From: Alcanivorax sp. 1008 | GTDB taxonomy: Bacteria; Pseudomonadota; Gammaproteobacteria; Pseudomonadales; Alcanivoracaceae | Direction: 5' to 3' | Length of the DNA stretch: 46,010 nucleotides | Assembly: GCF_020667895.1 (NCBI RefSeq) | Contig: NZ_JAFMPS010000016.1 | Span: forward strand, 1 to 46,010 | Shown here: in pieces, positions 1 through 46,010 of the stretch | Layout: each line of letters starts with the position of its first letter | Position numbering within the stretch: the first letter of the stretch is position 1 | The notes under the pieces: model-generated | The model's database searches: none | Seen by the model: only the letters and a program-made list of their open reading frames with translations | Told to the model about the DNA's origin: nothing | Translations under genes and position numbers: made by a program

Positions 1-891
1 AATCTTCTTCCTGCGAAACCGCTTGTAGTTCCAGATGTATTGCTCCGGTGCCTCGCGGATTAGCGCTTCGATGGAGCGGTTCATGGCTGCCAGTGAGCTA
101 TCAAGCTCGGCATCGTAGATGGCGGGATCTGGCTCGCGGATGATCAGCTCGTAGCCTTCGGTGCCGGGCAACCGTTTGGCGAACATCATGAAGGCGCGGG
201 CACCGCTCTGCTGAAGTAGTTTGCAGGTCAGGGTGCCGGTAAATGTGGGTCGGCCAAAAAATGGAGCGATATCCCCGCTGCGCTTGTCTGGCACCTGATC
301 GGGCAGGATGCCCGTTACCACCGGGCCGGATTTCAGGGCCCGGGCTACGCCGGCTACGCCGCGGGCGGTGGCCGGGTGCAGGGTGCTTTTGAAGTGGCTG
401 CGGCTTTTACCTACCAGCGCGTTGACTTGCTCGAATTTGGACGGCTTGAACATGGCGTGCAGGTCGAATTCGCTGGATAGCCAGAAGTTGACCATTTCCC
501 AGCAGCCAAGATGCGGGGCCAGAACGATAACCGGCCTGCCGCTGGCGAGGGTGTCGCGCAGTGGTTGGTCGCCGTCGATGCGGCGAATCAGCGGTAGGGC
601 CCGTTGTGGATGCAGCCAGAGGTAGGCCAGCTCAATGGCGCCCTTACCGGTCTCGATCATCGACTGGCGTACCAGCGTAGCCCGTTCTGCTGGCTGCAGG
701 TCGGCGAAGCAGATATCCACGTTGATCTGGCTGACCCGGCGTGACTCCCCGCCACGGAGCCAGGCGAACCAGCCGATCAGTGCGCCAAGACGGCGGTTCA
801 GCGCCAGCGGCAACAGCGCCAGCAGGCGCAGGGCGAGTACGGCCATCTGGCCACGCAGTCGATCCTTGGGTGAGGCGTTGTTGTCACTCAT
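1..891 (-). CDS. LpxL/HtrB-family lipid A (lysophospholipid) acyltransferase, partial at left edge
   Basis: Reading on the minus strand from the ATG at 891-889, the frame stays open for 297 codons to the first base of the window, so the stop lies outside. The family transfers a fatty acyl chain from acyl-ACP to lipid A precursors at the inner membrane. The catalytic H-x4-E motif is visible as HLGCWE in the context APHLGCWEMVN, an N-terminal hydrophobic segment (ALRLLALLPLAL) fits the membrane anchor, and the tail YIWNYKRFRRKK matches the usual W-x-YKRF end of LpxL/LpxM proteins. Family members are about 300 residues, so almost the whole protein is here. It is divergent from miaE. Which acylation step (LpxL, LpxM or LpxP type) it performs cannot be told from the sequence. 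Confidence 0.9.
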   Translation of the reverse strand, partial: MSDNNASPKDRLRGQMAVLALRLLALLPLALNRRLGALIGWFAWLRGGESRRVSQINVDICFADLQPAERATLVRQSMIETGKGAIELAYLWLHPQRALPLIRRIDGDQPLRDTLASGRPVIVLAPHLGCWEMVNFWLSSEFDLHAMFKPSKFEQVNALVGKSRSHFKSTLHPATARGVAGVARALKSGPVVTGILPDQVPDKRSGDIAPFFGRPTFTGTLTCKLLQQSGARAFMMFAKRLPGTEGYELIIREPDPAIYDAELDSSLAAMNRSIEALIREAPEQYIWNYKRFRRKKI

Positions 892-990
892 GGCGGCGGA
901 TTATGCCTGTCACCCGGCGGGGCGCAAAGCGTCGTAACCTGACTTATAATCGCCGCGCTTTTAATGGTAGTGCCCCAACGGAGTGTTCTG

Positions 991-1593
991 ATGCACGATA
1001 TTTCAGCGATCCGCGCCTTTTTGCCCTGTGCCACGCCGCAGGCATGGATCGATTGGGCGCTGCAGCACCCGGATATTGTGCTGATTGACCATGCCCACTG
1101 TGAAAAGAAGGCGGCCAGTACGGCCCTGAATCTGATGTTCCGCTATGTGGACCGCCCCGAACTGCTGGATGCGTTGAGCCAGCTGGCCCGTGAGGAGCTG
1201 CTGCACTTTGAGCAGGTGATCCAGCTGATGCGTCAGCGCGGTGTGCAGTACGACCATCTTTCGCCGTCCCGCTATGCGGCGTCACTGCGCAAGCAGATGC
1301 GCAACGATGAGCCGGGCCGGCTGGTGGATGTGCTGATCATTGGCGCGTTGATCGAGGCCCGTTCCTGTGAGCGCTTTGCCGCCCTGGCGCCGTTTGTTGA
1401 TGATGAGCTGGGCAAGTACTACCACTACCTGCTGAAAAGCGAGTCACGCCATTTCGAGGATTATCTGAAACTGGCCGAGCTGTATGCCGGCGAGGATATT
1501 TCTGCACGGGTGGCACAGTTTGTGGCGCTTGAGCAGGAGTTGATCGAGACGCCGGATACGGAATTCCGTTTCCATTCCGGCGTGCCGGCCTGA
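991..1593 (+). CDS. miaE: tRNA-(ms2io6A)-hydroxylase MiaE
   Basis: A 200-residue ferritin-like di-iron monooxygenase that hydroxylates the isopentenyl group of ms2i6A37 in tRNAs reading UNN codons. The ligand pattern of two EX(n)EXXH helix pairs is complete: Glu38, Glu69 with His72, Glu122, and Glu151 with His154. The ATG at 991 is preferred over an in-frame ATG at 964 because a purine-rich GGAG element lies 7-8 bases before it and the family homology begins there. A TATAAT hexamer at 945-950 could be a -10 box, but no convincing -35 was seen. The stop TGA at 1591-1593 directly abuts the stop of the convergent fusion gene. The length fits the Pseudomonas-type short MiaE. Confidence 0.93.
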   Translation: MHDISAIRAFLPCATPQAWIDWALQHPDIVLIDHAHCEKKAASTALNLMFRYVDRPELLDALSQLAREELLHFEQVIQLMRQRGVQYDHLSPSRYAASLRKQMRNDEPGRLVDVLIIGALIEARSCERFAALAPFVDDELGKYYHYLLKSESRHFEDYLKLAELYAGEDISARVAQFVALEQELIETPDTEFRFHSGVPA

Positions 1594-4500
1594 TCAGCTA
1601 GTGGTTGGCTCTGCGTTTTTCTTTGCCGCCGCTTCGGCGCGAGCTTGCTCAATAGAGGTGTAATCCACCTGAGTCAGAGCATCGTCCGGCAGCGCATAGC
1701 AGGTGCTGACCAGCGGGTGGTCATTCTCGAGTACTTCCGGGAAGCGTGCGCCCATAATTGGCTGCACCGAAAAAATCTCCTGCACCGAACCTTCAAAGCG
1801 CAGAAAGGCAACGGTTTCGCCGCTGACGATATTAACCACCCAGACGCCACATTGACGCGGCTCATCCCGCTCGGTCAGCGGCAGGCCGCTGAATATGGCG
1901 CTCTCACGCACCTGGCTCAGGCCGATAAAGGCGTAGTCACCAACAAAGTCCAGACCACGGGTAAAGCCGGGTAGTTTGCAAACGTGCTCCAGCTTGCCGC
2001 TGGCCAGATCCACCTTGCTCAGCGAGCCCTCACCGGATTCAAGCACCCAGAGTGTGTTGCGGTACCAGCGTGGCGAGTGGGGCATGGACAGCCCTTCGGC
2101 AATAATCCGGTTGTCACTGATATCCATCAGCAGGCCACCGTTGCGCTTGTTTTCACGCCAGCCGCCCTTGCTGTCAGTTTTACCAAGCATGGTGACATAG
2201 CGTGGTTTGCCATCACGCATGGCCAGGCCATTCAGGTGGCAGCGGTCTTCCGGTGCATAGGCGCTGACAAATGGTGGGCGCCACATGGGCACAAAGCTGT
2301 GGTCGAAATCGCGTACACACAGGCAAGAGAACCGGGTATTGACGAACCACAGCCGGTTGTCGCCATCGAAGGCCATTTCGTGGATGTCGATATCGCCGGT
2401 GATATGGGTCTGGCGTGGCACATATACGGCATCGTGCTTGGTGTCCGCCGGCAAAAACGGCGCCGCCGCCGGCATGTTTCTGAATTCCTGAATCTGGTTA
2501 AGCGAGCCCAGGGCAAACTTATTGATATCACCGCACAGCCCCATGGGCTTTCGGAACAGCTTGAAGTGGGTGTTGATCTGGTTGTCCTGCTGGCGGACCA
2601 CAATCAGCTTGCCGGCCTGATAGGTGGTCACCAGCAGACTGAACCCGCCCTGACGCAGTAGCGGGGGCAGGGAAGTGGTAAATACGGAGCTAAAATCCAG
2701 TGGTTCCTGGGTGTCCGTTGCCGAGCTGTCGTCGGGCTGGCTCATCGGCAGCTCTCCTTCTGTGCTGGTTGGTGTGGCAGCGGGTGCTGCGGGCTGCTCA
2801 AGTCCATGGATGCGTTGTTCAATCGGCTGCCAGATGTCGCGGCTGCTTTCGATATCACTTTCATGCTTGCGCCATTTGTCCGGAGACGGCGGCGTCAGGG
2901 TGTGTTGGGACAGCACATCACCCTTGGGGGCAGCGGGGGCATCGACGCCAATAAAGTCCCACAGCTGCTGCAATGTGCTCTCGGTGTCTTGGCACAGCTG
3001 CTGATAGCTGACCTGAGTCCAGTCATCATCCGCCAGTTGTTGCAGTTGGCTGAGAATGGTGTCGTTGGTGGTGGCCCACTGCCACGCGGCTATTTGTCCG
3101 GTGGGCTTATCTTTAAGGGCTTGCCAGCCGGGAGGCAGCAACAGCGACCAGGGGCGAGACCAGTCCGGCAGTTGGGGGTAGGTGACAAACCGGCCCGAAC
3201 CCCAGGCTTCGATAATGGAGGCAATATTCTCCTTCGGGTCGCGGTGCAGCCAGATAAATCGTGCCTTGGGGAAGGCTTTCTTCAGGAAGCCGATGCGCAG
3301 GGCATTCTTGGGCGTCTTCTCAAGAAAGCGAAAAGGTACCTTCGCCTGAACGGGTTCGCCCTGATGGGTGCGTAGCCCGGCCAGATAGTTAGCTTTTAGC
3401 TGTGCGACCACCGCCTCGCTGGCATCGTCGGCATCCAGAGCATTGTGCCAACGCTGGTTTTGCCGTGGGTTTAACGGACCGATGGACTCGATCTGACCAT
3501 GGCCTTCGCCGCCCAGTGTTAGCAGTCCAGCAGATTGGCTCAGGGTCTCGAACAGCCAGGAGCTGCCGCTGCGTGGCGCAGCCACGATAAATACCGGGCG
3601 GTCGAATAGCTCTTCTGGCTCTGGGGGGCGTGTCTGGCTTGCCGTTGTCGTCGCGGCTACTGGCGCTGGCGCCGCGGCAGCCGCTGCGGTAGCTACCGCC
3701 GGGTACACCAACGCCTGGCAGAGCATATTCTGAAGGCCCATTTTGTTGTTCAGGGCAAGCTCGGGCAGAGCTTTCACATCTTCGGCAAACTGGTCCCGGC
3801 GCTGTCGGTACGAGGCAACGGCAGGGTCGGGGCCATAGTGGCTCCATAGGCAGTGCCAGTCAGATATAAAGGCTTCTACCAGCGCTGATGCTCGCTGCGC
3901 CACCTCGTCCAGTGGGTTGGGCACATCCTTAAGGATACGTTCGCTCAAATAGCGCATCTCCCAGGGGGACATTACCTCGGGGGTGTTATAGCGCTCGGTG
4001 AGCAGGTTTGGCTCGATAGCCGGGTTCCACTGCATTACCGGGTCTGGCTGCCAGTCGCCTGCGGCGCCCGGTTGCGCAAGGCCTCGCGCTACCTGCTGCC
4101 AGAAATGGGCTGAGCCGGTGGTGTCCGCAACCAGATGGATGCGCCGGTCAGGGTGTGGGTTGAAGACGTTGTGCATGCGCCAGGTATCAAAGATCCACGA
4201 CTCGCCGGCGCGCATATGCACGTCCGCATCGCCACAGTGAAAGCGCACTGATTCATTGGTTTGGATGGGCACATGCAGGCGCACGCGCTGGTGCCAGTAA
4301 TAGTTGGCATCCATATGCCAGTTGGCCTCGGCATTGCCGTCGATGCGCATCAGGCGGGTGCGACCAAAGGTGGTGTTAAACGAGGCCAATACCTGATTCA
4401 GATAGGGCAGCGCCTGCAGGTTGGGCGTGGGCAGCATGGCACCACTGAGAGCGTCATCGCGAGAATTGCCATCGCGGGCAATCAGCAACAGCGCTGAATT

Positions 4501-4620
4501 ACCGGGAAAGCCTTGTGGGTGTGGATTCCAGGCGGACTCCGGGATCGCGTTCACTTCTTCACGCAGTCGCTCGGCATCGAACTGTGCAGGCAATCTGATA
4601 AAAGGGTGGGCTAACTGCAT
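1594..4620 (-). CDS. Three-domain protein: Asp/Asn beta-hydroxylase-like + sulfotransferase + TIGR03032-type beta-propeller-like domain
   Basis: 1008 residues. Residues 1-175 resemble aspartyl/asparaginyl beta-hydroxylases (Fe(II)/2-oxoglutarate enzymes): His102-x-Asp104, distal His150 and Arg160 in HPDRRIHLV. After an Ala/Pro/Thr-rich linker (about 307-333), residues 340-575 form a PAPS-dependent sulfotransferase with the 5'-phosphosulfate loop APRSGSSW (348-355) and a 3'-phosphate motif HRDPKENIAS (459-468). A second low-complexity linker (605-640) leads to a TIGR03032-type domain (640-990) of unknown function with repeated HEM(AF)DGDNRLW-like strands. No signal peptide is seen, so it is probably cytoplasmic. 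Homology starts at the ATG at 4620; an ATG at 4671 would add 17 residues without a clear ribosome site. An in-frame ATG at 2745 with a strong Shine-Dalgarno lies in linker 2. The neighbours are the two beta-helix proteins, so a role in modifying them is a reasonable inference only. Confidence 0.85.
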   Translation of the reverse strand: MQLAHPFIRLPAQFDAERLREEVNAIPESAWNPHPQGFPGNSALLLIARDGNSRDDALSGAMLPTPNLQALPYLNQVLASFNTTFGRTRLMRIDGNAEANWHMDANYYWHQRVRLHVPIQTNESVRFHCGDADVHMRAGESWIFDTWRMHNVFNPHPDRRIHLVADTTGSAHFWQQVARGLAQPGAAGDWQPDPVMQWNPAIEPNLLTERYNTPEVMSPWEMRYLSERILKDVPNPLDEVAQRASALVEAFISDWHCLWSHYGPDPAVASYRQRRDQFAEDVKALPELALNNKMGLQNMLCQALVYPAVATAAAAAAPAPVAATTTASQTRPPEPEELFDRPVFIVAAPRSGSSWLFETLSQSAGLLTLGGEGHGQIESIGPLNPRQNQRWHNALDADDASEAVVAQLKANYLAGLRTHQGEPVQAKVPFRFLEKTPKNALRIGFLKKAFPKARFIWLHRDPKENIASIIEAWGSGRFVTYPQLPDWSRPWSLLLPPGWQALKDKPTGQIAAWQWATTNDTILSQLQQLADDDWTQVSYQQLCQDTESTLQQLWDFIGVDAPAAPKGDVLSQHTLTPPSPDKWRKHESDIESSRDIWQPIEQRIHGLEQPAAPAATPTSTEGELPMSQPDDSSATDTQEPLDFSSVFTTSLPPLLRQGGFSLLVTTYQAGKLIVVRQQDNQINTHFKLFRKPMGLCGDINKFALGSLNQIQEFRNMPAAAPFLPADTKHDAVYVPRQTHITGDIDIHEMAFDGDNRLWFVNTRFSCLCVRDFDHSFVPMWRPPFVSAYAPEDRCHLNGLAMRDGKPRYVTMLGKTDSKGGWRENKRNGGLLMDISDNRIIAEGLSMPHSPRWYRNTLWVLESGEGSLSKVDLASGKLEHVCKLPGFTRGLDFVGDYAFIGLSQVRESAIFSGLPLTERDEPRQCGVWVVNIVSGETVAFLRFEGSVQEIFSVQPIMGARFPEVLENDHPLVSTCYALPDDALTQVDYTSIEQARAEAAAKKNAEPTTS
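2743..2759 (-). promoter_or_regulatory. Internal Shine-Dalgarno and ATG at the start of the TIGR03032-type domain
   Basis: On the minus strand an AAGGAG element (2759-2754) precedes an in-frame ATG (2745-2743) with 8 bases between them. This ATG is residue 626 of the fusion, inside the low-complexity linker just before the third domain. Initiation here would give a separate protein of about 383 residues. It could equally be a relic of a gene fusion. Confidence 0.4.
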
Positions 4621-4845
4621 GATTCCATTCGTTCCAGAGTGGGTTTGCAGAGGTTGGCATAGTGTGGCCACGGCCTCAAGTCAAAGTGGCTAATGATTTT
4701 ATGCATGGCGCACCGATTTGGAGCAGGCATTTAAAGTGCAATTTTTCCTTCAAGTCATCAGCCTATAGTGGTAGAACGGGTGTCGGGTAAACGCTTTGGC
4801 GAGCGCTTTGTCATTGATACTGATCAAAAAAAAGGAAATCAGAAT

Positions 4846-7185
4846 ATGAAAGCGGAAAAATCAGCCAGTCTTTTCCGGCTGCAGGCTCTGGCAGCAGCCA
4901 TTGGCCTCGCGTCCGGTGCCGCGCATGCGGTAGATCCGGTGGTAATCAGTCTAAACGATACCGGAGAGGGCACACTCCGTGAGGCTCTGTTCGAAGCCGA
5001 GAGTGATGAGGGGGTCCCCTCCACCATTACCTTCCAGGAAGGCCTGTCGGGAACTATTTCTCTGGAGTCTGCGCTGCCGCTTATCAGCGACACCACCATC
5101 ATTGAGGGTAGCGGTATTACTATCAAAGGGGCCCCTGCCGGTAATGTGGAGTTCCTCGATCGGGGCCCGAGATCAGAGGACGCGGTTATCAGGTTCTCCA
5201 CCAATAATGGAGACGATTTGACATTGCGTGGTCTCACCATTACCCGTGGTGTTGGCGGCGGCGTTTATGCATACCTTGGTGAAGGCGGCTCGTTGCTGCT
5301 CGAGGATGTGGTCATCACCAAGAACACTGGCAACTCTGCTGTGCTTGTGCGCGGTAACGGTAGTTTGGTACTGCAGGACAGCGTCATTTCTGGCAATAGC
5401 TACGAACTCTCCAGAGATATTCGAGCCAAAATGATTTACGGTTCTTATGGCGATGGCGCGGCCATCAATTCCAGATATGTCGATGTAGATGTGCTGGACT
5501 CCCAGATCATCGACAACACCGCCGGTGAAGATGGCGGTGGTATCCATGCCTATAATGGCAATGTCACCATTGAGCGCTCAGTGATTAGCGGTAACTCCGC
5601 GGGTGATGATGGTGGTGCTATTCTCCACGTTTCAGAGAGTGGGTCCGGCCTAGACCTTACTATCACTGACTCCACTATATCCGGGAATGTGGCCGGTGAT
5701 AACGGAGCGGGTATCTTCTTCAGGTCTTATTACGGTGGAGAGCTGCAAGTTCTCAACTCTTCAGTGATTGGCAACCAATCAAATTCTGATGGCGGTGGCA
5801 TCGACTTTTCGACTGGCCAAAGGTACGAAGGTACTTTCCGGCTGGAAAACTCTGTCGTTAAAAACAATAGTGCAGAATCTGATGCCGGTCTTCGCATCAG
5901 GTCTGAATCAGTGGAGATTATCTCTAGCCTGATCGAAGGCAACACGGCAAGCGAGAGCAATGGTGCTTTTGATCTCAATGCCGATAGCTTGACGATCTCC
6001 CGTTCTACGATTACCGGAAATAAGGCTCCTAGTAGAGCCATCGGTGACATTGATGCTCATTACTATTTTGGTGGTTCAGACTTTTCCATCGAAAGCACTA
6101 CGATCAGTGGGCACTCCAGCAATGAGGGCTCTGCGCTGGATGTCAACGCTGGTTACTCGGGCAGCATAGTAATTGAAAACTCGACGGTTTCTGGTAACAC
6201 TGCGCGCGACCCCGTGATTGAGTTCGAGTCGAGCTCCTACTCCGGCGCCGACCTCGATATTAATAACTCTACCTTCTCTGGCAACCGAAGCACCGCAGCA
6301 CCTTCGGCGATTCAGGTGAGTGGTTTTGATGCAAGCATCACCCACTCGACCTTTGTCGATAACAAGGCTGTGGCCTCGGCGCTCTTCCCGTCGTCTGCGC
6401 AGCTTAGCCTGGTGCATACGAATGAGAGCTCGCGATCAGGTAATTTGACGAACTCAATCTTTACCTCAAACAATGATGCTGAAGTCATTGTTGGAGGTGG
6501 CGAGTTCAATGACGCCTATTCCTATGGCAGCGTCTCAGCGGAACTCAACACTGTGATTATGACCAACGGTGTTCAGGTCAGTGAGGGTGGTTCTACAGAG
6601 GGGACGCCTGATGAAGTTGATCCGCTGTTAGCGGATCTGGGATACCGTGGGGGCTTCACTCTGGTGCATGAGCCGCTGCCGGGTAGTCCGGCAATCGATG
6701 CTGGCGGTGAGGGCACGCGCCCGGATGATCGTGATCAGCGTGGCTTGGTCGGTAGCTTTGGCAGTGGTGCAAACTCTGACCTGGGTTCCGTCGAAGTGGT
6801 CAGCAACACGCCGCCTCGCTTGGTCGTCAATTTGAGCAAGCAAATTGACGGTGTGCTGGGTGCCGAAATTCCGGCGATTAGCGTGGCCGATGCCTTCGTT
6901 GATGATGAGGAAGATATTATCAGCGTTGTTGAGGTGTCTGGCCTGCCGTCCGGTCTTTTCTATGAAGGTGGAAATATTAGCGGCACTCTTGATGCGGTCG
7001 GTACATTCGCCGTGACGGTGATCGTGACTGACGACAACGCCCAGCCACTAGAGGCGGTGGAGCAGTTTGATGTGACTATCAGTGAGAAGAAGAGCTCCAG
7101 CGATAGCGAGTTTCTGGGTAGTGTTCCTGCCGGGTTCCTGGCGCTGCTGAGCTTTATGGCAATACTGAGACGTCGTTATAGTTGA
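4846..7185 (+). CDS. Secreted right-handed beta-helix protein with choice-of-anchor-Q-like and Ig-like domains and C-terminal sorting-like tail (copy 1)
   Basis: 779 residues. A Sec signal peptide (residues 1-28, ending ASGAAHA) is followed by a CSLREA-like N-terminal cap (NDTGEGTLREAL). Residues about 115-590 form a beta-helix whose coils alternate GG(G/A)I and ISGN/ITGN-type turns, like Pmp-type and other parallel beta-helix surface proteins. Residues about 600-660 carry the choice-of-anchor-Q signature GSPAIDAG...DDRDQRG. Residues 665-747 look like a dystroglycan/cadherin-type Ig fold. The end has a Ser-rich spacer, a hydrophobic stretch (GFLALLSFMAIL) and the basic RRRYS tail, the layout of CTERM sorting signals. 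The ATG at 4846 is chosen for its AAGGAA site and the signal peptide. It is a tandem paralogue of the next gene and ends at a strong terminator. The function is unknown; surface display or adhesion is inferred. Confidence 0.88.
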   Translation: MKAEKSASLFRLQALAAAIGLASGAAHAVDPVVISLNDTGEGTLREALFEAESDEGVPSTITFQEGLSGTISLESALPLISDTTIIEGSGITIKGAPAGNVEFLDRGPRSEDAVIRFSTNNGDDLTLRGLTITRGVGGGVYAYLGEGGSLLLEDVVITKNTGNSAVLVRGNGSLVLQDSVISGNSYELSRDIRAKMIYGSYGDGAAINSRYVDVDVLDSQIIDNTAGEDGGGIHAYNGNVTIERSVISGNSAGDDGGAILHVSESGSGLDLTITDSTISGNVAGDNGAGIFFRSYYGGELQVLNSSVIGNQSNSDGGGIDFSTGQRYEGTFRLENSVVKNNSAESDAGLRIRSESVEIISSLIEGNTASESNGAFDLNADSLTISRSTITGNKAPSRAIGDIDAHYYFGGSDFSIESTTISGHSSNEGSALDVNAGYSGSIVIENSTVSGNTARDPVIEFESSSYSGADLDINNSTFSGNRSTAAPSAIQVSGFDASITHSTFVDNKAVASALFPSSAQLSLVHTNESSRSGNLTNSIFTSNNDAEVIVGGGEFNDAYSYGSVSAELNTVIMTNGVQVSEGGSTEGTPDEVDPLLADLGYRGGFTLVHEPLPGSPAIDAGGEGTRPDDRDQRGLVGSFGSGANSDLGSVEVVSNTPPRLVVNLSKQIDGVLGAEIPAISVADAFVDDEEDIISVVEVSGLPSGLFYEGGNISGTLDAVGTFAVTVIVTDDNAQPLEAVEQFDVTISEKKSSSDSEFLGSVPAGFLALLSFMAILRRRYS

Positions 7186-7236
7186 TGTCTTTCCCGCAAG
7201 GGTAATAAAAAAGGGCCTGATATCAGGCCCTTTTTT
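6643..7236 (+). repeat. Near-identical 3' repeat block, copy A (partner at 9176-9771)
   Basis: From codon 600 of beta-helix copy 1 through its terminator, the DNA is nearly the same as the matching stretch of copy 2. I count roughly 30 substitutions over about 590 bases and no indel within the coding part (constant offset 2533). Upstream of this point the paralogues differ much more. Confidence 0.9.
7207..7236 (+). terminator. Rho-independent terminator, copy 1
   Basis: A perfect 18-base palindrome GGGCCTGATATCAGGCCC (7213-7230) is flanked by six A (7207-7212) and six T (7231-7236), 21 bases after the stop codon of beta-helix copy 1. The symmetry would let it work in both directions. The same element follows copy 2. 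Confidence 0.92.
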
Positions 7237-7387
7237 ATGAGCAGCGCCGGCACATTGCAATCGAATAACTGAAGAAACCGGGTTTTGCCTTTATCTCGAC
7301 AGTTTAAGCTGGTAGAAAAAGATTCGTTCCAACGGCTTTGCGGCCGGTTGTTCATTGATCAGGGTCATAAAAAGAGGAAAAAATAGT

Positions 7388-9718
7388 ATGAAAGGAGATA
7401 AATCAATCAGTCTTTTCCGAATGCAAGCCTTGGCAGCAGCCATTGGTCTGGCATCTGGTGCCGCTCATGCGGTCAATCCTGTGGTCACCAATCTGGATGA
7501 CACCGGGCCGGGCTCTTTCCGGGATGCGTTGGAGGCTGCTAATAACGACGAAGGCGCCGCGTCGACACTGACCTTCGCGGAGGGTCTGTCAGGCAATATC
7601 TCACTTCAGTCGTCGCTGCCGCCGATTAGCGACTCTTTGGAGATCATTGGTACTGGCATCACCGTTCGAGGCGGGCCAGACGTTGAGACCGCCGTAATTC
7701 AGTTTTTCGCTGAAAACGAAGAGACCTTCATAGTGCGAGGGCTATCCATTACTGACGGTGTTGAAGGCGGTCTGTATGCGTATCTTGACGGCGGTTCACT
7801 GCTGCTGGAGGACGTGGTCATCACTAACAATAGCGGAGGCCCTGGCATCGAGGTGCGTTCCGGTGATGTGGATGTTGTAAATAGCGTTATCTCAGGTAAC
7901 AGCAATCAGGTCGGTCCAGATGGACGCTATGGTGATGGTGGGGGCATCGATGCCAGATATGTGGATCTGGAAGTAGTTGGCTCCCAGATTACTGATAATG
8001 TTGCCGGGAGCCGGAGTGGTGAAGGTGGTGGTATTAATGTTCGCTACGGTTCACTGCTAATTGAAACCTCGGTGATCGACGGTAACACCGCAGGCCGTCG
8101 CGGTGGCGGTATTCGCCTGAATCAATATCAAGATGGGGAACTGACGGTTGTTGATTCCAGGATTTCTGGCAATGTCGCTGAGAATGGTGCCGGCATTAGT
8201 CTCTATTCATATGGAGGGGGTGACCTGGAGGTTCGTAACTCCTCCATTACCGGGAACCGCGCTGAGTCCTCGGATGATGGATATATAAAGGGGTTGGTTA
8301 AGAGAGGTAGTACCGCCGGAGGTGGTATCGAGTTCTACAGCGGTAGATATAGCGAGGGCTCTGTTCTGCTGGAAAACGCTGTAATCAAAAATAATAGCGC
8401 GGACTCTGCTGGCGGTCTGCAAATATCTTCTGAGTCGGTAGATATCGTCTCCAGCTTGATCGAGCAAAACAGTGCATCCGAAAGTAATGGTGGCTTTAGT
8501 ATTCGCGCCAATAGCTTGTCAATTTCCCAGTCTACGGTTACCGGGAATAGCGCGCCGGAAGGAGCTGCGGGTGAGATCTTCTCCCACTCGGAGTCCAGCG
8601 ACGGAATGTCTATCGATAGCAGCACTATTAGCGGTCATTCCAGTAACGATGGAAATGTGCTGAGTGTTAGCACCGGGGACTATGGATATATTGCCATCAG
8701 CAATTCGACAATTTCCGGTAACACGGCGCGAGATGCTGTGGTGGTGATAGGGGCAAGTCGTGACAACTACTCCTCCATTGATATTTCGAATTCCACGTTT
8801 TCAGGCAACAAAAGCACCAGTGCGCCCGCAGCCATCGAGTTGACTAACAACGATATTACGGTCATTCATTCGACCTTTGTGGACAACAAAGCTTCCAGTT
8901 CAGAGCTTTTCGATACGTCAGTGCAGTTAAGTATTCTGGACACAGATGAAGGTACCACCTCGGCGCAGTTGGTTAGGTCGGTATTCACTTCTGGCAATGA
9001 TGCTGAGGTGCAGATTGGCGGCAGTCAATTCGATTTCTATGAGGGTTACAGTTCGGGTTACAGCGTAAGTGCGGATTTTAGTACAGTAATTATGGCTAAT
9101 AACGTTGCAATTTCGGAAGGGAGTAGTAGCGAAGGAACGGTTACTGTGACTGATCCGCAGTTGGCGCCTTTGGGGTATCGTGGCGGCTTCACTCTGGTGC
9201 ATGAGCCGTTGCCGGGCAGTCCGGCAATCGATGCTGGCTCTGAAGGCTCGCGCCCGGATGATCGTGATCAGCGTGGTTTGGTCGGTAACTTTGGCAGTGG
9301 TGGAAACTCTGACCTGGGTTCCGTCGAAGTGGTCAGCAACACGCCGCCTCGCTTGGTCGTCAATTTGAGCAAGAAAATTGACGGTGTGCTGGGTGCCGAA
9401 ATTCCGGCGATTAGCGTGGCCGATGCGTTCGTTGACGATGAGGAAGATATTATCAGCGTTGTTGAGGTGTCTGGCCTGCCGGCTGGTCTTTTCTATGAAG
9501 GTGGAAATATTAGCGGCACTCTGGAAGCGGCCGGTACATTCGCCGTGACGGTGATCGTGACTGATGACAACGCCCGGCCACTAGAGGCGGTGGAGCAGTT
9601 CGCGGTTACTATCCCGGAGAAGAAGAGCTCCAGCGATAGCGAGTTTCTGGGTAGTGTTCCTGCCGGGTTCCTGGCGCTGCTGAGCTTTATGGCAATGCTG
9701 AGACGTCGTTATAGTTGA
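7388..9718 (+). CDS. Secreted right-handed beta-helix protein with choice-of-anchor-Q-like and Ig-like domains and C-terminal sorting-like tail (copy 2)
   Basis: 776 residues, the same architecture as copy 1: a nearly identical signal peptide (ending LASGAAHA), cap (DDTGPGSFRDAL), a long beta-helix rich in ISGN, ITGN and GGGI turns, choice-of-anchor-Q motif GSPAIDAG, Ig-like domain, and the tail hydrophobic stretch plus RRRYS. The beta-helix has diverged clearly from copy 1, with local insertions such as DGYIKGLVKRGS, whereas the last 180 or so residues are almost identical. The ATG at 7388 is preferred over a start at 7355 because it opens the signal peptide and has a GAGG element upstream. 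The 5' flank shares short blocks (GGTAGAA, TTCATTGAT) with that of copy 1, so the duplicated unit included the leader. No outer-membrane autotransporter barrel is present. Function unknown. Confidence 0.88.
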   Translation: MKGDKSISLFRMQALAAAIGLASGAAHAVNPVVTNLDDTGPGSFRDALEAANNDEGAASTLTFAEGLSGNISLQSSLPPISDSLEIIGTGITVRGGPDVETAVIQFFAENEETFIVRGLSITDGVEGGLYAYLDGGSLLLEDVVITNNSGGPGIEVRSGDVDVVNSVISGNSNQVGPDGRYGDGGGIDARYVDLEVVGSQITDNVAGSRSGEGGGINVRYGSLLIETSVIDGNTAGRRGGGIRLNQYQDGELTVVDSRISGNVAENGAGISLYSYGGGDLEVRNSSITGNRAESSDDGYIKGLVKRGSTAGGGIEFYSGRYSEGSVLLENAVIKNNSADSAGGLQISSESVDIVSSLIEQNSASESNGGFSIRANSLSISQSTVTGNSAPEGAAGEIFSHSESSDGMSIDSSTISGHSSNDGNVLSVSTGDYGYIAISNSTISGNTARDAVVVIGASRDNYSSIDISNSTFSGNKSTSAPAAIELTNNDITVIHSTFVDNKASSSELFDTSVQLSILDTDEGTTSAQLVRSVFTSGNDAEVQIGGSQFDFYEGYSSGYSVSADFSTVIMANNVAISEGSSSEGTVTVTDPQLAPLGYRGGFTLVHEPLPGSPAIDAGSEGSRPDDRDQRGLVGNFGSGGNSDLGSVEVVSNTPPRLVVNLSKKIDGVLGAEIPAISVADAFVDDEEDIISVVEVSGLPAGLFYEGGNISGTLEAAGTFAVTVIVTDDNARPLEAVEQFAVTIPEKKSSSDSEFLGSVPAGFLALLSFMAMLRRRYS

Positions 9719-9771
9719 TGTCTTTCCCGCGAGGGTAATAAAAAAGGGCCTGATATCAGGCCCTTTTTTTT
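9176..9771 (+). repeat. Near-identical 3' repeat block, copy B (partner at 6643-7236)
   Basis: Second copy of the block covering the choice-of-anchor-Q motif, Ig-like domain, C-terminal tail, stop codon and palindromic terminator. The two stop codons and downstream sequence (TGATGTCTTTCCCGC) are the same, so the similarity runs past the coding end. Confidence 0.9.
9740..9771 (+). terminator. Rho-independent terminator, copy 2 (probably bidirectional)
   Basis: The same palindrome GGGCCTGATATCAGGCCC (9746-9763) with an A tract before and eight T after (9764-9771). It sits between beta-helix copy 2 and the convergent oxygenase gene that ends at 9785, so it could terminate both transcripts. Confidence 0.92.
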
Positions 9772-9784
9772 GGCGCAGGTTTGG

Positions 9785-10396
9785 TTAGCGGTCGACCACC
9801 ATATTGAAGGCAATCGAGATGCGCGGCTTCTCCCCATAGTAGGGCGCAACCATATGGGTCAGGAAGGACGGGAATAGCAGCATTGTTCCGGCGGTGGGCT
9901 TGTAGCCAGTGGCAGGGGGGCGCTTCCACTCTCTGCCGAGCGGTAATGGATCAAAGAAAAGCACCTGGCCATCCAGTGAGTTCTGGTCGCTATCCTTGCC
10001 AGGCTCTCCCGCATCTACGTAAAAAACACCGGACCAAGTACAGGGGAGGTGCTCGTGTGGTGCATTCCAGTTGCCCCGGTAGTTGATGTTGGCCCATGCC
10101 GCAACCATGCGAATTTCTTTATACGGGCGGTCGTCTTCGAAGCTTTTTATAATGTTGGTGGCCACCTGAAGAATCCGGTGCATTAGCCACTTGCTGTCTG
10201 GGTGCTCGGTGAGGTGCAGGGTATCGCTGGAGTGCCAGCCGCCCTGATTGCTTCGGGTTATACCCTTGTCTTGATCCTTCAGGCGATAAAGATGTTGGGT
10301 GATTGATGGCGCTCGCGAGGAAAAATTGGGCAGCTTCTTTTCGTAGATCGGGATGCCGAAATGCCAGCGTGCGGTAACCGAACTTTTGCCACTCAT
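9785..10396 (-). CDS. TIGR02466-type putative Fe(II)/2-oxoglutarate oxygenase
   Basis: 203 residues resembling the 2OG-FeII_Oxy_5/TIGR02466 family, whose substrates are unknown. Visible family features are Asn111, His114-x-His116 followed by SGVFYVDAG, then LLFPSFLTHMV with distal His181, and Arg192 in PRISIAFN, which would hold the 2-oxoglutarate carboxylate. No signal peptide is seen. The start overlaps the stop of lpxH by four bases (ATGA), so translation is probably coupled and the gene is the last of the ppiB-ppiA-lpxH operon. It faces beta-helix copy 2 tail to tail across the shared terminator. With the hydroxylase domain at 1594-4620 it is the second putative oxygenase next to the beta-helix pair. 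Confidence 0.85.
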   Translation of the reverse strand: MSGKSSVTARWHFGIPIYEKKLPNFSSRAPSITQHLYRLKDQDKGITRSNQGGWHSSDTLHLTEHPDSKWLMHRILQVATNIIKSFEDDRPYKEIRMVAAWANINYRGNWNAPHEHLPCTWSGVFYVDAGEPGKDSDQNSLDGQVLFFDPLPLGREWKRPPATGYKPTAGTMLLFPSFLTHMVAPYYGEKPRISIAFNMVVDR

Positions 10397-11130
10397 TGGA
10401 GTTCTCCGATGGGGGATTCAATCAAGTTGTTGCCTTGGTGATCAGCGATGATAAACCATAGGGTATCGTTCCAGTCGCCCAGGACATAACGCTTCCCCGG
10501 GCCACTGGCGGTTTCAATGTCATGTACTGCCGGACGGTGAGTGTGGCCATGAATCATGTCTTTTACTGCGGCTTCATCTAATACGCGAAGTACTTCTGCA
10601 GGCGTCACATCCATGATGTTGTCCGCTTTGTTGGCATTGCCTTGCTGGCTCTGCATGCGCATGAACTGAGCGATCATGCGGCGTTCCTGTAAAGGTTTTG
10701 CCAGCATATCTTTTTGCCACGCTTCGTTGCGTACCATGGCCCGAAACTGCTGATATTTTTCATCCATGGTGCAAAGGCTATCACCGTGCAATAGCAGGGT
10801 GGGGCGACCATACAGGTCGACTACCGTGCCTTCGGCGAGCAGTGCGCCACCGCAGCGCTGGGCGAATTGTTCGCCGAGCATAAAGTCACGGTTGCCGTGC
10901 ATGAAATAGAGCTTGCCACCGGCGTCACTAAAGCGTCGGAATATGGCTTCGGCGCTTAGGTTGAACTCTGCATCATCGTCATCGCCGATCCAGGTCTCAA
11001 ACAGGTCGCCGAGCACATAGAGTGCTTCGGCTTTGCCCGCGTGCTCGGTGATCAGAGCATCCAGCGCATTCAGGTGGCGTGGGCGGGTGCTGTCCAGATG
11101 CAGATCGGAAATGAACAGGGTGTAACTCAT
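10393..11130 (-). CDS. lpxH: UDP-2,3-diacylglucosamine diphosphatase LpxH
   Basis: 245 residues, the normal LpxH length. The enzyme hydrolyses UDP-2,3-diacylglucosamine to lipid X and UMP in lipid A synthesis at the cytoplasmic face of the inner membrane. The calcineurin-like metallophosphoesterase signature is complete: D9-x-H11 (SDLHL), GD at 41-42, GNRD at 79-82, HGD at 115-117 and HGHTHRP at 194-200. The start overlaps the end of ppiA by four bases and its stop overlaps the next gene by four bases, so it lies in the middle of a tightly coupled operon, as the ppiB-lpxH pairing often does in gammaproteobacteria. Confidence 0.96.
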
Positions 11131-11723
11131 AGCGTTGTCTTTTCTGCCTTGGGCGGCACGATACGCGTGGCACTATTAATCAGTACTGGCATGATCGGCA
11201 CGTCCGGTACCGGATATCCGTTCAGGCGGCCTTGGCCAGTGCGTGTGCTACTGATCCGGTCAACCACGTCCATGCCCTCAACGACCTTGCCAAATACAGC
11301 GTAGCCCCAGCCGTCTGGAGTCTGGCCACGATGATCCAGTGAGCGGTTGTCAACGGTGTTGATAAAGAACTGGGCGGTAGCGGAGTGAGGGTCGAGGGTG
11401 CGCGCCATGGCAATGGTGCCACGGGTATTACGCAGACCGTTATTGGCTTCATTAGCCAACGGCGCCTTGGTTGGCTTTTGCTGATACTGCTGGTCGAAGC
11501 CGCCACCCTGAATCATGAATCCGGGAATAACCCGATGAAACACGGTGCCGCTGTAAAAGCCCTCATCAACGTAGCTTAAAAAGTTAGCCACGCTGTTGGG
11601 GGCTTTTTCGGCATCCAACTCCAGAACAATTTTGCCCAAACTGGTATCCAGCTCGACCCGCGGAGCGGTGTCGGCCAGCGCCGGTAAGGACAGGGAGAGC
11701 AGGGCGGCTAATAACCAGCGCAT
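11127..11723 (-). CDS. ppiA: Exported cyclophilin-type peptidyl-prolyl cis-trans isomerase
   Basis: 198 residues. It begins with a short signal peptide ([17 protein letters not shown]) and continues as a cyclophilin that isomerises X-Pro bonds, so it should act in the periplasm. Core motifs are [13 protein letters not shown], the ATAQFFIN strand and [17 protein letters not shown]. It is two bases downstream of ppiB and overlaps lpxH by four bases. It is paralogous to the adjacent cytoplasmic ppiB. The symbol is assigned from the signal peptide and family, not from a diagnostic residue. Confidence 0.9.
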
Positions 11724-11725
11724 GA

Positions 11726-12223
11726 TCAGCCCTCCACAATCTCGGCGGACTCAATCAGTACTGTATCCTTCGGCACATCCCGGTGGAAACCACTTGTGCC
11801 GGTGGGAACAGCTTTGATCTTGTTGAGCACGTCCAGACCATCGACCACTTTGCCGAACACGGCATAGCCCCAACCATCTTGAGACTGGGCTTTATCGAGG
11901 AAATGGTTGTCGGCCACATTGATGAAAAATTGCGCAGTGGCGGAGTGCGGATCAGAGGTGCGCGCCATGGCTACGGTGCCCACCAGGTTGGACAGGCCAT
12001 TGGCGGCTTCATTCTTGATCGGCGCTTTAGTCGGCTTCTGGTCCATTTTCTCGGTGAAACCACCGCCCTGAACCATGAAGTTGCTGATCACCCGGTGAAA
12101 AATGGTGCCATTATAAAACCCTTCGTTAACGTAGCTGACGAAATTAGCCACGGTTTCCGGGGCTTTTTCGGCGTCCAGTGCCAGGGTGATGTCTCCGTAG
12201 GTGGTACGCAGCAGCGCTTTCAT
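11726..12223 (-). CDS. ppiB: Cytoplasmic cyclophilin PpiB
   Basis: 165 residues, a complete cytoplasmic cyclophilin with no signal peptide. Motifs: [44 protein letters not shown]. The ATG at 12223 is chosen because AAAGGAG stands about 6 bases before it and PpiB proteins start at this [11 protein letters not shown] strand; a longer open frame to 12478 runs into the glnS gene on the other strand and is not credible. It is the first gene of the four-gene minus-strand operon and is divergent from glnS across a 78-base gap. Confidence 0.94.
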
Positions 12224-12238
12224 GGCGGCTCCTTTGCT

Positions 12239-12266
12239 TTGACGGGAAAGGGCTGCACTGTACACT
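12239..12266 (+). promoter_or_regulatory. Candidate sigma-70 promoter for glnS
   Basis: TTGACG (12239-12244) and TACACT (12261-12266) are separated by 16 bases and point toward glnS, whose ATG is at 12302. The -35 half lies just inside the upstream region of the divergent ppiB gene. This is a match by eye only. Confidence 0.45.
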
Positions 12267-12301
12267 AGCCTCCCTTCGATTTCAGCCGGTTCCGACCCAC
12301 T

Positions 12302-13960
12302 ATGACTGACCAGAATGCTGCGCCTACCAACTTTATCCGTCAGCTGATCGACCGTGATCTGGCCGAGGGGCGACAGACCGGGGTGGTCACCCGGTTCCCG
12401 CCGGAGCCCAATGGCTATCTGCATATTGGCCATGCCAAGTCGATCTGCCTGAACTTCGGTCTGGCGCGGGACTATCAAGGGCAGTGCAACTTGCGTTTTG
12501 ATGATACCAATCCGGAGAAAGAGTCCGAGGAGTACGTCGACGCCATTACCCGTGATGTTAGCTGGCTGGGTTTTGAATGGGCCGGCGAGATCCGTTATGC
12601 CTCAAGCTATTTTGACCAGATCCATGATTGTGCCGTTGAGCTGATCAACAAGGGTCTGGCCTATGTTGATGAGCTGAACGCGGAGCAGATGCGTGAGTAT
12701 CGCGGCACCCTGAAAGAGCCGGGTAAGCCCAGCCCATTCCGTGACCGCTCCGTGGCAGAGAATCTGGAGATGTTCGGCAAGATGCGCGCCGGGCAGATCG
12801 ATGAGGGTGCGGCGGTGCTGCGCGCAAAGATCGATATGGCCAGCCCGAATATGAATATGCGCGATCCCGTGTTGTACCGGGTTCGCAAGGTGCATCACCA
12901 CCAGACCGGCGATAAGTGGTGCATCTATCCCATGTATGACTTTACCCACCCGATTTCCGATGCTTTGGAAGGAGTGACCCACAGCCTTTGCACGCTGGAA
13001 TTTGAAGCGCACCGGCCTTTGTATGACTGGGTGATCGAACATTGCACCCTGCCCGCCGTGCCCAAACAGACTGAGTTTGCCCGCCTGAATCTGAATTACA
13101 CCGTCACCAGCAAGCGCAAGCTCAAGCAGTTGGTGGATGAGGGGCATGTATCGGGCTGGGATGATCCGCGCATGCCCACCATTGCTGGCCTGCGTCGTCG
13201 TGGCTATACGCCTGCCAGTCTGCGCAAGTTCTGTGACATGGTGGGCGTGGCCCGGGCCGACTCCACTGTTGATATGGCCATGCTGGAATCCGCCATTCGT
13301 GACGACCTGAACCAGAATGCGCCGCGGGCTTTTTGCGTGCTGCGCCCGCTCAAGGTGGTGATTGAAAACTGGGACGCGGACAAGGTGGAAATTCTTAATG
13401 GCCCGGTGCACCCGCAGAATGATGACATGGGTACCCGGCCGATTCCGATGACCCGTGAGGTGTGGATCGATCGGGAGGATTTTCTTGAGGAGGCGAACAA
13501 GAAATACAAGCGCTTGGTGCTCGGCGATGAAGTGCGCCTGCGCTATGGCTATGTGATCCGCGCCAATAAAGTGATTCGTGATGCCAGTGGCGAGATTAGT
13601 GAAATTCGTTGCAGCTATGACCCGGACACCCTCGGCAAAAACCCGGAGGGGCGCAAGGTACGCGGAGTTATTCACTGGGTGTCGGCAAGCCGCAATGGGG
13701 CTTGCGAAGTGCGCCAGTATGATCGTTTGTTTACCGAAGCCAATCCGGACAAAGTTGAAGAGGGCAAAACCTTCCTCGACACCATCAACCCGCAGTCGCT
13801 GACCGTATTTGCCGATGCGGTGGTCGAGGAGTCGTTGGCCGGTGCCTCGGTGGGCCAGGGCTTCCAGTTTGAGCGTGAGGGATACTACGCCGTCGACCCG
13901 GATAGCAGTGCGGGCAAGCTGGTGTTCAACCTGACCGTTGGCCTGCGGGAGTCTTTCTAA
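12302..13960 (+). CDS. glnS: Glutaminyl-tRNA synthetase
   Basis: 552 residues, the standard class I synthetase length; it charges tRNA-Gln with glutamine using ATP. The HIGH motif is present at 41-44 in [15 protein letters not shown], and the KMSKS-type loop appears as TSKRKLKQL near residue 268. The sequences FDDTNPEKE and HSLCTLEF are typical of GlnRS rather than GluRS. The C-terminal anticodon-binding beta barrels are complete through the GYYAVD strand. It is divergent from ppiB. Presence of GlnRS agrees with a gammaproteobacterium. Confidence 0.98.
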
Positions 13961-14007
13961 CCTCTGGCGTGGCTGTCGTAGCGACCGCCGCTGCCGTGGA
14001 GAATCGT

Positions 14008-15105
14008 TTGAAGCAGGTAGATGTCATTGTTGTCGGAGCAGGGCAGGCCGGTTGTGCCGCTGCCTATGATCTGGCCAGTGCCGGCCTGACGGTGCTGATG
14101 CTTGATCGTCATGCTGGCACCGGGCATAAACCTTGCGCCGGTGGGGTCACTGAGAAAGCCCGCCGCTTATATCGTTTTCCCCTTGATAGCGTGGTTCGCG
14201 AAACCGTATCGCAGATGCAGATGAGCCTGTATCAGAAGTTGGAAACACCATTTGCCGCCGATACGCCGTTTTGCCTGATGACCCATCGTCCAGAGCTGGA
14301 CCAGCTATGTCGTGAGCAGGCCCAGCAGGCTGGCGCCTCATTAACCATTGTTCGGCATATTTCCGGGTTTCAGAGTCACTCCGATGGCATTGTCCTGACT
14401 GTGGACGGCGAGCAGATTGGCGCACGCTATCTGATTGGTGCGGATGGTGCCCATGGTGCGGTGCGCCGTCTGGCCTTTGGTGGTGGCGCTCGACATGGTG
14501 CCATGGCCATTGAGGGTTTGCTTAGTCGTGAGCACTGCAGCCGCTATCCGCAAACCACCTTTGATTTTGGTGTGGTGCGCGGTGGTTATGGCTGGATGTT
14601 TCCCAAGGGCGATCATGTCAATGTGGGGCTTTATACTCGTACCCAGTCTGGCGGCACAGTCGATCGTCATGCGTTGGCAGATTACGCTCGTCAGCGTTTG
14701 GGTTCCGATGCGCTGACCCATGTGCAGGGTTTTCCGCTGGGCACCTGGGGCCATCAGCAACGCCTGGCCGCCGGACGAGTGTTGTTGGTGGGGGATGCTG
14801 CCGGCTTTACCGAGCCTCTGTTGGGCGAGGGCATATACGGCGCCGTATTAAGTGGCCAACGTGCAGCGACAGCTATTCTTTCAGGCCACGACGTGGCGGC
14901 GAACTATATTGCCGATATTGATCGCTGGCGCAGTGAGCTGCGCCGCGTGCACCCCATAGCGGCGGTCTTTTATTCCACCTTGCCGCTGAGTTTTGGTGTG
15001 CTCAAGCACGGCGTGCGCCGGCCGTTGATGAAGGGCTATGCCAACGGTCTAACGCTGGTGCAGAGCAAACGACTTTTCTTCGGTGCACATTTCACTCAGG
15101 CGTAA
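14008..15105 (+). CDS. FAD-dependent geranylgeranyl-reductase-family oxidoreductase
   Basis: 365 residues from a TTG at 14008, which has GGAG six bases upstream and starts directly at the Rossmann strand KQVDVIVVGAGQAG; GTG codons at 13969 and 13996 are alternatives with poorer ribosome sites. The GxGxxG loop is at 10-15, followed by KPCAGGVTEKA, typical of the geranylgeranyl reductase / digeranylgeranylglycerophospholipid reductase family, and the second FAD motif GRVLLVGDAAGF...PLLGEGIYGA. The family reduces isoprenoid double bonds or handles related hydrophobic substrates; the substrate here is unknown. It lies between glnS (48 bases) and rluF (3 bases), so is probably cotranscribed with rluF. 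Confidence 0.8.
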   Translation: MKQVDVIVVGAGQAGCAAAYDLASAGLTVLMLDRHAGTGHKPCAGGVTEKARRLYRFPLDSVVRETVSQMQMSLYQKLETPFAADTPFCLMTHRPELDQLCREQAQQAGASLTIVRHISGFQSHSDGIVLTVDGEQIGARYLIGADGAHGAVRRLAFGGGARHGAMAIEGLLSREHCSRYPQTTFDFGVVRGGYGWMFPKGDHVNVGLYTRTQSGGTVDRHALADYARQRLGSDALTHVQGFPLGTWGHQQRLAAGRVLLVGDAAGFTEPLLGEGIYGAVLSGQRAATAILSGHDVAANYIADIDRWRSELRRVHPIAAVFYSTLPLSFGVLKHGVRRPLMKGYANGLTLVQSKRLFFGAHFTQA

Positions 15106-15108
15106 CCT

Positions 15109-15915
15109 ATGAGCGAATCTTCCGGCACTCGCCTGAATAAATTTATCAGTGATACCGGCATCTGCTCGCGTCGTGAGGCGGATCGTCTGATCGAAGAAGG
15201 GCAGGTGCGCATTAATGGCCAGGTTGCGTTAATGGGTACACGGGTCGCCGATGGTGACCAGGTGATGGTGCATGGCAAGCCGCTGCGGGCGAAGCCAAAA
15301 GCGGTCTACCTGGCCTACAACAAGCCGGTTGGAATTACCTGCACCACAGACCGGCAGGTGCAGGGCAATATCGTTGATGCGGTACGTTATCCGCAGAGAA
15401 TCTTTCCCATTGGTCGACTGGATAAACCCTCTGAGGGCCTTATCCTGCTGACCAACGATGGCGATATCGTCAATAAAATCCTGCGTGCTGGCAACGCTCA
15501 CGAAAAGGAATATGTGGTGACCGTCGACAAGGCTTTTAGTGATGAATTTGTCCGCCGTATGTCGGCGCCGATTCCGATTCTCGGCACCATGACCAAGCCC
15601 TGCAAGGTACGTCAGGTGTCCGCTGATACATTCAATATTGTCCTGACGCAGGGATTAAACCGGCAGATTCGGCGTATGACCGAGTATCTTGGCTATAACG
15701 TGGTGCGCCTCAAACGGGTGCGAATCATGAATGTGCGTCTGGGTGGGTTGCGCGCCGGACAGTGGCGTGAGCTTAGTGCGGCAGAGATGGCCCTGATCGA
15801 CCAGATGGTGGCCGGCTCGAGTAAAACTGAAGAGGCCAGCCGAGTGGGGAAGCCGGCACACAAACCCCCGCATAAGTCCGCAAACAGGCCTGCAAACAAG
15901 GGTCGCCGACGCTAG
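15109..15915 (+). CDS. rluF: 23S rRNA pseudouridine synthase RluF
   Basis: 268 residues. An N-terminal S4 RNA-binding domain (LNKFISDTGICSRREAD) is followed by an RsuA-type pseudouridine synthase domain. The catalytic Asp105 lies in IGRLDKPSEGL. The segments YNKPVGITCTT, NKILRAGNAHEKEY, VPILGT-like IPILGTMTK and QGLNRQIRRM fit RluF, which modifies U2604 of 23S rRNA, better than RsuA or RluB. A Lys/Pro/His-rich basic tail (about 238-268) extends beyond the catalytic domain and probably binds RNA. It starts three bases after the reductase stop and converges on the AraC-type gene. Confidence 0.92.
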   Translation: MSESSGTRLNKFISDTGICSRREADRLIEEGQVRINGQVALMGTRVADGDQVMVHGKPLRAKPKAVYLAYNKPVGITCTTDRQVQGNIVDAVRYPQRIFPIGRLDKPSEGLILLTNDGDIVNKILRAGNAHEKEYVVTVDKAFSDEFVRRMSAPIPILGTMTKPCKVRQVSADTFNIVLTQGLNRQIRRMTEYLGYNVVRLKRVRIMNVRLGGLRAGQWRELSAAEMALIDQMVAGSSKTEEASRVGKPAHKPPHKSANRPANKGRRR

Positions 15916-15942
15916 CCAGCTGCGCCGCAATCCATATGGCAA

Positions 15943-16977
15943 TTAACGCAGTTTCTGATTTTCCTGACGATAGGCTACCGGAGTGGTATCGAACCAGCGC
16001 TTGAAGGCGCGGTTGAAGGCGCTCTGTTCCGAATAACCCAGATCAGCGGCAATCTGGCTCACTGAGCGATCGCTGTGAATCAGCCAGTCACGGGCCAGCG
16101 CGCGCCGCTCTTCTTCCAGCAAGGTAGAAAAGTCTGTGTTCTCGGCGCGTAGCCGACGGCGTAATGTCCACGGCTTCATGTCCAGCCCTTCGGCCACATT
16201 TTCCACCTGAGGAATGGTGCACTCCAGTTGTCGACGAATTTCCATACGCACCTGATCCAGCAGATTGTCCCGCGCCAGGTAACGGGTCACCGCTTGCTGC
16301 AGCCTATTGCGCATAATGTGGTGCACTTCCGGGTCCGCATCTTTCATTGGCAAATCAAGCAGGCGCTGGTCCAGCACAACGGCGTTGTCAGCCTGATCAA
16401 ACAACACCGGGCAGCGGAATACGCGCTGGTATTCAGCGTCGCCGCAGGCTGGTTCGGAGTGACGGAAGCGTACCTCTACCGGATTTTCGTCGGTGCCACT
16501 AATCCAGCGGCCAAAGGTGACAGCTCCGACAAAGAACGCTTCGACACGGTGGCGGGTGGTGTCTGGCTCGTCAAAGGCGGTGTGCCAGGAAAGGGTGACG
16601 CTGTCACCTTCTCGCAGTACTTCAGCCTCGGCAAACTCGGTGGTTACTCGCTGGAACGGCACCATCAGGTCGATGGCCTGACGCAGGTTGGTACCGGACA
16701 TGCTGGCATAACCCAGTTCGCCCATAAAACGCGGGCGGATGCGCTCGCCCATATGCAGGCCAAATAGCGGGTCCTTGGTGCATTCAAGGGCTTTTAACAT
16801 CAGCTGATGTTCGGCCTTTAACGGTATCCGAGCCTGAGGGGACTCAAGCTGGTCGTCGGTAATACCCAGGCGAACCAGTTCAGACGACAGGTCGCAGCCC
16901 TGATGCAGCGCCGCATCAAGGAGATATTCAAGCCAGAAAGAGGCAACACTGAGAGTGCCGAAATTCGGTGTGGTCAT
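15943..16977 (-). CDS. AraC-family transcriptional regulator (Arabinose_bd/OruR-like type)
   Basis: 344 residues. The N-terminal two thirds match the ligand-binding region typical of OruR/ArgR-like AraC proteins (LLDAALHQGCD, MGELGYASMSG with a predicted beta-rich sensor). The C-terminal 100 residues carry the double helix-turn-helix: RDWLIHSDRSVSQIAADLGY for the first recognition region and FNRAFKRWFDTTPVAYR as the second. It is divergent from the carboxylesterase, with 137 bases between the starts; in this family such an arrangement often means the regulator controls the neighbouring catabolic gene, which is inference here. The effector is unknown. Confidence 0.92.
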   Translation of the reverse strand: MTTPNFGTLSVASFWLEYLLDAALHQGCDLSSELVRLGITDDQLESPQARIPLKAEHQLMLKALECTKDPLFGLHMGERIRPRFMGELGYASMSGTNLRQAIDLMVPFQRVTTEFAEAEVLREGDSVTLSWHTAFDEPDTTRHRVEAFFVGAVTFGRWISGTDENPVEVRFRHSEPACGDAEYQRVFRCPVLFDQADNAVVLDQRLLDLPMKDADPEVHHIMRNRLQQAVTRYLARDNLLDQVRMEIRRQLECTIPQVENVAEGLDMKPWTLRRRLRAENTDFSTLLEEERRALARDWLIHSDRSVSQIAADLGYSEQSAFNRAFKRWFDTTPVAYRQENQKLR

Positions 16978-17038
16978 GGCTGCATCATCGACATAGGTGG
17001 GCGTGAGTCAAGAGGCTTGGTCAAAATCGGTCATCGTC

Positions 17039-17056
17039 GCAGCTTGTGGAAGCTGC
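17039..17056. promoter_or_regulatory. Inverted repeat in the AraC/esterase intergenic region
   Basis: GCAGCTT (17039-17045) and AAGCTGC (17050-17056) are perfect complements with a 4-base centre GTGG, 59 bases before the esterase ATG. It could be a regulator site or a leader hairpin. No -35/-10 pair was convincing in this gap. Confidence 0.35.
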
Positions 17057-17114
17057 TACCTTCGCGCACAAATAGCAATGCCTGAGCATGCTAGCAGTCA
17101 TTCGGGGAGACAAC

Positions 17115-18629
17115 ATGAACGCAATCGAAATCAGCACTGGCCGTTTAACCGGGTTGGCGGTTGACGGTGTCCATGAATTTCGTGGCATCCCTTTTGCGGC
17201 GCCTCCCTTGGGCGAGATGCGTTTTCGAGCTCCCCAGCCTGTTAGTCCGTGGAGTGGTGTGTTGGCTGCGGAAAAATTCCGCCCTGCCACTTGGCAAACC
17301 CCGAATCCGCTGATGGGGACAGAGCAGATTAATGATGACTGCCTGTATCTGAATATCTGGGTGCCAGAGGGTGACGGGCCGTTCCCGGTAATGGTGTGGA
17401 TCCATGGCGGGGCCTATACCAGTGGCTCTCCGTCTCAGCTGCTCTATCAGGGCCGTCGTCTGGCGCAGCAGCAGCGGGTCATTGTAGTTAATCCCGCCTA
17501 TCGACTTGGCGCCTGGGGGTTTGGCTGGTTCAAGGAGATTGCTCCATCGCTGGAGGCGGATAGCAATCTGGGTCTGCGTGATCAGATCGCGGCTTTGCAA
17601 TGGGTGCAGGACAATATTGCCGCCTTTGCCGGGGATCCCCATCGGGTCACGGTGTTTGGGGAGTCCGCTGGGGGGTTCAGTGTGGCCACGCTGATGGCCA
17701 CGCCGTCGGCAAAGTCGTTGTTCCAGCGCGCAATTGTTCAGTCTGGCGCCGCGGACTTTGTACTGGCTCCCAGTGAGGCAGCCAAGGTGGCCGAGGTGTT
17801 GGTGAGTGGCTTGGCCGGTCACGATAGCGCGGCGGATCGGTTGCGCAATGTCGCAGCACGGGACTTTATTCGTGCTCAAAATGCTTCCCTGCGGCAGGTG
17901 GTCAAGCGTGGCCTGCGCGATAGCACACCGCAATTTGGCATGGTGTATCTGCCGGTGGTGGATGGTGATCTGCTGCCGCAGTCGCCGATAGAGGCCATTG
18001 CCGCAGGCTGCGCCAGTGATAAGGCGATGATGGCGGGGGTATGCAGGGACGAGTGGAACCTGTTCCAGTTTGCGCCACCATTTAATGGCGGCGTTGGCAT
18101 GGACAGACTGCTGTCGCTGGATGCGGATGAAATCCGCCGGCGTATGGAACGGCAGTTGCCCGGTCGTTCTGAGGAGGCTTTTGCCCGTTACTCTGCAGAG
18201 GTTGCTGTCGAACCACGCCGCGGGTTGATGGATCTGGTGAGTACCTTGGAAACAGACCGTACTTTCCGTGTCCCCACTGCGCGCTTGCTGGATGCTCACA
18301 GCGCTGCGCAAGGCTCTTGCTGGGGTTTTTGCTTTACTCATGAGGTTGAGGCGTTCGGGGTGCCGCTAGGCGCCTGTCATGTGATGGATGTGCCGTTGGT
18401 GTTTGGTCTGACTGACACGCCGGCGGGGGCGCTGTTTACCGGGGGTGGGGAGTTGGCTGCGCAGTTGTCCGCTGAAGTGATGAATGCTTGGGGGCAGTTT
18501 GCCCATCAGGGCCGGGCTGACTGGCAGTCGTGGCCGGAGCAGCGACAGGCTCGCACTTTTGGTCCGGGGGCTGAGGTGGCTCCGTTGCTTTCTGCTGAAA
18601 TGGAGCAGTTTTGGAAACCGATTCTTTAG
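17115..18629 (+). CDS. Type B carboxylesterase/lipase family hydrolase
   Basis: 504 residues, alpha/beta hydrolase of the carboxylesterase type B family, which cleaves carboxylic esters. The nucleophile elbow GESAGG places Ser184, the oxyanion loop WIHGGAY is at 95-101, and the likely catalytic His422 is in GACHVMDVPLVFG. EFRGIPFAAPPLGEMRF near the N-terminus and DDCLYLNIW are family signatures. The ATG at 17115 has GGGGAG upstream; an ATG at 17088 is in frame but lacks a ribosome site. No signal peptide is seen, so it is probably cytoplasmic. It is divergent from an AraC-type regulator and is followed by a large inverted repeat. Confidence 0.94.
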   Translation: MNAIEISTGRLTGLAVDGVHEFRGIPFAAPPLGEMRFRAPQPVSPWSGVLAAEKFRPATWQTPNPLMGTEQINDDCLYLNIWVPEGDGPFPVMVWIHGGAYTSGSPSQLLYQGRRLAQQQRVIVVNPAYRLGAWGFGWFKEIAPSLEADSNLGLRDQIAALQWVQDNIAAFAGDPHRVTVFGESAGGFSVATLMATPSAKSLFQRAIVQSGAADFVLAPSEAAKVAEVLVSGLAGHDSAADRLRNVAARDFIRAQNASLRQVVKRGLRDSTPQFGMVYLPVVDGDLLPQSPIEAIAAGCASDKAMMAGVCRDEWNLFQFAPPFNGGVGMDRLLSLDADEIRRRMERQLPGRSEEAFARYSAEVAVEPRRGLMDLVSTLETDRTFRVPTARLLDAHSAAQGSCWGFCFTHEVEAFGVPLGACHVMDVPLVFGLTDTPAGALFTGGGELAAQLSAEVMNAWGQFAHQGRADWQSWPEQRQARTFGPGAEVAPLLSAEMEQFWKPIL

Positions 18630-18633
18630 AGTT

Positions 18634-18693
18634 CGCCGCCATAATCCTCCGGGGTGCCCGCTACGCTGAGTCACCCTCCGGATTATGGTGGCG
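18634..18693. repeat. Large imperfect hairpin after the esterase gene
   Basis: The 14-base arm CGCCGCCATAATCC (18634-18647) pairs with GGATTATGGTGGCG (18680-18693), one position being G-T. After a small internal loop, GGGTG (18652-18656) pairs with CACCC (18672-18676). It begins four bases after the esterase stop codon. There is no T run after it, so it is not a classical terminator; a processing or protective 3' stem is possible. Confidence 0.55.
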
Positions 18694-18732
18694 TTCACGC
18701 CTAAGGGGGACACCACGCCAACTCGGGTCAGG

Positions 18733-18738
18733 TATAAT
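18733..18738 (+). promoter_or_regulatory. Candidate -10 box upstream of bolA
   Basis: A perfect TATAAT lies 30 bases before the proposed GTG start of the bolA-like gene. No recognisable -35 hexamer stands at the normal distance, so it may need an activator or be chance. Confidence 0.3.
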
Positions 18739-18767
18739 GGCGCCCCAGATTGTTCCCGGAGTGTGTT

Positions 18768-19073
18768 GTGGGTATTGCTGCAGAGATTGAAAGCAGGGTG
18801 CGTCAGGGCCTTGATGTGGCTGAGCTGGAGCTGGTCAACGAGAGTCACATGCACAAGCGTGGCGTCGATTCGCATTTCAAACTGGTGCTGGTGTCGCCCG
18901 CATTTGAGGGACTTGGTCTGGTCAAGCGGCATCAGCTGGTTTACGGCCTGCTGAAGGCCGAGATGGTTCAGATACATGCGCTGGCGCTGCACACCTTTAC
19001 CCCGCAAGAGTGGGCTGAGCGCGGCGCCAATGCTGCTGCCTCGCCGACCTGCCGTGGTGGCAATGGCCTGTAA
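18768..19073 (+). CDS. bolA: BolA family protein
   Basis: 101 residues from a GTG at 18768, which has GGAG six bases upstream (18758-18761); an upstream TTG is in frame but unsupported. The BolA fold signature [17 protein letters not shown] is present with the conserved RH motif, and the C-terminal [13 protein letters not shown] is typical of BolA itself. BolA proteins partner monothiol glutaredoxins in Fe-S trafficking and affect morphology and envelope genes. It is 20 bases upstream of trhO and probably cotranscribed. Confidence 0.9.
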
Positions 19074-19093
19074 ATAATGAGGTTCTGATTTCC

Positions 19094-20014
19094 ATGATTG
19101 TGGTTGCTGCGTTGTATCGCTTTACCCGGCTGGACGGCTTTGCCGAGCTGCGTATGCCCCTGCTTGATCTGATGCTGGCGCATAACGTGCGCGGCACCTT
19201 GCTGCTTGCCAGCGAGGGCATCAACGGCACGATCTCCGGGCGTCGTGAAGATATCGATACCATCCTTGACTGGCTGCGCGCGGATCCCCGTCTGGCGGAG
19301 CTGGACCATAAGGAGTCGCTGGTTGACGAGCATCCCTTTCTGCGCACCAAGGTGAAGCTGAAAAAAGAGATTGTCACCATGGGCATAGAGGGCGTGGATC
19401 CTACTAAAGTGGTGGGCACCTATCTGTCCGGCGAGGACTGGAATCGGGTGATCAGCGATCCTGAAACGTTGCTTATTGATACGCGCAATGACTACGAATA
19501 CGAAGTGGGCACCTTTGCCGGGGCGATTAATCCACAAACCAGAAGTTTTCGAGAGTTTCCCGATTACGTGCGCCAGCATCTTGATCCGCAAAAGCACAAG
19601 CGGGTAGCCATGTTTTGTACCGGAGGCATTCGCTGCGAAAAGTCTACTGCCTACCTGAAGGAGCAGGGCTTTGATGAGGTCTATCACCTGAAGGGCGGCA
19701 TTCTCAAATATCTGGAAGAAACGCCGAAGGACAATTCGCTGTGGCAAGGCGAGTGCTTTGTCTTCGATGAGCGGGTCACGGTGGATCATGATCTGCAGCC
19801 GGGTCGCTTTGACCAGTGCCATGCCTGTCGCAGACCGATCTCCGCAGAGGACAAGCTGTCACCGCATTATCAGCGGGGTGTGGCATGCCCGAAGTGCGTG
19901 GATGAATACTCGCCAGAACAGCGCCACCGTTTTGCCGAGCGTCAACGTCAGATAGATCTGGCCCGCTCTCGCGGGCAGCAGCATCTGGGTATGAATCCTC
20001 GACAGGAAGGCTGA
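19094..20014 (+). CDS. trhO: tRNA uridine(34) hydroxylase TrhO (rhodanese-like)
   Basis: 306 residues. TrhO (YceA) makes 5-hydroxyuridine at position 34 of tRNAs using oxygen. The N-terminal ferredoxin-like domain ([16 protein letters not shown]) is followed by a rhodanese domain with the active loop [10 protein letters not shown] (Cys175-Cys181). The C-terminus carries CHACRRPIS and ACPKC, two cysteine pairs that could bind a metal. The rhodanese arrangement and the GINGT motif fix the family. It follows bolA and converges on a ketopantoate-reductase-like gene. Its stop codon lies inside a 14-base perfect palindrome (20008-20021). Confidence 0.95.
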
Positions 20015-20021
20015 TCAGCCT
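20008..20021. repeat. Perfect 14-base palindrome over the trhO stop codon
   Basis: AGGCTGATCAGCCT is its own reverse complement and includes the TGA of trhO. It sits between two convergent genes 12 bases apart. No T run follows on either side, so terminator function is doubtful. Confidence 0.4.
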
Positions 20022-20026
20022 GTGCT

Positions 20027-20962
20027 TTACTGCAGCCCAGCGCGCAGGGTCTGCAGGGCGCTTGCATCCAGCCCGCCAGCGTTTCCTTCTTCGATCCAGT
20101 GATCAAGCATTTGCCTGGTTTGTACGCCTACCTTGCTGAAATGATATTGCAGATAGGTTTCCAGCGGGAAAGGCATCACCTTCGGTGCCAGCCGAGTGAT
20201 CATGCTGACCAGCAGAGGCTGTGGTAGCTTGGCGCTGATCCCGGCATCGCGCTGCATGTAGTTGGCGCTGATCAGGGTGGCCTGTCGACAGGATTGGCAG
20301 GCGATGCCAAGCCACTTGCTGCTGCGCATCTCGCTCAGCGACCAGTTAGCCATTTCTAGCCCGGCGATCAGTGGCACCATCACTGAGGTGGAGCGGGCGC
20401 TGAACCACTCCAGATCCTTAATGCATTTGGCCGGCAGGCCACCAGTGCGCAGCAGTGCGGCGGCCTGCTGGCCTACGCGGCTGTTGTCCAGAATTGCCGA
20501 GCCAGGCGGTAGCAGGTAGCCGAAGCCCTCCGTGGGTGTTTTCTCCCCAGGCAGTGGTGTATGGAAGCTGATCAGCCCGATCAGGCCGTGCTGCAGCGGG
20601 CCCTTATAGATTTTGCGGAGGATCTCGTCATCGCGGAAATCAGGAGTCCAGCTGATTAACGGAGTATCGCTGCCGAATACAGCCAGTTGCTCGGCAAGCC
20701 AAGGGGAAGTGAGTGCGTCCGAGGGCAGGGTTAGCCAGACTTGATCCCAGTCGGGATAAGCCTGGGTGATTACTCTCAGGCGCTGCTGTGTTGCCGTTGG
20801 CTTGCCGATAAATTGGTACTGATGTAGCTGGCGCGGCATGGCGCTGTTGGCGCTGCTTTTGTCACGCACCAGAAAAGTGACCTGGCAGCCTGCTTGCACG
20901 AGATGGTGTGCATAAACCGCAGCCACCGCGCCACTGCCGATGATTAGAATTCTTGGTCGCAT
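20027..20962 (-). CDS. Ketopantoate reductase (PanE/ApbA)-like NAD(P)-binding protein
   Basis: 311 residues from the ATG at 20962, supported by a strong GGGGGAG ten bases upstream; an ATG at 20998 would add 12 residues. The N-terminal Rossmann strand RPRILIIGSGAVAAVYAHHL matches PanE/ApbA proteins, which reduce 2-dehydropantoate with NADPH. However the middle and C-terminal parts are not clearly PanE: the catalytic Lys/Asn/Glu pattern was not recognised and a stretch CQSCRQATLISANY is unusual. It is best described as a ketopantoate-reductase-family protein of unknown substrate. It is the gene nearest the orphan RHH gene, on the same strand with 36 bases between. Confidence 0.75.
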   Translation of the reverse strand: MRPRILIIGSGAVAAVYAHHLVQAGCQVTFLVRDKSSANSAMPRQLHQYQFIGKPTATQQRLRVITQAYPDWDQVWLTLPSDALTSPWLAEQLAVFGSDTPLISWTPDFRDDEILRKIYKGPLQHGLIGLISFHTPLPGEKTPTEGFGYLLPPGSAILDNSRVGQQAAALLRTGGLPAKCIKDLEWFSARSTSVMVPLIAGLEMANWSLSEMRSSKWLGIACQSCRQATLISANYMQRDAGISAKLPQPLLVSMITRLAPKVMPFPLETYLQYHFSKVGVQTRQMLDHWIEEGNAGGLDASALQTLRAGLQ

Positions 20963-20998
20963 AACTCCCCCGTTAATCCTTGAGCCCTGAGCTGACAA

Positions 20999-21241
20999 TC
21001 AGCGGCTGGCCAGCCATGCGCGGCTTGCCTCAATGATGATATCCGTGACGGTACATTCTTCCATGAGCGCCTGCATCTTCAAGCGTTTATGCAGGTCTGC
21101 GGGGATATCCGCTGTCAGCCGGCGGTGGCCTTCGCGGGGGCCGTTACTGCCACGCCGGCGACGTTTTGGTTTGCGCTCGGTGGTGCTAGTTCTAGCTGCC
21201 TCCTGCTCAGGGGAGGAGACAAAATCAATCTGCTTCATCAT
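20999..21241 (-). CDS. Orphan ribbon-helix-helix DNA-binding protein (ParG/CopG-like)
   Basis: 80 residues from the Met at 21241 (a Met at 21256 would give 85). The N-terminal half is polar and highly basic (KPKRRRRGSNGPREGHRR), and the C-terminal half RLTADIPADLHKRLKMQAL...TVTDIIIEASRAWLA has the strand-helix-helix pattern of RHH proteins, closest in layout to ParG-type partition regulators with a mobile basic tail. No ParF/ParA ATPase or toxin gene is next to it, so it is neither a complete partition cassette nor a toxin-antitoxin pair. The DNA directly upstream is AT-rich with repeated short motifs that could be its operators. It is transcribed toward the ketopantoate-reductase-like gene. 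Confidence 0.7.
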   Translation of the reverse strand: MMKQIDFVSSPEQEAARTSTTERKPKRRRRGSNGPREGHRRLTADIPADLHKRLKMQALMEECTVTDIIIEASRAWLASR

Positions 21242-21264
21242 GGCCTGCACCTGCATCTATACAG

Positions 21265-21379
21265 ATACGTATTTACGCATACATGTAAGGCGTTACGCCA
21301 TTATTCTGTTAGGTCATTAAATACGTATATAAATAGTATATTTCATTAAACCATTATCAAAATCTCATTAAGTCATTAG
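21265..21379. repeat. AT-rich spacer with ATACGTAT pair and TCATTAA/G direct repeats
   Basis: The 8-base palindrome ATACGTAT occurs at 21265-21272 and 21321-21328. The heptamer TCATTAA occurs at 21314, 21343 and 21365, with a variant TCATTAG at 21373. GGCGTTACGCC, a 5-base inverted repeat, is at 21289-21299. The 278-base gap 21242-21519 is clearly richer in A and T than its surroundings and holds no gene I can support. It lies immediately upstream of the RHH gene and of the GMC oxidoreductase on the other strand. Confidence 0.6.
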
Positions 21380-21472
21380 ATGAGTATGCTTATTTGAAAC
21401 TGTATCTGGCAAAGAACCTACTTCAAGACTATATTGCAACCTTATGAAATTATTGGATTAAAAATCCCGACT

Positions 21473-21494
21473 AGCCTCCTCTCGTGGGGAGGCT
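21473..21494 (+). promoter_or_regulatory. Hairpin in the leader of the GMC oxidoreductase gene
   Basis: AGCCTCC (21473-21479) pairs with GGAGGCT (21488-21494) across an 8-base loop, ending 25 bases before the ATG. It could influence mRNA stability or be the downstream end of a regulator site. Confidence 0.35.
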
Positions 21495-21519
21495 ATGGGC
21501 AGCCCACAGGGAAGTGAAC

Positions 21520-23085
21520 ATGAGTGACTTCGACACCATCGTGATCGGCAGTGGATTCGGCGGCGCGGTTATGGCCTGCCGGTTGGCTCAGAAAGGCGCC
21601 CGGGTTCTGGTGCTGGAGCGGGGTCGCCGCTGGGCAGTCAAGGACTACCCAAGCGTCAGTCAACGCAACTGGCTTTGGGATGAAAGCGAGCCAGAGCAGC
21701 AAAACGGCTGGCTGGACTTCCGCTATTTTGGTGACATGAGTGTGGCACTGGGAGCCGGTGTGGGTGGCGGCTCGCTGATTTACGCCAATGTTTCTATTGA
21801 TGCCAAGCCAGAGGTCTTCAATGGGGGCTGGCCTGAAGCCATTCGCTATGCCGCGCTGCAGCCCCACTACCAGACTGTGGCGAAGATGATGGTGGTGCAG
21901 CCTCTGCCGGATAATCAGCTCACTGCAAGAACCCGGTTGATGCGCGAGGCAGCGGAGAAAATTGGAGCCGGTGAGCGCTTCAAGCTGGTGCCACAGGCGG
22001 TGGCCTTTAATCCCGACTGGCATTACGGGCTCGACAATCCCCACGACCTGAGTCAATCGCGCCCATGGGTAAACGATCAGGGTGTGACCCAAGGGACATG
22101 TATCCATTGTGGTAATTGCGACATTGGCTGCCCGACTCAGGCCAAAAATACGCTGGACCTGAATTATCTGGCTCTGGCGGAGCAACTTGGCGCAGAAGTG
22201 CGCGCTCTGCATCAGGTGCGCTGCATTACTCCTGATGGTTGCGGCTACAGCTTGCAGGTGCGGGATCTCGATAAGGGACGAGATGTCACCCTGAGAGCCG
22301 AGCGGGTGGTGGTGAGTGCCGGCAGCGTTGGCTCCACGGAGCTGTTGCTGCGCTGTCGTGACCAGCACAAGACCTTGCCTAAGCTAAGCCGCTATCTGGG
22401 GCGGGGCTGGACCTCCAACGGAGATTTCCTGACGGCCGCCTGGTATGACGAGCGAGAACTTTCACCCACCCGGGGGCCGACTATTTCGTCCGCCATTGAT
22501 TTCCTGGACGGTAGTGAAGCTGGAGCCAGATTCTTTGTCGAGGACGGTGGTTTTCCCGATTTACTGGGCAACTTGCTGGAAAAAGGCGGCCGTCATTATC
22601 GGCTGCGTAATACCAGGCTGGCTCGGGCGCTAATGGCAGGGGCGCAACGCACCGACCCGGCCCGTCGCATGATGCCCTGGTTTGGTCAGGCGGCGGATGA
22701 GCCCGGTGGTCGCTTCCATCTGGGCCGACGCTGGCTAATGCCGTGGCGCAAGGACAAGCTCAAGCTGAGCTGGGATTACCGCAAAGCAGAGCTGGCGGTA
22801 CAGGGGCTGGCTGATATGCATCTCAAACTTACCCGGGCTACTGGCGGGGAGGCGATCACCCCGGCTACCTGGAAATGGTTCCGTAATCTGGTCACGCCAC
22901 ACCCGCTGGGCGGCTGTAATATGGCCGATGACGCTCGCTCCGGGGTGGTAGATGACCGCGGCGAGGTGTTCGGCTATCCCAACCTGTTTGTAATGGACGG
23001 CGCAGTGGTGCCGACCTCGCTGGGGCTAAATCCTTCAAAAACCATTGCTGCGTTGGCAGAACATGCGGCGGAGCGGATTGCCTGA
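21520..23085 (+). CDS. GMC-family FAD oxidoreductase, cholesterol-oxidase-like with Cys4 motif
   Basis: 521 residues. The ADP-binding loop GSGFGG (10-15) and ERGRRW open the FAD domain; VGGGSLIYANV is the GMC signature region. The C-terminal HPLGGCNMADD carries the catalytic His, and the closing GYPNLFVMDGAVVPTSLGLNPSKTI is diagnostic. A CIHCGNCDIGC cluster (Cys194, 197, 200, 204) matches the group of bacterial sterol/cholesterol-oxidase-like GMC proteins. The ATG at 21520 has GGGAAG upstream; the open frame extends to 21484 without a ribosome site. The substrate is unknown but a hydrophobic alcohol or sterol is likely from the family. Confidence 0.92.
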   Translation: MSDFDTIVIGSGFGGAVMACRLAQKGARVLVLERGRRWAVKDYPSVSQRNWLWDESEPEQQNGWLDFRYFGDMSVALGAGVGGGSLIYANVSIDAKPEVFNGGWPEAIRYAALQPHYQTVAKMMVVQPLPDNQLTARTRLMREAAEKIGAGERFKLVPQAVAFNPDWHYGLDNPHDLSQSRPWVNDQGVTQGTCIHCGNCDIGCPTQAKNTLDLNYLALAEQLGAEVRALHQVRCITPDGCGYSLQVRDLDKGRDVTLRAERVVVSAGSVGSTELLLRCRDQHKTLPKLSRYLGRGWTSNGDFLTAAWYDERELSPTRGPTISSAIDFLDGSEAGARFFVEDGGFPDLLGNLLEKGGRHYRLRNTRLARALMAGAQRTDPARRMMPWFGQAADEPGGRFHLGRRWLMPWRKDKLKLSWDYRKAELAVQGLADMHLKLTRATGGEAITPATWKWFRNLVTPHPLGGCNMADDARSGVVDDRGEVFGYPNLFVMDGAVVPTSLGLNPSKTIAALAEHAAERIA

Positions 23086-23133
23086 CGACGGCAGGCGTCC
23101 TAACCTGTAGCAAAGCAGCCTCAGAGAAGCACC

Positions 23134-23733
23134 ATGAGCGAAGCCCGTTTCAATGTAATATTCGCCGGTCAGATCGTCGCCGGCGCCGACCCCACCAAAG
23201 TGCGGGAAAACCTTGCCGCAGCTTTCCGAATGGATATGGCGAAAGTGGAAGGGCTGTTTACCGGTAAACGGGTGGTGGTCAAGAAGGATGCCGATCAGGC
23301 CACTGCAATGAAGTTCCGTGCAGTGATGAAGCAGGCTGGAGCACAGGCAGAACTGGAGCGGGTAGGTGAGCCGACTGAGCCAGCCGCAGCGCCCGCAGCG
23401 GCGCCGAGTCCTGCGCCCGCCTCTGCGGCACCCGCACCTGCAACACCGTCGCCGGCCGAGCCTGCCGTGCAGGCCGGTCAGCCTGCGGCGGTATCAGGTG
23501 GGTCGTTGGAAACCGTTGGCACCATTCGTACCGGTGGCACCGGCTTCAGTGGCCCGTTCGCGGTGGCACCCACCGGTTCGGACCTGGCGGTGGAGCGTCA
23601 TTTGCCGCCACCGGTGGTGCCGGATGTCAGCCACTTAAGTGTGGCTCCCGCTGGTGCTGATATGGGTGAGAAGAGGGAAGAAAAGCCGCCCGTCACACCA
23701 GATATCAGTCACCTGAAAATCGACCCGCTATGA
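23134..23733 (+). CDS. Hypothetical protein with small N-terminal domain and Pro/Ala-rich linker
   Basis: 199 residues. An N-terminal globular domain (about 1-77; FNVIFAGQIVAGADPTKVRENLAAAF-type start, KRVVVKKDADQATAMKFRAVMKQAG) resembles a domain I associate with gammaproteobacterial proteins of unknown function. A Pro/Ala-rich linker (about 85-125) follows. The C-terminal part repeats SHL units with variable spacers: PDVSHLSVAPAGADMG and PDISHLKIDPL. No membrane segment or signal is present. It is 49 bases downstream of the GMC gene and may share its transcript. Function unknown. Confidence 0.8.
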   Translation: MSEARFNVIFAGQIVAGADPTKVRENLAAAFRMDMAKVEGLFTGKRVVVKKDADQATAMKFRAVMKQAGAQAELERVGEPTEPAAAPAAAPSPAPASAAPAPATPSPAEPAVQAGQPAAVSGGSLETVGTIRTGGTGFSGPFAVAPTGSDLAVERHLPPPVVPDVSHLSVAPAGADMGEKREEKPPVTPDISHLKIDPL

Positions 23734-23762
23734 TTTGTGCGGCAGGGCGCTAAATAGGCCGA

Positions 23763-24659
23763 CTACAGGCAGGGGCGTTCCAGTTGATGCTGAAGGCCGC
23801 TGCGCTGATCCAGTAACTGTAAGGTCTGCATGCCACTCTGGTATTGCTGGCCGGTGACAGTCAGCTGGTCACGGTGCGGCTCCGGTAGCCAGCTAGTGCT
23901 GTCCACCGTCGTTTCACAATCAGCACTGGCGGGCATGTTGGCGAGGCTTCGCTGCACAGCCATAAGCCAGCTGTTCATTTCCTGACGGAGTTGCTCGCGG
24001 CGTTGCTGCCATTGCTGTTGCAGGTTTTCCAGCATGGCCTGATTGGCTGCAGACATGGACAGTTGCTGCAGGGTGTCGATGCGTCCGCCGGCGATATACA
24101 GATTGTCTTCGCGGATATCCCGAGCCAGCTCTGCCAACGCCAGTTCCTGCTCCAGAAAACGCGTTAAAGCCGGGTCGCTGGCACCTGACTGCTGCGCTTT
24201 ACGCACCAGAAGACGGGCGCCGGTAGTATCTGAGGAGGCTAGCAGGGCGCGGGCCTCGGTCAGTAGCGCACTACTGGCTGGATTAGCGCCGGAGTCGCTG
24301 CCGCTGATAACTCCGTATTCCCCCAGGTCGCAGCCGGACTCGGTCAGTACTCGGACGGTATAGCGCGCGTCCGCTTGTCGACGTTTGCTGGACCATGTGC
24401 GCCAGCGATCAGCACCGATCTCCAGCCGCACGCGGGCGTCTTCTTCGCCATTGCGGTACCACTGGTGGTAAAGCACCTCACCGCCACCGTTGGCCACTTC
24501 CGTGAAAAACCATAGCCTCTCGGCAGTGCCGCTGCCATCGCCCACAGGCTCACGATCCTGCACGGCATCAGCAAAGCTGGCTCTGGGCAAAGACAGTCGG
24601 CATTCGGCTTGGGCATAGGCTGTACAAAAAAGCAGTACAGTAGTTAATACAATTCGCAT
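23763..24659 (-). CDS. Exported DUF2914 domain protein
   Basis: 298 residues starting with a signal peptide (MRIVLTTVLLFCTAYAQA) at the ATG of 24659, which has GGGGTG about nine bases upstream. Residues about 30-115 form a DUF2914 domain: RLWFFTEVANG, VLYHQWYRNGE and WRTWSSKRRQADARYTVRVL are its signature strands. The rest is alpha-helical, Gln/Leu-rich and probably coiled coil. Two Cys pairs could form disulfides in the periplasm. It is divergent from the PerM-like gene with 65 bases between. The role is unknown. Confidence 0.85.
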   Translation of the reverse strand: MRIVLTTVLLFCTAYAQAECRLSLPRASFADAVQDREPVGDGSGTAERLWFFTEVANGGGEVLYHQWYRNGEEDARVRLEIGADRWRTWSSKRRQADARYTVRVLTESGCDLGEYGVISGSDSGANPASSALLTEARALLASSDTTGARLLVRKAQQSGASDPALTRFLEQELALAELARDIREDNLYIAGGRIDTLQQLSMSAANQAMLENLQQQWQQRREQLRQEMNSWLMAVQRSLANMPASADCETTVDSTSWLPEPHRDQLTVTGQQYQSGMQTLQLLDQRSGLQHQLERPCL

Positions 24660-24724
24660 GATGCACCCCGCAGTAAAGGCCGTATCATAGGCTGCTAAAG
24701 ATATCCGGCAAGCGGGGAGTGTTA

Positions 24725-25759
24725 ATGGAGAAGGAAATTCGTTGGCCAGCACAGTTCGTACTGGCGGCCTTGGTTATCGTTATTGCTGGTATGCGTGCGG
24801 CATCCGATTTGCTGGAGCCGTTCCTGATGGCCATTTTTATTAGCATTGTCTGTGTTCCCGCCATGAATTGGCTGGTATCCAGGCGTGTTCCTGAGTCGGC
24901 AGCCGTGGCCATTGTAATGGTCTGCCTGCTATTGGTGGTATTGGTGTCGATGGCAGTGCTGGGCGCCTCGGTAAATGGCTTTATGCGTCAGCTTCCAACC
25001 TATCAGGCGTCGCTTAATGAGCGGGCCGCGGGGTTGCTCAATGGGTTGGCGGCGCTAGGTGTTGATACCGACTTATCGGCACTACGTGAGCGTTTTGATC
25101 CCGGGGTGGTCATCGGCATGGCGGGCAGGCTGATGGGACAGTTCGGTTCGTTGTTGGGCAATGCGTTGCTGATCTTGTTGGCTGTGGCCTTTATTCTATT
25201 GGAGGCGGCCCGCATGCCCGCCAAGCTGATTGCGGCTACCGCAGATGCCAGTCATGGTCTTGATGCGTTTCACCGTTTTGCCGATGGGGTGAAGCAGTAT
25301 CTGGCGATCAAGTCCATGGTTAGTCTGGCCACGGGGGCTTTGGTAAGCCTCTGGGTTTGGCTGTTGGATGTGGATTACCCGCTGCTGTGGGGGTCGCTGG
25401 CCTTTTTGTTTAATTACATTCCCAACATTGGTTCTTTTATTGCCGCCATCCCTGCGGTGCTGCTGGCCTGGGTGTTGCACGGAGGCCTGGTGGCCAGTGT
25501 GGTTGCCGGCGGCTATGCGGCGATTAATATTGTTATCGGCAACTTTATTGAGCCTCGTCTGATGGGCCGTAGTCTGGGCTTGTCCACACTGGTGGTATTT
25601 ACCTCCTTGATTTTCTGGGGCTGGGTGCTCGGCCCCATGGGGATGGTGCTGTCTGTGCCGCTGACCATGATTCTGCGTATCGGTCTGGATTCTCACGATG
25701 ACACCCGCTGGATTGCCATTTTGCTGGGGCCGGAAGTGGAGAATGCCCCGAAAAGCTGA
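24725..25759 (+). CDS. AI-2E/PerM family membrane permease
   Basis: 344 residues with about eight membrane segments. The family pattern is clear: an N-terminal pair of helices (VLAALVIVIAGMRAASDLLEPFLMA), a soluble cytoplasmic insert (residues about 85-140), the conserved stretch YPLLWGSLAFLFNYIPNIGS, and GNFIEPRLMGRSLGLSTLVV near the end. Members include TqsA (autoinducer-2 exporter) and sodium/proton exchangers, so the substrate cannot be given. The ATG at 24725 has GGGGAG upstream; a GTG at 24719 is in frame. It converges on a zinc-ribbon membrane gene across a GC-rich hairpin. Confidence 0.9.
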   Translation: MEKEIRWPAQFVLAALVIVIAGMRAASDLLEPFLMAIFISIVCVPAMNWLVSRRVPESAAVAIVMVCLLLVVLVSMAVLGASVNGFMRQLPTYQASLNERAAGLLNGLAALGVDTDLSALRERFDPGVVIGMAGRLMGQFGSLLGNALLILLAVAFILLEAARMPAKLIAATADASHGLDAFHRFADGVKQYLAIKSMVSLATGALVSLWVWLLDVDYPLLWGSLAFLFNYIPNIGSFIAAIPAVLLAWVLHGGLVASVVAGGYAAINIVIGNFIEPRLMGRSLGLSTLVVFTSLIFWGWVLGPMGMVLSVPLTMILRIGLDSHDDTRWIAILLGPEVENAPKS

Positions 25760-25770
25760 ATCTGCTGTGT

Positions 25771-25792
25771 GCCGCGGCAGCAGTGCCGCGGC
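25771..25792. terminator. GC-rich hairpin between convergent genes
   Basis: GCCGCGGC (25771-25778) is repeated at 25785-25792; because it is self-complementary the two copies form an 8-base stem with the 6-base loop AGCAGT. It lies in the 38-base gap between two converging genes. No T run follows, so efficiency as an intrinsic terminator is doubtful. Confidence 0.4.
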
Positions 25793-25797
25793 GATGG

Positions 25798-26841
25798 CTA
25801 AGGTTGATTGTTGCAGTCGGTGCCACAGGCATGGCAGAAGCGGTCGAAGGCGCTTTTGCGGGTATTGCAGTGTTGGCAGTGGTCATGCAGGCCTATGCCG
25901 CAGTGCGGGCAGAAATCAATCGCCGTATTCTGCAGGTCGACACCACGCTCGCATCCCGGGCAGACACCTTTGGTGAGTCGGGTCAGGGCCAGATCGTAAC
26001 CCAGCTCACGTCGGCGCTCGATGTCCGGCAAGCTTTCTTTTTGTTTCTGTAGTTCCAGATAGCGGTTCAGGGCGTTTATCGCGCGTCGGCCCACCAGCAC
26101 GGTAATCAGGGCGCCAACCCCATAACGTACATAGCCGCCATAGCTCGGCAGGTAAGGTACCAGTTCGACAAAAAACGCGAAAAGGGCAAACAGAATAAAG
26201 CCCCAGGCGAAAGGCCATGATGGGGTTTTCCTCTTCTTTGCGAAAAGCCAGCCGGCAATAACCAGTAATGGCAGAGTCAGGGCCAAACGGTACAGGAAGA
26301 TGCGTAGTTCCTGAGAGCGCTGCGCCTTGCCAAGAGATTGATAGGCGCGCTGGCGCTCGTCAGCCAGCAGCTGTTGCTGCTCCTCCAGTTGCAGGCGCAG
26401 TTCGAATTGCTGCTGCTCGCCAACCTCCAGGGCCTGCTGCAGCTGCCGCTCGTTGGCTTTCAGCTCATCAAGCATGGCGCTGCGCCGGACCAGCTCCTGG
26501 TCCTGGTCCGCCCGCTGGGTGGCGCTGCGGGTGGCCAGCCAGTTGTTGAAAGTGTCACGGTCCGCCTGAGTTGCCGCCATGGCAGCGGAGTGCTGCAGGC
26601 GAATACGCTGCAAGTTGTCACTGGCGTCTTCGATGGACTGTTCTAATGAGCGAATTGACTTGCTGGTTTGGCGACTCAGGGCCGGGTCCATGAAGTCCTC
26701 GATCTGCAGGGTTTGCTCCACTTTTGGCAAGTCGCCGACCAGCGAACTGCCGAGGCCAGTGAGAAACCAGGCAAACACCACCGCCACCAGCCATAGCCCG
26801 CGGTTAAACCATTTTTCAGACAGGCGCAGCGACTTATTCAT
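25798..26841 (-). CDS. Membrane protein with coiled coil and double zinc-ribbon C-terminus
   Basis: 347 residues. A membrane segment (13-33) is followed by a long Gln/Glu-rich coiled coil (about 58-175), two or three further membrane helices (180-200, 208-230, 236-250), a basic linker and a C-terminal double zinc ribbon with four CxxC pairs (Cys294/297, 311/314, 322/325, 336/339). The coiled coil should lie in the periplasm and the zinc ribbons in the cytoplasm if the odd-numbered topology holds. The ATG at 26841 has GAGG upstream. It starts 10 bases after the cysZ stop and is probably cotranscribed with cysZ. I do not recognise a named family. Confidence 0.8.
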   Translation of the reverse strand: MNKSLRLSEKWFNRGLWLVAVVFAWFLTGLGSSLVGDLPKVEQTLQIEDFMDPALSRQTSKSIRSLEQSIEDASDNLQRIRLQHSAAMAATQADRDTFNNWLATRSATQRADQDQELVRRSAMLDELKANERQLQQALEVGEQQQFELRLQLEEQQQLLADERQRAYQSLGKAQRSQELRIFLYRLALTLPLLVIAGWLFAKKRKTPSWPFAWGFILFALFAFFVELVPYLPSYGGYVRYGVGALITVLVGRRAINALNRYLELQKQKESLPDIERRRELGYDLALTRLTKGVCPGCERGVDLQNTAIDFCPHCGIGLHDHCQHCNTRKSAFDRFCHACGTDCNNQP

Positions 26842-26851
26842 GGCTTCATCC

Positions 26852-27616
26852 TCATAATGCTTCCCGGATATGTTGTTTGAGTGATTGGTGCCAGATCATC
26901 ACTCCTGCTATTACGGCCACCGGCATGACCACCAGATTAACCAGTGGCACCATGGTGACGCCCAGTACCATGCAGCCGAAAGCCAACACCAGCAGAGGCC
27001 TACGCCCGGCGGCGGCCTTCATGCTGCGAAACGGCACCTGACGAGTATCAGCGCCATAATCAATGTACTGCATGCCCAGCAGCCAGCCGGACCACATAAA
27101 CCAGACCACTGGGGCGGCCAGATTAACTACCGGAATAAGCCAGATAATCAGGACTACAATAGCCACAAGCACGGTGCGCCAAAGCCAGTCCCACGTTTTA
27201 ACCAGTTCGCGGCGGAAGGTGCGCAGGATCATGGCAGGGATGGTTTCCTCTGCCAGCGGCGTACCGCTGACCCGGCGATCCACCTGTTCCGCAAGCAGGC
27301 CCATAAAAGGGGCCGCGATTAGCTGTACGGCGATGGTAAAGGTGCTGGCAAACAGCATCAGCAGGCCCAGCCATGCCAGTGCCTGCAGCAGCCAAAGCCC
27401 GGCGCTAATGGCGCTATTTAAAAAGGCGAGGCTGCCGTCAAGCTGCCAGCCAACGCCGAGTGCTGCGATCCAGCCGCCAAGAGCGCTGCCGGCCAGCCAG
27501 TAGAGCACGCCAAACAGCAGGATATTGAAGGCCAGTGGCAGGATTACCCAGCGACGCATGCCGGGTTCCCGGGCAAGGCGCAGGGCGCTCAAAAAATAGC
27601 CAATTGCATCAAACAC
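26852..27616 (-). CDS. cysZ: Sulfate transporter CysZ
   Basis: 254 residues from the GTG at 27616, which has AAGGAG six bases upstream and opens at VFDAIGYFLSALRL, the normal N-terminus; the open frame to 27709 adds a charged stretch without homology. CysZ is an inner-membrane sulfate channel for cysteine synthesis. Hallmarks: an N-terminal amphipathic region, REPGMRRWVILPLAFNI, a helix at LFASTFTIAVQLIAAPFMGLLAEQV, and the RRPLLVLAFGCMVLGVTMVPLVN end. It is divergent from smc, the usual gammaproteobacterial order. Confidence 0.92.
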   Translation of the reverse strand: MFDAIGYFLSALRLAREPGMRRWVILPLAFNILLFGVLYWLAGSALGGWIAALGVGWQLDGSLAFLNSAISAGLWLLQALAWLGLLMLFASTFTIAVQLIAAPFMGLLAEQVDRRVSGTPLAEETIPAMILRTFRRELVKTWDWLWRTVLVAIVVLIIWLIPVVNLAAPVVWFMWSGWLLGMQYIDYGADTRQVPFRSMKAAAGRRPLLVLAFGCMVLGVTMVPLVNLVVMPVAVIAGVMIWHQSLKQHIREAL

Positions 27617-27814
27617 TTGGGTCTCCTTTAGCGGAACAGGGGCGGCGGAGCATTTGTCTGTCGGGAATGGTCGCAGATTCCTACTGGCGGCGGCCAATTT
27701 TCTATACACTAGCCGCTTTCACGGTGTCGCCCGGCAAATCCGGGCCACCGGATTCCTTCAACTGGATGACAGGACGCCGCCGGATGTGGCGTTCATGGGC
27801 AGGTTACGCACGCC

Positions 27815-30800
27815 ATGCGATTGAAAAGTATCAAGCTCGCCGGTTTCAAGTCTTTCGTTGACCCGACCACGGCCACGTTCCCGGATAACCTGACCGCGGT
27901 GGTCGGGCCGAATGGCTGTGGTAAGTCAAACATCATTGACGCTGTACGCTGGGTAATGGGGGAGTCGTCTGCCAAGCATCTGCGTGGCGAGTCGATGACA
28001 GACGTTATCTTCAATGGCTCCAATGCCCGCAAGCCGGTGTCCCAGGCTTCTATCGAGCTGGTGTTCGACAATGCTGATGGCACCCTGGGTGGCGAATACG
28101 CTCGCTTCTCGGAAATATCGGTGCGCCGTCAGGTTAGTCGTGATGGCCAGTCGCATTACTTCCTTAACGGTACCAAGTGTCGCCGTAAAGATATCACCGA
28201 TATCTTCCTTGGTACCGGTCTTGGGCCGCGCAGCTACGCCATTATTGAGCAGGGCATGATCTCGCGCCTGATCGAAGCCAAGCCAGAAGAGCTGCGTATC
28301 TATATTGAAGAGGCGGCCGGCATCTCCCGTTACAAAGAGCGTCGCCGGGAAACCGAAAACCGTATGCGCCGCACCCGGGAGAACCTGGAGCGGCTGGCTG
28401 ATATTCGTGAAGAGCTGGAGCGTCAGATTGAGCGTTTGTCTCGGCAGGCTGCGGCGGCGGAAAAATACAAACAGTTCAAGCAGGAAGAGAGGCAGAAGGG
28501 CGCCGAGATGAGAGCCCTGCGCTGGCGCAACCTGAATACTCAGGTGGAGCAGGTTGAGTATGTGATGCGCGAGCTGGAAGTGGCGGTGGAGGCAAAGATC
28601 GCCGAGCAGCGTCATGTAGATGCGGAGCTTGAGCGTCTGCGCGATGGCCACACCGAAGTGCAGGATCGTTTTAATACGGTCCAGCAGCAATATTACGGCC
28701 TTGGTGCAGAAGTCGCCCGGCTTGAGCAGACTATTCAGTTCCAGCGTGAGCGTAAGCATCAGTTGTATGAAGAGCTCAAGCAGATCGAAGCCAACTGGGC
28801 GGATGCCAACACTCATTTACATGCGGATAGTGAAAAGATTGCCGAGCTTGATGAGCGGCTGGCGGAAATCGAACCACAGCTGGAAATGCTGCGCGAGCAG
28901 GAGCTCAGCTCTTCGGAGATGCTCGCTGAAGCAGAAGAGACAATGCAGCAATGGCAGCAGGAGTGGGAAAACTTTAACCACGGCGCCAACGAGTCCCGTC
29001 GCCATGCGGAAGTAGAACAGTCACGCATCAAGCATCTGGAAACATCCATTGAGCGTTTAAGCGATCGAATTGATCGACTGGGCAAAGAGCAGAGCGGTCT
29101 GGATGCGGAGCCGCTGGCGGCAGAGATGCGCCGCTTTGAAGAGCAGGTTGAGCAGCTTCGTCAGCAATTGGAAGACGGCGAGCAACGTAGCGAGTCGGTA
29201 CAGGAAGAAATCAATACGCTGCGTCGCGACAATGGCGAGCGAGGCCGGGCGCTGGAAGAAAAGCGCGAGCAGATGCAAAAGCTGCGCAGCCGCCATGCCT
29301 CCTTGGAAGCATTGCAGAAGGCCGCCATGGGCGACGACGGCGCGGTATCTGAGTGGCTATCCCGCCATGGACTGGAAGACAGGCCGCGACTGGCAGATCG
29401 TTTGCAGGTTCAAAGCGGCTGGGAAAAGGCAGTCGAAGTGGTTTTGGGTGACGTGCTGCATGGCCTGTGCATTGATGGTACGGGGAAAGTAGAAGAATGG
29501 CTGGCGGACTTGCAGCATGGCCGTGTTTGTTTGATGACCGAAGCGGTGTCATTGCAGTTGGGCGCTAAGGGCAAGCCATTGGCTTCTCTTGTTAGCGGTC
29601 ATGTGCCAGCGCTACTGCAAGATGTTTATGTCACCGATACTCTGGTAGAAGCGTTGGCCCTACGTGGCCAGCTTAGTGCTCGTGAGTCGGTGGTAACCCG
29701 TGATGGCATCTGGTTAGGCTCGGACTGGTTGCGGGTGGCCCGCGAGCAGGATCAGGAAGCTGGCTTGTTGGAGCGCCGTCGCGAGCTGGAACAGCTGGGT
29801 GTGCAAATTGAAGAGCTGGAAGACCAGATTCTGGAGCTGCGTGAGCAGCTGGAAGAAGGGCGGGAGAAAATTCAGCTGCTTGAGGAGGAGCGTGAAGAAG
29901 CGCAGCGGCAGAGCAGTCGTGTGGGTCGCGAGCTGGGTGAAATTAATGCTCAGGTCAGTGCCCGTCAGGTACGTCTTGAGCAGATCACCATGCGTCGTGA
30001 GAGGTTAAGCAGCGAGCTTAACGAGGCGACGACCCAGCGCAGTAGTGAGCAGGAGCACCTTAAAGAGGCTCGGGCGATTCTTTCGGAGGCGGTGGAGGCC
30101 ATGGCTACCGATACGGAGGCCCGTGAGGCATTACTGTCGCGTCGTGATGCGGCTCGCTCCAAGCTGGATGAGATTCGTCAGCGTGCCCGGCATGATCGCG
30201 ATACGGTGCATCAGCTGGCCATGGAGGTGCAGGGTGCGCGCACTCAAGCGGATTCACTGCGCGCTGGCCTTTCCAGATTGCAAACACAGACAGAGCAGCT
30301 CACTGAGCGAAAGACCATTATCGAGGCGCAGCTTAGCGAGGGAGATGATCCCGCGCGCGAGTTGGCCATGCAGTTGGAGGAACAACTGGCGGCACGTCTG
30401 GAAGCGGAGCAGTCCATGCAGACCGTGCGCCGAGAGCTGGAAACCATCGATCATGAAGTGCGTGGTCTGGATGGTCGTCGTCAGCAATATGAGCGTGAGG
30501 CCGCAGAGGTTCGCAGCAAGCTGGATCAGAAGCGCATGCAGTGGCAGGAAATCAAAGTGCGCCGCAGTACTGTGCAGGAGCAACTTGTCGAGCAACAATT
30601 TGATCTGGATACGGTGCTGGCTAACTTGCCGGAAGATGCTCAGGAGCAGCAGTGGTCTGATGAGCTGGAGCAGATTGGTCAGCGTATCTCCAGGCTTGGT
30701 CAAATTAATCTGGCGGCCATCGATGAATATCGCCAGCAATCGGAAAGAAAGGAATATCTGGATAGCCAGAACGATGATCTTGAAGATGCAATGAAGACGC

Positions 30801-31309
30801 TGGAGAACGCGATTCGCAAAATCGATCGTGAAACCCGCACGCGCTTCAAAGAGTATTTCGATCGTATTAACCACGGTTTGCAGGAGCTGTTTCCGAAAGT
30901 ATTCGGCGGGGGGCATGCCTATCTGGAGCTAACCGGCGAAGATCTACTGGATACCGGTGTGGCGATCATGGCGCGGCCGCCTGGTAAGCGTAATAGCACC
31001 ATCCACTTGCTATCTGGTGGTGAGAAGGCGCTGACAGCTTTGTCATTGGTGTTCTCAATTTTCCGTCTTAATCCGGCACCGTTCTGTATGCTTGATGAGG
31101 TGGATGCGCCGCTGGATGATGCCAACGTGGGTCGTTTCTGTAACCTGGTTCGGGAAATGTCGCCGGTGGTGCAGTTTATCTTTATCACCCACAACAAGAT
31201 CGCCATGGAAATGGCTGACACTTTAATGGGTGTCACCATGCATGAGCCGGGTGCATCGCGTCTGGTGGCGGTGGATGTGGATGTGGCGGCGGAAATGGCT
31301 AGCGCCTGA
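27815..31309 (+). CDS. smc: Chromosome segregation protein SMC
   Basis: 1164 residues, full-length structural-maintenance-of-chromosomes ATPase that loops DNA with ScpA/ScpB partners. The Walker A is GPNGCGKS (31-38), the C-terminal ABC signature is LLSGGEKALTALSLVF and Walker B is PFCMLDEVDAPLDDANV. Two long coiled-coil arms (about 170-500 and 650-1000) flank a hinge near 515-650 (SEWLSRHGLEDRPRLADRL region). It starts at ATG 27815. scpA/scpB are not in the window. It begins the plus-strand run smc-zipA-ligA. Confidence 0.97.
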   Translation: MRLKSIKLAGFKSFVDPTTATFPDNLTAVVGPNGCGKSNIIDAVRWVMGESSAKHLRGESMTDVIFNGSNARKPVSQASIELVFDNADGTLGGEYARFSEISVRRQVSRDGQSHYFLNGTKCRRKDITDIFLGTGLGPRSYAIIEQGMISRLIEAKPEELRIYIEEAAGISRYKERRRETENRMRRTRENLERLADIREELERQIERLSRQAAAAEKYKQFKQEERQKGAEMRALRWRNLNTQVEQVEYVMRELEVAVEAKIAEQRHVDAELERLRDGHTEVQDRFNTVQQQYYGLGAEVARLEQTIQFQRERKHQLYEELKQIEANWADANTHLHADSEKIAELDERLAEIEPQLEMLREQELSSSEMLAEAEETMQQWQQEWENFNHGANESRRHAEVEQSRIKHLETSIERLSDRIDRLGKEQSGLDAEPLAAEMRRFEEQVEQLRQQLEDGEQRSESVQEEINTLRRDNGERGRALEEKREQMQKLRSRHASLEALQKAAMGDDGAVSEWLSRHGLEDRPRLADRLQVQSGWEKAVEVVLGDVLHGLCIDGTGKVEEWLADLQHGRVCLMTEAVSLQLGAKGKPLASLVSGHVPALLQDVYVTDTLVEALALRGQLSARESVVTRDGIWLGSDWLRVAREQDQEAGLLERRRELEQLGVQIEELEDQILELREQLEEGREKIQLLEEEREEAQRQSSRVGRELGEINAQVSARQVRLEQITMRRERLSSELNEATTQRSSEQEHLKEARAILSEAVEAMATDTEAREALLSRRDAARSKLDEIRQRARHDRDTVHQLAMEVQGARTQADSLRAGLSRLQTQTEQLTERKTIIEAQLSEGDDPARELAMQLEEQLAARLEAEQSMQTVRRELETIDHEVRGLDGRRQQYEREAAEVRSKLDQKRMQWQEIKVRRSTVQEQLVEQQFDLDTVLANLPEDAQEQQWSDELEQIGQRISRLGQINLAAIDEYRQQSERKEYLDSQNDDLEDAMKTLENAIRKIDRETRTRFKEYFDRINHGLQELFPKVFGGGHAYLELTGEDLLDTGVAIMARPPGKRNSTIHLLSGGEKALTALSLVFSIFRLNPAPFCMLDEVDAPLDDANVGRFCNLVREMSPVVQFIFITHNKIAMEMADTLMGVTMHEPGASRLVAVDVDVAAEMASA

Positions 31310-31360
31310 CCGCCTTGTTAACAGCTTTAATCGGCTAACGGAATCTGAGAGGGACAGGAC

Positions 31361-34858
<3,498 letters not shown>

Positions 34859-34859
34859 A

Positions 34860-35288
34860 GTGGATACCGAATCGATTGTCTACGGTTGCATCAAACATCT
34901 ACCATTTGGCTCACTGGCTGAGCGCAGGGCCAGTTGCTCGCACAATCGCCAGGCGGTAATGCAGTTGCCTCAGGCCGATGCCTGGCCGTTTCTGTGTCGC
35001 GAAATGTTCTCTGTGCCCGGTGATGATTTGATGGGCGGTACTTACCATACTCAAGTGATCCACTTCGGTATGTCTTATCGGGCGGTTGAGTATGAGTGGG
35101 AACACTGGATTAACAAGTTTGAAGCCTTGCTGCGTAATATGTACTGGGTAAATGCTACGGTTCATCTGGAAACGGAGCTGGCCGGTAATCACACCTTCGT
35201 CTGGGATAGTGCTGACATGTGTCATCGGCCCAGCGATGAGCCGTTGCGCGTTCGATGCGAGTGGGCCCGTGAGGGTCACTTGGCGTGA
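34860..35288 (+). CDS. Conserved-looking hypothetical protein
   Basis: 142 residues from a GTG at 34860, which has GGAG five bases upstream. The sequence is of mixed alpha/beta character with conserved-looking aromatic and His/Trp positions (TQVIHFGMSYRAVEYEWEHWINKFEALL, WDSADMC) and no signal or membrane segment. The stop overlaps the GTG of the following YheU gene (GTGA). It forms a block with ligA, the lipoprotein and yheU. Function unknown; I do not recognise the family. Confidence 0.75.
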   Translation: MDTESIVYGCIKHLPFGSLAERRASCSHNRQAVMQLPQADAWPFLCREMFSVPGDDLMGGTYHTQVIHFGMSYRAVEYEWEHWINKFEALLRNMYWVNATVHLETELAGNHTFVWDSADMCHRPSDEPLRVRCEWAREGHLA

Positions 35289-35509
35289 TCGTTCCCTGGC
35301 AGGATATTCCCGCTGAATCTTTGCAGAATCTTATCGAGGAATTCGTCAGCCGTGATGGCACGGATTATGGCGAGCGTGAGATCCCCCTGACCACACGGGT
35401 AGATCAGGTGCGCGAGCAGCTGCGCCGTGGCAAGGTTGTGATCTGGTTTGACGAGGCTACCGAGACCATCTCGCTGTTTGATGCGGAGCGGATCCCGGAA
35501 GTCGATTGA
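35285..35509 (+). CDS. yheU: YheU family protein (UPF0270)
   Basis: 74 residues from a GTG that overlaps the previous stop by four bases. The N-terminal IVPWQDIPAESLQNLIEEFVSRDGTDYGE is diagnostic of the YheU/UPF0270 family, small proteins of unknown function. It is the last gene of the smc-to-yheU run and converges on the MAPEG gene with a nine-base gap. Confidence 0.9.
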   Translation: MIVPWQDIPAESLQNLIEEFVSRDGTDYGEREIPLTTRVDQVREQLRRGKVVIWFDEATETISLFDAERIPEVD

Positions 35510-35518
35510 GGAACCGCA

Positions 35519-35923
35519 CTACATCACTTTGACTAGCAGATGGACGGCCACCGAAAGCATTATCCCCCAGCTGATCACGATGCCGAGTTGACGCAGTACA
35601 TTAACTTTCTTCGGTTGCGACATGCCAAGCGCGTGAGCCAGTCGTGCAAGCAGGAACAGGCCGCCGTACAGGTGCATGGCCATATTGGAAGCGCCGAGCA
35701 TTTCCAGTAGAGCCATGCCGAGCAGTACCAGCGGCACATACTCCGTTGCATTGCCGTGGCAGCGCATTGCTCCTGCCAGGTCTTTGTTGCCACCATCACC
35801 CAGGGAAATCTTTGCTTTCAGGCGCCAGCGCACCACATTGGCAGCCAGAGCTAGCATCAGTAGCAGAAACAGGGCGGTATAAAGCGCGGTGATATCCGGC
35901 AGGCTGACCAAATTCAGATTCAT
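35519..35923 (-). CDS. MAPEG family membrane protein
   Basis: 134 residues with four membrane helices. The MAPEG core AMRCHGNATEYVPLVLLGMALLEMLG (arginine, Asn and Glu conserved, with GNxxEY) is clear. Members of the superfamily are glutathione-dependent enzymes or binders of small lipophilic molecules at the membrane, but many bacterial members have no known substrate. The start overlaps the stop of mnmC by four bases. Confidence 0.9.
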   Translation of the reverse strand: MNLNLVSLPDITALYTALFLLLMLALAANVVRWRLKAKISLGDGGNKDLAGAMRCHGNATEYVPLVLLGMALLEMLGASNMAMHLYGGLFLLARLAHALGMSQPKKVNVLRQLGIVISWGIMLSVAVHLLVKVM

Positions 35924-37773
35924 TGATGTGTTCCCCGTAGACGTTGGCTCTGCCGCAGCATAAATCGACCCGGCGATAGGGCGTCAATGATTTCCTGATC
36001 CACCGGTGTTGGCAAGCCAAGAATTTGCGCGCTGAGCAAGTCAGCACAGAGTGGTGTGCCGCTTAGTCCTCGGCTGCCATGGGCAATGCTCATCCATAGT
36101 CCGGCTGGTTGTTCCGGAACGGCGCCGGCCAATGGCAGGAAGTCGGTGCTTTGGCAGCGAAAGCCCACCCGGCGGGATATTACTTGTGCCTTTTCTCCAC
36201 CCAATTGCTGCCATAGCTCGGGTAGATACTGGCGTAACTCCTCCAGGTTGGCATGGTCATCGTCATCCTTTGCTGCTTCGCTGTGATCATGCAAGTCAAA
36301 TGTGGCGCCTACGCAGTGCAGATTGTCGATGGCCGGAGTCAGATAGCCGGCATGGCAGATAGCCTCTCGCCACTGCCCAGATGCCTCGGTGGCGCCAACA
36401 TAGCTGACCTGCCCGCGAATTTTTTTCAGACGCACCCCGTTTACAGGAGCCAGACGCTGGGCATCGAAACTGTTGGCCAACACCACATGATCTGCCTCGT
36501 CAATCACACTTTGTGCACAGAGCACCTGCCAGCGTTGATTTTTATGCTGCAGCTGCTCCACATGTTGCTGATGCAAGCTGATCAGCGGGTGATCAAGCAG
36601 ATGTCTGCACCAGTGTGGTGGCGAAAGGTGGCCGCCGCGGACAAAGCGCATGGAGCCGTCCTGATCTAGTGCCTGTAATTCTTCACCTGGCCATAAGCCA
36701 CTGTTTAATGCAGCACGGGCCTTGTCCGCGAGACGTTCGTCTTTCGGGTATTGCAGGACGCCGCAGAGAGCGCCGTGTTGCGGGCTGTTTGGAAATGACT
36801 CCCGCTGTAGCCAGTGCAGGGCATGAAGATAGCTGCTCTGGTAGAAGCGGTTCTGCGGTGTCGGGTGGGCGCTGGGCGTGGTGTACAGCACACCGGCAAG
36901 ATTGCCAGATGCGGCGCCGGCGATTTCTCCGCAATCAATGACCCTGACTCTGATGCCTTGGCGAGCCAGCGAGCGTGCCACTGTGGCGCCAGCAAGCCCT
37001 GCACCAATAACAATGACAGAGGGCTGCCGAATAGTGCTTGCCTGCCACAGATTATTGCCCGCAACCCCACAGAGCATTTCCCTTTTGCGGCCGTAGCCGG
37101 GAACCCGCCGCATGACAAATCCGGCATCGTCAAGACCTCGGCGCACAAAACCTGCGGCAGTAAATGTGGCGACGGTGGTGCCCGGCTGGCTCAGCCGTTG
37201 CATCTGAATAAATAGTTCTGGGCGCCACATGTCCGCATTGCGCGCCGGCGCAAAACCATCCAGAAACCATGCGTCCACTCGTGCATTAAGCATGCACAGC
37301 ATGGCAACACAGTCGCCATACAGCAGGGTTAGGGTCAGTCTGTTTGGCAGTAATTCACGATGGTGGAATCCGGGCGCAGCTGCGGGCCAGTGCTGCAGAA
37401 GGGCATCCCGTAATAATGATTGGTGCGGCCATTTCTTCAGAGCATGCTGGAGGTCATCGCGCTTCAGCGGATGTTTCTCAGCGGAGATAAAGTGCAGGCG
37501 CGCGTCGGCTGGCGCATGCTGCAGAAAGCATTCAACGGCGCGAAAGAAATTTAGTCCGGTACCAAAGCCGGTTTCTCCGATCACAAACAAAGAATGTGGA
37601 GGCAGCTCACGGAAACGCTGCGCTAACTGGTTGCCTGCGATAAATACATGATCTGTTTCGGCGATGCCATTTTCCCTGCAGAAGTAGGGGTCTGCGTAAT
37701 CGACGGCAACAGGAATGTCGTTTTGCCATTCTATTTTGGCGCTCGATAATGGGGCGAAATCATGGTCCGGCAT
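35920..37773 (-). CDS. mnmC: Bifunctional tRNA modification enzyme MnmC
   Basis: 617 residues from the ATG at 37773, where MnmC homology begins (an ATG at 37836 would add 21 residues). The N-terminal half is an SAM methyltransferase (VIGETGFGTGLNFFRAV), and the C-terminal half an FAD oxidase with GAGLAGA and GLSGTPLCADLL near the end. MnmC converts cmnm5s2U or nm5U to mnm5s2U at the wobble position. The two halves are joined by a short linker near 240-260. It overlaps the upstream lipoprotein gene by 14 bases and the downstream MAPEG gene by four, so the three form one operon. Confidence 0.95.
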   Translation of the reverse strand: MPDHDFAPLSSAKIEWQNDIPVAVDYADPYFCRENGIAETDHVFIAGNQLAQRFRELPPHSLFVIGETGFGTGLNFFRAVECFLQHAPADARLHFISAEKHPLKRDDLQHALKKWPHQSLLRDALLQHWPAAAPGFHHRELLPNRLTLTLLYGDCVAMLCMLNARVDAWFLDGFAPARNADMWRPELFIQMQRLSQPGTTVATFTAAGFVRRGLDDAGFVMRRVPGYGRKREMLCGVAGNNLWQASTIRQPSVIVIGAGLAGATVARSLARQGIRVRVIDCGEIAGAASGNLAGVLYTTPSAHPTPQNRFYQSSYLHALHWLQRESFPNSPQHGALCGVLQYPKDERLADKARAALNSGLWPGEELQALDQDGSMRFVRGGHLSPPHWCRHLLDHPLISLHQQHVEQLQHKNQRWQVLCAQSVIDEADHVVLANSFDAQRLAPVNGVRLKKIRGQVSYVGATEASGQWREAICHAGYLTPAIDNLHCVGATFDLHDHSEAAKDDDDHANLEELRQYLPELWQQLGGEKAQVISRRVGFRCQSTDFLPLAGAVPEQPAGLWMSIAHGSRGLSGTPLCADLLSAQILGLPTPVDQEIIDALSPGRFMLRQSQRLRGTHQ

Positions 37774-38371
37774 GGCGTACCAGGCCATCGCGAAACAGCA
37801 GAAGTGTCTGGCGCATTTCTTCAATGCGGCTGCCAATGTCCGGCTGTTTGCTTTCCAGCCTGAGACGGATGAACACAGGCATGTCGGCGGTCAGGATCAA
37901 CAGAGAAGAGAGTGATTGGCCGTTGCCTAGTACATGCATTTCGCTGATCGCCAGCGGGTATTTCAGTGCTGGGTCAGACAGGCTGTCATGAATGGTTTCC
38001 TCAACATCGGCGCGACTGTGACGTTGCAGTCTGCGCAATTCGATTTCCCGTTGCTGGGGAAAGTGACCTTCCACCATGCGCAAAGGTGGCAGGTCTTCCC
38101 AGCCACCAGGGATTGGGTAAACGGCCATCTCCAGGGTTTCATCAAGGGTTGCCGGGTTGATATAGCGGAATAGGCGGAGATCATGTTCGCTGCCTTGCAG
38201 GCTACCTTGAAGGACATAAGAATCAAGCCGTTCAGGGGGCTGCCAGAGGGCCAGATTGACATCTGGGGCGGGCGGGGCGATACCTACTCTGCCATAGGGG
38301 GCAGAGCTGTCAGTGACCACCATACAGCCGGTCAGGGAAAGCAAAAGTGAGCAGATCAGCGGGAGTCGCAC
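37760..38371 (-). CDS. Lipoprotein of unknown function
   Basis: 203 residues from a GTG at 38371 chosen because it opens a clean lipoprotein signal (VRLPLICSLLLSLTGC, lipid on Cys16). Longer starts at ATG 38491 or 38458 place an extra 30-40 residues before the signal, which is unlikely. The mature part contains PGGWEDLPPLRMVEGHFPQQREIELRRLQRHSRADVEETI and is probably alpha/beta. It overlaps mnmC by 14 bases. I do not recognise a family. The start assignment is the weak point. Confidence 0.7.
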   Translation of the reverse strand: MRLPLICSLLLSLTGCMVVTDSSAPYGRVGIAPPAPDVNLALWQPPERLDSYVLQGSLQGSEHDLRLFRYINPATLDETLEMAVYPIPGGWEDLPPLRMVEGHFPQQREIELRRLQRHSRADVEETIHDSLSDPALKYPLAISEMHVLGNGQSLSSLLILTADMPVFIRLRLESKQPDIGSRIEEMRQTLLLFRDGLVRHAGP

Positions 38372-38517
38372 GGTTATTGTAGCCTTCTGCAGTGACAGAA
38401 ACGGGATTCTGGCTGTCGGCGCAGTAGGGTTCAAGTGATCTCCGGTGTTTAGAGGCATTGAAGTGTGTCGGTTGTGGCGTAATGATGTCATCGAGCATTG
38501 GGGGTAAGTAGCAGAGC

Positions 38518-41085
38518 ATGGAATCCGCGCAAGTCAAACCAAATCCGGCCTTTCCGTCGCTGATTATGCTGATAGTCACGCTGCCGTTCGTGTTGCTGGG
38601 CTGGCTGTTAATCGATTCCCTGCTAGGGGATATCCGCCGTTATGAGCGTGTCGATCAGGCCATGCTGCTGTTTGAACGAGGCATTCAGGTTGCCGGCTAT
38701 CTGGAGCAGGTGCGGGATCTTGGCGCGGCCCGCTTTCATGGCAGTGGCGCGGTTCTCCAGGGCAGACACCTGCAGGCATTGCAACAACTCGATGAGGCCC
38801 TGCCTGCTTTTCTGCAGGCAGTTGGTGAGCGGGATGGCATGCTCTCCGGTGATCAGATTGCGGCCATCATAGCCGCCAGGCAGGCTCTCACGCAGGAGCC
38901 GGTGCAGGCCGACTTCATGGTGATGTTCGATGCCAGCTCAACGCTGATTGATCGTGTCTATGAGGCACTGTTTACCGAGTTGCATGTCACCGACATGCTG
39001 GTTGGTGAGCCCGTGTCGGCAAATGAGTTATTGCTTATTCTCGGGGGCAAGGTCAGGTCTGCCCGGCAAAATATTGGCATGCTGCGCACGCTGTCATTGC
39101 AAGCCAGTCTGGGCAGCGGCTTTTTGGCCTCGGGAGATGCCGGCAGGTTTGATGTGGCGTGGGGCGGCCTGCATGACGATTTGCTCAGCCTGGACCGGCA
39201 GTTCCGTGTATTGCAGAGCCGTGGTGTTAGTGAGCAGTGCAGTAATGCCATGCGCCTCGGTCATAGTGGTGCCTGGGCTTATCTGGAGCTTATGGCTGAG
39301 CAAGTATTGGTCAGCGACAGGGTCGAGTTGGCTTGGCATGAGGCGGACCAAGCCGGGCAGCAGGCCATGGATGCTATGGCCGCCATTTCTGCTTCGTTAC
39401 TGGATGAGGTTCGTGTGGTGGCCGACAAGGCCGAGATAGCTGCGCTGCGCATGAATGTCATGCTGCTATTAGGCTTGATCGTGCTTTACCTTTTGCTGCT
39501 CGGCTTTGCTCTGATGCTGTATCGATCCCGTTATGAAATTCTCCGCGTGCAAACCGAAAACCGCACCAAGAGCCAGTTTCTCGCTCGCATGAGCCATGAG
39601 ATCCGCACGCCGCTAAACGGTGTGATCGGTTTGGCCGAGTTACTACGTGACACTTCGCCGACGCTTCAGCAGCGTCAGTATATTGATCTGATCGAACGCT
39701 CGGGTCGTTCCCTGATAGGCCTGATCAATGACGTGCTTGATCATGCTCGGATTGAGGCCGGCAAGCTTGAGCTGGAGAAGATTTCCTTTTCCCTGCCGGC
39801 ACTGATTAGTGAGTGCGCCAATATTTTCAGTTTGCGCGCCCACGACAACGATACCGTTATTTTCTACTCGGTAGAGGAGGGGGTGCCTGAGAGTGTTATC
39901 GGCGACCCGTCACGTTTGCGACAGGTGTTGATTAACTTGCTATCTAATGCTGTGAAGTTTACCGAGCACGGTCTGGTTGAGCTGGTGGTGACGCTGAAGG
40001 GAAAGCAGGCGGATCACTTCCGGCTAAGTTTTCAAGTTCGCGATTCAGGCATCGGCCTGACAATGGAAGAGCAGAGCAATCTTTTCGACTTGTTCTCTCA
40101 GGCATCTGCATCGGTGTCTCGGCGCTATGGTGGTAGTGGCCTCGGGCTGAGCATCAGTCGCGAACTGGTGCAGTTGATGGGAGGCGACATTGGTGTGCGC
40201 AGCGCGCGCAACTGGGGTTCCACTTTTTACTTTGAGTTAAATCTCGCCAGCGATGGTGATGCGTTGGCCCGGCAGTCACAGCCACCGGTATCTGAAGCCG
40301 TGTTACTTGATCATAGTGGCCAGCTTCGTCGCCTGGTGCAGGGTAGGCAGCGTTATCGTGGGGTGCGGGTGGTCAGTAATGTCGGGGCCTGTGTGGAGTT
40401 GCTGCGGGAGTCCCATACTCCGCTGGTGGTAATACACAGTCAGCAGCCTGATAGCTCGCTGGAGTCACTGCTGGCGCCTCTGCAGCCTTTTGCAGATCGG
40501 TGCCTATTCCGGCTTGTGGTAGGGGTGCGTGGTGGCGTCGCGCCGGAGCTGTTAAGTCGGATGCGGGTGGCTGACCTCAAGTCCTGTACGGTGTTTGATG
40601 ATCAGCGGCTGGCCGACCTGTTCCAGTTGGGAGTACGGGATACGGTTGAGGATGAAGAGCGGCCGCAGCTCCCCCAGTACCAGCGATTTGTCGGTATGAA
40701 GGTCCTGATAGCTGAGGACAACCCGGTCAATCAGATCGTTACCGAGGGCATGCTCAAGAGGTTGGGGGCTGAAACCAGAGTGGTCGCTGATGGTCTGCAG
40801 GCGCTGAGTGCCTATGAGCAGCTTCAGGGTCGTTACGATCTGGTCCTCATGGATTTGGATATGCCCAATATGGATGGGGCTGCGTCGGCCCGCGAGATAC
40901 GGGCCCTGGAGCGGCGTCAGGGCTGGGCGCCATGCAGGATTATTGCCCTGAGCGCCCATGTTCTGCCTGAGTATCGCCAGGCCGTCTCTGAGGCGGGAAT
41001 GGACGGTCAGCTAACCAAGCCAGTGACCCTGAATCAGCTTGCTGAGGCGCTGGCAGGCACTAACGTGACCGACCAGACACAATAA
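38518..41085 (+). CDS. Hybrid sensor histidine kinase with receiver domain
   Basis: 855 residues. Two membrane helices (13-34 and 312-335) enclose a periplasmic sensor (35-311) rich in helices, with RDLGAARF suggesting a nitrate/nitrite-sensor-like (NIT) helical bundle. The HisKA box SHEIRTPLNG places the phosphoacceptor His360, followed by HATPase motifs (NLLSNAVKFT, DSGIGL, GGSGLGLS). Residues 590-705 look like a degenerate receiver without the phospho-Asp. The C-terminal receiver has AEDN (733-736), phospho-Asp779 in LMDLDMP and Lys834. No HAMP domain and no Hpt domain were seen. It is an isolated gene with no adjacent response regulator. Confidence 0.93.
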   Translation: MESAQVKPNPAFPSLIMLIVTLPFVLLGWLLIDSLLGDIRRYERVDQAMLLFERGIQVAGYLEQVRDLGAARFHGSGAVLQGRHLQALQQLDEALPAFLQAVGERDGMLSGDQIAAIIAARQALTQEPVQADFMVMFDASSTLIDRVYEALFTELHVTDMLVGEPVSANELLLILGGKVRSARQNIGMLRTLSLQASLGSGFLASGDAGRFDVAWGGLHDDLLSLDRQFRVLQSRGVSEQCSNAMRLGHSGAWAYLELMAEQVLVSDRVELAWHEADQAGQQAMDAMAAISASLLDEVRVVADKAEIAALRMNVMLLLGLIVLYLLLLGFALMLYRSRYEILRVQTENRTKSQFLARMSHEIRTPLNGVIGLAELLRDTSPTLQQRQYIDLIERSGRSLIGLINDVLDHARIEAGKLELEKISFSLPALISECANIFSLRAHDNDTVIFYSVEEGVPESVIGDPSRLRQVLINLLSNAVKFTEHGLVELVVTLKGKQADHFRLSFQVRDSGIGLTMEEQSNLFDLFSQASASVSRRYGGSGLGLSISRELVQLMGGDIGVRSARNWGSTFYFELNLASDGDALARQSQPPVSEAVLLDHSGQLRRLVQGRQRYRGVRVVSNVGACVELLRESHTPLVVIHSQQPDSSLESLLAPLQPFADRCLFRLVVGVRGGVAPELLSRMRVADLKSCTVFDDQRLADLFQLGVRDTVEDEERPQLPQYQRFVGMKVLIAEDNPVNQIVTEGMLKRLGAETRVVADGLQALSAYEQLQGRYDLVLMDLDMPNMDGAASAREIRALERRQGWAPCRIIALSAHVLPEYRQAVSEAGMDGQLTKPVTLNQLAEALAGTNVTDQTQ

Positions 41086-41132
41086 ACTCAGCCATTAGAC
41101 ATAATTTTGCAAACACCATGATGTTTTATTCG

Positions 41133-41138
41133 TATAAT
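41133..41138 (+). promoter_or_regulatory. Candidate -10 box for the small exported protein gene
   Basis: TATAAT at 41133-41138, 35 bases before the ATG at 41174. A TTGCAA at 41107-41112 is 20 bases upstream, longer than normal spacing, so the -35 is uncertain. Confidence 0.35.
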
Positions 41139-41173
41139 GACCCCACGTCAGGATCATTAGCCGGAGAGCATTG

Positions 41174-41632
41174 ATGAACATCCTCAGACTTATTTCTGTT
41201 ATCGCAGTTGCGATGCCCTTGGTCGCTCAGGCGGCCCCCGTATCTGCTGATGACGGTAGGGAGTTATGCCAGGCAGCTGCCCAGGACGGGGCCCTGGAGG
41301 TGATGGTGGATAATCTGATGGCTTCGGGCCGGTTCGACTATGATATGGCGCCTGAGCTGCTAACCCTCGACTGCGGTGGCGTTACCCTGATTCAGTCACT
41401 GATCAATCAGGCTGGTGCAGAGAATCTGGAGTTCGCGGTGATTGATCTGGGCATTGATGTGAATGACCCTCTGGTGCCGGTCGAGGCTGGCGCGTTGAGC
41501 GTTGTGCAGTATTTGATGCAGCAGGCTGTGCTGGCGCCAAACCCTGAGGCACGTCAGTTTGCGATGGAGTATATGCAGGATTTCCGCAGTGTGGATTTCA
41601 ACCCTAATTTGCAGTTGGTTACCCTGAAGTAA
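41174..41632 (+). CDS. Small exported hypothetical protein
   Basis: 152 residues from the ATG at 41174, with GGAG seven bases upstream; a TTG three bases before is in frame but not preferred. A signal peptide (MNILRLISVIAVAMPLVAQA) leads to a mature acidic alpha-helical protein with two Cys (CQAAAQ, LDCGG) that may pair. No family recognised. It is flanked by a hybrid kinase and by a strong terminator before hrpB. Confidence 0.75.
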   Translation: MNILRLISVIAVAMPLVAQAAPVSADDGRELCQAAAQDGALEVMVDNLMASGRFDYDMAPELLTLDCGGVTLIQSLINQAGAENLEFAVIDLGIDVNDPLVPVEAGALSVVQYLMQQAVLAPNPEARQFAMEYMQDFRSVDFNPNLQLVTLK

Positions 41633-41654
41633 TTTTTTCTGGTTACCCTTTCAT

Positions 41655-41686
41655 AAGCCCCCCCCCTCTGTGTGGGGCTTTTTTTT
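41655..41686 (+). terminator. Rho-independent terminator after the small exported gene
   Basis: AAGCCCC (41655-41661) pairs with GGGGCTT (41674-41680), and T runs follow. The 5' arm contains a run of nine C (41658-41666), so the stem could slip between registers. It isolates the gene from hrpB. Confidence 0.85.
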
Positions 41687-41716
41687 GTCTTTTTTTTCCC
41701 GCCTAATTGACTGCAC

Positions 41717-44185
41717 ATGATGAAGACCTCCCTGCCTATTGACGTTGTCTTGCCTGATCTTCTGGTGGCACTGAGTCAACATTCAGCGGTGGTGCTGCAG
41801 GCTCCGCCCGGTGCTGGCAAAACCACACGAGTCCCGCTGGCGCTGCTTGATCAGGATTGGCTGGCTGGGCAAAGAGTGCTAATGCTCGAGCCACGACGCA
41901 TTGCGGCGCGCTCAGCTGCGCTGTTCATGGCAAGGCAGCTGGGCGAGGAGGTCGGCCAGACGGTTGGCTACCGCACCCGACTGGATACGCGGGTGTCGGG
42001 CAGTACGCGTATCGAGGTGGTCACCGAGGGCATTCTCACCCGGATGATCCAGAGTGAGGCGGCATTGTCCGGCTACGGCGTGGTCATTTTTGATGAATTC
42101 CATGAACGCTCACTGCAGGCTGATCTTGGTCTGGCTCTGGCCTGTGAGGTGCAGCAGGTATTGCGTGAGGATCTGCGCCTGTTGGTTATGTCGGCGACGC
42201 TGGATGGCAGTCGTATTGCCGGCTTGCTGGCGGATGCTCCGGTACTGACCAGTGATGGGCGCAGTTACCCGGTCACTACTCGCTACAGCTCTGCGGAGCG
42301 CACCCCGTGGCTGGATCACCTGCAGGCAGAGCTTGTTGGTGTACTGCAGCAGGCCGACAGTGGTTCGGTGCTGGTATTCTTGCCCGGTGCCGGGGAGATT
42401 CGCCGATTGGCATCCATGCTTGAAGGCAGACTGCCCGAGGATGTTCGTGTGGCTGCTTTATACGGTGATCTCACAGCTGCGCAGCAGGATGCGGCCATAA
42501 GTCCGGCGCCGGACGGACAGCGCAAGCTGGTGCTGGCCACTGCCATCGCCGAAACCTCGCTAACCATCGAAGGCATTCGCACGGTAGTAGATGCCGGTTT
42601 CGATCGGCGTCCGGCATTTGATCCCGGCACCGGCATGAGTCGTCTGCAAACGGTGCGCGTGTCTGCTGCATCTGCTGCCCAGCGGGCAGGGCGGGCTGGC
42701 CGATTGGGGCCGGGTCAATGTATTCGCCTGTGGCCGGAAAGCGAACGGTTGGCGCCGTTTGCTCGAGCAGAAATGGTTGATGCGGATCTGGCGGATCTGG
42801 TTCTGGAGCTTGCTCAGTGGGGCTGTCGAAATCCCACTGACATGGTCTGGCTCGACCCGCCTCCCCATGCCGCCTGGCAGCAGGCCTGTGAGCTGTTGCA
42901 ACAGCTTGGCGCGCTAGACGAGCAGGGCGGTATTACTGCGCATGGCAGTGATCTTTTGCGCCTGCCATTAACGCCACGATTGGCGCATATGGTGGCCGTG
43001 GGTCGCGCACGTGGCTGGGGGGTGTTGGCGGCAAAACTGGCGGTAATTCTGTCGGAGCGCGATATCCTGCGTGGAGCGGATGCAGATATGACTCTGCGAG
43101 TAAAGGCGCTGGATAGTGGTCAGGGCATAGACCGTGGCCGTTTGCAGTTTTTGCGCCAGGCGCTGCGACGGCTGCATGCCGGCTCTGAGGATCGTCCCTA
43201 CGACGATGATGCAATTGGTCAGTTGCTGGCTCTGGCGTTTCCCGATCGACTCGCTAAGCGGCGCCCCGGTGCTCCGGCGCGGTTCCTGCTGCGCAATGGC
43301 CGCGGTGCGGTTTTGCCGGATCATGATTCCCTGGCCGGTGCCAGTTACGTAGTGGCAGCCAGTCTGGATGGTGCTGGCCGCGAAGCACGAATTTTTCTAG
43401 CTGCGCCTGTGTCAGCTGCCAGCATTGATAGCTTGTTCCGCGACCAGATTGTGGAGCGCAAGGAGGCTGGTTGGGACGACAACAGCGGTGCAGTCCGCGG
43501 TTGGCAGCGCCGTTGCCTGGGCGCACTGGTGTTGGAGGAACGCAGCACAGCATTAAGCGATCCGGCGCTGATTAGTGAGGGCATGCTGGTTGCCATCCGG
43601 CGGCTCGGTCTGGACTGTTTGCCTTGGACCGAAGAGCTGCAACAGTGGCGCGCGCGGGTTGCCATTATGGCGGCACTGGAGCCGCAGCAATGGCCGGCGC
43701 TGGGTGACGAGTATCTGCTGGAAACATTGCAGCAATGGGCGCTGCCATGGCTTGCTGGCATTAGCCGTCGCGATCAGTTGAAACTGTTTCCACTACAGCA
43801 GGCCCTGCAAGGCCTGCTGGAACGCAAACAAAACGATTCGCTGAACGGGCTATTGCCAACCCATATCACTGTTCCAACAGGCAGTCGCATGGCCATTGAT
43901 TATCGTGCTGAAGGTGGTCCGGTGTTGGCGGTGAAGCTTCAGGAACTATTTGGCTTGACTGAAACGCCGCGTCTTGCGGGTGGACGTGTGCCGCTGACTA
44001 TTCATCTACTTTCTCCAGCCCGCAGACCGGTGGGCGTTACCGCCGATCTCGCCAGTTTCTGGCAGCAGGGGTATCCGCAGGTACGCAAGGAGCTGCGTGG
44101 TCGTTACCCCAAACACCCCTGGCCTGAAGACCCACTGAATGCCTCTCCGCAGCGTGGTGTAAAGCATCCAAAGCCCCGTTCGTAG
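41717..44185 (+). CDS. hrpB: ATP-dependent helicase HrpB
   Basis: 822 residues, DEAH-box helicase of the HrpA/HrpB family. Walker A is PPGAGKTT (30-37), the DEAH box is DEFHER near 123-128, SATLDG and QRAGRAGRLGPG motifs follow, and the C-terminal HrpB domain ends with HPWPEDPLNASPQRGVKHPKPR, diagnostic for HrpB. The starting ATG at 41717 is the first in frame; no strong Shine-Dalgarno is evident. The physiological role of HrpB is not well defined. Confidence 0.95.
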   Translation: MMKTSLPIDVVLPDLLVALSQHSAVVLQAPPGAGKTTRVPLALLDQDWLAGQRVLMLEPRRIAARSAALFMARQLGEEVGQTVGYRTRLDTRVSGSTRIEVVTEGILTRMIQSEAALSGYGVVIFDEFHERSLQADLGLALACEVQQVLREDLRLLVMSATLDGSRIAGLLADAPVLTSDGRSYPVTTRYSSAERTPWLDHLQAELVGVLQQADSGSVLVFLPGAGEIRRLASMLEGRLPEDVRVAALYGDLTAAQQDAAISPAPDGQRKLVLATAIAETSLTIEGIRTVVDAGFDRRPAFDPGTGMSRLQTVRVSAASAAQRAGRAGRLGPGQCIRLWPESERLAPFARAEMVDADLADLVLELAQWGCRNPTDMVWLDPPPHAAWQQACELLQQLGALDEQGGITAHGSDLLRLPLTPRLAHMVAVGRARGWGVLAAKLAVILSERDILRGADADMTLRVKALDSGQGIDRGRLQFLRQALRRLHAGSEDRPYDDDAIGQLLALAFPDRLAKRRPGAPARFLLRNGRGAVLPDHDSLAGASYVVAASLDGAGREARIFLAAPVSAASIDSLFRDQIVERKEAGWDDNSGAVRGWQRRCLGALVLEERSTALSDPALISEGMLVAIRRLGLDCLPWTEELQQWRARVAIMAALEPQQWPALGDEYLLETLQQWALPWLAGISRRDQLKLFPLQQALQGLLERKQNDSLNGLLPTHITVPTGSRMAIDYRAEGGPVLAVKLQELFGLTETPRLAGGRVPLTIHLLSPARRPVGVTADLASFWQQGYPQVRKELRGRYPKHPWPEDPLNASPQRGVKHPKPRS

Positions 44186-44259
44186 AAACCTGTTCAGTCG
44201 CACTCCTGGTTTTTAGCTATCATTTCGCTCCACAAAAATTCACCAGCAGCGGAGTCATC

Positions 44260-45045
44260 ATGTCCCTGAATCAGATCACATCTTCCCTTGACCCAAGCGG
44301 CAATGTCGACGTCCCCGCTGGGTGGACGCAGGGCCGGGCTCTGTTTGGTGGTCTCCTGGCCGCATTGATGTGTCGTGCTCTTGAGCAAAAAGTCGGGCAG
44401 GGCACGCCGCTGCGCTCAGCGACGATTAATTTTATCGCGCCGGCTAGCGATGGTCCGCTGCATTGTCAGGCTGAAATCTTCCGTCAGGGAAAGTCTGTTA
44501 CTCAGGGAGAGTGTAGGGCGATCCAGAATGGTCAGGTGGTAGCCGTGCTGCTGGCCAGTTTCGGCGTTGCGCGGGAGTCGGTTATCAGCATCAACGAATG
44601 CCTGGCACCTGCGTTCAGCACCCCGGAGGAGTCCATCAAGCTGCCCTTTATCAAGGGTGTTACCCCGGAATTTATTCAGTATTACGACTTTCGCTGGGCC
44701 CACGGGGGGCTGCCTTACAGTCGCTCGGAGAAAGCAGATATCGGCGGCTGGGTGCGCGAGCTTGGCGCTCGTGAAACAGTGGATTATGCGGACCTGCTGG
44801 CCCTGGTGGACTCCTGGCCACCTGCGGTGTTGCCTATGCTGAGCACACCGGCACCAGCCAGCTCGATGACCTGGACCGTCGAATTTATGCCCAAAGCGGT
44901 CAGTGGCAGTGGCCAGCAATGGTGGCAATATCTGGCAGAGAGTGAGTTTGCCGCCGAAGGCTATGTGCATAGCCGGGCCAGACTGTGGGATGAAAGCGGT
45001 AATTTGGTCGCCATTAGCAGGCAAACAGTCACCATATTTGCCTGA
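44260..45045 (+). CDS. Acyl-CoA thioesterase-like (HotDog) protein
   Basis: 261 residues. The N-terminal ASLD-like start and PAGWTQGRALFGGLLAALM match the TesB-like double-HotDog group, and LRSATINFIAPASDGPLHC is the typical second strand. The C-terminal half (TWTVEFMPKAV, HSRARLWDESGNLVAISRQTVTIF) is the second HotDog. Members hydrolyse acyl-CoA to fatty acid and CoA. It has a GGAG site upstream and is 11 bases before the acyltransferase gene, with which it is probably cotranscribed. Substrate chain length is unknown. Confidence 0.88.
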   Translation: MSLNQITSSLDPSGNVDVPAGWTQGRALFGGLLAALMCRALEQKVGQGTPLRSATINFIAPASDGPLHCQAEIFRQGKSVTQGECRAIQNGQVVAVLLASFGVARESVISINECLAPAFSTPEESIKLPFIKGVTPEFIQYYDFRWAHGGLPYSRSEKADIGGWVRELGARETVDYADLLALVDSWPPAVLPMLSTPAPASSMTWTVEFMPKAVSGSGQQWWQYLAESEFAAEGYVHSRARLWDESGNLVAISRQTVTIFA

Positions 45046-45056
45046 TTGGAGGTTTG

Positions 45057-45671
45057 ATGACAGTACAACCACCCCTGATCCCGGTGGGAGAAAACCCGCC
45101 ACGTCGGCGTGGTGGATTTTTATCATGGCTTGCGGTCTGGATTTTTCGCCTGTTCCGCTGGCGTATCACAGGTGAACTGCCGGACATCCCCAAAGCGGTG
45201 GTGATCGTTGCGCCGCACACCTCTAATTGGGATGGCGTATTTGGCTTGTCGGCCATCATGGCGTTGAAGTTGCGGGTCAATGCGTTGGGCAAGGACACTC
45301 TGTTTGTCGGCCCGCTGGGCTGGCTGCTGCGCAATATTGGGGTAATCCCGCTGGATCGCAACTCACCGCAGGGCATGGTCAAACAGATCAGTGAACGCTT
45401 TCGCCGGGAGCAAAAAATGTTCCTCGCCATTGCTCCTGAGGGTACCCGCCACGCCGCTGAGTGCTGGAAAACGGGTTTTTACCAGATTGCCCAGTCAGCG
45501 GGCGTGCCAATCCTGCTGGTGGCCTTCGATTTTGCTAGCCGTGAAGTACGTATTCTGGGCACGTTGATGCCGAGCGGTGACCAGCAAGCCGATCTGGAAA
45601 AAATCTATGCGTCCTACCGGGGGATTCAGGCCAGGCACCCGAGCAAGCTCTCTCATCCTATTCGCGGCTAA
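45057..45671 (+). CDS. PlsC-like lysophospholipid acyltransferase
   Basis: 204 residues. H-x4-D motif (HTSNWD, His54 to Asp59), the second motif FVGPLGWLLRNIGVIPLDRN and the third APEGTR are those of 1-acylglycerol-3-phosphate acyltransferases. A short N-terminal hydrophobic stretch (FLSWLAVWIFRLF) would anchor it. The ATG at 45057 has GGAGG upstream. It is shorter than most PlsC enzymes and of the small lysophospholipid acyltransferase subgroup; its true substrate is not known. It sits between the thioesterase and the acyl-CoA-binding protein. Confidence 0.9.
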   Translation: MTVQPPLIPVGENPPRRRGGFLSWLAVWIFRLFRWRITGELPDIPKAVVIVAPHTSNWDGVFGLSAIMALKLRVNALGKDTLFVGPLGWLLRNIGVIPLDRNSPQGMVKQISERFRREQKMFLAIAPEGTRHAAECWKTGFYQIAQSAGVPILLVAFDFASREVRILGTLMPSGDQQADLEKIYASYRGIQARHPSKLSHPIRG

Positions 45672-45756
45672 AGCCCCTGCTGCGGGTGTTTACCGCCACG
45701 CTGTTTCAGGCCAAGATTGGCCACTAGCCAATCGGGCCACCCCCAAGGAGCAAGCG

Positions 45757-46010
45757 ATGACCCAGCAAGCATTTGACCAGGCACAGAAAGACGTAAAAAC
45801 CCTGACCAGCAAGCCGAGCAACGATGATTTGTTGTTTCTCTACTCACACTTCAAGCAAGGCAGTGCAGGGGATGTGTCGGGTAAGCGTCCGGGAATGCTG
45901 GATATGGTTGGTCGGGCCAAGTACGACGGCTGGGCCAAGCTCAAGGGCATGAGCAAGGATCAGGCGCAGCAGAAGTATATTGATAAGGTGCAGGCGCTGC
46001 TCAAGTCACA
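45757..46010 (+). CDS. Acyl-CoA-binding protein (ACBP), partial at right edge
   Basis: 84 codons are visible from the ATG at 45757 (AAGGAG seven bases upstream) to the window edge without a stop. The four-helix acyl-CoA-binding protein pattern is clear: FDQAQKDVKTL, PSNDDLLFLYSHFKQGSAGD, RPGMLDMVGRAKYDGWAKLKGMS and AQQKYIDKVQALL. ACBP binds long-chain acyl-CoA esters in the cytosol and is uncommon in bacteria outside some marine groups. Family length is about 85-90, so it is almost complete. It follows the thioesterase and PlsC-like genes. Confidence 0.92.
   Translation, partial: MTQQAFDQAQKDVKTLTSKPSNDDLLFLYSHFKQGSAGDVSGKRPGMLDMVGRAKYDGWAKLKGMSKDQAQQKYIDKVQALLKS

Follow-up and report, generated by a model that had tools for sequence, protein, structure and literature searches.

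The analysed stretch of DNA (46,010 nucleotides from Alcanivorax sp. 1008, hereafter the window) contains at positions 1594-10396 a discrete unit of four genes, which encode a three-domain fusion protein, two choice-of-anchor-Q beta-helix proteins and a TIGR02466 oxygenase. The features of the locus are the following:

991..1593, plus strand: miaE; left flank of the insertion site, outside the system
1594..4620, minus strand: fusion protein, 1008 aa; Asp/Asn-hydroxylase-like, TPST-like sulfotransferase and DUF4915/TIGR03032 domains
1729..2670, minus strand: PF16261/DUF4915 match in the fusion, ORF residues 668-981; beta-propeller by model
2941..3597, minus strand: PF13469 match in the fusion, ORF residues 359-577; PRSG (366-369), E389, R477 and S485 conserved
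4120..4428, minus strand: PF05118 match in the fusion, ORF residues 82-184; H119, D121, H167 and R177 conserved
4846..7185, plus strand: beta-helix protein 1, 779 aa; signal-peptide-like start, anchor-Q domain, C-terminal hydrophobic-plus-Arg tail
7388..9718, plus strand: beta-helix protein 2, 776 aa; layout as in protein 1, to which it is 66% identical
9785..10396, minus strand: putative TIGR02466 Fe(II)/2OG oxygenase, 203 aa; H-x-H...H motif
10393..11130, minus strand: lpxH-like gene, named from a reading of its sequence; right flank of the insertion site, outside the system

The insertion site and its neighbours

The four-gene block is inserted between miaE and lpxH, and the gene order is identical in a second species (L092). 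The listed ORF of the fusion opens at 4671; because aligned homologues begin at its residue 18 or 20, we place the start at 4620. An earlier note on this DNA had described two tandem repetitive exported proteins between the fusion and the TIGR02466 gene. All four genes are present as described, and export of the two beta-helix proteins is predicted from their signal-peptide-like starts.

The position of the block raises the question of envelope lipids. It adjoins lpxH and an LpxL-like gene, such flanks occur in the window, in L092 and in L013, and the PF05118 family also contains the lipid A hydroxylase LpxO; the enzymes could accordingly act on lipid A or on a different lipid of the envelope. 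However, miaE and lpxH adjoin each other in the 22 out of 34 same-family genomes in which the site is empty, and other fusion loci, inspected by eye, have no lipid A genes adjoining the fusion. Because the neighbourhood is purely positional, we set a role in lipid A aside as highly improbable.

Domains and conserved residues

All three domains of the fusion match their families above the cut-offs: PF05118 with 47.2 bits (cut-off 22.6), PF13469 with 86.8 bits (cut-off 27), and the C-terminal domain both as PF16261 with 430.1 bits (cut-off 35) and as TIGR03032 with 418.6 bits (curated cut-off 251.5). Like the Asp/Asn beta-hydroxylases of PF05118, the hydroxylase part possesses the conserved H-x-D...H motif and Arg (H119, D121, H167, R177), and it shows sequence kinship to amino-acid and peptide hydroxylases; it differs in being joined to a sulfotransferase and DUF4915, and among proteins of solved structure, free-proline hydroxylases are nearest to it in sequence. 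By the same measure, the sulfotransferase domain lies nearest to CurM and to protein-tyrosine sulfotransferases, with a profile match to TPST1 of 5.7e-13. Judged by its residues, it has the PAPS-binding loop (PRSG) and the Arg and Ser for the 3'-phosphate (R477, S485). APS kinase, which is needed for PAPS, occurs in three of three genomes, but likewise in 11 of 14 controls.

The TIGR02466 (PF13759) protein scores 87.1 bits (curated cut-off 62.5). Its 11 aligned members all possess H-x-H...H and an Arg, and the canonical Fe(II)/2OG triad H-x-D/E...H is absent from all 11. Hence the earlier statement that the motifs for iron, 2-oxoglutarate and PAPS are intact holds for the fusion, where the four hydroxylase residues as well as the PRSG loop, E389, R477 and S485 are identical in 25 out of 25 aligned sequences, but not for the TIGR02466 protein, whose H-x-H iron motif is non-canonical. 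A search of the library for TIGR02466 turned up only a paper on a cyanophage genome.

Each beta-helix ORF contains one match to choice-of-anchor-Q (NF041518; 42.8 bits for 4846-7185 and 47.0 bits for 7388-9718, cut-off 25), whereas a Pfam scan of both ORFs found no beta-helix family above its cut-off. The fold is therefore assigned from an AlphaFold2 model of protein 2 (mean pLDDT 77; values between residues 30 and about 540 are mostly 80-95, apart from a drop at 290-310) and from its Foldseek matches to beta-helix proteins. One of these is 9cdv (E 3e-3), by which the model resembles rhombotarget A (RbtA) of Acinetobacter baumannii, a beta-helix surface protein (PMC12643943). This likeness comes from the predicted fold, not from sequence kinship. 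Unlike RbtA, neither window tail matches GlyGly-CTERM (TIGR03501), a tail that is present in the relatives L097-L099; rhombosortase (TIGR03902) lies above its cut-off in five of five genomes versus none of 14 controls. A search of the literature on choice-of-anchor Q found no paper.

Gene neighbourhoods in other genomes

A beta-helix gene directly adjoins DUF4915 at 18 of 52 loci, but adjoins the hydroxylase-sulfotransferase pair without DUF4915 at none of 26 (Fisher p 3.4e-4); the rule for calling beta-helix genes was set after an initial inspection of the same loci, and the window served as the seed for its profile. Among the neighbours of DUF4915, the proportion falls from 21/94 at distance 1 to 2/259 at distances 4-8, and the pair without DUF4915 has no beta-helix gene among 68 neighbours. 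At the remaining 34 of the 52 parsed DUF4915 loci, a strict beta-helix neighbour is missing. L035 is excluded from the DUF4915-neighbour and TonB counts: the called gene is merged with the anchor there, and a beta-helix-like ORF overlaps the match. In an independent class sample, in which at most two candidates per genome were scored, beta-helix genes were found at three of 16 DUF4915 loci versus none of eight controls; these loci are too few for the sample to separate the groups alone. The earlier note had made its proposal depend on co-occurrence in other genomes beyond chance, which is borne out by the contrast of 18/52 with 0/26 and by the steep fall-off with distance. The part whose presence tracks with beta-helix genes is DUF4915, which that note had mentioned by name alone.

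Outside Actinobacteria, a beta-helix gene directly adjoins fusion-type loci in the window, L092, L013, L014, L015, L018, L022, L058, L081 and L166 (sulfotransferase-DUF4915 form); in L165, it lies three genes off. The near-identical actinobacterial fusions L016, L017, L019, L020 and L021 have no beta-helix neighbour. The recurring pairing of beta-helix genes with genes of modifying enzymes spans distantly related bacteria. Literature searches on gene clusters of beta-helix, sulfotransferase and hydroxylase, and on sulfotransferase, TonB-dependent receptor, hydroxylase and tetratricopeptide, returned nothing on topic by title.

It could be argued that this proximity is due to chance, or that the genes are general cargo of accessory islands and have no joint function: the block is an insertion, and anchor-Q genes are common in some genomes, with up to 93 matches in one (50 of 53 DUF4915 loci covered; L021, L067 and L084 left out). 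Several observations speak against this explanation, which we regard as improbable. One is the fall-off with distance together with the zero count at the control loci. Another is that all six above-cut-off TIGR02466 genes in five same-family genomes adjoin an anchor-Q gene, three of them without the fusion, although these genomes possess only three to five anchor-Q matches each; no beta-helix neighbour is found at 11 more distant TIGR02466 loci. Six genomes with TIGR02466 matches (G054, G055, G058, G085, G092 and G096) lie outside these counts. Finally, adjacency changes at least 18 times on the DUF4915 tree, a quick tree with many weak branches, so that one inherited accident does not account for the pattern.

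DUF4915 and the proposed modification of surface proteins

The DUF4915 domain is modelled as a beta-propeller and is found in several phyla. It shares about 9-15% identity with the YWTD beta-propellers (LRP6, LDLR, nidogen), which are extracellular animal receptors, and this common fold implies no common function. Fold searches gave no functional lead past the propeller, and the library searched contains no paper under the names DUF4915 or TIGR03032. At other loci, the fusion partners of DUF4915 are TPR-glycosyltransferase or acetyltransferase modules, i.e. predicted modifying enzymes; taken together with the propeller model, these fusions suggest a shared docking module for enzymes that modify surface proteins. 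A gene of about 170 aa near DUF4915 in nine loci was considered as a GNAT but is left unassigned: Pfam is silent for L043, L059 and L093, and weak for L038 (E 0.032).

DUF4915 itself could partner exported repeat proteins, as a binding factor or an enzyme in its own right, while the hydroxylase-sulfotransferase part acts elsewhere, e.g. on a glycan or another outer-membrane protein. DUF4915 has invariant His, Arg, Asp and Glu residues of its own, and 55 of 79 DUF4915 genes are unfused, some of which also adjoin beta-helix genes. Moreover, the hydroxylase-sulfotransferase pair without DUF4915 accompanies TonB-receptor-like genes at 11 of 26 loci, versus none of the 52 DUF4915 loci (the pattern was broadened once: 6/26 before and 11/26 after, 0/52 both times). 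Yet in the fused form, which adjoins beta-helix genes in several phyla, a single chain carries all three domains, and the modules swapped in with DUF4915 are again predicted modifying enzymes. We therefore think this division of labor rather unlikely, if worth keeping in view.

For the window, we give about even chances to the reading that the fusion and the second putative oxygenase act in the cytoplasm to hydroxylate and sulfate the adjoining beta-helix proteins ahead of their export. Both modifications are inferred, whereas the domains with their conserved motifs, the occurrence of the block as a unit at a site vacant in relatives and the recurrent gene pairing are seen directly. In such a scheme, the DUF4915 propeller would hold the beta-helix polypeptide prior to export, and the hydroxylase domain would hydroxylate side chains, of which Asn or Asp in the turns of the repeats are the most plausible. 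The TPST-like domain would then move sulfate from PAPS onto the new hydroxyl or onto Tyr; no Tyr enrichment was seen in the beta-helix proteins that accompany the fusion. A second oxidation may be carried out by the TIGR02466 protein. The beta-helix protein is predicted to exit by its signal peptide, and its C-terminal hydrophobic-plus-Arg tail to retain it at the surface. A wider reading, which we offer tentatively, is that DUF4915 is a shared docking propeller by which cytoplasmic enzymes with swappable catalytic modules decorate beta-helix or other repeat proteins before these reach the surface. In the window, the beta-helix would then come out hydroxylated and O-sulfated, and it might contain sulfated beta-hydroxy-Asn or -Asp, of which we know no example.

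A close comparison is RaxST of Xanthomonas, a bacterial tyrosylprotein sulfotransferase for RaxX (PMC9372746). RaxST and the window sulfotransferase are both TPST-like and PAPS-type, lack a membrane anchor, and have a predicted protein target before secretion. Unlike RaxST, the window enzyme is fused to a hydroxylase and DUF4915, its candidate partner is a large beta-helix protein rather than a small peptide, and the block contains no peptide exporter gene.

For DUF4915, the analysis supplies a prediction of its fold, a genomic partner that recurs and a role that can be tested. If the proposal is true, bacterial surface-protein sulfation would extend past the known case of RaxX, and adhesin-like beta-helices would receive several types of modification under the guidance of a single propeller.

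The four-gene block and its insertion site

The earlier note had proposed a candidate locus of two beta-helix genes flanked by a hydroxylase-sulfotransferase-TIGR03032 fusion gene and a gene of TIGR02466, a putative Fe(II)/2OG oxygenase family. The fusion joins Asp/Asn-hydroxylase-like, TPST-like sulfotransferase and DUF4915/TIGR03032 domains in one chain; all four genes are found in the window, with these neighbors:

991-1593: miaE, one flank of the block
1594-4620, minus strand: fusion gene
4846-7185, plus strand: beta-helix gene 1
7388-9718, plus strand: beta-helix gene 2
9785-10396, minus strand: TIGR02466 gene
10393-11130: lpxH-like gene, the other flank

The four-gene block is an insertion between miaE and lpxH. 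Among 34 same-family genomes having both genes on one contig, the gap measures 66-279 bp in 22, 2.2-4.5 kb in nine and 8.8-13.9 kb in three, i.e. the window's own genome and those of the loci L092 and L013. L092, from the same genus, shows the identical gene order; L013, a family member, has a fusion plus a further DUF4915 gene, together with three beta-helix genes and a TIGR02466 gene. A different insertion occupies the mid-sized gaps (genomes G005, G008, G012, G013, G016, G019, G022, G025 and G030); of the four fetched, L167, L168 and L171 contain another exported-looking protein of 788-901 aa, and L169 two other genes. In a Rhodanobacteraceae bin (L059:9992-12598), a DUF4915 gene adjoins a peptidyl-prolyl isomerase-like and lpxH-like pair, as in the window's family.

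Beta-helix genes beside DUF4915

The pairing with beta-helix genes is real and specific to DUF4915. Genome contigs were scanned with the fusion alignment, and the best 79 loci were kept. Of these, 52 have a DUF4915 gene that could be parsed, 26 have the hydroxylase-sulfotransferase pair without DUF4915 and serve as internal controls, and one could not be parsed. A gene was counted as beta-helix on the strength of a choice-of-anchor-Q profile built up from the window's sequence or of its motif density. Among these best 79 loci, the co-occurrence that the earlier note proposed to look for is borne out: a beta-helix gene adjoins DUF4915 in 18/52 loci, versus 0/26 controls (Fisher p 3.4e-4). By distance from DUF4915, beta-helix genes make up 21/94 neighbors at position 1, 3/80 at 2, 2/75 at 3, 1/65 at 4 and 1/194 at 5-8 (position 1 versus 4-8: p 2e-11, a guide only, as loci are not independent); controls have 0/68 at distance 1. 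At the level of whole genomes, in groups not matched for kinship, the anchor-Q domain (NF041518) is present in 49/56 genomes that had been searched because of their DUF4915, in 9/26 control genomes and in 0/14 standard genomes.

In a fresh class sample, 28 of 369 genomes had a match, none a second full-length fusion. Among the loci fetched from it, strict adjacency held for 3/16 with DUF4915 versus 0/8 without, too few to separate alone; by eye, L145, L149, L151 and L152 adjoin long repeat or autotransporter-like proteins, and the controls L157 and L158 have a beta-helix-like neighbor overlooked by the calling rule. The phylum sample of L058 (396 genomes) yielded two new loci: in L166 a sulfotransferase-DUF4915 gene directly adjoins a beta-helix gene, and in L165 the beta-helix gene lies three genes off. 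A quickly built tree of 76 DUF4915 domains puts the minimum number of changes at 18 for adjacency (seen in 25 domains) and at 13 for domain architecture.

Outside Actinobacteria, the fusion directly adjoins a beta-helix gene in the window, L092, L013, L014, L015 (called from motif density only), L018, L022 (two such genes), L058 and L081. The actinobacterial fusion loci L016, L017, L019, L020 and L021, near-identical and counted as one case, have no directly adjacent beta-helix gene; in L085 (Nocardioides) the neighbor is another exported-looking protein, and the L084 stretch is too short to judge. The record titles of L021, L067 and L081 (Bifidobacterium breve, Klebsiella pneumoniae) seem wrong for these metagenome bins, and the domains of both L021 and L067 are near-identical to those of Microthrix-type loci. 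By eye, a 220-aa gene without Pfam match and a sulfotransferase-like gene follow the fusion in L014 (12985-14343).

A TonB-receptor-like gene, recognized by sequence pattern, lies within three genes of 11/26 controls (L027, L029, L040, L041, L050, L054, L056, L069, L071, L073 and L088, often with TPR proteins) versus 0/52 DUF4915 loci. Perhaps the DUF4915-free pair beside such genes is a second surface-protein modification system.

The fusion protein and the modular DUF4915 domain

The fusion exceeds the cut-offs for PF05118, PF13469, PF16261 and TIGR03032. Of 7994 candidates scored in a protein search, 2621 had E <= 0.001; each of the best 120 of these carries all three Pfam domains. All 25 aligned fusions share H119, D121, H167 and R177 in the hydroxylase domain without variation; the sulfotransferase domain likewise keeps PRSG, E389, R477 and S485 in 25/25. 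In sequence-profile comparison with solved structures, the sulfotransferase domain matches CurM sulfotransferase at E 1.8e-15 and, at 5.7e-13, protein-tyrosine sulfotransferase 1; the hydroxylase domain matches L-proline cis-4-hydroxylase (9.6e-11). From the profile alignment, we take E389 to correspond to the TPST catalytic Glu.

By the fusion test used, 55 of 79 DUF4915 genes in the examined loci are standalone; 11 are fused to hydroxylase-sulfotransferase, 5 to sulfotransferase and 8 to a TPR-glycosyltransferase sequence motif found in only 2/1279 other genes, both near DUF4915. L142 holds a ninth gene of the last type, truncated by the contig end. In each of the five fusions of this type given to Pfam, TPR is found; Glyco_transf_9 exceeds its cut-off in L026 and L146, scores below it in L144 and L156, and is not found in contig-cut L142. 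DUF4915 is fused to an Acetyltransf_1 domain in L153 (5e-12), and a family 41 glycosyltransferase gene lies between the two DUF4915 genes of L150. Because predicted modifying modules swap on one propeller beside surface-type proteins, the DUF4915 propeller may be a docking module.

Five tandem beta-helix genes surround the DUF4915-TPR-glycosyltransferase gene of L026 (6616-16906); their products share a start motif near V-x-A-A-W-D/N/E-S and have no evident signal peptide. Close to DUF4915, nine loci (L035, L038, L043, L049, L051, L055, L059, L063 and L093) encode members of a ~170-aa protein family to which Pfam assigns no domain.

The putative oxygenase, export and predicted modification

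TIGR02466 matches occur in 19/114 relatives. The fetched close relatives (L092, L013, L097, L098 and L099; 42-96% identity to the window) all adjoin an anchor-Q gene; L097-L099 show no fusion within the fetched stretch, and their genomes (G026, G031) no DUF4915 match. Where the TIGR02466 members are more distant, none of the eleven loci (L100-L110, two on short contigs) has a beta-helix neighbor; a distant member in L022 (26%) adjoins a beta-helix gene.

Both beta-helix proteins of the window have a signal-peptide-like start and a hydrophobic-plus-Arg C-terminus; their tails do not match GlyGly-CTERM, MYXO-CTERM or IPTL-CTERM. Such tails exceed the cut-off elsewhere: GlyGly-CTERM in L097-L099, MYXO-CTERM in one L013 protein and IPTL-CTERM in L022. 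Rhombosortase exceeds its cut-off in 5/5 genomes versus 0/14 controls; in Vibrio cholerae, the rhombosortase/GlyGly-CTERM route ends at the cell surface (PMC6219818).

The beta-helix proteins are the putative substrate, and the modification chemistry is predicted. That the enzymes of the block modify the beta-helix proteins is, in our judgment, an evenly balanced possibility.
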